Source: Candidatus Poribacteria bacterium (GTDB lineage Bacteria > Poribacteria > WGA-4E > JAJDTR01). From it: a DNA stretch of 46,740 nucleotides. Of the stretch, positions 1 to 46,740 are shown piece by piece (the first letter of the stretch is position 1; every line of letters starts with the position of its first letter). The notes under the pieces are model-generated. The model was not told the DNA's origin and did no database searches. It saw nothing but the letters and a program-made list of their open reading frames with translations. The stretch spans positions 1-46,740 of the forward strand of contig JAPPIK010000006.1 of assembly GCA_028820655.1 (NCBI GenBank). The letters run 5' to 3'. The position numbers and the translations under genes are program-made.

Positions 1-379
1 TGGCGCTTATAAAGGCTGGTGCGCAGTGCGCACCCTACAACTGCCAAGTGGCGACTGGGAGAAGATCTCTATGGGATTTCTATCGCGTTCGTTATCCACT
101 CACTTGATCACTCCCTATCCACTCGCTTGATCACCGCTGGGGCTTATAGAGGCTGGTGCGCAGTGCGCACCCTACAACTGCCAAGTCTCGACCGGGAGAA
201 GATCTCTATGGGATCTCTATCGCGTTCGCTATTCACTCACTTGATTGCACCCTACAAATGTACTGTGATTGCCCACGAAATCGGACGCGCCCTCGCAGCG
301 CCAACCCTTAGTTTTCACTCACCACAATCTAACAGATTGTGGTACAGAAGAATGTAATCGTCCATTTGGAGGGCAACGT
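1..379. repeat. Tandem compound repeat with palindromic cassettes
   Basis: No convincing gene lies here. A compound unit of roughly 100 bp occurs twice in direct orientation, at about 5-107 and 142-246. Each copy contains the hairpin GGTGCGC-AGT-GCGCACC (18-34 and 155-171) followed by CTACAACTGCC, then a GAAGATCTCTATGGG block and a TATCGCGTTCG block ending in CACTTGAT. Next to TolC there is a separate perfect hairpin, CCACAATCT-AAC-AGATTGTGG, at 322-342. It sits 38 bp past the TolC stop but has no U-run on that strand, so it is better read as another member of the interspersed hairpin class than as a terminator. Open frames through this region exist only because the repeat is open. Confidence 0.75.
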
Positions 380-1828
380 TCAGTTTGTCCAACCCGACAT
401 CTCACGGAGATTTTCCTTCGCCGCCGCATAGTCCCGGCGTGTGCGGTAGAACACCCGCTGCGCTTCGGTAAACTCCGCTTGCGCTTGGAAAGCGTCGTCA
501 AATGTCAAGCCGCGATAACTTGGCAGATCCAACCCTTCGTCCAGAACCCGTTCAATCGTGCGCAGGCGTTGTTCAAAGATTTGCACACGCTTTTCCTCAA
601 TCTCCGTCCGTTCTTTGGCGTTTGCCACTTCTCGATAGGCGCGGCGAACCTCAACCCTGATTTGTTTCCGCAAAGCCATGAGTTCCAGTTGCAGACGAGA
701 CAGTTCTGCGCGTCCAGCTTCTTGGCGGCCGCCGGTTGATCCACCGTCGAATATTGAAAGATTCAAGTCGAAGCGGACTTCCCATCCATCACGATTGTCA
801 CGTAATCCGTTAAATGGACCGGTATCATCTGTCTCGCGTTCGAGCATAGGGTAATCGTACGCCGCGATCGTATCCCATGTCCGATGCTGCCGATTTAGGA
901 ACAGATGGGCATCGCGGTAGCGAAAAGCGGCGTCTAACACCGGGATTCTATCCCAGAATGTCTCCTTGACTAGCCTTTCCTGGCGAGATATCGTGCCTTC
1001 GAGATCTTCAATTTCCGTTCGGTTCTTTAACGCCAAATCTACCGCTAGTTCGAGTGTGATGTCATCTTCCGGCAAAGAGGCGGCCAGTCGAACCGCCGCC
1101 AGTGCGTCCAACCCGGTCAATCTAATCAGTTCCGCCTTGTCGATATCCAATCTTCGCCTCAATTCGTTAAGCGCCAACTGTTGTTCAGCCAACTCCAGCT
1201 CGGTGTTTAATACGCTCAGGATGGGTATTCTCTTTTCCGTGTGTTTCCTTTTGGCAACTCTTAGCTTTTCCCGCAGTGTGGTCTCAATAGCACCGCGCTG
1301 TTGAATTTCCTCCTCCGTCAGTGTGATGTTATGCCAAAGTCTTCTCAATCCAAAGATGATTTCCTGCTTGGCGCTCTTCAGCTCGATTCCTGACTTGCGC
1401 ACATCTTCTTGCGCCAGATCCAATTCTTGCGGAACTTCGCCAAACCGTGCAATCACTTGACTGATGGAAACACCGGAGCGGTAATCCTTTCCGTCTAGGT
1501 CCAGGTCGTCATTTTTCCGCTGTTCATAATATCCGGTGAGTCCGACCTGGGGCAGGTAAACAGAACGAGCGGTTTGCAGGTGTGCTTTCGCGCGTTCAAG
1601 AACTTTCTGTGCCTTAAGAACCTTCTCATTGTTTTTCACCGCGAGTTGCGCTGCTTTCGTCGGCGTTAGCGTCATGACATCTTGAGCCCATGCCGATCCA
1701 GAAAGATTCAAAATCAGGGCGCAAATTGCGCTCAATATGAGGCGTTCCGCGTAACGCCCGATGCACGGCGAGAAATGCTGTCCTACCATTCGGTTTCCCT
1801 TCCGTTGCACGTCTTCACTTTCCCTCAT
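380..1828 (-). CDS. TolC-family outer membrane efflux protein
   Basis: A 482-aa protein with the look of a TolC/outer membrane factor, the trimeric channel-tunnel that carries exported substrate across the outer membrane. A hydrophobic signal segment (about residues 30-48, ending SAWA-QD) follows a basic stretch. The mature part has the long amphipathic helices of the family, rich in Ala, Glu, Arg and Lys, in two halves: about 55-240 with LPQVGLTGYY, and about 260-480 with VRRAYREVANAKER. The length is normal for TolC. The ATG overlaps the TGA of the upstream NEW3 gene as ATGA, which indicates translational coupling; an internal Met at residue 14 is an alternative start closer to the signal peptide. 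Context suggests it is the outer membrane exit of the ABC system encoded upstream. The substrate is unknown. Confidence 0.88.
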   Translation of the reverse strand: MRESEDVQRKGNRMVGQHFSPCIGRYAERLILSAICALILNLSGSAWAQDVMTLTPTKAAQLAVKNNEKVLKAQKVLERAKAHLQTARSVYLPQVGLTGYYEQRKNDDLDLDGKDYRSGVSISQVIARFGEVPQELDLAQEDVRKSGIELKSAKQEIIFGLRRLWHNITLTEEEIQQRGAIETTLREKLRVAKRKHTEKRIPILSVLNTELELAEQQLALNELRRRLDIDKAELIRLTGLDALAAVRLAASLPEDDITLELAVDLALKNRTEIEDLEGTISRQERLVKETFWDRIPVLDAAFRYRDAHLFLNRQHRTWDTIAAYDYPMLERETDDTGPFNGLRDNRDGWEVRFDLNLSIFDGGSTGGRQEAGRAELSRLQLELMALRKQIRVEVRRAYREVANAKERTEIEEKRVQIFEQRLRTIERVLDEGLDLPSYRGLTFDDAFQAQAEFTEAQRVFYRTRRDYAAAKENLREMSGWTN

Positions 1829-4131
1829 CGACGACTTATTCGCACGGTGACAATCACTATCCCAATGACCAATAGCACGAGCACCCCAAACAGAATGGTT
1901 GTTACCGATAGTCTAGGTTGAGATTGGATGAGAACTCGCACCGTCTTTTCTCGTGCTTCAACATAACGATTATCGACGGTGAGTTTTGCATTGACCTTCG
2001 CTTCATACTCTCCGACACCCACATTAGGCGGCGGAATAATCGTCAAATTTACTTCGGTTTCTTCGTTGCGTACCAGTCCTGCGACGACTTCCGGCTGCAC
2101 GATATAGTCCCAGTCGGTGTAGACATCAACCTCCATACGAATATCGGCCAAATCGCGCGTACCGATATTTCGTAGTATTGCCGTCATGTCTATCTGTTCC
2201 CCGATCTTGATGGTGTGATACGAACTTGGGATAAACAGCTCAATCTCCGGCACGCCTTTGGGAATAAGTTCGAACCGCTCGATACCGCCTTTAATCCTGC
2301 TAATCTGATCCGGGGACAACTCTAGCCGATTGTTCACACCGCCGAGTTGTTGGGCTTCGTCCGCATCAATGACGGCAACGTAAAGTTCCAACGTCGAATC
2401 AAGATAGGAGGCATCAAGCTCTTCGGTCACGTGGATAGTAAGCGACAGATCTCGTTTGGACTGCGCCTGTGTAAATTTCACCTGTGACACACGCGATTTA
2501 CTCTCGGTATCTTGAAATTCAAAAGTAAAGCGCTTGAGAAGATTGATAATTCGCAATTGGAATGTATTCTCCGTTTCCGCCAACCGATCCAGCGTCAGAT
2601 CATAGGTAACGGAACTTCCCAGATTGCCCTCTTGGGAAAACTGCAGCGAACTGACGTTTACCACATCTTCCTCGGACTCCTTTTGTAGATAGACCAAGCG
2701 ATTGTCAGTCTCCAGTAGATCGGGGTATTTCAATGCGATCATGATCGAATCCACATCCTTCTGGAGTTGGAAGGTCAATTCAATTTCGTCATTGTAGCCA
2801 AGCAATGGTATCTTCCGTTCATAGGGCTGGGCGATATTTGTCGATTGAACTCCGCCAGTGGAGTCAATATCTTTGAGGGAGACGAAGATTGACCGAATCT
2901 CGTTGGCGGCGGCGATTTCTTCCGGAGAGGCGTTAACGGGCATGGATTCTGTGGTCGAGGTGTTTTTCAAGCGGACAGCCACCATTATTTGGTTGTTTTG
3001 GCGATATTTTTTTGCGCTAATGATTGAAATGTGGCGGGTATCCTCCTCAAGATGAATTTTGTAAGGATAGTTCTTCTCCAGATACCGCAGGCTCACGACG
3101 ATGCTATCAACGTTGCGGCGGAGTTCAAAATCAAGGGTTTTCGACTGTTGATCCTTAAGATTGGGGATTCGAATCTCATACGGTACTCCGATAATCGCTT
3201 CCTTTTCGTCCTTTATTGAAACGTAGACGTTGTTAATCTCTTGTGCAACATCATCTTGTGCAGTAGGCAGTCCCCCATCGTCAATGTGCTGATTAGCTTG
3301 AGGTGCGGAACTATCCAGAATCGCTCCGTATTTGAGGACAATCTCAAGCCTTCGCCGATCTCCCTCCTTGTACCGCCGCGCGGAGAGCACCGAGATGTAG
3401 GGTTCCTCCTGTTTGAGATGGATGTTGCGGTCATCATAGAGGCCAAGATATTCCAAGCTTACAACCACATCCTGCACTTCGTCTTTGGCGAGTTCAAACT
3501 CCAGAGTTTTTTCCTCACCCTCCTTCAGGGATGGAATACGAACTTCGTAGGGCGTGGCAACAATCGCACCATCCCGCCCGAAATCTCCTTGGTCTTTGAT
3601 GGAGACCAGAATGTCGTCAATCTGTGCGCTGATCACAACGTCGCGTTCCAGAACCCGCGAACTCTCCTCCAATTTAACGGGCAATGAGCTGTTTTTGAGC
3701 GTGATGGAAAACATCTCCCTGCCATCTCGCGCTTCGTAGCGTCGAGTGTCCAAGATAGTGATGCGCCACGCCGCCTTGAGCGAATCGAGTTCGGTGTTTT
3801 GCAGGTCGAGTTTTGCCTCCTCATAGTTCGCTTTGTCGCGCTCGTATTCCTCCTCGGCGCGATTCACCTCTTGGACGGTCACTATGTTGTTTGCTTCTCG
3901 GAGCATAGTCTTTAGATTATTAAGCTCATCTTCTTTCTTCTCCATCAGTTTCTTGGCTAGTTCCATTTTAAGTTTTGCTTTGTCAATCTGAATTTGGCGA
4001 AGCTGCTCATCCTTGGTACGCGCCTCTTCAGGTTCCGGCGCATCTTGGGAATCCGCCGTTTGTGACCGCAGCAGTTCATGATCCGATAGCAACATCAGAC
4101 TGACCATCAGCAAAAGGTATAATCTTTGCAC
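1825..4131 (-). CDS. Periplasmic coiled-coil/NEW3 (CARDB-like) protein with C-terminal membrane anchor
   Basis: A 768-aa protein. Start: a GTG with a good ribosome site (AAGGAG at 4141-4146, 9 nt away). The N-terminal hydrophobic segment (about 3-20) looks like a signal peptide. A strongly charged, probably coiled-coil region follows (about 35-118). Then come three internal repeats of about 120 aa (roughly 124-243, 245-362, 367-485); each carries a VSIKD/VSLKD strand, a PYE..IP motif (PYE at 194, 317 and 436) and a VVSLxYL-like strand, which suggests beta-sandwich modules. Near the C-terminus is a NEW3/CARDB-type adhesion domain (about 645-735), then one membrane helix and a short RISRR tail. 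NEW3 proteins with a C-terminal helix are often encoded beside ABC-2 permeases. Because the window has no HlyD-type fusion protein, this one may bridge the inner-membrane transporter and TolC; that is inference. Confidence 0.72.
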   Translation of the reverse strand: MQRLYLLLMVSLMLLSDHELLRSQTADSQDAPEPEEARTKDEQLRQIQIDKAKLKMELAKKLMEKKEDELNNLKTMLREANNIVTVQEVNRAEEEYERDKANYEEAKLDLQNTELDSLKAAWRITILDTRRYEARDGREMFSITLKNSSLPVKLEESSRVLERDVVISAQIDDILVSIKDQGDFGRDGAIVATPYEVRIPSLKEGEEKTLEFELAKDEVQDVVVSLEYLGLYDDRNIHLKQEEPYISVLSARRYKEGDRRRLEIVLKYGAILDSSAPQANQHIDDGGLPTAQDDVAQEINNVYVSIKDEKEAIIGVPYEIRIPNLKDQQSKTLDFELRRNVDSIVVSLRYLEKNYPYKIHLEEDTRHISIISAKKYRQNNQIMVAVRLKNTSTTESMPVNASPEEIAAANEIRSIFVSLKDIDSTGGVQSTNIAQPYERKIPLLGYNDEIELTFQLQKDVDSIMIALKYPDLLETDNRLVYLQKESEEDVVNVSSLQFSQEGNLGSSVTYDLTLDRLAETENTFQLRIINLLKRFTFEFQDTESKSRVSQVKFTQAQSKRDLSLTIHVTEELDASYLDSTLELYVAVIDADEAQQLGGVNNRLELSPDQISRIKGGIERFELIPKGVPEIELFIPSSYHTIKIGEQIDMTAILRNIGTRDLADIRMEVDVYTDWDYIVQPEVVAGLVRNEETEVNLTIIPPPNVGVGEYEAKVNAKLTVDNRYVEAREKTVRVLIQSQPRLSVTTILFGVLVLLVIGIVIVTVRISRR

Positions 4132-4553
4132 GCGGAGTTTCTCCTTCGAGAGAGTTTACGCAAAGTTAGATGAAGCAACTATCCGATACCAGAGAAAGCG
4201 GAATAGCCTATCGCCCGGGTTTCCGTGGAATTGCTATCGCAGTCATTAACCATTTCCCAGATCGCTCGCTATTCCGCCGGTTTATTGATTCGGCGAGGGT
4301 CATCTCGGTTGAAGGGAATTTCGAATGCCGACAGGTCTTGAATCGAGAATTGCCGCGATTCGGAGAATGGCCCTACAGCGTCTCAATCGGTACGAAACAC
4401 GATTTGATCAGAAAGTTTATTTTTGACGCTCGCTCCTTCAATAACACCGGCGACGACACATGAATGGCGGAGTTGCCTTGCCAATAATCCTGATATATGC
4501 CGGTAGCGCGTGACAACGAAAGCTAGTAACGGAGCGGAAACCCACGCGGCCGT
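4132..4553. other. Spacer between ABC ATPase and NEW3 gene
   Basis: A 422-bp stretch without a convincing gene. It holds the NEW3 ribosome site (AAGGAG at 4141-4146). A 97-codon plus-strand frame at 4170-4463 has no recognisable motif and lies antisense to the flanking genes. A CTATCGC..GATCGCTCGCTATTC fragment (about 4217-4273) resembles pieces of the interspersed repeats found elsewhere, so the spacer may be decayed repeat DNA. It is long enough to hold a separate promoter for the NEW3-tolC pair, but none could be identified. Confidence 0.5.
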
Positions 4554-5285
4554 TTATGCCACTTCCTCGTCCGATTCGTATCCTGCCACATAGCGCAGGT
4601 ATAGGGCTTCCAAATCTTCGGTTTCAATTTCGTGCCGCGGTAGTTCGCGCACCAGACTTCCCTGAACGAGAATTCCAATCCGGTCGGCGATCTCTTTGGC
4701 GCGGAATATGTCGTGGGTGGACATGAAGATGGCTTTTCCTTCACTCTTTAATTCGCGCAGAAGGTTCAGGAAATCTGCTCCACCCTTTGGATCCAAACCG
4801 GATGTCGGTTCATCAAGAAGTATCGCATCGGCGCCTTTCATTATGGCAATTGCAATCCCCAATCGTTGCCGCATCCCCTTTGAGAAGGTTTTTACCCGAC
4901 GCTTGAAGGATTCTTCCGGCAACCCGACGCGGGCAAGGGTCGCATCAAGTTCATCGCGAGTCACCTTCTTTTTGCCTCCGAGTTTGGTGAAAAACTCCAG
5001 GTTCTGCCGCGCGGTAAAGTTTCGATACAACTCCACGTTTTCGGAGACGTAGGCGAGATGCTTTTTCGCCTCAAGCGGAAACTTGGGAATCTCAATATCA
5101 TTGACGAACGCCGTACCGCTCGTCGGGTCGATGAAATTCAGGAGCATGGAGATGGTGGTGCTTTTGCCGGCGCCATTTGCGCCGAGGATAACGTAGATCT
5201 CTCCCGACCCTATCTTCAGGTTCAATTCGTTGACGGCACGAATGGTATTGTCATAGACTTTTGTAAGGTCTCTAGTTTCTAACAT
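4554..5285 (-). CDS. ABC transporter ATP-binding protein
   Basis: A 243-aa nucleotide-binding subunit of the CcmA/NatA type that drives ABC-2 permeases from the cytoplasmic face. Visible motifs are Walker A GANGAGKST (35-43), a Q-loop region reading VSENVELY (about 80-87), the signature FSKGMRQRL (about 134-142, a variant of LSGGQ), Walker B AILLDEPTSGLD (154-165) and the H-loop histidine in STHD (about 191). The start is set by GGAGG eight nt upstream of ATG. It is the only ATPase gene in the window, although six ABC-2 permease genes lie nearby, so it may serve several permease pairs. It reads toward the NEW3 and tolC genes on the same strand and is divergent from the first permease pair. 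Confidence 0.93.
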   Translation of the reverse strand: MLETRDLTKVYDNTIRAVNELNLKIGSGEIYVILGANGAGKSTTISMLLNFIDPTSGTAFVNDIEIPKFPLEAKKHLAYVSENVELYRNFTARQNLEFFTKLGGKKKVTRDELDATLARVGLPEESFKRRVKTFSKGMRQRLGIAIAIMKGADAILLDEPTSGLDPKGGADFLNLLRELKSEGKAIFMSTHDIFRAKEIADRIGILVQGSLVRELPRHEIETEDLEALYLRYVAGYESDEEVA

Positions 5286-6506
5286 GGGGTAAGCCTCCTT
5301 GAATGAAATTATACATTGTGAATCACATGGATGTTAAGAGTTTGTTTGAATAATCGTTAGCAGAAGGGTTATTTTTGGCGTTTGTAGGAGGATCTTCATG
5401 TTATTATTGTTGTCCGCTATGTACCTGTGGGATTTCTATGGGATCTCTATCGCATTCGCTATTCGCTCATTTGATCCCATACGAAAAAGAGGTCGGGGCA
5501 AGGGAATTTGTTATTGTAATTGTTTTGTCCACCGTTCTGGTTTGCCAATCCAGACCGAGCGGGCAGAGATCGCGACCGGGAGAAGTTCTCTATCGCTCTA
5601 GCTAGCCGCTCGGTTAATCCGCGCCGAGGCTGAAATTCTTGTGACTTCGGTGTTACTGTACACCTTGAAGATCTCTATCGCCTTCGCTATCCGCTCAGTT
5701 GATCCCCGCTGGGGCTTGGGAGCATGGGGGTTTGGCGTTTCTATACACCTGTCCCCCCGCTGGGGCTGAGATTCTTGAATCTTTGGTATTACTGTACACT
5801 TTTAAGATCTCTATCGTACTAGGATTTCTATCGCATAGGATTTACTACCGCCCTCACTATTCGCTCATTTTATCTCGTACGAAAAAGAGGTCGGGGTAAG
5901 GGAATCTGTTATTGTAATTGTTTTGTCCACCGGTCTGGTTTGCCTATCCAGACTGAGCGGGTAAAAATCGCGACCGGGAGGAGATCTCTTCCGTCCTCGT
6001 TTTTCGCTCGGTTGATCTCCTACAACTGTTCTTAAAGGCTGGTGCGCAGTGCACACCCTACATACTATTCAGTCGCTTGATTACACCCTACTATCGCGTT
6101 CTGGATTTGCCAATCCAGAACGAGCGGGCAGAGATCGTGACCGGGAGATGATCTCTATCGCTCTAGCTAGCCGCTCGCTCGATCTCCTACAACTGTTCTT
6201 AAAGGCTGGTGCGCAGTGCACACCCTACATACTTGATCCCCTACGAAAACGCGATCGGAGTCTATTTCAATTCTAATCAGAACTCCGATACGCCAGGTTT
6301 TCCCGCGATTTCGATTTTGGTTTTAGGTAATTTTGCCGCATGATTATGTTATTATATACCTTGAAGTGACGCCGGCAAGGTCGTGGGCGTTCGTGTGATT
6401 CCTTGAGGAGAATGGATGCCTTTAATTGAGCCGAATTCACCAGAAAGCAGTTGTTAGGTGCGTAAGCAGCGTATAGTTTTATTCGTTGACACGCGAGGAT
6501 ACTTCA
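5286..6506. repeat. Repeat-dense divergent spacer upstream of ABC genes
   Basis: About 1.2 kb between the divergent ATPase and permease genes, with no believable gene. It is built from diverged direct repeats. A block of about 160 bp (GCTCATTT, ACGAAAAAGAGGTCGGGG, TTATTGTAATTGTTTTGTCC, a CTGG-TTTGCC-ATCCAG hairpin, then a CGCGACCGGGAG block) occurs at 5461-5620 and again at 5859-6020. A partial third copy lies at 6099-6200 with hairpin TTCTGGATT-TGCC-AATCCAGAA (6099-6120). A segment with the GGTGCGC hairpin (6041-6057 and 6208-6224) and flanking GATCTCCTACAACTGTTC is also duplicated (6014-6064 and 6181-6231). The last 200 bp are AT-richer and probably hold the permease promoter; TTGCCG (6333) and TATACC (6355), 16 bp apart, are a weak candidate. 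Confidence 0.75.
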
Positions 6507-8006
6507 ATGCTAATTTCGCTCATTCGTCGAGAAATCCTAGACAATCTGATGACATTCCGCTTCGCTGCGGCAACGCTGATTACATTGTTGCTCGTGGTTG
6601 CCAATACCGTTGTCCTCGTCAAGGATTTTGACCGACGACTGGCAAGTTATAACACGGCGGTCAAAACGCACCGGCAGAAATTACGGGAGACCAAAACCTA
6701 TTCCGCCGGCGAAATACGTGTTGACAGACCACCCAACCCGTTAAGCATTTTCAACGTCGGATTCGACAAACGGCTGGGTAACGAAATATGGATATATCAC
6801 GCTTTTGTGCCGACTCTCTGGGATGCCGAGATGAGCGGCTCGGACAACCCGTTTCTCAACATCTTCACCTCGATTGATGTTTCTTTTATCTTCGAGGTAG
6901 TGCTCAGCTTGATGGCGCTCATGTTTGCCTATGACGCGCTGGCGGGGGAACGTGAACGCGGCACGCTACGTTTAGTGCTGACGCATTCCGTCAGCCGCGG
7001 GACCATCCTCTTGGCGAAATACGTCGGGGCAATGCTCTGCCTGCTTATACCATTGGCGCTAAGTCTGATACTCTCGCTGATTTTGTTAACAACCAATGCC
7101 TCCTTCTCGCTTGGTACGCCCGATTTTCTACGTATCGGAGGATTCGTTCTTGCGTCGCTCTCTTATCTATCCGTGTTCTACCTCATCGGGCTGCTGATCT
7201 CGGCGGCAACACAAAGGACCAGCACCGCGCTCATGATCTCCATGTTTGTCTGGGGATTCTTGGTATTGGTCTACCCCAATATGATTCTTGCCACGATTAA
7301 GCCGTCAGCGCAGCTTCAAACGCGCGCGGAATCCGCTGTCGACGAGATGAAACAGACGTGGGATGAATTCGACAGAGAGCGGAAACGCTTCCTTGCCAAC
7401 GACGCGGTGCCCGGTGAAGACTGGAGTTTTGGGATGGTTGGCATTGGCGGGCTCATGGAATCTTTTGAATCCTCAGATGTGGGTTATTATTACCACAGTT
7501 ACATAGACTTCGAAGGCTTGTACGAGGAATTTGAACCACAGGTTCCTCACGCACAGAAGTATTTCAGTTACCTCGGTCCGCGGGTCGTCAACACCGCAGA
7601 GCGAACATGGCTCGTCCGAAAGCCGGTATTGGACAACATCTTCGTTAAACCGGCGAATTCAGAAAGAACTCTTCTCAAGTTTTCGCCGGTTGGCGTATAC
7701 GACGCGGCGACACAGAGGTTGGCAGGCACGGATCTTCTCGGGATTCGAGATTTTTTTGACGCCGCGAGGCAGTACCGACAGACGGCAATTGACTATTTCA
7801 TCAATAACGATACGTTCGGATCACTGCAATGGTTTTCTGCGGACAAGGGAGCGGCAGATTGGACGACGCTGCCACAGTTTTCTTTTCAAAGAGCCGATTT
7901 CGGAGCAAACGCAAAACGGGCACTTCCCGATTTTTGCCTGTTACTGATAACGAATCTAGCGCTGTTCATGGCGATGTTTTTGATATTCCGAAAGAGTGAA
8001 GTTTAG
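6507..8006 (+). CDS. ABC-2 type permease, type A (pair 1)
   Basis: A 499-aa inner-membrane permease of the ABC-2 superfamily, resembling the NosY/DUF3526 group. Start: ATG 6507 preceded by GAGGA at 6496-6499; a TTG 21 bp upstream would put the ribosome site inside the gene. Layout: a cytoplasmic LIRREILDN element, TM1 (about 17-36), an extracytoplasmic loop of about 100 aa with DNPFLN, a TM block (about 130-275) holding the conserved DALAGERERGTLRLVL coupling segment, a second large loop (about 280-475), and a final TM with a short FRKSEV tail. It is paralogous to the genes at 12993-14501 and 22016-23527. It is followed 142 bp later by a type B permease, with which it probably forms a heterodimer served by the nearby ATPase. 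Confidence 0.88.
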   Translation: MLISLIRREILDNLMTFRFAAATLITLLLVVANTVVLVKDFDRRLASYNTAVKTHRQKLRETKTYSAGEIRVDRPPNPLSIFNVGFDKRLGNEIWIYHAFVPTLWDAEMSGSDNPFLNIFTSIDVSFIFEVVLSLMALMFAYDALAGERERGTLRLVLTHSVSRGTILLAKYVGAMLCLLIPLALSLILSLILLTTNASFSLGTPDFLRIGGFVLASLSYLSVFYLIGLLISAATQRTSTALMISMFVWGFLVLVYPNMILATIKPSAQLQTRAESAVDEMKQTWDEFDRERKRFLANDAVPGEDWSFGMVGIGGLMESFESSDVGYYYHSYIDFEGLYEEFEPQVPHAQKYFSYLGPRVVNTAERTWLVRKPVLDNIFVKPANSERTLLKFSPVGVYDAATQRLAGTDLLGIRDFFDAARQYRQTAIDYFINNDTFGSLQWFSADKGAADWTTLPQFSFQRADFGANAKRALPDFCLLLITNLALFMAMFLIFRKSEV

Positions 8007-8148
8007 TCAATAGAATGTGTGAGCGGAAAAGACTGCCGAGAAAGAACGTTGGAACTAGCACATCCAGTCTTCTAATTTTCCATTCTTCCACATTCCTTAA
8101 CTCGGAATCTCGCCAATTCTCTGAGTTGCGATTTGGAACCAAGACACT

Positions 8149-9534
8149 ATGATTTGGCACATCGCAAAACGCGAACTCTACGATAACCTCAATAGCCTCC
8201 GCTTCGCCTTGGCAACCGCCCTGCTGCTTGCATTGATGCTGACCAATGCAGTCGTGCATCTCCGAGAGCATCCGGGACGAATACAAGAATACCGTACCTC
8301 TGCCACCGATTATTGGAATGCGCTAACACCCCGGACCGATCTGTACGAGCTAGCCCAAAAGGGCCCCGGATTCCTTTACAAAAAACCCTCACCTCTTCGC
8401 TTTTGCGCGGAAGGCGGTGAAGCTTTCTTATCAAATAGGGTTGACGCAGGTTACGTTTATTGGGGCATGGATGATTTAAAAGGTTTTTGGAGTGTGGCGT
8501 ATCCATCATCTACGCCCAATCTCACGAATGTTCGTCCGGATGTTACCAAAATTGATTGGGGATTCATCGTCGGCTATGTCCTGAGTTTGATTGTGCTCCT
8601 ATTCACCTTTGATTCAATCTCCGGTGAGCGCGAGCGCGGCACGCTGCGCTTGATGTTGGCAAATCCGATGCCGCGTCACATCGTGTTAATCGGGAAGTTT
8701 TTAGGAGCGCTAATGAGCATATTGGTGCCTTTCACGTTTGCCGTGCTGATTAATCTTTTTGTAATCTCCGTTTCAGGCGATGTCCAGCTCGACGCCGAGG
8801 CGTGGGGACGTTTGAGCATTATCTTCATCGTCGCAGTTCTCTACACCGGTCTTTTCATCGCGTTGGGGCTGCTCGTTTCCTCACGTGTACGACAGAGCGC
8901 GGTAAGTCTCGTGATTCTCCTGTTAACTTGGGTTACCTTTGTCGTTTTCATGCCGAACACATTAGCCTCAATTGCGACCGGATTCTCGCCTGCTCCAATG
9001 ACCTCCGACGAATTTATGGAACGCAAAAATCAGCTCCACAACAACCGCTGGCGTGAAACCTATTCTATGCGGGATAAGCCAATGAAATTGAGCAAGTTCG
9101 TTATTAACGACGCGGAAGATCAAGAACGTTTGAATCAAGAGCACTTAACTCAGCAGATCGCTCAAGTTGAAGTGGCGCGAGCCGCAACCCGTATCTCTCC
9201 TGCGGCACTCGTCCAGCACCTTCTTGAATCCTTTGCCGGAACCGGATTTAGTCGCCACCTGCAATTCTTGGAAAATGTCCGGCAATACGTCCGTCAATAC
9301 CGCGAATTCGTCATTGACACGGATAGCGCTGATCCCGACAGCCCCCATTTCATAGGCATTTCAGAGGGCATATCCCGGAAACCCGTCAGTCCGGAGTCGA
9401 TTCCGCGATTTGAAGATTCACTCAGCCTGAGTCGTGACTTCAACGACGCGGCAATCGACTTAATGTTGTTGATGCTGCTCGTGCTTGTTCTAATGTCCGG
9501 CGCCTATCTCGTCTTTGTGCGCGCACAGGTTTGA
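8149..9534 (+). CDS. ABC-2 type permease, type B (pair 1)
   Basis: A 461-aa ABC-2 permease, the shorter partner of the type A gene upstream. It starts MIWHIAKRELYDNLNSLRF, which closely matches the type B gene at 11164-12609. TM1 is at about 19-37. A first extracytoplasmic loop contains YKKPSPLRFCAEGGE, a motif shared by type B paralogues. The central TM block holds SISGERERGTLRLML, and a second loop carries FAGTGFSRHLQFL and DSADPDSPHF before the last TM. No strong ribosome site precedes the ATG; homology fixes the start. It converges on the selenoprotein gene. The substrate is unknown. Confidence 0.86.
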   Translation: MIWHIAKRELYDNLNSLRFALATALLLALMLTNAVVHLREHPGRIQEYRTSATDYWNALTPRTDLYELAQKGPGFLYKKPSPLRFCAEGGEAFLSNRVDAGYVYWGMDDLKGFWSVAYPSSTPNLTNVRPDVTKIDWGFIVGYVLSLIVLLFTFDSISGERERGTLRLMLANPMPRHIVLIGKFLGALMSILVPFTFAVLINLFVISVSGDVQLDAEAWGRLSIIFIVAVLYTGLFIALGLLVSSRVRQSAVSLVILLLTWVTFVVFMPNTLASIATGFSPAPMTSDEFMERKNQLHNNRWRETYSMRDKPMKLSKFVINDAEDQERLNQEHLTQQIAQVEVARAATRISPAALVQHLLESFAGTGFSRHLQFLENVRQYVRQYREFVIDTDSADPDSPHFIGISEGISRKPVSPESIPRFEDSLSLSRDFNDAAIDLMLLMLLVLVLMSGAYLVFVRAQV

Positions 9535-9588
9535 CCTAACCTTTGCGTCCGCCCTTTTCTTATTTACCCAATCCAACTCAGATTGAAA

Positions 9589-9608
9589 GGAACGCAGATC
9601 TGCGTTCC
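9589..9608. repeat. Perfect palindrome of the interspersed hairpin class
   Basis: GGAACGCAGATCTGCGTTCC reads identically on both strands and is followed by CTACGAG. The 3' CCTAC flank matches that of the other hairpin cassettes in the window. It lies between the convergent permease and selenoprotein genes. It could act as a bidirectional terminator but has no U-run. Confidence 0.7.
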
Positions 9609-9670
9609 CTACGAGAGCCCCAACATGAGATCATAACAAAAAGGGATCACAAGAGTGTTTTACGTGTGTC

Positions 9671-10789
9671 CTAGTTTTTGATTAAAGCCCTCCTTAACAA
9701 TGATAGGTATGCTTGTTTCTCATCATCGTCGGGGAGTTCCGTTTCTCGCTGGTGCAGAATCACCTCTGCATGGGACGTTAGTGCGAAAATATTCACCGAA
9801 TCCCGGTGATGTTCTTCAAGATTCTTCGCGATACGGCTGACAACTTCGCCTTTTGCCCCGCTTATCAACTCCGGCAACTCCCTTTCGAAAACCCATGTGT
9901 TGACAAATTTCTCGTTGAGCGTCTTTATCACTTCCGGATTGCAGAGCGGACCCGCCCTGAAGTATTTTCCGTTCGCTCAGCAGGATTCGTCGTCTAGCGC
10001 CCCCCAGAGGAGAATCGCATGGATGGGGTGATGCGCTACTTCGGCTTGTACGATGGCTTCATCAATCGGTAGCCAGTCGATTTCAGCAAATCTGTAAAAA
10101 CTCAATTCCAACTTTTTGCGAGCCTCTTCCGTTGTAATGGAATAGTCCCATGCAATCTCGCCCAGGTGATTTTCATTCGCAGCAAGGAGTTGCATGCGCG
10201 GCACAAACAGCATGTCGCATTCTTCGAAAGAATTGAAGTCGACATTGCTATTGCGGGGCGGCAACGCCAGCGAAAAAGTGCGAATCGCCCTTGTTTTCAG
10301 ATTGAGTACCAGTCGTCCCGCAAACTGCGATAGGATAAAGCGCGCGGCATCCATCCAATCGTCTTGCATGCGCATTCCTTGCCACTCCCCATCAAAATCG
10401 GCAAGACTCGCCAAGGTAATCTCTGAATGAATTCGAAAGACTATCTCCGCATAATCCGCCGAAATGGCTCGTAAGCAGGCGAACGCGCCTTCCTCGCCGT
10501 TGGTTAGGGTTGTTGTCGCACCGGGGTGAAACTGGTGAAGAAACGGAACAACCCCGTCCGAATCAAGCGCCCATACATCTCCCACCTCTACGGAACACGT
10601 AGGCAGAAAAACTTTGAAAGCGTTCGTCCCATATTCTTTGACGGGGTGGCTCGGCGACAGATCGCATAGCGCCGCGTGTTGCGGCGATCTATTGGGTAGA
10701 TTGGAAAAAGAATCGGCAATCGGATCCCAATGTGCTTGCACGGAAACGTTTTCCGTGCTCTGAGGCGTGCGGCTTGGATCAAGTCTCAT
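9671..10789 (-). CDS. selN: Selenoprotein N-like selenoprotein with in-frame TGA (Sec)
   Basis: One 372-residue protein read through TGA at 9977-9979 (Sec271). The frame upstream ends LLWGALDDESC-TGA. The same frame continues without another stop through ANGKYFRAGPLCNPEVIKTL to TAG at 9671. From memory, vertebrate Selenoprotein N has LLWGALDDQSCU followed by G, then LLNESFISTWSL-KELEEL; here the downstream part has LNEKFVNTWVFERELPEL. Upstream parts are also collinear: FHP, ACLRAIS.DYAEIVFRIHSE, NVDF, FVPRMQL, and EEARKKLE with LPIDEA. SelN is a thioredoxin-like redox protein, in animals an ER protein. No EF-hand or signal peptide is evident here, so a cytosolic location is likely. Start: ATG 10789 with GGAGG four nt upstream; a TTG at 10852 is less likely. 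Reading the two parts as separate genes would leave a truncated protein ending in Cys and an 86-aa orphan. Confidence 0.88.
9944..9978 (-). promoter_or_regulatory. Candidate bacterial SECIS-like hairpin overlapping the UGA
   Basis: On the mRNA strand, GAG (including the last two bases of UGA) can pair with CUC. After a CGAA bulge, CGG can pair with CCG, and after an AAAAU bulge, ACUU can pair with GGGU under a CAGGGC loop about 20 nt past the UGA. Bacterial SECIS elements sit directly downstream of the Sec codon and present a G-containing apical loop to SelB, so position and loop are compatible. The stem is weak, with two G-U pairs and one-sided bulges. The fold was drawn by eye. Confidence 0.35.
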
Positions 10790-11163
10790 GTGACCTCCAA
10801 AAAATCGATATGGTCTGATGTCTTGAGGCGACTGACAACTATCGGTAAACAAATGTGATTGAGTGTGGTTAGAAATGGATTGTTATCGCGGTCGCTGTTC
10901 GGTCGCTTGATCTCCTATGGAGCAGGGAATCGCGACCTGGAGGTCGCTCCTACAGGGCGATTGGTTTAGTCGGTCGGTTGATCTCCTACGGAACAGGGAA
11001 TCGCGGTCTGGAGGTGGCTCCTACAGGGCGATTGGTTTGTTCTGTCGTTTGATCTCCTGCGGAGTGGGGGCCGAGTTGGAACTGATTGTAATACTGCAAA
11101 CCAAACGATGCGCTAAAGAGTTACTTCAGATCTTACGTTGACAAAGGTGCAAAATTTCCGCTG
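10790..11163. repeat. 71-bp tandem repeat array with hairpins
   Basis: A spacer upstream of the selenoprotein gene and downstream of a type B permease, without a gene. It contains a 71-bp unit, TTGATCTCCTA..GGA.CAGGGAATCGCG followed by a hairpin and CTCCTACAGGGCGATTGG, starting at about 10907 and 10978, with a partial third copy at 11049. The first hairpin is GCGACCT-GG-AGGTCGC (10932-10947). In the second copy both arms have changed (CGGTCTGGAGGTGGC) and pairing is weaker. The selenoprotein ribosome site (GGAGG) is at 10794-10798. Confidence 0.75.
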
Positions 11164-12609
11164 TCATGTGACATCAACACGCACGAATGCCAGAACTGCG
11201 CCTGCGAACAGAACCACCAAGAACAAGATCAGCAATAGGATATCCGTCATCGCGGCGTTGATGGATTCTCGGAGCTCGATTCGATCCTCAAATTTCGGAA
11301 CAGCGGAATACGGCACGGGCTTTTCAGACATGCCCTGCCTCACGAAATATAGGTGCGGACTGTCCGGGTCGGATTGGTCGGCAGAGATGAGGAATTCACG
11401 ATATTGAGCGGCGTAACGGCGCACACCATCTAGAAACTGCAAATGACGAGACAAACCTGTGCCAGCCAGAGTTTCGACGGCATGTTGGACGATTGAGGCG
11501 GGCGAAACGCGCGCTATCGAACGGGCAAACCCTATCTGATCGATCTGTGTCTTTAGACGTTCCGCGCGTAAACCTTCCACTAACTCCGCCTCCGCCGCGA
11601 TGTACTTTGCCCACAACTCCGTTTCTCTTGTCGGGGGAAATTCGCGGGTGGGCCCGGGATACGGCTGCTCGTAGCGCGTGTTGAGCTCTTCGTATTGTTC
11701 GACAAAACGGCTATTGAATTCTTCCCTAGTTTGCGCGGGTTTTAGACCGCTTACAATGGATCCCAGCGTGTTAGGAGTCAAGACGACAAAGAACGCCCAG
11801 ATCAGCAAGAGGATGGTTAGGCTAATCTCTTGCTGACTCACGCGGGCAGAAATCAATAGCCCGAGGGCGATGAAAATTGACATGTAGACCAACGCAATCA
11901 AAAAAATGGCGCCCAATTGCCCCCAATCGCTCGCTTCCAGCGAGATGTGGCTGGCGGCGTTGAGTAGAAAAAGGTTGATGAGCGCGCCCATTAGAAAAGG
12001 AAGACCAATGCTCAGAAGAGCACCGAGAAACTTGCCAATCAAAATCTGAGAGCGCGGGACACTGTTGGAAAGAATCAGTCGAAGTGTTCCTCGCTCGCGT
12101 TCTCCCGAGATAGCGTCGAAAGTAAAAAGGATTGCCACAAAACTCAAGACAACGGAGATGACCAACACCCAATCAATCTGCGTATAGTCGGGTCGGATAT
12201 CTCGGAGATTCGGGTTTTTGTCGGGGTATTTCAGCCTCCAAATTCCTTTTATCCCGCCAAGGTTTCCTTCAGCGACATCCCAACTGAGAATATATTCCCC
12301 CTCAGCGGCCGAGACGCGATCTGGCAGAAAGGATTCCCCACCGTCCGCGCAAAATGACAACGGTGAAGGCTGTTTATAGAAATCACCAGGTCCCTTTTCG
12401 ATAAGGTCGTAGAGATTCTCAGATCCTGATCGCAGATGGTCTAGAGATTTAGCAACATTCTTCCGGTAGATGTTCATCTCCAAACGATAGTCGCCTAGGT
12501 GTTTGACCGCATTCACGATCATCAGCGTGAGAATCAGCAACACTGTCAGCGCGAAACGAAGGCTGTTCATGTTGTCGTAAAGTTCGCGTTTGGCGATGTG
12601 GAAGATCAT
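11164..12609 (-). CDS. ABC-2 type permease, type B (pair 2)
   Basis: A 481-aa ABC-2 permease, close in sequence to the type B protein of pair 1: HIAKRELYDNMNSLRF at the N-terminus, YKQPSPLSFCADGGE in the first loop, DAISGERERGTLRLIL in the TM core and LAGTGLSRHLQFLDG in the second loop. The start ATG is supported by GAGGA six to seven nt upstream. TM1 is at about 17-35, the TM block at about 155-300, and the last TM at about 455-475. The type A partner (12993-14501) lies upstream on the same strand, separated by 383 bp that contain hairpin repeats. This preserves the A-then-B order seen in pair 1. Confidence 0.87.
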   Translation of the reverse strand: MIFHIAKRELYDNMNSLRFALTVLLILTLMIVNAVKHLGDYRLEMNIYRKNVAKSLDHLRSGSENLYDLIEKGPGDFYKQPSPLSFCADGGESFLPDRVSAAEGEYILSWDVAEGNLGGIKGIWRLKYPDKNPNLRDIRPDYTQIDWVLVISVVLSFVAILFTFDAISGERERGTLRLILSNSVPRSQILIGKFLGALLSIGLPFLMGALINLFLLNAASHISLEASDWGQLGAIFLIALVYMSIFIALGLLISARVSQQEISLTILLLIWAFFVVLTPNTLGSIVSGLKPAQTREEFNSRFVEQYEELNTRYEQPYPGPTREFPPTRETELWAKYIAAEAELVEGLRAERLKTQIDQIGFARSIARVSPASIVQHAVETLAGTGLSRHLQFLDGVRRYAAQYREFLISADQSDPDSPHLYFVRQGMSEKPVPYSAVPKFEDRIELRESINAAMTDILLLILFLVVLFAGAVLAFVRVDVT

Positions 12610-12992
12610 GGTGATTCCTCAACTTTACCGGGTTCTGTTGACATTTCATAGCCACCAGATCATTGAGAGGGACATAATGAGGAGTGCTCAAATTACCGAA
12701 TCGGTTAATTCAGCCATGTATGTGTTGAGTGAGGGCGGTGAGGATCTCTATCGCACTCCTTGTTCAGTCGCTTGATACCCGCCCCTACGATTGAGAGAGA
12801 GTCTGCGCTCAATGAAATCGCGGCATGCACAAGTGACCGTAGGGGTTGGGTTCCCCAACCCGTTGGGCGCTTCCCTCAATTTGTGCGCCCGCCTAAAATA
12901 AATGTCAACAGAAGCCAATCACAACATTTCGGACATTGCAGGCCGCGTTCCGCTTCGTCTCACGTCACATTAACGCCATCTAACGGATTAGG
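12610..12992. repeat. Hairpin-bearing spacer inside permease pair 2
   Basis: 383 bp between the type A and type B genes with no credible gene. It contains a GAGGATCTCTATCGCACTCC..TCGCTTGAT block like those at the left end of the window, and a hairpin GGGTTGGG-TTC-CCCAACCC at 12843-12861 preceded by GTAG. The insertion separates genes that are only 142 bp apart in pair 1. Confidence 0.65.
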
Positions 12993-14501
12993 TTATATCT
13001 GCTGTCTGACGAAAATAAGATAGGAGCCCATGAACAGCATGGCGTTAATCAGCAGCAGCAAGATCAAATCGGGCAGCGCCTGCGCTGCGGCAACCCGCAC
13101 GTCCGGTCGTTGATAGGTGAACCGCGGCAGATCAGACCAATCAACCGCCCCCGCGTCGCTTGCAAACCACTGTCTCGAACCGAAAGCGTTTTTGTCATAA
13201 AAATACGCGATAAGCGTATGTCGATACTTCCGGACCGCTTCAAAAAAATGTTCCAAGCCATCAAGGTTTGTTCCGAGCCATGCCTCGGTTGCCAAATCGT
13301 AAGCGGACGCCGGCGAAATCCTTATCAAGAATCGATCTCGCGGCACGGAACGGATAAACATCCGTGAGAGCGCCTGTTGCCGCATGATCCATGCGCGCTC
13401 GGCGGTTTTTATCCGCAGCGGTTCAATTTGGCGGAAAAATGCCTTCGCGTGCGGCACCGCCGCTTTCGATTCTTCTGAAAGATCATCAAAACTCATGGTC
13501 TGTTCGTGATAATATTCGAGTGTCATAGAATCGTAATGAAAATCAGGACCAGAGGTTTCACCGCGGTATCCTACGTTCAGAAAGGGATCCTCCCCTTCCA
13601 GCGAGTCATCTTTCAGAAGTTGCATTCGTTCTTTGTCAAACCGTCCCCAAATCTGAGCAAGCTCTTGGAATACGGCACCTCCCTCTTCCTGCGGATCAAT
13701 TTTAGGATTGCTGGCAAAAAGGATGAGATTTGGATAAATCAGGACAAAAAACACCCAGGCGAACATGCAGGTCATCAGCGCTGTCACCGTCCGACGCGTC
13801 GTCCCCGAAAATAGCAAACCCATCAGATAAAACACTGACAGGAAAAGAATCGAGGTCAAGTAAAAGCCGCCTATGCGAATCCAATCATCTCCGGAGAGGA
13901 CAATTGACCCCGAACCAGAGATTAAGAACTGCGTCAGAATCAGGCTAATTGTCAGCGGCACAACGAGCGCGATCATAGCAGCGGCGTATTTGGCGAAGAG
14001 GATTTTGCCCCGGCTTGCGGGGGTTGTCATTAGAAGACGCAAGCTACCTCTTTCATGCTCGCCAGCAATGGCATCGTAGGCAAACAGCAGCGCAAGAAGA
14101 CTCAGAACCACTTGAAAAACAAAAACCAAGTCTATCGAAGACAGGAGGTTGAGGAAAGGGTTGTCCATGCCGTACAATCCAGCGTCCCATAGCGTCGGGA
14201 CAAGAGCGTGATGGACGCGAACGGTGTTGCCCAATCGTTTTTCCAACCCCTGATTGAAAAGGCTCAAGGGATTCGGCGGTCGATCCACTTGTAAATGGAG
14301 AGGTGAATAGGTTTTTGCCGTGAGGACCCAATCGTTATGCCGTTGCACCGCGTGACGGTGGAGCGTTAACCGACGTTCATAGTCGTAGATTAATACCAGG
14401 GTGTTGGCGATGACCAGCACCAGCAGAACCATTGTCGCCACAACAAACCGATACGCCAACAGATGAGCGAGGAGTTCCCTCCGGATGAGAGTCATTAACA
14501 T
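12993..14501 (-). CDS. ABC-2 type permease, type A (pair 2)
   Basis: A 502-aa ABC-2 permease paralogous to the type A gene of pair 1: LIRRELLAHLLAYRF at the N-terminus, VDRPPNPLSLFNQGLEKRLGN in the first loop, DNPFLNLLSSIDLVFVF entering the TM block, DAIAGEHERGSLRLLM in the coupling region, and FGSRQWFASDAGAVDW before the final TM. The tail is FVRQQI. A weak purine stretch (GAAGAAAA) precedes the ATG; a second Met two codons later is an alternative. As in pair 1 it comes first in transcription order, with the type B gene downstream. With its partner it probably forms the membrane channel of an exporter powered by an ATPase such as that at 4554-5285. Confidence 0.87.
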   Translation of the reverse strand: MLMTLIRRELLAHLLAYRFVVATMVLLVLVIANTLVLIYDYERRLTLHRHAVQRHNDWVLTAKTYSPLHLQVDRPPNPLSLFNQGLEKRLGNTVRVHHALVPTLWDAGLYGMDNPFLNLLSSIDLVFVFQVVLSLLALLFAYDAIAGEHERGSLRLLMTTPASRGKILFAKYAAAMIALVVPLTISLILTQFLISGSGSIVLSGDDWIRIGGFYLTSILFLSVFYLMGLLFSGTTRRTVTALMTCMFAWVFFVLIYPNLILFASNPKIDPQEEGGAVFQELAQIWGRFDKERMQLLKDDSLEGEDPFLNVGYRGETSGPDFHYDSMTLEYYHEQTMSFDDLSEESKAAVPHAKAFFRQIEPLRIKTAERAWIMRQQALSRMFIRSVPRDRFLIRISPASAYDLATEAWLGTNLDGLEHFFEAVRKYRHTLIAYFYDKNAFGSRQWFASDAGAVDWSDLPRFTYQRPDVRVAAAQALPDLILLLLINAMLFMGSYLIFVRQQI

Positions 14502-15222
14502 GGGATTATTTTCTTCGTTAGGCAGTCACAACTAAAGCGGATAAGGACGAGGGAACACGCCGCGCGGGTTCTCCAAGTTGGTTGAACTCCCTGTTGTTTT
14601 AAAATACCTTACTAAAACACTTGGACGTGGGGTTTTTCAGGTCTTATTTTCACTTGCGATACACCTTTAAGATTTCTATCGCCATGGGATCTCTATGGGT
14701 GTCATGATTCTCTTGACATTGCACTCCGCTGGAGTGCAAGAGATTGAAAATCGCTCAAGTTATTCGCTCGTTCCCTTGACCGCTACGACAACAGCAAAAA
14801 AAGGCTGGTGGGCAGTGCGCACCCTACTACAGTCAAGAGGCTGGTGGGCACTGCCCACCCTACAGGTTGATCACCGCCGGGGCGAGGAGTCGCGACCTGG
14901 AGATCGCTCCTACAGGTCAAGAGGCTGGTGCGGACGGGATTTGCTATGGGAACTCTATCGCGCTCGCTAGCCATTCGCTTGATTGCGCCCTCCAAGTTGC
15001 ATGTTCAAACAGGTCTTAATCTATCACTGTTACACAGATTCGGATGCACTTTTGGCGGGTTTTGAGGAACACGGTAATGGATGAGAGAATAAAGGCATTG
15101 GCTGACTTGGCGCAATATTGACTGCCAGATTTGGCTATACAAGCCAATCTCCGATAATCAATTCGCAAATTCACCTCCTTTCGGGGTGTGAAGCATGGGC
15201 AAAACTGATGGATCTTACTCGG
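14502..15222. repeat. Repeat cluster with four or more hairpin cassettes
   Basis: About 720 bp without a credible gene. Hairpins seen: TTGCACTCC-GCT-GGAGTGCAA (14719-14739), GGTGGGCAGTGCGCACC (from about 14807, imperfect), GGTGGGCA-C-TGCCCACC (14843-14859, perfect), GCGACCTGGAGATCGC (14892-14907), and AGATTTGGCT-ATAC-AAGCCAATCT (15127-15150, one bulge). Several are followed by CCTAC. Fragments of the GATTTCTATCGCCATGGGATC and CTCGCTAGCCATTCGCTTGATTGC blocks recur here. The last 70 bp next to the acylase stop show nothing distinctive. Confidence 0.72.
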
Positions 15223-17604
15223 TCAGGGATTGGGTGTTAATTTCAGTGTGTGGGTGGCAGATCCGGGCAGAAAAGGCAGCCATTCGCCTCGCACCCAATA
15301 GTCGTGCTGGTCCTTGTAGTTCTTTGACACAGGGTTGCCCGATTGACCACAGGGCATATGCAGGCTTCCATCCGGAGCGTGTCCCGGAGAAACGACCATG
15401 CGCACAGATGCGCGCGGCGACCGAACGCAACCCTCACTTCCCGGCAGCGGGTTCCTCGGCATGTTCAGAAATCTACCCAGCACCGGAAAAACACCCAATG
15501 GGTGTGAGATTTTCGGTCTGTGAATCCTGCCCCATGTCACTTGATCCAACGATTTGCAGTTGTATTCACTACAAAGTTGGTCAATGGATTGAACCAACTT
15601 TGAAAGGATGAACTCGTCCCAGTCTTGATAATTCGCCGGATCCGGAAGGGTTTCCGGTACCTTTTCGGTGAGAAGCATCTGGAGCGGGACATCCATTGCT
15701 CGCCAAGTGTACACGAAATTACTGTCAACTTCGTGGCAACGCGCCAAAAATGGTCTAAAGACATCCTTAGCCAGGATTATCCGGAACCGAACCAAAAGCC
15801 CGAAAGCCACGCTTTCTAGCTCCGCCCTACCATCCCAAGCGGCTACATGTTTTTGCGCTTGGGATAAGCGCGGAACGCCTTCGATAACACTGTCGGTCAA
15901 AACTGACAATGCCAACTGTTGGTAAAATTCATAAAACTCGAACCTCGTATCCAACTGGAGTTGAAACATATCCTGTTCGGTAATTCGCCCCGTCGCGTCC
16001 AATCGTTCGCTAATTCTGTACGCACGGTAGCTATTGGCGTAGTTATGTCCGACTGTGTAGGGATAGCTCTTGCCAAGCGTCCTATTATTCGCCGTCGCCA
16101 AAAAACCGTCCGGCGGAGCAACCAGGCGCGGCAGTTCCGGAGGTGGGATATAGCCGTCCCAACCGATGCAATCATCCGCCCAAGATTTCGTGGTAGATCC
16201 ATCGAACCCCTTTCGTATAGGAATACGACCGCAATATGTCCATCCGATGCGACCACTCAGGTCAGCCGCGACTACGTTCAACGGCGGACCGCCGAAGCGA
16301 TTCATCGCATCCAGGGCATCTTCCAGCGACTTTGCCTCATCCATTTCAAGCAAACCGATATCAACCCCGTCGGGTTGCTGCGCAGTGGCATGCATGGCAA
16401 CCGGGTTGTCCATCAATGCGGTTTCACTCACGGGGCCCCAGATTGTCAGCTTGACGGGATGGATTACGTGTTTGCCGCCCTTGATTTTGATCTGCTCGTT
16501 CACAACTTCAAACCGTGTCCATCCATTGGAGGTTTTGTATTCGTCCGGATTGTCGGGATTTATTTCCAACCGCACCAAATCAAGGAAATCTCCGCTGATA
16601 TTCGTGAATCCCCACGCCACATGTCCATTAGACCCAATAATTACCGCTGGAATGCCCGGCAAAACAATTCCAGTGGTTTCTACGCTTCCATAACTGAGGG
16701 ACGCTCGATACCACAAATTCGGTACGGAGAGACCTACATGTATATCGTTAGCCACAATCGCGCGGCCATCAAAAGTCTTTGAGCCATCCACCGCCCAATT
16801 GTTCGATCCGATTCCCAGGTCGGTTGGCTGAACCAGTTTTGCGTGCGCCGCTATTCGCGCTTGATCTCGACGAATCGAAGCGAATGCCTCGACCGGAATT
16901 GGCTGTACCGGACGGTGGGAATCGGGGCCGCCCAAAATAGTCTGCGTATAGCTTTCGGTGTCCGGGGTGAGGAAAGCGACAACCTCAGGCGGAAGAGACT
17001 CTTCCATGATGGACAGCATCCTCTCTTCATCATCGCTGAAAGACAGCATTTGAAACATATTTTGCGCGACAAGAATGCTGTCCTCCGGTTTCCAAGGCTC
17101 GGGGCGATAGCGCAGTAGGAGAAACTCCATGGGCGCGGTTCCCATCTGTTTAATGAATGCGTTCACTCCATCGGCGTAGGCAGAGAGGAGTTCTTTCTGT
17201 TCATTTGGAAGGTGGGCAACGATTTTGGATGCCGCTCGGTTGAAACCGATAACCCTTTGTCTCTTATCAGTTTCGATAGTGATGTCGCCTAGGATTTCGG
17301 AAAGCCGGCCGGCGGCGCGCCGGCGCAGCAGATCCATCTGGAAGAGCCTGTCCTGTGCGGTCACGTATCCGAGCGCCATGACCGCATCCCTTCGCGTGTG
17401 TGCGCTGATCGATGGAATTCCCAAGCGATCCGTAGTTATCGTGACCGACGAGCCCAGTCCTTCAATCTGTGTCTCGCCATCACGCACGGGCAGGGATGCG
17501 CGAAGCTTTAATATTATGAAAGTACTCACGACTATCAAGACGAAAAAAACAATCAATGACAAATATATCACGATCCTGAAATTACCTCTCCGATGCTGTG
17601 CCAT
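15223..17604 (-). CDS. Penicillin acylase family (Ntn) amidohydrolase, membrane anchored
   Basis: A 793-aa protein from ATG 17604 (a GTG three codons upstream is possible; neither has a clear ribosome site). Members of this family cleave amide bonds of penicillins, acyl-homoserine lactones or other N-acyl compounds after self-cleavage exposes a nucleophilic serine. Here the expected cleavage/nucleophile site is GIG-SNNW (Ser about 267), followed by GRAIVANDIHVGLSVPNLWY, the usual beta-chain start. The alpha-chain part has RDAVMALGYVTAQDRLFQMDLLRR. The N-terminus has one hydrophobic helix (about 9-33) without an obvious cleavage site, so the enzyme is probably tethered outside the cytoplasmic membrane. 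The C-terminal region has GCVRSPRASVRMVV and GHAPDGSLHMPCGQSGNP, also typical. Length is normal for the family. The substrate cannot be told from sequence. Confidence 0.92.
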   Translation of the reverse strand: MAQHRRGNFRIVIYLSLIVFFVLIVVSTFIILKLRASLPVRDGETQIEGLGSSVTITTDRLGIPSISAHTRRDAVMALGYVTAQDRLFQMDLLRRRAAGRLSEILGDITIETDKRQRVIGFNRAASKIVAHLPNEQKELLSAYADGVNAFIKQMGTAPMEFLLLRYRPEPWKPEDSILVAQNMFQMLSFSDDEERMLSIMEESLPPEVVAFLTPDTESYTQTILGGPDSHRPVQPIPVEAFASIRRDQARIAAHAKLVQPTDLGIGSNNWAVDGSKTFDGRAIVANDIHVGLSVPNLWYRASLSYGSVETTGIVLPGIPAVIIGSNGHVAWGFTNISGDFLDLVRLEINPDNPDEYKTSNGWTRFEVVNEQIKIKGGKHVIHPVKLTIWGPVSETALMDNPVAMHATAQQPDGVDIGLLEMDEAKSLEDALDAMNRFGGPPLNVVAADLSGRIGWTYCGRIPIRKGFDGSTTKSWADDCIGWDGYIPPPELPRLVAPPDGFLATANNRTLGKSYPYTVGHNYANSYRAYRISERLDATGRITEQDMFQLQLDTRFEFYEFYQQLALSVLTDSVIEGVPRLSQAQKHVAAWDGRAELESVAFGLLVRFRIILAKDVFRPFLARCHEVDSNFVYTWRAMDVPLQMLLTEKVPETLPDPANYQDWDEFILSKLVQSIDQLCSEYNCKSLDQVTWGRIHRPKISHPLGVFPVLGRFLNMPRNPLPGSEGCVRSPRASVRMVVSPGHAPDGSLHMPCGQSGNPVSKNYKDQHDYWVRGEWLPFLPGSATHTLKLTPNP

Positions 17605-17923
17605 AGTGACCACTATTGATTAAATCTTTACTTCAGAAAACCTGCCAATGCCCATCAGAGACAGCACCTTACCGTGCCGGCGACAAATCAGTGAAAGGTG
17701 TAATCTTCAGCCAGCGTATCGACTTCTCAGAGGACACATCCAAATGTATTCAGATTGTAACCGTTTTCCGTCGGCGTGGCAAGTCCCAGAACATCCAAAT
17801 TCAGAGTCGCCGCATCCCGTTTTAGTTAGTCGCGCAGGTTGCGTTCAAACTTATTGCGTGGTATCATGACCTCGTTCGTAATATCCAAACCGACAGGTAG
17901 TCTACGCCGAAAGGAGCCAACCA
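17605..17923. other. Divergent promoter region, acylase / PmoA-like gene
   Basis: 319 bp between divergently transcribed genes. It contains a promoter candidate for the plus-strand gene (listed separately) and its ribosome site, AAGGAG at 17911-17916. No hairpin cassette and no credible gene is seen. Confidence 0.5.
17839..17867 (+). promoter_or_regulatory. Candidate sigma-70 promoter for PmoA-like gene
   Basis: TTGCGT (17839-17844) and TATCAT (17862-17867) are separated by 17 bp and match four and five of six consensus positions. Transcription would begin near 17874, about 50 bp before the TTG start codon. Confidence 0.4.
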
Positions 17924-19069
17924 TTGGCGGAACATCAAAAAACGATTGTAAGGATTGATGCAGGATCGGTTGATCGGCACAACGACCTTGTGCGTTTGAA
18001 TTTCAAACCCAAACTCCATTTCGACGATTGGCAGGAGGGGACTTCGAGGCCTGTAATGTCCAGAATTGATTCGGACGGAAATATCGCCAACGAGGATGTC
18101 CCATGCCAGTTCGAACCAACGACTCGTGAACTTGCCTGGAATACGGGGGAGTTGCCCGCGCGAACAAACGCAAATTTCGTCATTCGGCACACGAACGAGC
18201 CCTTACCAGAGATTCGATTTCGGATTGAGCAGAAACCCGCTCATCTGCTCATCACTGCCGGTGGTGCGTTGTTCACCAGATACAATTTCCTCGGTGTTTG
18301 GAAACCTTACTTCTGGCCCCTCAACGGGAATCATGGAAGCGTCGCGCGAGGCGCCGGCGGAGGCGACCACCCCCACCATACCGGGCTTTACCTCGCCTAC
18401 GGTGGGCACGGTGAAGGCGGATCGGCAAACATTTGGTCGGACTGGGATGAACCGCCCTATGGGCCTTGCGGCAAGATGCTGCACCAACGATTCGTCCGAA
18501 TCACCGAAGGAAACGTGTACGCCGAATTTGTCGAAGATCTCATCCATGTTAACGGTGATGGGGAGGTCATCATGACGGAAGAGCGGACCGCCCGCATTTG
18601 GTATGGGGACAATGAACGCCGATTCTTGGAAATCACCCACGAATCCACACCGCCGCTGGACATCGGCGCCCGGCAATTTCTTTTTGCGGCGCGACTGAAT
18701 CCGTCCATGGATGTACCGGAAAAAGGGCATGTCGAAAACTCCGAGGGGCAAATTGGCAGAGCGGAGGTACACCATCAACGCGCGCGATGGTGCGATTTGT
18801 GCGGCACCGTGGGCGATGGAACGAATGGGATGGCGTTGTTCGATCACCCGCAAAACCCCGAACATCCGGGCTTTTTCGGGGAAATTGCCGTACCGGAGCA
18901 GATGAGCATTCTTCACCACCCGCCCGATGAGTTGGAAAATGACCGTTTCCGTCTGCGATTTGGTGTCTATGTACATGAAGGCATCACGCCGGAAGCAGAT
19001 GTCGAAAGCCATTATCGGTGTTATGCGAACCCGGTAAGAGCGGAGGTGCTCACAGGTACTGCGCCATAG
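17924..19069 (+). CDS. PmoA-like (DUF6807) family protein
   Basis: A 381-aa protein. It starts with TTG, supported by AAGGAG seven nt upstream; no ATG fits as well. The C-terminal two thirds match the DUF6807 family, annotated in databases as methane oxygenase PmoA although it is not a methane monooxygenase subunit. Visible marks are RYNFLGVWKPYFWPLNG, the His-rich GGGDHPHHTGLYLAYGG (about residues 145-160), and VHHQRARWCDLCG and GMALFDHPQNPEHPGFF further on. The first 100 residues look like a separate beta-rich module (VRIDAGSVDRHNDLVRLNF). No signal peptide is seen. Related genes often sit near carbohydrate-processing genes in Planctomycetes and Poribacteria; here it stands alone between ABC permease genes. 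The function is unproven. Confidence 0.8.
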   Translation: MAEHQKTIVRIDAGSVDRHNDLVRLNFKPKLHFDDWQEGTSRPVMSRIDSDGNIANEDVPCQFEPTTRELAWNTGELPARTNANFVIRHTNEPLPEIRFRIEQKPAHLLITAGGALFTRYNFLGVWKPYFWPLNGNHGSVARGAGGGDHPHHTGLYLAYGGHGEGGSANIWSDWDEPPYGPCGKMLHQRFVRITEGNVYAEFVEDLIHVNGDGEVIMTEERTARIWYGDNERRFLEITHESTPPLDIGARQFLFAARLNPSMDVPEKGHVENSEGQIGRAEVHHQRARWCDLCGTVGDGTNGMALFDHPQNPEHPGFFGEIAVPEQMSILHHPPDELENDRFRLRFGVYVHEGITPEADVESHYRCYANPVRAEVLTGTAP

Positions 19070-19191
19070 ACACCGCCGCGCACGCAGAAGCCGTCTACGG
19101 CGGAGCAACGGTGCCATGTCTTACGGCGCCGAACAATTGCCGAGAGACCTGATCATAGGTATCCATTTGCCTATCAAATTGATCTCATTCG

Positions 19192-20640
19192 TCATCGCAC
19201 CTCGGATTTCAGAAAAGCCATAAAACTCACCAGAGAAATCACCACAAAAAAGAGAGTTAGCAAGCCAAAATCCTTCAGTGTCTCGCCCGCGATCAGGCGG
19301 TTAATTGTAAACGCCTCGAAACGGGGAACGTCCGAAACGGGTACAGGCTTGTTGGATAACCCTTCTTTGAGATAGAAGATGTGGGGACTGTCGGGGTCAG
19401 TGCTGTCTGTTTCCTTGATGAACTCGATGAATTGCTGCCGATACCGTCTGGCAGCCGCAACAAATTCTTGATGTCCCGCAAATCCCGTTCTCGCCAAAGA
19501 TCCCATCCCGTAGTTATACATGACTGTCGGAGAAAGACGTAATATCTGCCGGGCAAATTGTACCTGAGCAAACTGCGCATCAAGATGTTCGTCATCAAGG
19601 CGAGTCTCTATATTCCATGGTGTTGTGATGTAGTCTGCCCACAACTCAAGCGCTCGTCTGTCGGCATCGGGATCGGTCGGGGAGCCGTACTTGAACAGTT
19701 CATGATAATTATACGTCTCGCTCCCCAATGCCGCGAATCTCTTCTCTTGGAATTCTCGCTGCGACGGGACGGTGTGTAGCGTGCTGACGACGCTACCGAA
19801 CGTGTTTGGAATAAGGACTACCAAAACAATCCAGATGAGAAGCAGTACGACGAGGCTCGTCGAAGAATTCGCCGCACGACTCGAAATCGCCAAACCCAAT
19901 GCCACGAACAGTGCGACATAAACAGACGATAACGCCACCATCACCCCGATGCGCGCCCAGTCGGCGCCTTGGAGGGACACAACCCCCGATATTGTCACAA
20001 TCAACGTGCTAAGCAGAATTCCAATCAACATGGATACGACAATGACGACGAGGGCTCCAAGGAATTTTCCGGCAAGTACACCTGCGCGCGACACGGCATT
20101 CGACAAAACCAGCGGCAGCGTGCCGTTTTCTCGTTCCCCCGATATGGCATCAAAGGTAAGAAGAATAGCCACAAAACTCGTCACAAGCCCTATGATATAA
20201 GCCCAATCCAATGCTCCGACCGCAGGAAGCATCGAATTGTCTTGATAGCTATCCGTTACATATTGCAACCTCCACGGCAAGCTATATCTGTAGGATCCTT
20301 TTTCTCCCGCCCGGGACATATTGCTCGGTACTTCAGCCGCTATGTGGGTTGGCAATGCGTCTTCCCGATCAGCAGCACAAAATGCCAATGGACTTGGACG
20401 TTTGTACAGCGCAATCGGGCCTCGTGTAGCCAACTCGTTTAGGCGCCGGCAACTCTCTCTGATTTCATCGTTGACCCACGCATTGTTCAAAGAATACTCC
20501 GCAAGCCTCTGTTTGTAATCGCCTCCTGCAAAAATCAACGCACCCAAAACCATGAGCGACGTCACCGCTCCAAGGCTTAACGCAAAGCGAAGGGACATGA
20601 GATGGTCAAGAATCTCGCGCTTCATAATGTGGAAGAACAT
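19192..20640 (-). CDS. ABC-2 type permease, type B (pair 3)
   Basis: A 482-aa ABC-2 permease from ATG 20640, chosen because AAGGA lies eight nt upstream; a TTG two codons earlier is possible. It shares the type B features: HIMKREILDHLMSLRF, YKRPSPLAFCAADRE in the first loop, DAISGERENGTLPLVL in the TM core, LARTGFAGHQEFVAA in the second loop, DSTDPDSPHIFYL, and a final TM with a FLKSEVR tail. It is more diverged than the type B proteins of pairs 1 and 2 are from each other. Its probable type A partner (22016-23527) is upstream on the same strand, but a broken LamG gene lies between them. Confidence 0.86.
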   Translation of the reverse strand: MFFHIMKREILDHLMSLRFALSLGAVTSLMVLGALIFAGGDYKQRLAEYSLNNAWVNDEIRESCRRLNELATRGPIALYKRPSPLAFCAADREDALPTHIAAEVPSNMSRAGEKGSYRYSLPWRLQYVTDSYQDNSMLPAVGALDWAYIIGLVTSFVAILLTFDAISGERENGTLPLVLSNAVSRAGVLAGKFLGALVVIVVSMLIGILLSTLIVTISGVVSLQGADWARIGVMVALSSVYVALFVALGLAISSRAANSSTSLVVLLLIWIVLVVLIPNTFGSVVSTLHTVPSQREFQEKRFAALGSETYNYHELFKYGSPTDPDADRRALELWADYITTPWNIETRLDDEHLDAQFAQVQFARQILRLSPTVMYNYGMGSLARTGFAGHQEFVAAARRYRQQFIEFIKETDSTDPDSPHIFYLKEGLSNKPVPVSDVPRFEAFTINRLIAGETLKDFGLLTLFFVVISLVSFMAFLKSEVR

Positions 20641-20856
20641 GGACAAAATCCTTGTATTTGGTCGCCAACGAGTTCAAAGCGCTAGCTTCATAAGCAAGTT
20701 TGAACGTCCGATATGATTGGAAATACACCTCGCGAGATGTGAAATAATTGAGCAAACTATGCTGTGGCTTTCGGTTATAAAGAGTTGAATTTATCTCTCA
20801 ATCGGCTGGAAATCGGATGTCCGCCATTTGGATTTCTCAAGAAATATCAACACAAC

Positions 20857-21696
20857 CTAATACTCTGCCGACTTGAGACTAGCCCATGTCGACGCCATTT
20901 TGTCTTGGGGATTGACCGCTTGGAATCCGAGCAACTTTTCAAGACCTTGCTCCATGAGGCTATTGACTTCCTCTTCTGTTAGACCCCGATTGAAAATCAC
21001 GACTTCATCGACAACACCCTCCATGCCGCTGGCGCCTCCGCCGGGTCCCATCGCTCCAATTGCCAATTGCTCCGAGGAGTGAAAAGTGGGAGTTTGTCCC
21101 CCGGATAGCTTTCTGCCGTAGGCTATCCCGTCGACATATTGTATAAGCTCTTTCCCATTTTAAGTGCCTAGAGTGTGATGCCATTTGCCATCCGTTATCT
21201 GTATGCCGCGTACTTGGACATCATTGAAAGGATTGTTTGTCGTAAACCCAACCGTCACCTCATCGCGCATCCACATCGAGTAGTTTCGGGTTCTATCCGG
21301 GAACCAGTTTTCTTTGCTGACTATCATATTGCAGCAGTCCCCGATGAGTTTTTCGGTTTTTACCCATGCGCCAATGGCGAACTCTTGAAGATCCATATCA
21401 ACGGTATGTGGAATCGTCGCGGCACGCCAGCTTCCGCCCTTCTTTCCAACCCGAAGCCCCGCTCCCCAAACCCCTTCCACCCATCTCGCGCTCTGCCATA
21501 TCTGACCATCATGGCCATTGCCAGAAACATCTTTCAGCGGACTTCCTGCCACGTCGCCGATCTTACTATCTCCCTGCGCAAAGGTAAACGCCATGACGAC
21601 ATCATTCTGTCCAATAGCGCCATGGGAGAATGGTAATATTGTGGAATATAACACGACACTCCATAGCATTGAACTCATCTCGAATTTCAGCACCAA
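20857..21696 (-). pseudogene. LamG/concanavalin A-like domain protein, interrupted by a nonsense codon
   Basis: A secreted LamG-type protein split by one in-frame TAA at 21160-21162. Upstream part: TTG 21696 or GTG 21693, both near AAGGAGG; hydrophobic signal (about 9-26); then DVSGNGHDGQIW, AIGAWVKTEK and GKWHHTLGT. After the stop the same frame continues NGKELIQYVDGIAYGRKL, EGVVDEVVIFNRGLTEEEV, and ends at 20857. LamG proteins of this type usually read GTY-DGK at this point, so a TAT or TAC codon most likely became TAA. The intact length would be about 279 aa. It lies between the two permease genes of pair 3. A sequencing error cannot be excluded. Confidence 0.8.
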
Positions 21697-22015
21697 ATTG
21701 TCCTCCTTATGTATGCGTCAGCGGCTAAACCCCATCAAGTCGATTGGATCAAAACCTGTTTTGTCGACTGAGGCGGGAATATCAACCGTGTAGTGAAATT
21801 CCGCGTTTACTGAAATCGGAACTGAATCCGCCCGAAATTATCAAACCACCAATTGTTCCCGTTTCAATACTCCGGAAGTCTCAGTTAAATCTTCACACCA
21901 ATCTGGCATAGTGAAATGCCAACAGAACTCCCCAGTATGGGACTACGAATAGGCACTTGAACGTGCTTGAGCCGCAGCTAACGACAAAGATCGGAGATCA
22001 ATTTTGAATCGCCGA
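21697..22015. other. Spacer between permease type A (pair 3) and LamG gene
   Basis: 319 bp. It holds the LamG ribosome site (AAGGAGG at 21701-21707). No gene, hairpin cassette or clear promoter could be recognised in the rest. Confidence 0.45.
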
Positions 22016-23527
22016 TCAACTCACATCCGACCTTAGAAACAACATGCAAGTTAAAAGAAAGAAAACTAGGTTTAGAAGCACTAACAAACCGACATAAATG
22101 CTAATCCTTGAGAGAATAGTCAATAACGATTCGGGATGTTCGCGAAAGAGCGGGATGTCGCCGGCGTCAATCTTTTTGAATGCCTTAGGGTTGTACCACG
22201 CTTCCGAATCGAATGCTTTTTGATCGCGCAAATATCGGATTAGCTCATTTCGGTAGTTTCTAACTTCATCCAAGAAACGCAGATGGCTCTCCAGATCGGT
22301 TTCGGTAAGGACTGCGGTTGCGTACCAATAAACCGATGCCGGCGAAAAGCTTGAAATTTGTTGCGTCAGTTTTGCTTGTCGGATCGGATTCCGGATCAGA
22401 AACTCTGTCCTTAACCGGTCAACCTCATCCGCATATTGAATGTTCAGTTCTTCCTGAAATTTTAGGATCTCGTGAAAGGTCGGCAGTCGATTTGGGGCGC
22501 CGACAAGGGATCCGACGTATTCGTGACCCATAAGTGAATAGGAACTCATCGACCCATTGAACAATAGCTTAAAATTCCGTTTCTGCTTAAACTCCTCAAG
22601 TTCGCGCTCAAACTTCTGCGACAATTCATGAAGCGGGTGCCGGGAAGGGTCTCCCCTTTTGGAAAAAAGCAAGCGGGAATAACTCTCAAAGCTTAGTTGA
22701 CTCTCCGATCTGATAGGCATCAATTTAGAGACGGCAAAAGCGCAGGCTCTGGGAAAAATCAACACAAACAGTGCCCAGACGAACATCGTGAGAATCAAGG
22801 CGGTGGTTGCACGACCTGCCCAAGTCGAAAACAGCATACCCAATGTATAAAAAACCGACATGTATATCAGGGAAATCAAGCAGAAGATGCCAATTCGTGC
22901 CCAATCCGATGCACTGATGACGACATAGGGCGACATGATGATGAAGAGTAGCGCCGCCAATAGGCTGAATACCAAGGGGATGGCTAAACTCAGCATCCCG
23001 CCCAAATACTTGCCGAAAAGCAGCTTGCCCCGCGGTACGGCATTCGACATCACGAGCGCCAGTGTGCCGCTCTGGCGCTCGCCGGCAATGACGTCGTATG
23101 AAATCAGAAACGCCAGGAGGCTAATTACAATCTGGAATACGAATGTTAGATCGGTACGTGGAAAAACGACGAGATAAGGGTTGTCCGACCCGTGCCGCGA
23201 CGCATGCACCGGCACCAAAACGTGGGAGACCTTAACGCTGTTGCCCAGGCGTCCTTCAAGACCTTCGTTCAATATACTTAGCAAAGGCGGTTTTTTTTCG
23301 GCTCTGGGGCTATGACTGTTTGAAAGTTGAGAATATGTCAAGATATTACGCACTTCACTTGCATTCGCGTCCACAGCGCGTCGATAGTCACCCAGGCGAT
23401 GTGTGTAGCTTCGCACGAGCACCCATGTATTCAGGCTAACCAGAGCGGTACAAATGATTAACCCGAGCAGAAACCGGAGTGTAAAAATGTGCGCCAGAAA
23501 CTCGCGCCAGATGATTATCTTTAACAT
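22016..23527 (-). CDS. ABC-2 type permease, type A (pair 3)
   Basis: A 503-aa ABC-2 permease. ATG 23527 is chosen because the protein then begins MLKIIIWREFLAHIFTLRF, aligned with the other type A paralogues; an in-frame start 13 codons upstream has no better ribosome site. It shows the type A pattern: TM1 (about 20-38), a first loop with PPLLSILNEGLEGRLGN and DNPYLVVFPRTDLTFVF, a TM block with DVIAGERQSGTLALVM, a second loop of about 200 aa with SFSPASVYWYATAVLTE and DQKAFDSEAWYNP, and a last TM followed by FLRSDVS. It is separated from its likely type B partner by the LamG pseudogene. Confidence 0.86.
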   Translation of the reverse strand: MLKIIIWREFLAHIFTLRFLLGLIICTALVSLNTWVLVRSYTHRLGDYRRAVDANASEVRNILTYSQLSNSHSPRAEKKPPLLSILNEGLEGRLGNSVKVSHVLVPVHASRHGSDNPYLVVFPRTDLTFVFQIVISLLAFLISYDVIAGERQSGTLALVMSNAVPRGKLLFGKYLGGMLSLAIPLVFSLLAALLFIIMSPYVVISASDWARIGIFCLISLIYMSVFYTLGMLFSTWAGRATTALILTMFVWALFVLIFPRACAFAVSKLMPIRSESQLSFESYSRLLFSKRGDPSRHPLHELSQKFERELEEFKQKRNFKLLFNGSMSSYSLMGHEYVGSLVGAPNRLPTFHEILKFQEELNIQYADEVDRLRTEFLIRNPIRQAKLTQQISSFSPASVYWYATAVLTETDLESHLRFLDEVRNYRNELIRYLRDQKAFDSEAWYNPKAFKKIDAGDIPLFREHPESLLTILSRISIYVGLLVLLNLVFFLLTCMLFLRSDVS

Positions 23528-23625
23528 TAGCAAGTTTTCGTATTGAATAGGTCCGGCGCACTTCAACTCGCAGTTGTCCGATTCGTCCCGATGCGCACCT
23601 TGCCAGACTTTCCAGTAGAGGCGAG

Positions 23626-24747
23626 CTACGGCAACGGAAGATTGCTAAATTCGAAAGAAAGAATCGTTCGAGCGAAAAAGTATTTGAAGCTTATCGTCGA
23701 AGCATCCGGGTTAAGATCCTTCAGCGTGAAGTATTCCAAGTAGCCGTCGAGATCCGTTCGGCGCGGGCGGAAATGACCTTTTGTGTGTGGCGTATATGTG
23801 TTGCCCAAATTATCCACCACCTGCCTGATTCCGAGGTAGCGCACTTCCGGAGGATTGTTATGCACAAGGTGAATGGCATTGCCTTTGCTCATTTCGTTCT
23901 CACGGATACCATCGTATCTGATGACAGCATTTTTGAATTCCTTGGTAATGCCCTTACCATCAATCGGAATGTCCTCGAACAGAATAGCGTCGCAGTCGTC
24001 TTGATGATGATTAACAAAATCGCGATGGAAATTGAATTTTGTTCCTTGGAGTGGATAATCACATCTTATGATCTCGCCAGGCGTGCCAGAATTGCCGTCC
24101 TTATCGCTTTCAGAAGGCCACAGATTCGTCCCGGGACGATTACCGAATTCGTCCTCGATGTAGTAGTTGACACTGGACAGAGAAGCCGCATCAGCAGGGC
24201 GCCCGGAATAGGTGTTATCAAGATCCTTCTCGGTGTCGCGGAGAGCGCCGAGCAAATCAAGCTGTTTGTTTCGGTTTTCAATGAGAAGATGAAGGAAAAG
24301 GTTTGAATCACCGTGCCTCATCGGAGGGTATAGATCTGGCATATACACGTTGCCCGGCAACGCTTCATGGGTATAATCCCAATAGATCGACTTGTAAATT
24401 CGCGTGATTGTCAGTGTAACGCCATCGTTAGTCTGTTCAAGTTTCTGCGGCGGTTCTTGATTCGTCTGTTTCTCCCGGTCCTTACCGATGGTTAACGTTA
24501 CATCATAGGCACGCTGGAGGTGGTCAATATGCTGGTGTAATCTATCCTCGGACAGTTGAGAGAGTAGTGTTTCCTCATCAATCCGCAAAAAGCGCGCGGC
24601 GATGATGGCGACATTGTCGGAAGGAAGTTGCCTTCCCGTTTCCCACATGGCGATTGTCTGGCGAGAGGTGTGGATCTCTTCGGCAAGTTGCTCTTGGGTT
24701 AGATTGTCTACCTTACGATGTTCGGCGATGAGTTTTCCAGTATTCAT
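23626..24747 (-). CDS. XRE-family HTH regulator with long C-terminal domain
   Basis: A 373-aa protein from ATG 24747, which has GGAGGG eight nt upstream. Residues about 5-60 form a Cro/C1-type helix-turn-helix: LIAEHRKVDNLTQEQLAEEI, then TSRQTIAMWETGRQLPSDN. A linker of about 50 aa leads to a C-terminal domain of about 250 aa beginning VTLTITRIYKSIYWDYT. Alternating strands and motifs such as LFLHLLIENRNKQ, VNYYIEDEFGN and NPPEVRYLGIRQVVDNLGNTY suggest an Ig-like beta-sandwich fold, perhaps related to DUF4352 domains. No membrane segment is seen, so it should be cytoplasmic, with the C-terminal domain as a possible ligand or partner sensor. It lies upstream of the type A permease of pair 3 and could regulate it; that is inference. 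Confidence 0.72.
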   Translation of the reverse strand: MNTGKLIAEHRKVDNLTQEQLAEEIHTSRQTIAMWETGRQLPSDNVAIIAARFLRIDEETLLSQLSEDRLHQHIDHLQRAYDVTLTIGKDREKQTNQEPPQKLEQTNDGVTLTITRIYKSIYWDYTHEALPGNVYMPDLYPPMRHGDSNLFLHLLIENRNKQLDLLGALRDTEKDLDNTYSGRPADAASLSSVNYYIEDEFGNRPGTNLWPSESDKDGNSGTPGEIIRCDYPLQGTKFNFHRDFVNHHQDDCDAILFEDIPIDGKGITKEFKNAVIRYDGIRENEMSKGNAIHLVHNNPPEVRYLGIRQVVDNLGNTYTPHTKGHFRPRRTDLDGYLEYFTLKDLNPDASTISFKYFFARTILSFEFSNLPLP

Positions 24748-25058
24748 GAGCTTTTCCCTCCGTTCGGTGAAGTTGGGGAAAAAATAACATAACTTCCTCG
24801 AAATTGCTGTCATGATAATTGTATTACAACATTGGACTCATTTTCCGTGTTGTCGGTTGTATAGGAATTGATTTATGGTTAGAGGAAGGTCTGGCCCCAA
24901 GCAGTCGGAGTTTCACCTAAACACGATGAAAATCGGACGCGGGCGGTATGACAAGAATGGGATAGTCGGGGAGTTTTTGGCTAGGTGATGTGTCGGTTTG
25001 AATCAGCGAAGCCTGATACCATCAAGATTCGGTCTTGTTTCTCGGGATAGGGATTTTA
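24748..25058. other. Spacer upstream of the XRE gene
   Basis: 311 bp between the pseudouridine synthase stop and the XRE start. It contains the XRE ribosome site. A minus-strand TACAAT could be a -10 element but lacks a matching -35. No gene or repeat cassette is seen. Confidence 0.4.
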
Positions 25059-26072
25059 CTACGACATTTTCGCGTTCGCGATTCCCCAACCGTTGCTCCT
25101 CAAGGAATTGACTACTTGCAGCATATCGCTTGGCATTGGTGTAGAGAACTCCAATCGCTCGTCTGTTTCGGGGTGGATGAACGCTAGCGTCTCGGCGTGG
25201 AGCGCTTGGCGGTTGAGTTTTATTAGCGCGTGTCGGACGGCTACCGAGGGTGCTTCCGCCAGCGCACGCTCTCTGCCACCTCCGTACACCGCATCTCCGG
25301 CTACCGGGAAGCCGATAAAGCTTAGGTGAACGCGAATCTGATGCAGGCGCCCCGTTTCCAAGGTCAACCGGAGCAGGCTAAACCCGTCGTAGACCTCTAA
25401 CACCTCGTAATGCGTGACAGCGCGCCGCCCGTCCGTTTTCACGACCGCCATTTTTCGCCGGTCCCGGTGACTTCGCGCGATCTGTTCGTCGATGGTCCCG
25501 GCTCCGGGTTCCGGAGTTCCGCAGATAGCCGCAACATAGCGCCGGCTCGTCGTGTGGGCTTCAAATTGAGCGGAAAGGGTTCGATGCGCAAGGTCTGTCT
25601 TGGCGGCAACTAGCACGCCGGAAGTGTCTCTGTCGAGTCGATGAACGATACCGGGGCGCTCGGTGCCGCCGATTCCGGATAAGTCGGTGCAGTGTCCAAG
25701 CAGCGCGTTGACGAGAGTACCGGTGTTAACTCCTCCCGCGGGATGGACAAGCATGCCGGCAGGTTTATCGATTACTATCAAACTCGAATCTTCATAGTGG
25801 ATATTGAGTGGGACGGATTCTGGCGGGATAGTTTCTAACGGGGAAGGATCGGGCAGTTGAAGGGTGATCTCGTCGCCGGCACGAAGTTTGTAGCCCGGTT
25901 TGCTGATTTTCTCATTAACGGTAACGGCGCCGTCACGGATAAGTTGCTGAATGTAGGTTCTTGAAAGCTGTTGTTTCCGCGGCGGCGAGGCTAGATATTG
26001 CGCTTCAACAAACTGGTCAAGTCGGCTGCCGCTGTCGTCAGATGTGAAATGGAAGGTCTCGAATTGTGGCAT
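25059..26072 (-). CDS. RluA/RluD-family 23S rRNA pseudouridine synthase
   Basis: A 337-aa enzyme that isomerises uridines to pseudouridine in structured RNA, most likely 23S rRNA helix 69 if it is a true RluD orthologue. An S4 RNA-binding domain occupies about 15-75 (SRTYIQQLIRDGAVTVNEK). The catalytic domain starts near 90 (LIVIDKPAGMLVHPA) and has the family motif HRLDRDTSG (144-152), with the expected catalytic Asp147. GRLHQIRVHLSFIGFPVAGD, also diagnostic, follows. Length is normal. The ATG lies 62 bp after the cysteine desulfurase stop on the same strand, so cotranscription with that gene and thrS is plausible. Assignment to RluD rather than another RluA paralogue is not certain. Confidence 0.93.
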   Translation of the reverse strand: MPQFETFHFTSDDSGSRLDQFVEAQYLASPPRKQQLSRTYIQQLIRDGAVTVNEKISKPGYKLRAGDEITLQLPDPSPLETIPPESVPLNIHYEDSSLIVIDKPAGMLVHPAGGVNTGTLVNALLGHCTDLSGIGGTERPGIVHRLDRDTSGVLVAAKTDLAHRTLSAQFEAHTTSRRYVAAICGTPEPGAGTIDEQIARSHRDRRKMAVVKTDGRRAVTHYEVLEVYDGFSLLRLTLETGRLHQIRVHLSFIGFPVAGDAVYGGGRERALAEAPSVAVRHALIKLNRQALHAETLAFIHPETDERLEFSTPMPSDMLQVVNSLRSNGWGIANAKMS

Positions 26073-26134
26073 AGCAAACAGTCAAAGTAGCTTCCTGTTT
26101 TGGTTGCAGCATGCCGAGCAGCCTTCTGTTACCG

Positions 26135-27334
26135 TCACATTACGTCGGTTTGGGGGCGTTTCCTTTTTCGCATGTAGTCGGGGGACATGCCGCGCATCTG
26201 TTCGATGATCTTTGGTACTTTGTCGATCACTTCGTCTATCTCGGTCTCCGTGTTGTCCCGCCCGAGTGAAAACCGTACCGTGCCCTGCGCCAACCGCGGT
26301 TGAATTCCCAAGGCAGCCAACACATGGGAGGGCTCCATCGAGCCGGAAGTGCAAGCGGATCCGGTGGACACGCAGATACCCTCCATGTCCAATCTCAGGA
26401 TAAGACTTTCCCCTTCTACAAATTCAAAGGAGATGTTTAACGTTCCAGGCAGACAGTGGTCGGGATGTCCGTTTTCGTGGAGACCGTCAAGACTTTCATG
26501 GAGTCCATCTCGGAGTTTTCGCGTAAGATTATCCAGGTGTTCAACATAACTTTCGCGGTCCGTCTTGGCGATCCGCGCCGCCGCTCCGAGTCCTACGATT
26601 GCCGGAACATTCTCCGAACCGGCGCGGCGATTGCGCTCATGCGAGCCTCCGTGCATAAGGTTTTCCAAGCGCGTTCCGCGGCGGATGTACAGCACGCCAA
26701 TCCCTTTGGGACCGTAAAGCTTATGCGCGGAAAGTGAGAGTAAGCTTATGCCCAATTCCTGCACGTCTAGGGGAAGTTTGCCAACAGATTGTACCGCATC
26801 CGTGTGGAGCGGAATACCATGCGCCGCCGCAATTTTGGCAACCTCCGCGATAGGTTGCACCGTCCCTGTTTCGTTGTTGGCGTGCATTATCGAGATTAAG
26901 ATGGTTGCCTCGCTGATTGCCTCGCGCAGCGTATCGATGTTAATTCGTCCGTACCGATCAACGGGTACGTATGTAACGTCGAAACCGTGCTTCTCCAGAT
27001 GTTGGCATGTGTGCAAAACCGCATGATGTTCCACCGAGGAGGTAATGATGTGGTGTCCGGCGTTCCGACTCCTCTGCAACTCCGCGAGCCCCTTTATTGC
27101 GTGATTGTCCGCCTCTGTCCCGCTGCCGGTGAACACGATTTCGCTCGGACTCTTTGCGCCGATCAGATCGGCTACCTGTTCGCGGGCGCTGTCGATCGCG
27201 TTGCGCGCTTCCCGTCCGTAGGCGTGTATGCTGGATCCGTTGCCGAATCGATTCGTCAGATAGGGCGTCATCGCTTCCAACACTTCCGGATGGAGCGGCG
27301 TCGTTGCGTTATGATCCAGATAAATGCGATTCAT
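26135..27334 (-). CDS. iscS: Cysteine desulfurase (IscS/NifS family)
   Basis: A 399-aa PLP enzyme that removes sulfur from cysteine as an enzyme-bound persulfide for Fe-S cluster and tRNA thiolation pathways. Motifs: YLDHNATTPLHPEV at the N-terminus, SGTEADNHAIKG (PLP phosphate site), HANNETGTVQPI, HTDAVQSVGKLP, the PLP lysine in SLSAHKLYGPKG (Lys205), and the persulfide cysteine in STGSACTSGSMEPSHVL (Cys328). The loop around this Cys is long, as in the group I (IscS/NifS) class. Length is normal. No IscU or other assembly gene is adjacent. Some enzymes of this class also act on selenocysteine, but nothing in the sequence shows that here. The gene lies between thrS and the pseudouridine synthase gene with gaps of about 65 bp. 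Confidence 0.93.
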   Translation of the reverse strand: MNRIYLDHNATTPLHPEVLEAMTPYLTNRFGNGSSIHAYGREARNAIDSAREQVADLIGAKSPSEIVFTGSGTEADNHAIKGLAELQRSRNAGHHIITSSVEHHAVLHTCQHLEKHGFDVTYVPVDRYGRINIDTLREAISEATILISIMHANNETGTVQPIAEVAKIAAAHGIPLHTDAVQSVGKLPLDVQELGISLLSLSAHKLYGPKGIGVLYIRRGTRLENLMHGGSHERNRRAGSENVPAIVGLGAAARIAKTDRESYVEHLDNLTRKLRDGLHESLDGLHENGHPDHCLPGTLNISFEFVEGESLILRLDMEGICVSTGSACTSGSMEPSHVLAALGIQPRLAQGTVRFSLGRDNTETEIDEVIDKVPKIIEQMRGMSPDYMRKRKRPQTDVM

Positions 27335-27400
27335 GGTTGGTTACCGTATCGTTTTGCGATGAGGGAGTCAAGCTGTGTCTCAAACGGATCGCTGTTGTTT

Positions 27401-29218
27401 TTAAAGCTGCGCAGATCGCGATGCAATCCCATCTCTGACTGAAGTGATGAATTGTTCTATAGACACATCGCTCTGGCGAGCACCATCGCGTTTTCGAATG
27501 GAGACGGTGTTGCCCTCCATTTCCCTATCTCCAACGACAAGCATGTATGGAACCTGCATCAACTGCGCTTGGCGGATTTTCGCATTCATACGCTCGCCGC
27601 TAGTGTCGGCCGATGCACGAAGGCTCGCCGATTTCAGTTCTTGGACTATTCGGTCCGCGTACTCGTTGTGACTGTCATTGATGGATATGACGCGCGCCTG
27701 TTCAGGCGCCAGCCATACGGGAAATCTGCCGGCGTAGTGTTCAATCAGAAAACCGATCATGCGTTCATGCGTACTGAGCGGTGCGCGGTGCAGGCATATC
27801 GGAGTCTCAGGCTCTCCCTTGCTGTTGACAAAACTCAGATTGCACCGCGCCGGTTGTGCGAAATCAACCTGATTCGTTGCGAGCGTGAACTCGCGTCCTA
27901 TGGCACTCCAAATCTGGACATCAATCTTGGGTCCGTAAAACGCCGCTTCGTCATTCACCTCAACATAAGGAATGCCGCCATTCTTCATTGCGCGCCGCAC
28001 CATCTCTTCGGTTTTTATCCATAGCGGCTCATCATCAACGTACTTCTTTCCAAGCCCGCTCCGGTGATGAGTGCTCAAGCGCATCACATACTTATCGATG
28101 CCGAAGATTCGAAAATAGTCTTGATACAGGTCTACCACTCCCATGAACTCGCCCTCAAACTGTTCTTCCGAGCAGTAGATGTGCGCGTCGTTCATTTGCA
28201 TGGAGCGCACCCGCATCAGACCGAAAAGTTCGCCGCTTTTTTCGAAGCGATAACAGGTGCCGTATTCAGCCAATCGCAGCGGCAGTTCACGATAGCTTCG
28301 GATCTTGCTGTCAAAGATCTTGTGATGGAAAGGGCAGTTCATCGGCTTCATATAGTAACGCACGCCCTCCATTTCCATCGGGGGATACATGCTTTCCGTA
28401 TAGTGTGCCAGGTGCCCGGTGCGCTGAAACAGCGCGTCTTTGGCGAGATGGGGTGTCCGCACGCGGTCGTACCCGCGCTTGTCTTCCATCTCTTTGGCAA
28501 GTTTTTCCAACTCCTCGATAACGATTCCGCCGTTTGGCAGCCACAATGGCAAGCCCGGTCCAACGTCCTCGTCAAAGATGAAAATCTCAAGATCTCTGCC
28601 CAGCCTACGATGATCCCGCTTTTTCGCCTCTTCAAGCATCTGAAGATGCTGCTTCAACTCCGCCTTCGAATTCCACGCGGTGCCATAGATTCTTTGAAGC
28701 ATGGCGTTGTTTTCATCGCCTCGCCAATAGGCGCCGGCAACGCTAAGCAACTTGAACGCGTCGGGTCGGATTTGGCCCGTGTCGATGACATGGGGACCGC
28801 GACAGAGGTCTTCAAACGTATCGTGGCGGTACGTGCTTAAAGCGGGTGTTTCATCTACTTCGCTCCCGTATTCGTCTGTTCCGCCCTCAAGAAGCCCTTC
28901 AATCAATTCTAGCTTATACGGCTGATTTCTGAACAACTCACGAGCTTCATCCGTGCTGATTTCACGATAATTGAACTCGTGTTTACCGCTTACAATTTGA
29001 CGCATCCGCTTCTCGATCTGTTCAAGGTCATCCGGCGAGAAGGAGCGGGGTTTTCCGTCGCCCTCGAGCCCAAGATCGAAATCGTAATAAAAACCGTCAT
29101 CAATCGGCGGACCGATAGCTAACTTGGCATCCGGATAGCGTTCCAAGACTGCCTGCGCCATCACGTGAGCAACGCTATGCCTGATTTTGTATAACCGATC
29201 TTTTTCCGAATCTGACAT
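27401..29218 (-). CDS. thrS: Threonyl-tRNA synthetase, lacking the TGS domain
   Basis: A 605-aa class II synthetase that charges tRNA-Thr. ATG 29218 is chosen because GGAG lies six nt upstream; an in-frame ATG four codons earlier has none. The protein begins almost directly with the N2 editing domain (HSVAH, His14 and His18; later LCRGPHV), so the usual N-terminal TGS domain of about 60 aa is absent. The catalytic core has MKPMNCPFHHKIF (zinc cysteine), motif 2 CYRFEKSGELFGLMRVRSM, and motif 3 around HERMIGFLIEHYAGRFPVWL. The anticodon-binding domain ends the protein (NAKIRQAQLMQVPYMLVVGD, SIRKRDG). A terminator and a tRNA cluster lie just upstream. No T-box leader is apparent in the 105 bp between the terminator and the start. 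Confidence 0.96.
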   Translation of the reverse strand: MSDSEKDRLYKIRHSVAHVMAQAVLERYPDAKLAIGPPIDDGFYYDFDLGLEGDGKPRSFSPDDLEQIEKRMRQIVSGKHEFNYREISTDEARELFRNQPYKLELIEGLLEGGTDEYGSEVDETPALSTYRHDTFEDLCRGPHVIDTGQIRPDAFKLLSVAGAYWRGDENNAMLQRIYGTAWNSKAELKQHLQMLEEAKKRDHRRLGRDLEIFIFDEDVGPGLPLWLPNGGIVIEELEKLAKEMEDKRGYDRVRTPHLAKDALFQRTGHLAHYTESMYPPMEMEGVRYYMKPMNCPFHHKIFDSKIRSYRELPLRLAEYGTCYRFEKSGELFGLMRVRSMQMNDAHIYCSEEQFEGEFMGVVDLYQDYFRIFGIDKYVMRLSTHHRSGLGKKYVDDEPLWIKTEEMVRRAMKNGGIPYVEVNDEAAFYGPKIDVQIWSAIGREFTLATNQVDFAQPARCNLSFVNSKGEPETPICLHRAPLSTHERMIGFLIEHYAGRFPVWLAPEQARVISINDSHNEYADRIVQELKSASLRASADTSGERMNAKIRQAQLMQVPYMLVVGDREMEGNTVSIRKRDGARQSDVSIEQFITSVRDGIASRSAQL

Positions 29219-29323
29219 GACTATCTCCATTTACCGGAGTTCGAACCAGTCAATCGATTGAATCCGGCTGTAAAGCACGAAATTCCCACCGGTTCAGGTA
29301 TGCCTTCTCCAGATTTACCTCAT

Positions 29324-29346
29324 AAAAAAAGAGCCTTTCGGCCCTT
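29324..29346 (-). terminator. Intrinsic terminator after the tRNA cluster
   Basis: On the minus strand AAGGGCC-GAAA-GGCTCTT forms a seven-pair stem (one G-U) with a GAAA tetraloop, followed at once by a run of Ts. It lies 25 bp past tRNA-Val and should end the tRNA transcript before thrS. Confidence 0.85.
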
Positions 29347-29370
29347 AGATGAAAATTGTATTCTGGATAA

Positions 29371-29444
29371 TGGGCGGTATAGGATTTGAACCTATGACCC
29401 CTTGCGTGTCGAGCAAGTACTCTAACCAGCTGAGCTAACCGCCC
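29371..29444 (-). tRNA. tRNA-Val (anticodon GAC)
   Basis: The minus strand folds as a tRNA: acceptor GGGCGGT paired with ACCGCCC, D arm GCTCAGCTGGTTAGAGT, anticodon stem CTTGC/GCAAG with loop TCGACAC (anticodon GAC), and T arm ATAGG-TTCAAAT-CCTAT. The discriminator is A, and CCA is not encoded. It is the last tRNA of a three-tRNA cluster. Confidence 0.95.
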
Positions 29445-29459
29445 TTATAAGGAGAATGG

Positions 29460-29531
29460 AGGCGGCGGTCGGAATCGAACCGACGTATAAAAGTTTTGCA
29501 GACTTTCGCCGTACCACTTGGCTACGCCGCC
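29460..29531 (-). tRNA. tRNA-Cys (anticodon GCA)
   Basis: Minus-strand cloverleaf: acceptor GGCGGCG paired with CGCCGCC, anticodon stem AAAGT/ACTTT with loop CTGCAAA (anticodon GCA), T arm GTCGG-TTCGATT-CCGAC, discriminator T as expected for tRNA-Cys. CCA is not encoded. It lies 15 bp from tRNA-Val. Confidence 0.95.
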
Positions 29532-29538
29532 GCTTTGG

Positions 29539-29610
29539 AGCGGGAGACGGGACTTGAACCCGCGACCTCTACCTTGGCAAGGTAGAGCTCTACCACTGAG
29601 CTACTCCCGC
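29539..29610 (-). tRNA. tRNA-Gly (anticodon GCC)
   Basis: Minus-strand cloverleaf: acceptor GCGGGAG paired with CTCCCGC, D arm GCTCAGTGGTAGAGC, anticodon stem CTACC/GGTAG with loop TTGCCAA (anticodon GCC), T arm GCGGG-TTCAAGT-CCCGT with one G-U pair. The discriminator is T, and CCA is not encoded. It is first in the transcript Gly-Cys-Val, with 7 bp to tRNA-Cys. Confidence 0.95.
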
Positions 29611-29811
29611 AGGCAGTGTAGAGTATATCAAAACAAACCGAGTTTGTCAACGAAAAAACTCGAATGCCTGCAATGTGGGTGGTCCGCCTGAAAGACTGAA
29701 CTCAGACAACACCAAGTCCGGCGTGGTACCGGCAAGGTGTTAGTATGACCAACTTGGGGTCTCCGGGTTCCTCCTTGATTCACTGTTCGCAACCGTGTGA
29801 ACCGCTCGGTG

Positions 29812-31002
29812 TTAGGCACCAAGGAACTCGCGGAGATTCGTACTTCCGGTAGGACGGCTCAAACAAGCCAGCGCCCGTGCCTCTAGCTGCCGAATACGTT
29901 CTCTGGAAAGTCCGAGCATGCCCCCGATTTCCCGCAAACTATATTCGCACCCATCCTCCAGTCCATATCGAAGTTTCGTAATCTGTTTCTCGCGTGAAGG
30001 CAACTCTGCTATCGCTTTCTGCACCTCTTCGATTAGCTCGTTGCGCACCAGTTCTGAAAGCGGATTCGATATGGGTTCACACGACAGGGTGTCTTCGATG
30101 GTTCTGGATGATTCCCCATCGATGCATGCCTCTAACGAAATCAATTGAGCGGTTAGCTGGGGTAACCGTGTGAGTTTTTCGATAGGCAGCCCCGTCGCCT
30201 CACTGAGTTGTGCCAGGCTCGGTTCCTTATCCTGCTGCTGTTGCAGACCAGATCGTGAACGCTCTACTTTCCGGCACGTCTCAAGGAGATGGACAGGTAT
30301 ACGGATCGTCCGTCCATGGTTGGCAATGCCGCTGCCGATTGCTTGTTGGATCCACCAGGACGCGTAGGCGCCGAACTTGACATTCCGTCGCCAATCGAAA
30401 CGATCAACCGCGTTGATTAACCCGATGTTAGCCTCTTGAATGAGGTCGAGCAGATCCAATCCGCGCTCGCGGTATTTCTTTGCGATGCACACAACCAAGC
30501 GCAGATTCGCCTCGACGAGCCGATTCTTGATGGCGTGGATTTCGTCTTCCAAGATTTGGATGTGCCGAGCCAGATCGAGGTTATACGACCGGTCTGTAGA
30601 TGAAAGCCGGGCGTCGCCAACCTGTTGTTTCAATTCATTCGCAAGAGGCGGATTTTCCGGGTCGATGTGGGGGAGGTAAACTGACAGTTCGCCACAATAT
30701 TCTTCTATCCGCTTCTGAAACTTCTCGATTCTAACAAAGGCATCGATCTCCTCTTCCGGAGTCAAGCGAGGGATGTTGCCAATCTGTTTTAGGTAGGTGC
30801 CAAGAACTCCGTGTTCCCTATCCGAATATGATGGTTCGGATGGCTCAACCTGCGACCCGGTTGCAGGTCTCGGCAACCGTTCAATGGGGGGAAACAGTCC
30901 GTTTTCCGTAGGTGCACCGCGAAATTCGGGCGCCCCAGTATCGCAGTTTGGCGTTGGATGGGTTGTTTGACTAGAGTTGGTGTCTTTCTTGGTAGGAACC
31001 AT
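29812..31002 (-). CDS. Sigma-70 family RNA polymerase sigma factor (primary-like)
   Basis: A 396-aa sigma factor from ATG 31002, which has GGAG six nt upstream; the frame is open for 88 more codons but that part has no sigma features. The first 60 residues are low-complexity. Region 1.2 follows (LGTYLKQIGNIPRLTPEEEI). Region 2 has NLRLVVCIAKKYRERGLDLL, DLIQEANIGLINAVDRFDW and KFGAYASWWIQQAI. Region 3 follows, and region 4 has LPSREKQITKLRYGLEDG and the helix-turn-helix SLREIGGMLGLSRERIRQLE. This is the RpoD/RpoS/SigA architecture without a long region 1.1, so it may be the housekeeping factor or a group 2 paralogue; the length fits either. It lies 361 bp downstream of the response regulator gene. 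Confidence 0.92.
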   Translation of the reverse strand: MVPTKKDTNSSQTTHPTPNCDTGAPEFRGAPTENGLFPPIERLPRPATGSQVEPSEPSYSDREHGVLGTYLKQIGNIPRLTPEEEIDAFVRIEKFQKRIEEYCGELSVYLPHIDPENPPLANELKQQVGDARLSSTDRSYNLDLARHIQILEDEIHAIKNRLVEANLRLVVCIAKKYRERGLDLLDLIQEANIGLINAVDRFDWRRNVKFGAYASWWIQQAIGSGIANHGRTIRIPVHLLETCRKVERSRSGLQQQQDKEPSLAQLSEATGLPIEKLTRLPQLTAQLISLEACIDGESSRTIEDTLSCEPISNPLSELVRNELIEEVQKAIAELPSREKQITKLRYGLEDGCEYSLREIGGMLGLSRERIRQLEARALACLSRPTGSTNLREFLGA

Positions 31003-31363
31003 CTTTTTCTCCGCCCAGCCGGATCGTACCCTATATGATTCTGTATTGTTGAAATCTTTAGGCAAGATGTATGCCAGGCAGAATCCGTGGAAACGGAATT
31101 GGTTGACGGCCGGGAATTCAGGAAGAGTTTTCGACAGACGATAAACGAAGGATGATAAGCCGCTTGTACCTAGGCACCAACGCAACATAGCAGTCAGTAA
31201 TGGCGGAGGCCCAGAATTTTTTGGCGGGAAATCGAATTTTCGGTGAGACATCATCAACAGTGTCACAATCCGGTATCACGGATGAGTCTCAAGAATCTGT
31301 CGCTTAGAGGTGACACTGTCACTTGCAGATGACGTGAAACTGGGTCCAACAGGTTTCAGATGC
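31003..31363. other. Spacer upstream of the sigma factor
   Basis: 361 bp between the response regulator stop and the sigma factor start. Most of it stays open in the sigma frame without recognisable protein features, so it probably carries the sigma promoter and leader. No repeat cassette or clear terminator was seen. Confidence 0.45.
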
Positions 31364-32794
31364 TCACGTTCGCTGCAGCCCGAGTTCCTTGAGTTTTCGG
31401 TGGAGCGACTGCCGCTTAATCCCGATCTGTCTGGCTGTTTCTTGGATGTTCCAGTTATTTTGCCGGAGTTTATGCTCAAGAAAGATTCGCTCAAAGTCTT
31501 GGGAGGCATCCTTAATTGTCGGAGCATCGAGTAGGCCGCGAAGGTTGGCATCCAACGGGTGGCTATCGACAGTCGGCGCTTTTACGCTGCCGCTTCCGTC
31601 AAAGATCTCGGAAGGTAGATCCTTCGCGGCGATGAGCGTATCCGTGCACGTTACAGCCGCGTATTCAACTGCTTTCTCCAGTTCGCGGATGTTTCCGGGC
31701 CAGTGGTACTGTTCAAATCGAGCCAGGATTCCATCCTCGAAACCGCGGATTCGTCTCTGATCGGGTGCGCGCAAATGTTTCCGTAGAAAGTGGTCCGCAA
31801 GAATCGAGATGTCTTCCAGTCGTTCACGCAGCGGCGGAAGGGCGATCGTGAGTTTAAGACGGTAGTAGAGGTCGCGGCGGAACTCACCCGCCTCAACGGC
31901 TGATTCCAAGTCGCGATTGGTGGCAGCGATAATGCGGACATCAGCATGCTGCGGGCGCAGACCAACCCCTTGCACCTCCTTGGAATCAAGAACGCGGAGC
32001 AGTTTGGGCTGCATGGTAATACTTAAATCGCCTATCTCATCAAGGAAAATCGTACCACCGCGTGCTTGTAAGAATTTCCCCGGTCGTTGATCGACTGCCG
32101 TCGCCACTCGTTTTCCAATTCCAAACAACTCCGCCTCAAGCAACTCCGATGGAATTGCGCTGCAATTGACATCTATGAAGGGCCCGTCTCGTCGATCGCT
32201 GTGCTCATGGATAGCGCGTGCGACGAGTTCCTTGCCGGTGCCGCTCTCACCACAGATCAATACATCTACGTCGGAAGCGGCAATCCGTCCAACCTTCTTC
32301 ATTACATCAATCATTACCTCGCTGTTACCGATGATTTCGTAATTGTTGGCGGGCGAAACCGTTGTGTCGGAATTCTGGTGAGATTTCCCGTCGGAACCCT
32401 TCGTCAACGCCGTCTTGACCATATCCGTGAGATGGGTGTAGTCGATTGGCTTGCTGATATAATCATAAACACCCAATCCACTCGCCTCAAGAGCGGTTCT
32501 GGATGAACTGTTTGCCGTAATCATAATGGCTTGAGAAGGCTCCAGCACGTGTTTGCTGTGTTTGAGGATCTTTAGCCCTGCCTCCTTATCCAGTACTCCC
32601 TGGGCGTCCGGCATCCAGAGATCGAGCAGCAACAAATCATACGGGGGCTGCGTATCCAGCATTTCCATCGCTCGATCCCTATCATGGACGAAGTCTACGT
32701 CGGCTTCCACCGTCGGCTCAATCTCGAGTTGCCGGTTGATATAGCGGCAAATCGCTTTCTCATCATCTGCAATTAGAATGCGTGCTCGGTTCAT
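31364..32794 (-). CDS. NtrC-type response regulator with AAA+ domain lacking the GAFTGA motif
   Basis: A 476-aa protein from ATG 32794, supported by AGGA five nt upstream. The receiver domain (about 3-130) has acidic residues DD (10-11), phosphoacceptor Asp58 in LLLLDLWMP, and Lys115 in YISKPID. The AAA+ domain (about 153-395) has Walker A CGESGTGKE (181-189) and Walker B GGTIFLDEIGDL (246-257), with AATNRDLE and FRRDLYYRLKL. The C-terminal Fis-type helix-turn-helix reads NWNIQETARQIGIKRQSLHRKLKELGL. Where sigma-54 activators have GAFTGA after ELFG, this protein has ELFGIGKRVATAVDQRPGKF. Without GAFTGA it may not remodel sigma-54 polymerase and could act with sigma-70 or simply bind DNA. It lies 64 bp downstream of the kinase gene, its likely partner. 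Confidence 0.92.
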   Translation of the reverse strand: MNRARILIADDEKAICRYINRQLEIEPTVEADVDFVHDRDRAMEMLDTQPPYDLLLLDLWMPDAQGVLDKEAGLKILKHSKHVLEPSQAIMITANSSSRTALEASGLGVYDYISKPIDYTHLTDMVKTALTKGSDGKSHQNSDTTVSPANNYEIIGNSEVMIDVMKKVGRIAASDVDVLICGESGTGKELVARAIHEHSDRRDGPFIDVNCSAIPSELLEAELFGIGKRVATAVDQRPGKFLQARGGTIFLDEIGDLSITMQPKLLRVLDSKEVQGVGLRPQHADVRIIAATNRDLESAVEAGEFRRDLYYRLKLTIALPPLRERLEDISILADHFLRKHLRAPDQRRIRGFEDGILARFEQYHWPGNIRELEKAVEYAAVTCTDTLIAAKDLPSEIFDGSGSVKAPTVDSHPLDANLRGLLDAPTIKDASQDFERIFLEHKLRQNNWNIQETARQIGIKRQSLHRKLKELGLQRT

Positions 32795-32858
32795 ATTCAT
32801 CCTGAAATGTGGTTCTTCGCGCGCACGTCGCGAACTCTGAACGCCCGATGCTCGCTCG

Positions 32859-34853
32859 CTACTGTAACGGGAGTTCAATGCAGAACGTCGTTCCTATGCC
32901 AACACTACTCTTGGCATACACACGCCCACCGTGTCCCTCAACGATGTTTTTGACATTAACCAACCCAAGCCCCAAGCCGCGTGGTTTGGTCGTGTGAAAC
33001 GGCTCGAAAATTCGTTGGAGGTCACCTTCCGGGATACCTGTGCCCTCATCCTCGAAAGAAATATATAGTCTACGTTGCCGTCCCCCAGGTTGGTTAAATT
33101 CGGTTCCAAGTTTGACGACAATCTCTAACCCGCCGCTTTCCGGCATGGCTTGACAGGCGTTCTTTATGAGATTAGCGAAGGCAATCCGTATTTTGTCGGC
33201 ATCGAGGCGTACGGAGGGCATTTTCGCCGGCAGCTTGAGATCGACTCGCACCTGATTTTCATCAATCAACGCTTTGTTCATGTCGCGGGCGGATAGTAAG
33301 ATTGTTTTCAGATCATGAGATTCTAGATTCAAGTGCGTGTCTTGAAAAAAACTCAGCTCATTCTCGATCATATCGTCGAGGGTGGATGCCGTGTCAATTA
33401 TCGTGTTCATCTCATCGATAATTTGATCGGGTTGGGTTCGTAGATCCATTACATCGCCACGCTGGAAGTTATTGCGAATCATTTCTGCCGGTGCACGAAT
33501 CAGGCTGAGTGAGTTACGCAGTTCGTGCCGGACTTGCGCGGACATTACTCCAAAAACTGCTTCCTTTTCAGACTGAACAAGTTGATCCTGCGTCTCCCGC
33601 AGTTGCGTCACCGCGTACCGCAGACGCAAGTGCCCCAAAAACAGGCTGTTCACAATGCCGGCGGAAATGATTGCCAGACTAAATGCCGTTCCCTCCATCC
33701 AGTAGTTAAACAAGACAAAGCCACAGAGAACAAGAACCAGATGTAAGATGAGCAGCGCGCTTCCCGCCAATATCATCGAGCGCGAACCGTGCCCCGTCTG
33801 GTGAATCACCAACGCGGCGAATGTCGACAGCAACGCCAGCCAAATGAAGTAGATGAATGCTACTCCGGGAGTGGAGCGCCAGATAAAATCGCGATTAAAC
33901 AAGGCATTTAGGAGTTCAGCGCGTAAAGCGAGTGCCGACTGTTTCCCAAATGAGGTTTGAATTTCGGGTGCCGCATCCGTCGTTACACCAACGAGGACGC
34001 ACTTGTCCTTGAAATTCTGGTCGAATTCCGCACGGCTATTCTCAAATTGGTGTAGGGCATCAATGAAAGAAATAGTCCGCCATGACGGCGCATCACCACG
34101 AACCGGGGAATGACCACCGGCGAATGGGACAAAAAAACGCCCTTGCGGGTTCAGCGGAATGCGCGTTACCTTGCCGCCCGCCGAGGGACACTCCAGAAAA
34201 TCGCCGCGCCAAAACCGGTTCAGCAATCTAATGGAGTCCAGAGGAATTCCATAGGTTTTGCAGAAAAGCTCCGTCTCGAGCGAATAGTGGTACGCGTCTT
34301 TCTCGTTTTTAACGACCAACTGCGCGGATCGACTAATTCCGTCAGACCGGTTGAGCGGAAAATAACTGAAACTCTTCCGAGCATTTTTGAGGTTTTCGGG
34401 AACCGGCGTCCAATCGTCGTCTTTGACGATTGGAATAGCGAGGCGGTTTTCGGCATCAGGGTTGGAAACGTACGGTCGAATCACAAAGAGCTTATCCCCC
34501 GGCAAGAGCGTACTATCGGCCCATTCATGCTCGAACCTCATGATCAAACCTATTGCCTTTGGATTCGCTTTCTGAAGGGACGACAGCAGAGGAGAATAAA
34601 GATTAGGGTGCCTCGGAAACAGGATACCAAGTTCCGCCTCGCTTTTGGTATCGATTGTAATGAGGGAAATGTCGGGCGATACCTCTTCCGACTGGGTGGA
34701 TCGAAGGTGCAGACGCCAATCAAAAGCTTTTAGCTCCATGAACTCGAACCAACCGAAAGTCCAAAAGAGCCCTACCACAGCAAAAGGCAACAGACCAACA
34801 AGACAAATGAGAAAATGTGTCCGTTGAACCTGACTTAGTTTCATGATAGACAC
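32859..34853 (-). CDS. CHASE2-domain sensor histidine kinase
   Basis: A 664-aa membrane kinase. It starts at GTG 34853 or the ATG three codons on; neither has a strong ribosome site. An N-terminal TM (about 13-33) is followed by an extracytoplasmic CHASE2 domain (about 45-325; FDWRLHLRS, ISLITIDTKSEAELG, FKDKCVLVGVTTDAAPEIQT). Three closely spaced TMs follow (about 331-403), as is usual for CHASE2 proteins. After a short linker comes the H-box VRHELRNSLSLIRAPAEMI (His443), then N-box FANLIKNACQAMP (Asn565), G1 FEDEGTGIPEG, F-box FEPFHTTKPRG and G2 LGLGLVNVKNIVEGHGG. All kinase residues are present. It lies between a FecR-like gene (24 bp) and the response regulator, so the three are probably cotranscribed. 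The signal is unknown. Confidence 0.93.
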   Translation of the reverse strand: MSIMKLSQVQRTHFLICLVGLLPFAVVGLFWTFGWFEFMELKAFDWRLHLRSTQSEEVSPDISLITIDTKSEAELGILFPRHPNLYSPLLSSLQKANPKAIGLIMRFEHEWADSTLLPGDKLFVIRPYVSNPDAENRLAIPIVKDDDWTPVPENLKNARKSFSYFPLNRSDGISRSAQLVVKNEKDAYHYSLETELFCKTYGIPLDSIRLLNRFWRGDFLECPSAGGKVTRIPLNPQGRFFVPFAGGHSPVRGDAPSWRTISFIDALHQFENSRAEFDQNFKDKCVLVGVTTDAAPEIQTSFGKQSALALRAELLNALFNRDFIWRSTPGVAFIYFIWLALLSTFAALVIHQTGHGSRSMILAGSALLILHLVLVLCGFVLFNYWMEGTAFSLAIISAGIVNSLFLGHLRLRYAVTQLRETQDQLVQSEKEAVFGVMSAQVRHELRNSLSLIRAPAEMIRNNFQRGDVMDLRTQPDQIIDEMNTIIDTASTLDDMIENELSFFQDTHLNLESHDLKTILLSARDMNKALIDENQVRVDLKLPAKMPSVRLDADKIRIAFANLIKNACQAMPESGGLEIVVKLGTEFNQPGGRQRRLYISFEDEGTGIPEGDLQRIFEPFHTTKPRGLGLGLVNVKNIVEGHGGRVYAKSSVGIGTTFCIELPLQ

Positions 34854-34877
34854 ATTGAAATAGACAAGCGTTGCCCG

Positions 34878-35780
34878 TTAATTGGCAATCTGTTCGCTTC
34901 CTTCGTACCACGCCGTGGTAAAATTCTGCTTGTGGGGTTGGGCATCAACTGAAATCCACACCGTGTCCGTCTGTCCCTTTTCTTGAATAAGCGCCCGATT
35001 CGCTGCCACCCGTTTTGCCGATTCGAGAGGAATGCCACTGTCGAACACGCATAGCAATGTTCCTGTGTTGTCCACAACCAGATCAGCTTCAATGCCGCTG
35101 CGGCGGAGTACTTGACCGTACAGCAGTGCCGGGTTGTGATGCGCCAGGTCGCCCGCTACAAGCCTGCTGACAGATTCGTACAACCTCTGTGCCCGATTCA
35201 ACATCGGATATGGATACCGAAGTTCCGCTTGATTGTCCTTTTCATTGGCAGGAAACTCCACATATGCTTCCAACTCGGGGATTAACCGTGCAATCTCTTC
35301 GGGTAACGCATCAAGCTCCATCCGGAGTGCAGCCAATTCGCCGCCGGACACCGACGCAGCGCGCGTTTTTCCTTCTGCATCCATGTGGTCCAAGCTTGCG
35401 GTCGGCCGACCAACCGGCAGCACATCGCTCATGGGACGATGTTCGATGCCGAGGTTGATTCGCTTCGCTCTGGGCGCTGTCTTCATCTGTTTTGCGTCGG
35501 CGATAAGTGTGCCGACCGAGAGTTCGCGTCCGCCCGGCAATGTGGGCAGCAACCCATCTTTCGATTGAAGCCGGATGAGCGAATCCGGCGGCATACGCAG
35601 GAGGTCCTTCTCCACCAACACAAAGCCCTTTTCCAAGAACGCCCATTCCTGTTCTCCAAACGTCAAGACTTCGATTTTCCCAAAAGTGAAGACGGTTACA
35701 ATTTCATCGGCGATACACGGCAAATTGCACAGCGCCGCGAACATCAAACAAACTATGAAAATACGACATTTGACTTTCAT
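34878..35780 (-). CDS. Secreted FecR-like domain protein
   Basis: A 300-aa protein whose ATG has AGGAG nine nt upstream. A signal peptide is clear (MKVKCRIFIVCLMFAALCNLPCIA-DE). Residues about 25-95 resemble a FecR/LysM-associated module (GKIEVLTFGEQEWAFLEKG, then DLLRMPPDSLIRLQSKDG). The middle is charged and probably helical. The C-terminal part (YGQVLRRSGIEADLVVDNTG, ANRALIQEKGQTDTVWISVD) looks like a small alpha/beta domain that could not be assigned. FecR-like periplasmic proteins beside CHASE2 kinases or cyclases are a recurring arrangement, and this protein may be the periplasmic input or modulator of the kinase; that is inference from position. Confidence 0.7.
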   Translation of the reverse strand: MKVKCRIFIVCLMFAALCNLPCIADEIVTVFTFGKIEVLTFGEQEWAFLEKGFVLVEKDLLRMPPDSLIRLQSKDGLLPTLPGGRELSVGTLIADAKQMKTAPRAKRINLGIEHRPMSDVLPVGRPTASLDHMDAEGKTRAASVSGGELAALRMELDALPEEIARLIPELEAYVEFPANEKDNQAELRYPYPMLNRAQRLYESVSRLVAGDLAHHNPALLYGQVLRRSGIEADLVVDNTGTLLCVFDSGIPLESAKRVAANRALIQEKGQTDTVWISVDAQPHKQNFTTAWYEGSEQIAN

Positions 35781-35808
35781 TTTGATTATCTCCTAACTGG
35801 TCATGACA

Positions 35809-37902
35809 TTATTCTTGAATACCGATATAAAGATGAGCCTTCAGAAATTCTCGCAGCCAAGGGCTGGCCACATCAGACCGAATTTTCTGCAACGTCAAGT
35901 CTTTGGGGATGGAGAAGGGCTGTTTGGAACCACGAATCGGGCTAGTTCCATATTTTTCCCATGCATCTTCAACCGTGGTGGTCGAATCTCCAACTCCCGC
36001 CCCTTGAATCTCTTCATAACCTCTCTTCCATGCGGCAACGAAGCCGTCCTTAATGAGAGTCGTTTCAACGGGAATCCAGACTTGCCCGTTAATTGGAACG
36101 TAATACGGCAAATTTACCCGTTGCGCCTGATCGATTGAAATTTTGCCCAAGCGAAATGCCATCATCACATGGCTGGGGAGCTGGATCAGGGCAGTTTTTA
36201 TACCCACCGACTCTAACAATGAGCAATAGAGCGCCGTACTGTCATCACAGTCGCCAAAAGCACCCGAGTTGCCAACTTCCGAAGCTTGCATCGTTAGATG
36301 CATCAGCATCTCGCGGGGATACTTGATATCATCATTCGTGCCGCTGGCAAACGGTATGTTCGGGTCAGATTTGTATGCAATTCCGTGCAGGGCGTTAAAC
36401 AGGAGCATCGCCCTATACAACCCGGGCGGTATACCCGTTTGCTCGATATCTTCAATCTCCCGCGCGAACTCGGTGAATACTGTTTCGGTGAAGGCTGACA
36501 CCGTTGGATCTTCAGATATTACAAAAGAACCGAGTTTGCCAACATCATCAAGAAGCGTGGTGTGAATATCGTGCAACGTGACAGTGGTTGCCGCAGTTTT
36601 GTACGCGGCTCCGCCACTTTCTATGACCTTAATCTCTGTCTGAACAGGTTGTGCGTGCGACAATTCCACAGCGCTTGAGGTCAAAACGAGCTGGCGAATG
36701 GGGACCGATTTCCGTTTTCGCGGCGGCAACTCAATATCCCCTAGAGCAACTTCCGTGCCATCTCTACTTACAAATCCGTCCATGAAGAGTTTAATGTGCA
36801 CGGTTACGGGTTCATGGCTTTCATTTTTCAGCCATATTCTACCAATAGTATCCGAAGGTGTCAACGGATAGTAGCGTTCTCGATCAACGTCAGTAAGTAT
36901 AGGCGGTGCGTCGGGTTCCTCATAGTTGATGGGTTGGGATTGACGGTTGGGTGTCGCGTAATAGTGATAGTGAACCGGGTAAAGATCCTTGATGCGTATG
37001 TGTTCGATGTGCACCGGCAGTTTGCGATAATCGAAATTGAATGAGAGCCCGGCATAGACTGTGGCCGGCAGGGTCGGGGGCATCAGATAAGCGGTGTTGA
37101 AATTCAACCACCGGAATTTCACGCTACCGCCCAGAGAGTAAGTCGGCGCCTCATCGGTTTCCAAGTCTTTCTGAAATCCGGCGCGTACCGCAAGGTTGGT
37201 GTTCGGGAGAAATTCTGCCCCGAAGTGAAACCTATCCGTCAAATCCGCCCCAAACAGCCACCGCGAGGTCGGGCGATACGCCAATCCGAGCCTGTAAACC
37301 GTAAAGGAGATCTCCTCGCTAACGTCCGGGTTGTGTCGAATCCACCTACCCCGCACAAGCCCCTCGCCCGAGCCGAAACCAACGAGATCCTGGGCAAGCA
37401 GCCCCACGGACCAGCGATGGTTTGGGCGAACGATGATTCCGACATCGGTACCCCAGCCGTTTGCCGCTCCGCGCGATTCGTTGTCCAGCGAGACCGTTTG
37501 AGTAAAATACTTGAGATTCACTCCCAGCGAAACGTGTCTTAGTGGAAGATATCCGTAGGAGAAGTTGAAGTGGCTTCGCCCGGCGTTCAGTTCATCATCG
37601 CTTATTCCAACGTCGACCCAGTCGGCGCCGAGTGCGGATTTGTCGGAAATCGGGATTACCGCACTCAAATAATTCGTCTCCAGTTCGCCGAATAGACGTC
37701 CCGGTGTGCGTTCGAACTCGAAGGCGTAAACCCCTAAACGCGGCAGTCCGGCAGGGTTGCGACGGACACTGTTAGCGTCGTCTGCCGTTGCCGTGAAAGC
37801 GTCGCCCATCCCGATAGGACGACTGCCCGGCAATGTGTTTTCTTCGACGGCGTAAGCCGCGGCGGCTAGTATAAGGAGGGAAACCGAAAGACAGAAGCGC
37901 AT
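35809..37902 (-). CDS. Outer-membrane beta-barrel / transglutaminase-like fusion protein
   Basis: A 697-aa secreted protein. Signal peptide (1-18, AAAAYA-VE). Residues 24-295 look like a PorV/UPF0164-type outer membrane barrel: GSRPIGMGDAFTATADDANS, RRNPAGL, then alternating strands such as SLGVNLKYF and WSVGLLAQDLVGFG. A beta-rich linker domain follows (about 340-450; IGRIWLKNESHEPVTVHIKL). Residues about 470-640 carry a transglutaminase-like cysteine-protease fold with GDCDDSTALYCSLLESVG (Cys552), LPSHVMMAF (His578) and WIPVETT (Glu613) as the probable triad. Barrel plus transglutaminase in one chain is unusual. It is first in an apparent operon with the FecR-like gene (28 bp), kinase and regulator, so it could be the outer membrane element of an envelope sensor. 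The enzyme activity is inferred only from the triad. Confidence 0.78.
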   Translation of the reverse strand: MRFCLSVSLLILAAAAYAVEENTLPGSRPIGMGDAFTATADDANSVRRNPAGLPRLGVYAFEFERTPGRLFGELETNYLSAVIPISDKSALGADWVDVGISDDELNAGRSHFNFSYGYLPLRHVSLGVNLKYFTQTVSLDNESRGAANGWGTDVGIIVRPNHRWSVGLLAQDLVGFGSGEGLVRGRWIRHNPDVSEEISFTVYRLGLAYRPTSRWLFGADLTDRFHFGAEFLPNTNLAVRAGFQKDLETDEAPTYSLGGSVKFRWLNFNTAYLMPPTLPATVYAGLSFNFDYRKLPVHIEHIRIKDLYPVHYHYYATPNRQSQPINYEEPDAPPILTDVDRERYYPLTPSDTIGRIWLKNESHEPVTVHIKLFMDGFVSRDGTEVALGDIELPPRKRKSVPIRQLVLTSSAVELSHAQPVQTEIKVIESGGAAYKTAATTVTLHDIHTTLLDDVGKLGSFVISEDPTVSAFTETVFTEFAREIEDIEQTGIPPGLYRAMLLFNALHGIAYKSDPNIPFASGTNDDIKYPREMLMHLTMQASEVGNSGAFGDCDDSTALYCSLLESVGIKTALIQLPSHVMMAFRLGKISIDQAQRVNLPYYVPINGQVWIPVETTLIKDGFVAAWKRGYEEIQGAGVGDSTTTVEDAWEKYGTSPIRGSKQPFSIPKDLTLQKIRSDVASPWLREFLKAHLYIGIQE

Positions 37903-38429
37903 TTCGCTTATTATGTTTGAGCGCTTGCAGTGTTGTCAAGGTGTTTCAAGAAATGAAACTCCAAGATCCCTTGGTGAACAAGCATTTCCTAGGGGTCGTA
38001 GACGCCTGTCATTCAGGGTCACGGTTTCTTGAGAAGCCGCTAATGCTGCTCAGGTACGGCGGGAGATTACGGCAAGGTTCAACCGTGGCGACGTAACCCC
38101 TTCGTTGGTTCGATTAGTGATCCACTCCTATAAAACGAGATCCCTCCCGCACAATGGTCAATTTGGTTCATGATTACACATAATTCGGTAGGTTCGGTTT
38201 CATGAAGTTTTAAAAATTATTACGGTAATATCCTAACGATGCTCGGTGCGGTTAGGAAACCGCAACTACCGATTTAAATACTTAATCTTCATCTAACCGC
38301 ACCTACAAGACCGGATGAATACCGGTTCGGATTGGAAACCGAACCTACCACGGTGTAAAGATGAATATTGGTTCTACCATAGACATACCGAGAGTTTTGA
38401 TTGATGGGCCGAGCGATTCTTGCACCGAA
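37903..38429. repeat. Intergenic region with GGAAACC-type hairpins
   Basis: 527 bp without a gene, between the propeller gene stop and the barrel gene start. It contains the hairpins TGCGGTT-AGGA-AACCGCA (38247-38264, then ACTACC) and GGTTCGG-ATTGGAAA-CCGAACC (38324-38345, then TACC), and the fragments GGTAGGTTCGGTTTC (about 38190) and CTAACCGCACCTAC (about 38294), which are half-copies of the same class. Any promoter for the barrel-FecR-kinase operon must lie in the first 300 bp; none was recognised. Confidence 0.65.
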
Positions 38430-41400
38430 CTAATGGTTCTTGACAACGACCGTTTTCGTTCTCAGCACCCCTTCACCCTCAACCGTGATGATATAGAAGT
38501 TGCTGACAACGGGAACCCCATCGTCATCGCGTCCGTCCCAGCGGAGGACATTGGTTCCTGCGGGCATTTGCTCCAAAGTCTTCAACACGCGACGTAATCT
38601 CCCGGCTTCGTTGTAGATCTTGATGATGAGATCCGTCGTTCGGGAGAGTTGAAACGAGATGTCGGTGGACTCGCCGCGATTAGGGGAAAAGAGACGAGGC
38701 TGACATGTCAAATTGCTAATAATCACGCTTCCCGACACATGCCGCGGCATCGCTTCGACTGCATAGCGTCCAAGCGTCAAAACCGCCGTTGAGATTGTTC
38801 CGCTTTGTCTATCCATCGTCCCTCCGACTCGTTTCCGACTACCATTATCTATGCGAACGATTGTCAATTCTTCAGAATCGGTGAGCGTGCCCTGTAAGCC
38901 ATCTAGGACAAATTCTATGGTAGCAGGTTTCAGGTCGTGCAGGCGCAAATCTGCCGGCGCGAATTCGTAACCCAAAGATAAATTCGAAGTCCCTCTTGAG
39001 ACATCGCCTTCGTCCGGTATTCCCAACCCATTCTCGGAAACCGGGTTAATTGTTATCACTGCGCGATCTGGCAAACTATTGGATGGAAAGACAATCCGCG
39101 CCCGTCCGTCTTGACTTTCGACCACGCCGCCGCTTGTTCGCTCCAAACCAGGACTGAGAAACACGCGTACTTCATCTTGTGTTCGGTGACCGACTCGATC
39201 TTCTACCCGAAGCCGCAATGTGTATTCTCCCGCCAAATCGGGGGCGGTCCATATTCCCAGTGTGTTTCGCGTGACGGGAATCAGGAACGCTGCCGGTTTT
39301 GAAATGGGCAACCAGATGTCGGGAGAATCTTCGCTGCTGTACTCAATGACGTATTCGCCGAAATTTCGATCATGTGCCGTACCGAGAATTTCGACTTGCG
39401 GTGGCAACTGTTGGTTTTCTATGGGAGAGAGGATCTCCGCTAGAGGAGGGATCCGATCAACGAGCAGTTTAACGCGAGCCTCGACCGGAGGATTGCCCGA
39501 GAAATCTTCAGCCATCAAACGGATTTCGTATTCTCCTTCCACCTCGGGCGGCGTCCATTGGGCTGTAAACTCATCGCTTCCCGCCGCGCCGGATTGTATA
39601 ATTGTTTGCCAATCGTCGCGATCATCAGTAGCTCGGACCTCAAGCCGATACAGTTTCAAGTTGGCGTCCGCGGCAATCCCGCTAATCTCAATTGTATCCG
39701 ATACGAGTACGTCATTGGCAGGCTCATCAATTCTCACCCGTGGCAACTCGTTGTCGACGGTAACACGTACAGCGGATCGGCTCGTTTTGCCGGACCTATC
39801 CCTAACGATGAGGCGAACCTCGTAATCCTCCTCGGTTGGGGGCGTCATCCAGGACCCTAGAATCTCAGAGCGCTTGGGCTGAGTGGATGGAAATGCCAAG
39901 ATAGGCACCCAGCCATCAGTACGACTTGCCGGACGCACTTCCAGCCGGTAGTCCTGAAAATGCACATCGTCCGCCGTCCCGACAATATCGACACTGCCCG
40001 ACAGTGGTTTCCCCTCGTTGGGGCTGATAATTTCGGCGATTGGCTCAAAACTGTCAATAAACACCGGTACCGTATGCTCGGACTGCTTGCCGGAGAGATC
40101 GAAGCCAAGGATATGGAGTTCGTACGCTTCGTCGAGCTGCGGTGTTTCCCACACCGCTAACGGTTCGTCGTTCTTTGGTTGACCGGAATCAACAACAGCA
40201 ATGTCTCCCTTAGGGGACCGGCTCTGCGCATCTGACGGTCGAAACGAGAGTTCGAAATGGCTGAAGTTTTCGTCCTGCACAGTTCCGGTGATTTGTACGA
40301 TCCCTTCCACATATTCACCCGCCATCGGCGAGTTTATTCGTGCAGTGACTTCGCTTGCATCAAGTATGACGCTGACTTCCACAGATGACTCAAGCCCGGC
40401 TTCGTCTCGCACGGTGAGCCTGAGTGTGAACTCACCTTCCAGATTGGTTGCATTCCACTGCCCCAGCAGTCCATCTTCGACGGACGTATTTACGGTGCGG
40501 ATAACCTCTTCGTTTTCGTCGTGCAACACCTGCAATTCATACCGGAGGAAATGGATATCCGCGGCGTCACCCGCCACATCAATGTTTCCGGAGGGCAAAA
40601 CCGCCCCATCTTGGGGCGAGTCAATAGACGCCTTGGGATGAGTATTGTCCAGAATCAAGTTGCGGGTCGTTTCAGATTCATATCCGTAACTGTCAATAGC
40701 GATGAGCCTTAGCTGGTACTCCCCGTCCGGCACTTCCTCCGTGTTCCAGCGCGCGATTTCTTCCTGGTTGAAATGCCGTCCGCGTACGGCAAGACTAGGG
40801 ATCTCATTCCACACCGTATCATCCTCGGAGAGGTTGCGATACTCAAGGAGAACCCCTTCAATTATTGCATCTTCGGCAATTCCAACACTTACAGATCCCA
40901 TAATACTCAGTTCGCGAGAAGCGGGAGTTGTCCCTCCCTCCGGTTTGATTATGGAAACGTTTGGCCTCGCGGCGACATTATCAAGTCGATAGGAAACGGT
41001 TTCTGATCGACCGGTATTGCCGGCAATATCTTGAGCGCCAGCCCTAACATAAATCTGCCCGTCGAGGGAAGAAGTGTCCCAAGGCACCACGACCAACGGT
41101 TCGCTAATCCCATCGTCACGAATCGCAACCCATTCCGAATCATTTGCGTCCTCCAGGAGCGCATATTCGAGCGTATATTGTTTTAAGTGCTGATCTTCAA
41201 ACTCGATTCGCAGCGTTGTGGTACCAGATATGGTGGAGTCCGGCAGCGGGCTTTGAATGCTTACGCTTGGAGGTGTGTTGTCAACTTCAACGGTCACTGT
41301 CGCCTCGCCATAGTGTTGTTGGTCAAAGCTACTATCAATTGCATCCCGAGCGGACAACCATATAGTATATGTCCCGTCAGACAGTGTGCGGGTATCCCAG

Positions 41401-43835
41401 TCATAGAGGGTACCATTTTCAACGGCGTTTATCGAAAGAGAAGGCGCTTCCAGCACCGGTGGTCCGGTAAGTCCATCACCGACAAAAATTTGGATTTGGA
41501 AGTCTAAAAAGTCGGTGTCATCGGTCGCTGTGCCTTCAACCGGGAAGGTTCCTCGAATTACCTCACTCGGCTTGGGGCTCGATATGCCGACTAGCGGTGG
41601 AATGGAGTCCACGGCGAATTCTGCGATTGCCCCATCCGGGTCGGTGTTTCCCTCTCTGTCGATGGCACGTACCGTGAACTGGTGCACTCCCTCGCCAAGA
41701 TCCGCCAGGAGAACGCGTTTATCGCGTCCGTAATCATCGGTGTAGACTGGTTCTTTATCGTCAAGTTGATATTTGTAACGGAGTTCTGCGGAGGGAGTAC
41801 TCGCATCGCCGCCCTCAAACTTGAAAATTACGCTTGTGTTTCCAATCGTTTCGCCTCGTATCGGCCCGCTCGTAATTCGGGTTTCAGGCGGCATCAGTTC
41901 GGGATCAAAAATACTAATCCCGTCATCCGGACTTCCGAACCAGAACGCATCGCCCACTTGTGTTATTGCGGAGATGTTGTTACTGTTTAACCCGTCAGTT
42001 TCCGTCAGTACACGCGTAAACTGCCCGTCTTCCAAGAGACTGACACCGTCGGCGGTGCCAATCCAAATGCGATTATTCCGGTCGCGGTAAAGCGCCTGAA
42101 CATTGTTATCCACTAGTCCATGCTCAGTAGCCAACCATGCTCCAGGCTGCAGGGTTTCCCGGTCAAGCACATGGATTCCTATCTCGGACCCAACCCATAT
42201 TGAGCCATCTTCGGCTTCCAGCATCGCGCGAATATCACCGCTCGCAGGGAGTTCAAGGCGCCGCAACAGATCCGCATCCAAAACCCACAATCCGCTGTCG
42301 AAGGTAGCATCGCTGAGCGTACCAAAAAATATCCGTCCGCGCGAATCCACGAACATAGCCACAATGGTCCGGTCCATCTGCTGAATAAGCTCCAACTCCG
42401 AGTGCCATCGAGCGCCATCATAGCGGTGAAGACCGGGTAGAAACCCGATTCCCGGGTCGCCCTCGAGCAGGATACCCGTACTAACCCAGATGTTTGCCCC
42501 CAAATCGACTACCACTGCTTGAGTTTCATTGACTCCTCTTTCGATGCGGAGGTTCAGCCAAACTTCGCCGTCGGTCATCCAAAGTCCCTGATCGGTACCG
42601 AGCCAGATCCGTCCTTGCATGTCTTCGATAATCTCTCGGATTTCGCGTCCCTGCAACTGCTCAATCGATTCCACGCCGTCTGTCGTGTAGCGATTTAACC
42701 CGTCCGGGGTACCGACCCACACGTGCTGATTCTCGCCGGGAAGCATCGAGATAATTCGATTATCGCTCAATCCGTGGTTAGTGGTTATCGGCTGCCAAGA
42801 CCGATCTGAGAAACTTACGCCGTTATCCCGCGTGCCAATCCAAATCTCGCCGTTTTGAGATTCAAACAGCACTTGGACGTTGTTGCTCGCCAATCCATTT
42901 GCCTTCGTAAGTTGACTCCAGTTACCGCGATCAAAGAGGCTGATGCCCGATGTTGTTCCGATCCATATTACCCCGTTGCGATCCCGCAGTAACGCCTGCA
43001 CGCCGTTATCGATTAGAGGGGAATTGATGGTTGTTAGTATCTCCCAGGTGGAACCATCGTAAACCGCCACACCTCCGGTCGTCCCGATCCATAGGTTTCC
43101 GGCGTCATCGTCGACAATTGCATTTATAATTGCCCTCGGCAGTCCATCCTCGGCGCCGAATGTGCGCCACTGAACGCCGTCGTAGTGGCTGAGCAAATCT
43201 GCCGCAGCGCCCGGTAGTAGACCGAACCAGAGGCCACCCGCTTCGTCCTCATAGATGGTTTGGACACCAACACCGGGTTGTCCATCGACGACGTCCAATA
43301 CGGGCCCCCATGTCTCGCCATCAAATCGATTTACGCCGACTGGCGTACCAATCCAGATCTCCGCTTCGATGTCCATAGCCTCGCCGCCGCCGCGTTGAAT
43401 TGCGGCAAGAACGCGATTGTCAATTAAACCGGTGTCGGTCGAATAATGGTCATGCCAATCAATCTGATTAAGACTGCGGTTGACACCGCCTCTGTAAATT
43501 CCGGTGTCCGTTGTTGCCCAGATGAATCCATCACGGTCTTCAAACACTTGCGAAACATCGCCGCCGGGGGAATCATAATTTTGCCAAAACCCATCAAAGT
43601 AGCTTAATCCCGCGCCAGTCGCCAGCCAAATTCCGCCGTTGCGGCCATTCGCGATCGATCGCACATTATTGCTGCCAAGCCCATCATTGATTCGTGTAAA
43701 ATTGCGCCATTGGAAATTCTGTTGAGCCGAAAGGAGGGACGGGAGGACGAAAACACTTAAGGTAATCAGGAGTGCGGAATACCGGAAGGCGCACCGTATG
43801 AGCGGATTCTTGAACGTATTCAATCCTGAATCCAT
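38430..43835 (-). CDS. Giant secreted propeller / Ig-repeat protein with FlgD-like C-terminus
   Basis: A 1801-aa protein. ATG 43835 is preferred (AAGGA five nt upstream), 11 bp after the WD40 gene stop; the frame runs further upstream into that gene. A signal peptide ends near LLSA-QQ. The first 650 residues are repeated two-component-regulator-propeller blades of about 40-45 aa with motifs such as RDGFIWATTDTGIYR and DDAGNLWIGTTGGVAVYDGS, probably forming two beta-propellers. About eight Ig-like repeats of 90-100 aa follow, each starting like PP-AEILSPIENQ and containing GTADDxxF and YxLEV. Near the end are a ZU5-like segment (RARIVFPSNSLPDRAVITI) and a FlgD/T9SS-type Ig module (LRWDGRDDDGVPVVSNFYII). 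There is no kinase domain, so it is extracellular or surface-bound, likely in adhesion or polymer binding; that is inferred from the fold only. Confidence 0.82.
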   Translation of the reverse strand: MDSGLNTFKNPLIRCAFRYSALLITLSVFVLPSLLSAQQNFQWRNFTRINDGLGSNNVRSIANGRNGGIWLATGAGLSYFDGFWQNYDSPGGDVSQVFEDRDGFIWATTDTGIYRGGVNRSLNQIDWHDHYSTDTGLIDNRVLAAIQRGGGEAMDIEAEIWIGTPVGVNRFDGETWGPVLDVVDGQPGVGVQTIYEDEAGGLWFGLLPGAAADLLSHYDGVQWRTFGAEDGLPRAIINAIVDDDAGNLWIGTTGGVAVYDGSTWEILTTINSPLIDNGVQALLRDRNGVIWIGTTSGISLFDRGNWSQLTKANGLASNNVQVLFESQNGEIWIGTRDNGVSFSDRSWQPITTNHGLSDNRIISMLPGENQHVWVGTPDGLNRYTTDGVESIEQLQGREIREIIEDMQGRIWLGTDQGLWMTDGEVWLNLRIERGVNETQAVVVDLGANIWVSTGILLEGDPGIGFLPGLHRYDGARWHSELELIQQMDRTIVAMFVDSRGRIFFGTLSDATFDSGLWVLDADLLRRLELPASGDIRAMLEAEDGSIWVGSEIGIHVLDRETLQPGAWLATEHGLVDNNVQALYRDRNNRIWIGTADGVSLLEDGQFTRVLTETDGLNSNNISAITQVGDAFWFGSPDDGISIFDPELMPPETRITSGPIRGETIGNTSVIFKFEGGDASTPSAELRYKYQLDDKEPVYTDDYGRDKRVLLADLGEGVHQFTVRAIDREGNTDPDGAIAEFAVDSIPPLVGISSPKPSEVIRGTFPVEGTATDDTDFLDFQIQIFVGDGLTGPPVLEAPSLSINAVENGTLYDWDTRTLSDGTYTIWLSARDAIDSSFDQQHYGEATVTVEVDNTPPSVSIQSPLPDSTISGTTTLRIEFEDQHLKQYTLEYALLEDANDSEWVAIRDDGISEPLVVVPWDTSSLDGQIYVRAGAQDIAGNTGRSETVSYRLDNVAARPNVSIIKPEGGTTPASRELSIMGSVSVGIAEDAIIEGVLLEYRNLSEDDTVWNEIPSLAVRGRHFNQEEIARWNTEEVPDGEYQLRLIAIDSYGYESETTRNLILDNTHPKASIDSPQDGAVLPSGNIDVAGDAADIHFLRYELQVLHDENEEVIRTVNTSVEDGLLGQWNATNLEGEFTLRLTVRDEAGLESSVEVSVILDASEVTARINSPMAGEYVEGIVQITGTVQDENFSHFELSFRPSDAQSRSPKGDIAVVDSGQPKNDEPLAVWETPQLDEAYELHILGFDLSGKQSEHTVPVFIDSFEPIAEIISPNEGKPLSGSVDIVGTADDVHFQDYRLEVRPASRTDGWVPILAFPSTQPKRSEILGSWMTPPTEEDYEVRLIVRDRSGKTSRSAVRVTVDNELPRVRIDEPANDVLVSDTIEISGIAADANLKLYRLEVRATDDRDDWQTIIQSGAAGSDEFTAQWTPPEVEGEYEIRLMAEDFSGNPPVEARVKLLVDRIPPLAEILSPIENQQLPPQVEILGTAHDRNFGEYVIEYSSEDSPDIWLPISKPAAFLIPVTRNTLGIWTAPDLAGEYTLRLRVEDRVGHRTQDEVRVFLSPGLERTSGGVVESQDGRARIVFPSNSLPDRAVITINPVSENGLGIPDEGDVSRGTSNLSLGYEFAPADLRLHDLKPATIEFVLDGLQGTLTDSEELTIVRIDNGSRKRVGGTMDRQSGTISTAVLTLGRYAVEAMPRHVSGSVIISNLTCQPRLFSPNRGESTDISFQLSRTTDLIIKIYNEAGRLRRVLKTLEQMPAGTNVLRWDGRDDDGVPVVSNFYIITVEGEGVLRTKTVVVKNH

Positions 43836-43846
43836 TTCCATCCTTT

Positions 43847-46192
43847 CTACTTCGTCACGATCATCTTCTTCGTCGCCGTGAAGGTATCTGTCGAGAGAGT
43901 ATAGAAATACGTCCCTGCCGCAACCGGCTCTCCGCGATCGTTTTTCCCATCCCAATGTGCGGCTTCGGAAGTCGAAATGTAGCGGCCAGGTGGGCGTATT
44001 CCCAAGGGGATACGGCGTACGAGATGTCCATGATTGCTATAAATGTGCATCGATACATCGGAGGTAGCTGTAATCTGAAAGGGTAACCAAGTTTCGGGAT
44101 TAAACGGATTGGGATAGTTTTGCAGCAGAAGATTTTGCCGCGGGGGGAATGAGATTATGAATTCCTCTAGAGCTTGAATGGCGCGACGCGCCAGAGGTGA
44201 CTCGTCCAACGAGCGGATCAGTTCCGTGTAAATACGACGCAACTCGGCTTGCGACAACTCGGCATTGATTTCCGATGGTATGGCTCCCGGCGCTTGCGCG
44301 TCGTTCTCGTAAGTGTCGCCAAAGCGGGAGGCGACAAGTGTGAGATCAAGGATGTTGACGACGCCATCGCGATTGACATCCGGGTTGATTTCAAGCCCAA
44401 AGACAATCCGTTGCCCGAAAAATTCTGTGACTATGACGAGGTCGAATATGTCGACGACACCGTCTCGGTTCACATCCCATGGACGCAAAGGTTCCTCAAC
44501 GATAACGGTAGCCTCTGTGACGGGACAGTCAATCGGTTCCTGATCTGAATTGGCAAGCTTAAAGTTCTCCAATTGAATCTTGCATGTCCCAGCGGCTTTT
44601 GATCGAAATAGGACTTCCAGAAGAATCCCGCTATTGTCGGGATTTGGTTCTCCTATCCTGGTTGCGGCAACGCCTTCGTATAACCCCTCGTCTTGAAGAA
44701 TTTCTCCAGGTTTACCTATGCCGGAGGCACCAAAGATGCTTTTGAACTCGGTAACGGTTACAAATGTGAGCAGATCCGGATCTGTCCATCGGAGATCGAA
44801 TTGAAAACCTGCAAGATCCGGTAAAGAGTCGGCGAGAATTTTTACCGTGAACTCTTCCTCCAAGCCTATATTCAGGTGCTGTGGAATCAGTTGAACAGAG
44901 CAAGTTCGCGGCGGCTCAAACGGCGTAAGGAATGAGGAGGGTTCCGACCAGTCACTGACGATGCCGAAACCTCCTGTACGTACACGCCACCAAAACTGGG
45001 AGAGTTCAATCTCCAGTGAAAAGGTGAGCCTGTTCATTAACACGGTTGCCGATTCAAATACCACGAAAAAATCCGCATCAAGCGCAATCTCAATATCGTG
45101 ATAGATAGCATCTCCGGCTGCCTGCCACTGCAGAATGGTGCTTGGAGGTTCAACAAGTGTCTCCCCTCGGGGTGAGAGTGGAACGGGGGTCGCGGGATCT
45201 GCACGCCATACACGGATAGACGTATTATCTCCGCCCGTTGTTGCAAAGAGTTTTCCTTCCGGACTGAATGCCAGATCGTGCTTCGACTTGGCATCGAATG
45301 ATCTAAGTTCTTGATATCTTGCGACATTTTGCCCTGCGACATCCCAGAATTTAACGCTGTTGTCTCTCTCGGAATTTGCCAATCCGATCGCTAACAAACG
45401 AGCGTCAGGGCTAAATGCCACCGACAGTACGGGCCGATCGTATGTCGCAAGGGGCAAGTTTGAACCCTCATCCTCGTCGGCCGCCTCGGCCGCCGGCTCG
45501 TTTTTCCACAAGCGCACAGTGCCATCCCACGACCCCGACGCGATTAGTTCTCCATCCGGATGCATCGCAACCGACCAGACACGCTCTACGTGTCCAACGA
45601 ACGTTTCAATCAATGTGCCTGTTGACACATCCCAAAGACGCACCGTATTGTCGTCCGATCCAGAGACAATCTGCTCCCCATCGCTGCTGAAATCAACAGA
45701 TAAAACAACATCCACATGACCTCTGAATACCCTGCGCAGCAGACCGGAATCGATCTGCCATAGCCTCAAAGTGCCATCCGTTACGCCAAAGACGACCTGC
45801 TGTTCGTCAGGGCTAAGCGCAATTGATGTGACTTGATCCAAACCAGCCCGAAACCGGCGAATCTCTCGTTCCTCCGTCACGTTCCACAATCGTACGGTGC
45901 CGTCCACCGAGGCCGAAATAAGCTCATCGTTACTTCTAAACGCAAGGCCTGTTATGTGTCCCTCATGCCCCGCGAGGGTGTGAACTTTAGACGCGGCTGA
46001 TACATCCCAGATATAGATCTTGTGGTCGTTACCATCGGCGGCAAGCCATTTGCCATCGGTACTAAACGCAAGTTCGAAAGCGCTGCTCTCGTGCGGGAGC
46101 AGCGTCTCGGATGGGAAGTTGGCATAGCTATTTGCGCAAAGTTCCCATAAAGAAACAGCCAGTAACAGGTTTAGAAGGGATAGTTTTTTCAT
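43847..46192 (-). CDS. Secreted WD40 / cohesin-like / dockerin protein with FlgD-like C-terminus
   Basis: A 781-aa protein from ATG 46192 (GGAG eight nt upstream; a Met two codons earlier is too close to it). The signal peptide ends near ANSYA-NF. Seven WD40 blades follow (about 35-345) with typical ends such as DGTVRLWNV, DNTVRLWDV and DGTVRLWKN. A short fibronectin-like segment precedes a cohesin-like domain (about 435-560; VKILADSLPDLAGFQFDLRW, GILLEVLFRSKAAG). A dockerin-type pair of calcium loops follows (DVNRDGVVDIFDLVIV and DVNRDGVVNILDLTLV, about 565-620). The C-terminus has the NYPNPFNPETWLPFQI and WDGKNDRGEPVAAGTYFY elements of FlgD/T9SS-type modules. Cohesin and dockerin together suggest protein-protein assembly at the surface rather than a true cellulosome. 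It is cotranscribed with the giant gene downstream (11-bp gap). Confidence 0.85.
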   Translation of the reverse strand: MKKLSLLNLLLAVSLWELCANSYANFPSETLLPHESSAFELAFSTDGKWLAADGNDHKIYIWDVSAASKVHTLAGHEGHITGLAFRSNDELISASVDGTVRLWNVTEEREIRRFRAGLDQVTSIALSPDEQQVVFGVTDGTLRLWQIDSGLLRRVFRGHVDVVLSVDFSSDGEQIVSGSDDNTVRLWDVSTGTLIETFVGHVERVWSVAMHPDGELIASGSWDGTVRLWKNEPAAEAADEDEGSNLPLATYDRPVLSVAFSPDARLLAIGLANSERDNSVKFWDVAGQNVARYQELRSFDAKSKHDLAFSPEGKLFATTGGDNTSIRVWRADPATPVPLSPRGETLVEPPSTILQWQAAGDAIYHDIEIALDADFFVVFESATVLMNRLTFSLEIELSQFWWRVRTGGFGIVSDWSEPSSFLTPFEPPRTCSVQLIPQHLNIGLEEEFTVKILADSLPDLAGFQFDLRWTDPDLLTFVTVTEFKSIFGASGIGKPGEILQDEGLYEGVAATRIGEPNPDNSGILLEVLFRSKAAGTCKIQLENFKLANSDQEPIDCPVTEATVIVEEPLRPWDVNRDGVVDIFDLVIVTEFFGQRIVFGLEINPDVNRDGVVNILDLTLVASRFGDTYENDAQAPGAIPSEINAELSQAELRRIYTELIRSLDESPLARRAIQALEEFIISFPPRQNLLLQNYPNPFNPETWLPFQITATSDVSMHIYSNHGHLVRRIPLGIRPPGRYISTSEAAHWDGKNDRGEPVAAGTYFYTLSTDTFTATKKMIVTK

Positions 46193-46740
46193 TCTCATTT
46201 CTCCGCCGGCAAAGAATAGTTGAGGCGAAAACCGCGTATGCAAAAACATGGATGGGGGGTAGTTTAGCACCTTTCATGCCAACTGTGCGGACAATTCGGA
46301 TTCGACTCACCCCCGCTGATGGGAACTTACATAGCGAGTTATTCCGAATTGCCTTGGTTCACCGTGTGCATTTTCCCACATCCACCACTAGAACTCAGAT
46401 TCGGCAGATTTGGATGCCTATGTCGGACACAGCCAAGGGCTAAGTCGAGGAGAATCAACTGCGGCGTCGTGTTATTACGAGCGCTCAAGCCCGCGGGCCG
46501 AAACCTCAAATCAGTGTCTCTTCGGGATTCAAGTGTGGAATAGGAAATTGGCATAGGACTCATGAGTCGAATACTCAAATCCGCCTAATTCTACAGTATG
46601 GAAGTTCTATCGCCTTCCCCATGAGGACCAGCTTAAGAGAGTTTATCTAGTATCTGGTGGAGTTTTCCGTCGCAAACCCCATAGTCCGTCTCTATTTGGT
46701 GGAAAGCCGGTGCGGTTGGAAACCGCACCTACCGTGGGGT
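46193..46740. repeat. Right-end intergenic region with perfect hairpin
   Basis: About 550 bp upstream of the WD40 gene. It contains that gene's ribosome site (GGAG at 46201-46204). Near the end of the window is a perfect hairpin, GGTGCGGTT-GGA-AACCGCACC (46709-46729), followed by TACC, of the same class as those at 38247 and 38324. No convincing gene lies here; the short frames on both strands lack motifs. The sequence continues beyond the window. Confidence 0.6.

Follow-up and report, generated by a model that had tools for sequence, protein, structure and literature searches.

The locus analysed here raises the question of how an ABC exporter would reach a TolC-type outer membrane channel when the DNA that encodes both appears to hold no adaptor of the HlyD/MacA type. 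It belongs to a Candidatus Poribacteria bacterium (GCA_028820655.1, contig JAPPIK010000006.1), of which positions 1 to 46,740 make up the stretch referred to throughout as the window. The gene between the ATPase and the channel encodes what we call the NEW3 protein, which a preliminary description of the sequence had put forward as a substitute for a membrane fusion protein (MFP). Our analysis supports that proposal, and on the resemblance of its hairpin to those of MFPs we consider it likely that the NEW3 protein acts as a periplasmic adaptor, anchored by its C-terminus, through which an ABC-2 (DUF3526-type) exporter docks to TolC.

Gene layout and the search for a canonical adaptor

The position of the NEW3 gene (GTG start, AAGGAG 9 nt upstream) between ATPase and TolC was confirmed by Pfam matches on either side: PF00005 at 103 bits, and PF02321 at 133.2 bits against a cut-off of 22, the latter in two stretches (Table 1). 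The window's permeases (PF12679) and ATPase (PF00005) score above cut-off, as an ABC-2 exporter with DUF3526 permeases. The channel and NEW3 genes do overlap by ATGA at 1825-1828, as had been described, but the translational coupling read into this is doubtful in this genome, because a better start for the channel, an ATG at 1787-1789, lies 13 codons downstream, where the ribosome-binding site (GGAAGGG, 7 nt) is the better of the two and the signal peptide is nearer; the overlap was accordingly dropped as evidence of coupling here.

In agreement with the preliminary description, an MFP profile picked out no MFP-type ORF in the window. Nor did relatives consistently link an HlyD-family gene to the ATPase: an MFP within 8 kb was seen at none of 20 Poribacteria loci and at one of 26 others, many of which are truncated where a contig stops. 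These absences are based on BLAST with five MFPs (ORFs of at least 150 aa) and on the MFP profile (ORFs of at least 100 aa). A Pfam tally of neighbours covers the 25 commonest of 193 families and 117 of the 181 ORFs that were unassigned or labelled as MFPs; rare MFPs could escape it, and the case for absence makes no use of it. Two genomes that have the ATPase and lack the NEW3 protein likewise gave no MFP in the 18 kb examined.

Table 1. Features of the window and of the NEW3 protein, with residue numbers referring to the latter
Feature	Position	Strand	Basis and remarks
TolC-type outer membrane channel, 482 aa	380..1828	-	PF02321; likely real start 1789
NEW3 hairpin protein, 768 aa	1825..4131	-	proposed periplasmic adaptor with C-terminal anchor; ORF, homologs
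C-terminal transmembrane helix, residues 743-764, then positively charged tail	1840..1905	-	hydropathy, model
NEW3 domain, residues 642-717	1981..2208	-	PF10633
Conserved region, residues about 487-628	2248..2673	-	alignment, model; pLDDT mostly <55
Three ~120-residue beta repeats D1-D3 (about 124-241, 245-362, 367-486), each PYExxIP	2674..3762	-	pairwise identity, modelled strands
Alpha-helical hairpin, residues 40-121 (helices 40-77 and 86-121, tip 78-85)	3769..4014	-	AlphaFold2, family profile, VIA-align
ABC ATPase, 243 aa	4554..5285	-	PF00005; co-occurs with NEW3 protein
ABC-2 permease, type A, pair 1	6507..8006	+	PF12679 and DUF3526; paired by similarity
ABC-2 permease, type B, pair 1	8149..9534	+	PF12679 and DUF3526; paired by similarity
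ABC-2 permease, type B, pair 2	11164..12609	-	PF12679; 49% identity to 8149-9534
ABC-2 permease, type A, pair 2	12993..14501	-	PF12679; 48% identity to 6507-8006
ABC-2 permease, type B, pair 3	19192..20646	-	PF12679; paired by similarity
ABC-2 permease, type A, pair 3	22016..23566	-	PF12679; paired by similarity

Domains and predicted hairpin of the NEW3 protein

The domain order read from the sequence at the outset stands. The PYE of the three repeats falls at residues 194, 317 and 436 with xxIP next each time, the repeats are 29-34% identical to one another (E 6.9e-20 to 2.5e-13), and in structure searches with the models D1 and the repeats match beta-sandwich domains. The region that follows them is conserved between short and long forms of the family. 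PF10633 (NEW3/NPCBM_assoc) passes narrowly, scoring 25.1 bits where 24.4 are required, and reaches 29.8-53.2 bits in seven relatives (six short forms and L133), all above cut-off. For the single membrane helix, residues 738-768 are the sole hydropathy peak above 1.6; a C-terminal hydrophobic window recurs in 32 of 33 family members, the remaining one being cut by a contig end.

At the other end, a signal-like N-terminus precedes the hairpin, with some 15-25 residues, predicted to be disordered, between it and the first helix. Its 19-residue hydropathy is 1.29, compared with 1.94-3.21 in ten MFPs; values above 1.6 occur in 23 of the 33 family members and overlap the range of membrane anchors, and a loose signal-peptidase rule, which fits 30 of the 33 NEW3 proteins and also 9 of the 10 MFPs, does not discriminate. 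A lipoprotein anchor was considered and set aside, as the window protein has no lipobox cysteine. Domain-profile searches matched no lipoyl model to it, and beta-barrel or membrane-proximal domains gave no Pfam match. The hairpin is not preceded by a lipoyl half, and for this reason, the split lipoyl domain of the HlyD family being absent, assignment to that family was rejected.

What had been termed a charged coiled coil is, more exactly, predicted to be a helical hairpin, and the model superposes on those of MFPs. The full AlphaFold2 model, which gives the helices of Table 1, is poor (pLDDT 66.5, pTM 0.33), and its 50 listed Foldseek matches are beta-sandwich bead proteins (ciliary central-pair, alpha-2-macroglobulin, complement and others) with no MFP among them. 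Because the repeats dominate that search, residues 38-245 were folded separately from Poribacteria sequences only, giving helices 40-78 and 86-117 at pLDDT 84. VIA-align placed this fragment on AcrA over 81 residues at 2.1 A with Z 11.1, where values below about 13 may be common for helical arrangements, on TMexC over 75 residues at 1.1 A and on MacA over 82 residues at 2.0 A; among the 50 matches listed, all 12 that are confined to the hairpin are adaptors. For the same fragment Foldseek placed several unrelated proteins, Ig-like ones included, above AcrA, which ranked 5th, 6th, 16th and 27th (E 1.2e-3 to 5.9e-3). The prediction thus offers a hairpin of MFP type that could reach TolC, as the proposal needs.

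Sequence comparison at the level of the whole family points the same way. A hairpin profile of 22 sequences drawn from across the family, searched against 177,635 PDB sequences, gave 29 matches, of which ranks 1-11 all belong to MFPs, with the MFP-like efflux protein 4l8j counted in, and align on the MFP hairpins in register at E 1.9e-6 to 1.5e-3; a designed helical bundle follows at rank 12 (E 0.016), with a few other coiled coils below. The same profile shuffled in seven-residue blocks found two PDB entries, neither an MFP. The NCBIfam model RND_mfp was matched by 21 of the 22 hairpins at E<=10 (best 1.3e-5), and block-shuffled hairpins matched 26 families, with no MFP model among the 25 listed. 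A full-family profile likewise puts MFP hairpins first. With Pfam, the only match common to more than four of the 22 hairpins was to OEP/TolC helices (15 of 22, best 5.6e-4). In the reverse direction, a profile of ten canonical MFPs retrieved 19 of 1,562 ORFs at E<=0.01, namely six MFPs contained in the profile, two other MFPs in locus L182 and 11 of the 58 NEW3 proteins.

None of those 11 is among the 21 long forms (the window protein and L021-L040); with filters off, the long forms score E 0.0014 to 5.3 and the window protein 0.36, in a range that unrelated ORFs enter from 0.0081. A hairpin profile of the window's branch only (20 Poribacteria sequences) gave three PDB matches, none of them an MFP (best E 0.16), and a branch-only profile of residues 38-245 gave one, again not an MFP. 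The window hairpin by itself reaches E 0.1 at best against an MFP model in NCBIfam, the whole protein matches no MFP model in domain-profile searches, and its single sequence finds one PDB entry, an unrelated pore protein at E 1.6. Compared by profile, the Poribacteria and short-form hairpins align with 25% probability (P 7.9e-4). The hairpin therefore appears, from sequence, to resemble those of MFPs at family level, while for the window's own branch it is predicted structure alone that suggests the likeness; because branch-only profiles gave no MFP match, we hold the adaptor reading less firmly and its rivals slightly more so.

The tip of adaptor hairpins carries the motif RxxxLxxxxxxS/T, as given in excerpts of PMC3391258. 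In the family profile its [LM] position is kept in 22 of 22 sequences, [ST] in 18, the x6 spacing in 20 and R/K in 5. The window's branch has two additional residues at the tip, the window protein itself reading M-x8-T with no R/K at -4.

Distribution, gene linkage and alternative readings

Homologs of the NEW3 protein occur in 56 of 84 Poribacteria genomes and in other phyla, where short forms, present in at least three phyla besides Poribacteria, carry one beta repeat in place of the three of the Poribacteria form. The phylogenetic profile fits the proposed association: across 386 genomes the NEW3 protein was found in 62, the ATPase (E<=1e-65) in 63 and both in 61, leaving three discordant, and in the one genome with the NEW3 protein only (G016) the ATPase is present as two frameshifted pieces. 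All 20 Poribacteria loci keep the order ATPase, NEW3, TolC on one strand. Within 8 kb at the 26 other loci, many on cut contigs, TolC was found in 17, the ATPase in 15 and permeases in 18. Outside Poribacteria, TolC adjoins the NEW3 gene in differing gene orders, with a 4-nt overlap, counted from longest-ORF starts, in eight of the 26 loci (L180, L187, L188, L189, L190, L192, L193, L196). One family of another phylum has tandem copies of the NEW3 protein.

It is conceivable that a canonical HlyD-type adaptor is encoded elsewhere and that the NEW3 protein is an accessory subunit, acting in assembly or in substrate or peptidoglycan binding. The genome does hold ten RND_mfp matches, six of which, among the matches listed, lie on other contigs, and in L182 an MFP gene lies 3.2 kb past the ATPase. 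That gene follows another ATPase gene, however, and L182 is the exception among 46 loci; moreover, on contigs 4, 30 and 60 the MFP genes have TolC-type and pump genes of their own next to them, and the NEW3 family itself bears an MFP-like hairpin, so that we regard this alternative as unlikely. At three loci elsewhere in this genome, four more TolC-type genes adjoin canonical MFP genes; two further ones (one on contig 24, the other near 488 kb on contig 4) have no MFP alongside, so a channel gene without an adjacent MFP is not unique to the window.

We give slightly less credence to a reading in which the hairpin makes some other contact, by self-assembly or with peptidoglycan, substrate or the outer loops of the permeases, TolC being a mere neighbour used by other pumps. 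Eight of the 26 non-Poribacteria loci retain the ATPase with no TolC gene found nearby (L147, L148, L149, L178, L179, L181, L182, L185), a gene immediately upstream in three of these (L147, L148, L178) has a product that matches HtrA-type PDZ regions, and the arginine of the tip motif is mostly absent. Yet E. coli tolC is likewise unlinked to most of its pumps, and the adjacency of TolC across gene orders, several 4-nt overlaps and the conservation of the remaining motif positions speak against this reading. That the resemblance arises by chance, or from composition as it might with any charged coiled coil, seems highly improbable: the designed bundle, the coiled coils ranked lower and the branch-only searches would suit it, but the block-shuffled control of the same composition found no MFP, the matches align in register, and the default reverse search returned MFPs and NEW3 proteins only.

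Proposed mechanism and known systems

On the adaptor reading, the NEW3 protein would be built back to front relative to HlyD, MacA and AcrA. Once a Sec signal peptide had been removed, as the N-terminus suggests, the hairpin would point away from the inner membrane and, by its likeness to MFP hairpins, could dock on the periplasmic mouth of the adjacent TolC-type channel. The periplasm would be spanned by a beta-sandwich stalk of one repeat (short forms) or three (Poribacteria), the conserved region 487-628 and the NEW3 domain, and the single C-terminal helix would anchor the adaptor beside the ABC-2 permeases, with the neighbouring ATPase powering the exporter. Assembly into a ring is probable by analogy with MFPs, and the tandem copies would fit a hetero-oligomer. 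The ATPase, the sole one of its type found in the genome, is probably shared by four permease pairs: the three of the window and a fourth encoded on a different contig. Whether all this amounts to a second adaptor architecture in several phyla, with an N-terminal TolC-docking hairpin on a linear C-anchored beta-sandwich stalk, a reach set by repeat number (one or three) and one ATPase-adaptor-TolC hub serving several permease pairs nearby and elsewhere, we judge to be evenly balanced.

If true, a linear C-anchored adaptor would mean that the hairpin can be transferred as a module for docking on TolC and that adaptors can do without the lipoyl and barrel body. It would also explain how, in Poribacteria and other phyla, arrays of ABC-2 permeases lacking their own ATPase could reach the outer membrane. 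Comparing the one-repeat and three-repeat forms would test directly how adaptor length relates to periplasm width.

Searches of open-licence literature gave no match for a NEW3 domain together with an ABC transporter and TolC, and among the best 10-25 matches of larger lists none named a C-anchored or NEW3-type exporter adaptor. In the excerpts of two reviews (PMC8277102, PMC13328181), adaptors have, in contrast, the form of a safety pin: the chain doubles back, its two halves jointly build the domains, and a lipid or membrane helix is typically found at the N-terminus. The NEW3 protein shares with HlyD, MacA and AcrA a hairpin whose tip has a conserved Leu/Met and mostly Ser/Thr, a gene grouped with those of a TolC-type channel and an inner-membrane transporter, and sequence (at family level) and model matches on the hairpin; it differs in being linear (hairpin, beta repeats, NEW3, C-terminal helix), with no lipoyl domain found. 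In the YbhG-YbhF-YbhS-YbhR system of E. coli, which has ABC-2 type permeases and works with TolC, the genes for exporter membrane subunits, ATPase and an adaptor-type protein are similarly adjacent, but YbhG carries an HlyD_D23 family annotation. PF10633 proteins have in common with the window protein one domain above cut-off, a domain named from alpha-galactosidase. Among adaptors, Borrelia burgdorferi BesA likewise deviates from the usual set of domains; by the excerpts of PMC8277102 and PMC3807786 BesA is without the hairpin, whereas the NEW3 protein keeps a hairpin and differs in the rest.

Gene order, linkage and distribution

Analysis of open reading frames and domains confirmed the NEW3 protein that the preliminary description had placed between an ATPase and a TolC-type channel (see table). 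The window makes up one end of a contig from a Candidatus Poribacteria genome. Its translational coupling to TolC through an ATGA overlap, claimed in the same description, is weakened, as the TolC gene probably starts further in, at 1787-1789, 13 codons into the longest ORF and with a GGAAGGG ribosome-binding site. Dispersed repeats (GCTGGTGCGCAGTGC..CACCCTACA) were read by eye in intergenic DNA at window positions 1-260 and 6040-6240.

Genes of the NEW3 locus in the window
Feature	Position	Strand
ABC ATPase	4554-5285	-
NEW3 protein	1825-4131	-
TolC-type channel	380-1828	-
Two divergent ABC-2 permease genes	starts 6507, 8149	divergent from ATPase, NEW3 and TolC genes

The order ATPase, NEW3 protein, TolC on one strand is kept in 20/20 Poribacteria loci, and in none of these was a membrane fusion protein (MFP, the HlyD/MacA/AcrA-type periplasmic adaptor) found within 8 kb of the NEW3 gene. 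Among 26 other loci, many of which come from short contigs, the order of these genes and the permeases varies, and within 8 kb of NEW3 lie ABC-2 permeases in 18, TolC in 17, the ATPase in 15 and an MFP in one, locus L182, where it is found 3.2 kb past the ATPase and behind a second ATPase gene. In three loci (L147:7607-8395, L148:8638-9072 and L178:10429-10854) a gene whose product matches HtrA-type PDZ regions stands immediately upstream of the NEW3 gene; TolC was not found in these loci.

Of 386 genomes, 62 have the NEW3 protein, 63 the ATPase (E ≤ 1e-65) and 61 both, with Fisher p values of 1.5e-67 overall and 2.8e-11 outside the phylum, which ignore shared ancestry and are therefore indicative only. 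The one apparently NEW3-only genome, G016, carries an ATPase gene that a frameshift splits in two (L009:736-1391), through decay or assembly error. In G194 and G331, from one genus, a 50-51% identical ATPase is accompanied by two permeases; the 18 kb fetched around it showed no recognisable NEW3 protein, TolC or MFP. Genome G042 has an in-frame TAA in its NEW3 gene and only a partial ATPase match (G042:C169), reflecting real decay or an assembly error.

The protein is present in 56 of 84 Poribacteria genomes, and six of the 62 positive genomes lie outside this phylum, out of about 302 searched if all 84 Poribacteria were among the 386. These six encode shorter relatives (496-536 residues) that carry a single repeat in place of three. 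Phylum-wide searches around two of them found the protein in 3/9 and 29/64 genomes, starting genomes counted; the other four are in neither phylum list, which brings the number of further phyla with the protein to three or more. Tandem NEW3 gene pairs are frequent in one non-Poribacteria family and possibly encode a hetero-oligomeric adaptor. In L187, L188, L189, L190, L192, L193 and L196 two tandem NEW3 genes directly follow TolC, several with 4-nt overlaps.

The window's genome has seven TolC-type ORFs among the matches listed. MFP genes adjoin four of these at three loci (contig 4 near 500 kb, with two, and contigs 30 and 60), beside large pump genes, RND-type by eye, or, on contig 60, an ATPase gene; no MFP stands beside two others (contig 24; contig 4 near 488 kb). 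The NEW3 gene in the window occupies the place of the MFP gene in the MFP-linked loci, but a TolC gene lacking an adjacent MFP is not unique to the window.

The helical hairpin

The window protein begins with a signal-like segment, followed by two helices (residues 40-77 and 86-121) joined by an eight-residue tip, three repeats that are 29-34% identical and each carry PYExxIP, a conserved low-confidence region, the NEW3 domain and, at the C-terminus, a single membrane helix with RISRR at its end. The hairpin, a single repeat, the conserved region, the NEW3 domain and the C-terminal helix are common to short and long forms. When aligned across the family, the charged coiled coil of the preliminary description takes the form of an MFP-type hairpin.

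A profile of 22 hairpins, drawn from the 33 proteins of one NEW3 alignment, gave 29 PDB matches at E ≤ 10, of which the first 11 (E 1.9e-6 to 1.5e-3) are MFPs or MFP-like and align on their own helical hairpins. MFP hairpins also came first with the full-family profile; one glycosidase, aligned to the NEW3 part, stood among them. The NCBIfam model RND_mfp was matched at E ≤ 10 by 21/22 hairpins (best 1.3e-5), and the CzcB-type, EmrA-type and HlyD models by 15, 12 and 11 of the 22, while 15/22 weakly match TolC helices in Pfam (best 5.6e-4). Control hairpins shuffled in seven-residue blocks, with composition kept, gave two PDB matches, neither an MFP, and no MFP model among the NCBIfam families listed (25 of 26).

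In the reverse direction, a profile of 10 canonical MFPs gave 19 matches at E ≤ 0.01 over 1,562 ORFs: six training MFPs, two MFPs in L182 and 11/58 NEW3 proteins. These 11 include no long form from the window's order; when the search was run unfiltered, the 21 long forms scored E 0.0014 to 5.3 (window protein 0.36), a range shared by some unrelated ORFs from 0.0081. A hairpin profile of 20 Poribacteria sequences found three PDB matches and a Poribacteria fragment alignment (residues 38-245) one, with no MFP in either case, and the window hairpin alone reached at best E 0.1 against a HlyD model. The signal in the window's branch is weak, and the sequence case for an MFP-like hairpin therefore rests on relatives; it carries over to the window protein by homology, since the short-form profile built on those relatives aligns to the whole family.

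The full-length structure prediction is poor (pLDDT 66.5, pTM 0.33), with the hairpin mostly at pLDDT 78-93; residues 38-245, modelled by themselves and from Poribacteria sequences only, reached pLDDT 84 and pTM 0.65. The modelled hairpin superposes on AcrA (81 residues, 2.1 Å, Z 11.1), TMexC (75 residues, 1.1 Å, Z 10.9) and MacA (82 residues, 2.0 Å, Z 9.8), values to be read with the alignment tool's own warning that Z under about 13 may be common for helical arrangements. Among 50 structural matches listed, all 12 confined to the hairpin are adaptors, several being the same protein, and the first repeat of the model matches beta-sandwich domains. Adaptors bind TolC through RxxxLxxxxxxS, with T in HlyD, according to an excerpt of PMC3391258; the family's hairpins have [LM] in 22/22, [ST] in 18/22, the x6 spacing in 20/22 and R/K in 5/22. 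Both rows of the window's order carry a two-residue tip insertion, as do the 21 sequences of a second NEW3 alignment.

Permease pairs and a probable shared ATPase

At E ≤ 1e-15 the genome encodes eight PF12679 permeases; two of them lie on contig 1 and the other six in the window. By similarity the window's six form three pairs of types A (6507, 12993, 22016) and B (8149, 11164, 19192), and those on contig 1 (L232:8380-11555) a further A/B pair, around which no ORF similar to the window ATPase was found in the 19 kb fetched. Because four pairs stand against only one ATPase of the window type found in the genome (E ≤ 1e-80), it is likely that a single ATPase, adaptor and channel serve them all. 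In 20 other Poribacteria loci, one to seven permease genes lie within 8 kb of the ATPase, NEW3 and TolC trio. Between the window's permease pairs lies a penicillin amidase-type enzyme (PF01804; 15223-17613).

A proposed single-pass adaptor

The NEW3 protein is not classed as an MFP, as a lipoyl domain was looked for and not found and other defining features are ambiguous; most likely, it works like one. No published description of a NEW3 adaptor was among the matches listed in the open-licence literature. On the model of MFPs, a ring of hairpins would meet the periplasmic tips of the TolC-type channel; the stalk would consist of the beta domains, and the permeases would be contacted by the C-terminal helices. 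Starting at the TolC end, the chain would then reach the inner membrane in a single run, which requires the presumed removal of the signal peptide; N-terminal hydropathy is 1.29 in the window protein versus 1.94-3.21 in 10 MFPs, a measure that does not separate all relatives from MFPs. Known adaptors, as far as the excerpts consulted describe them, are anchored N-terminally by a lipid or a helix (PMC13328181) and have chains folded back in safety-pin fashion, with the two termini close to the inner membrane (PMC8277102), whereas the NEW3 protein is proposed to span the distance in a single pass.
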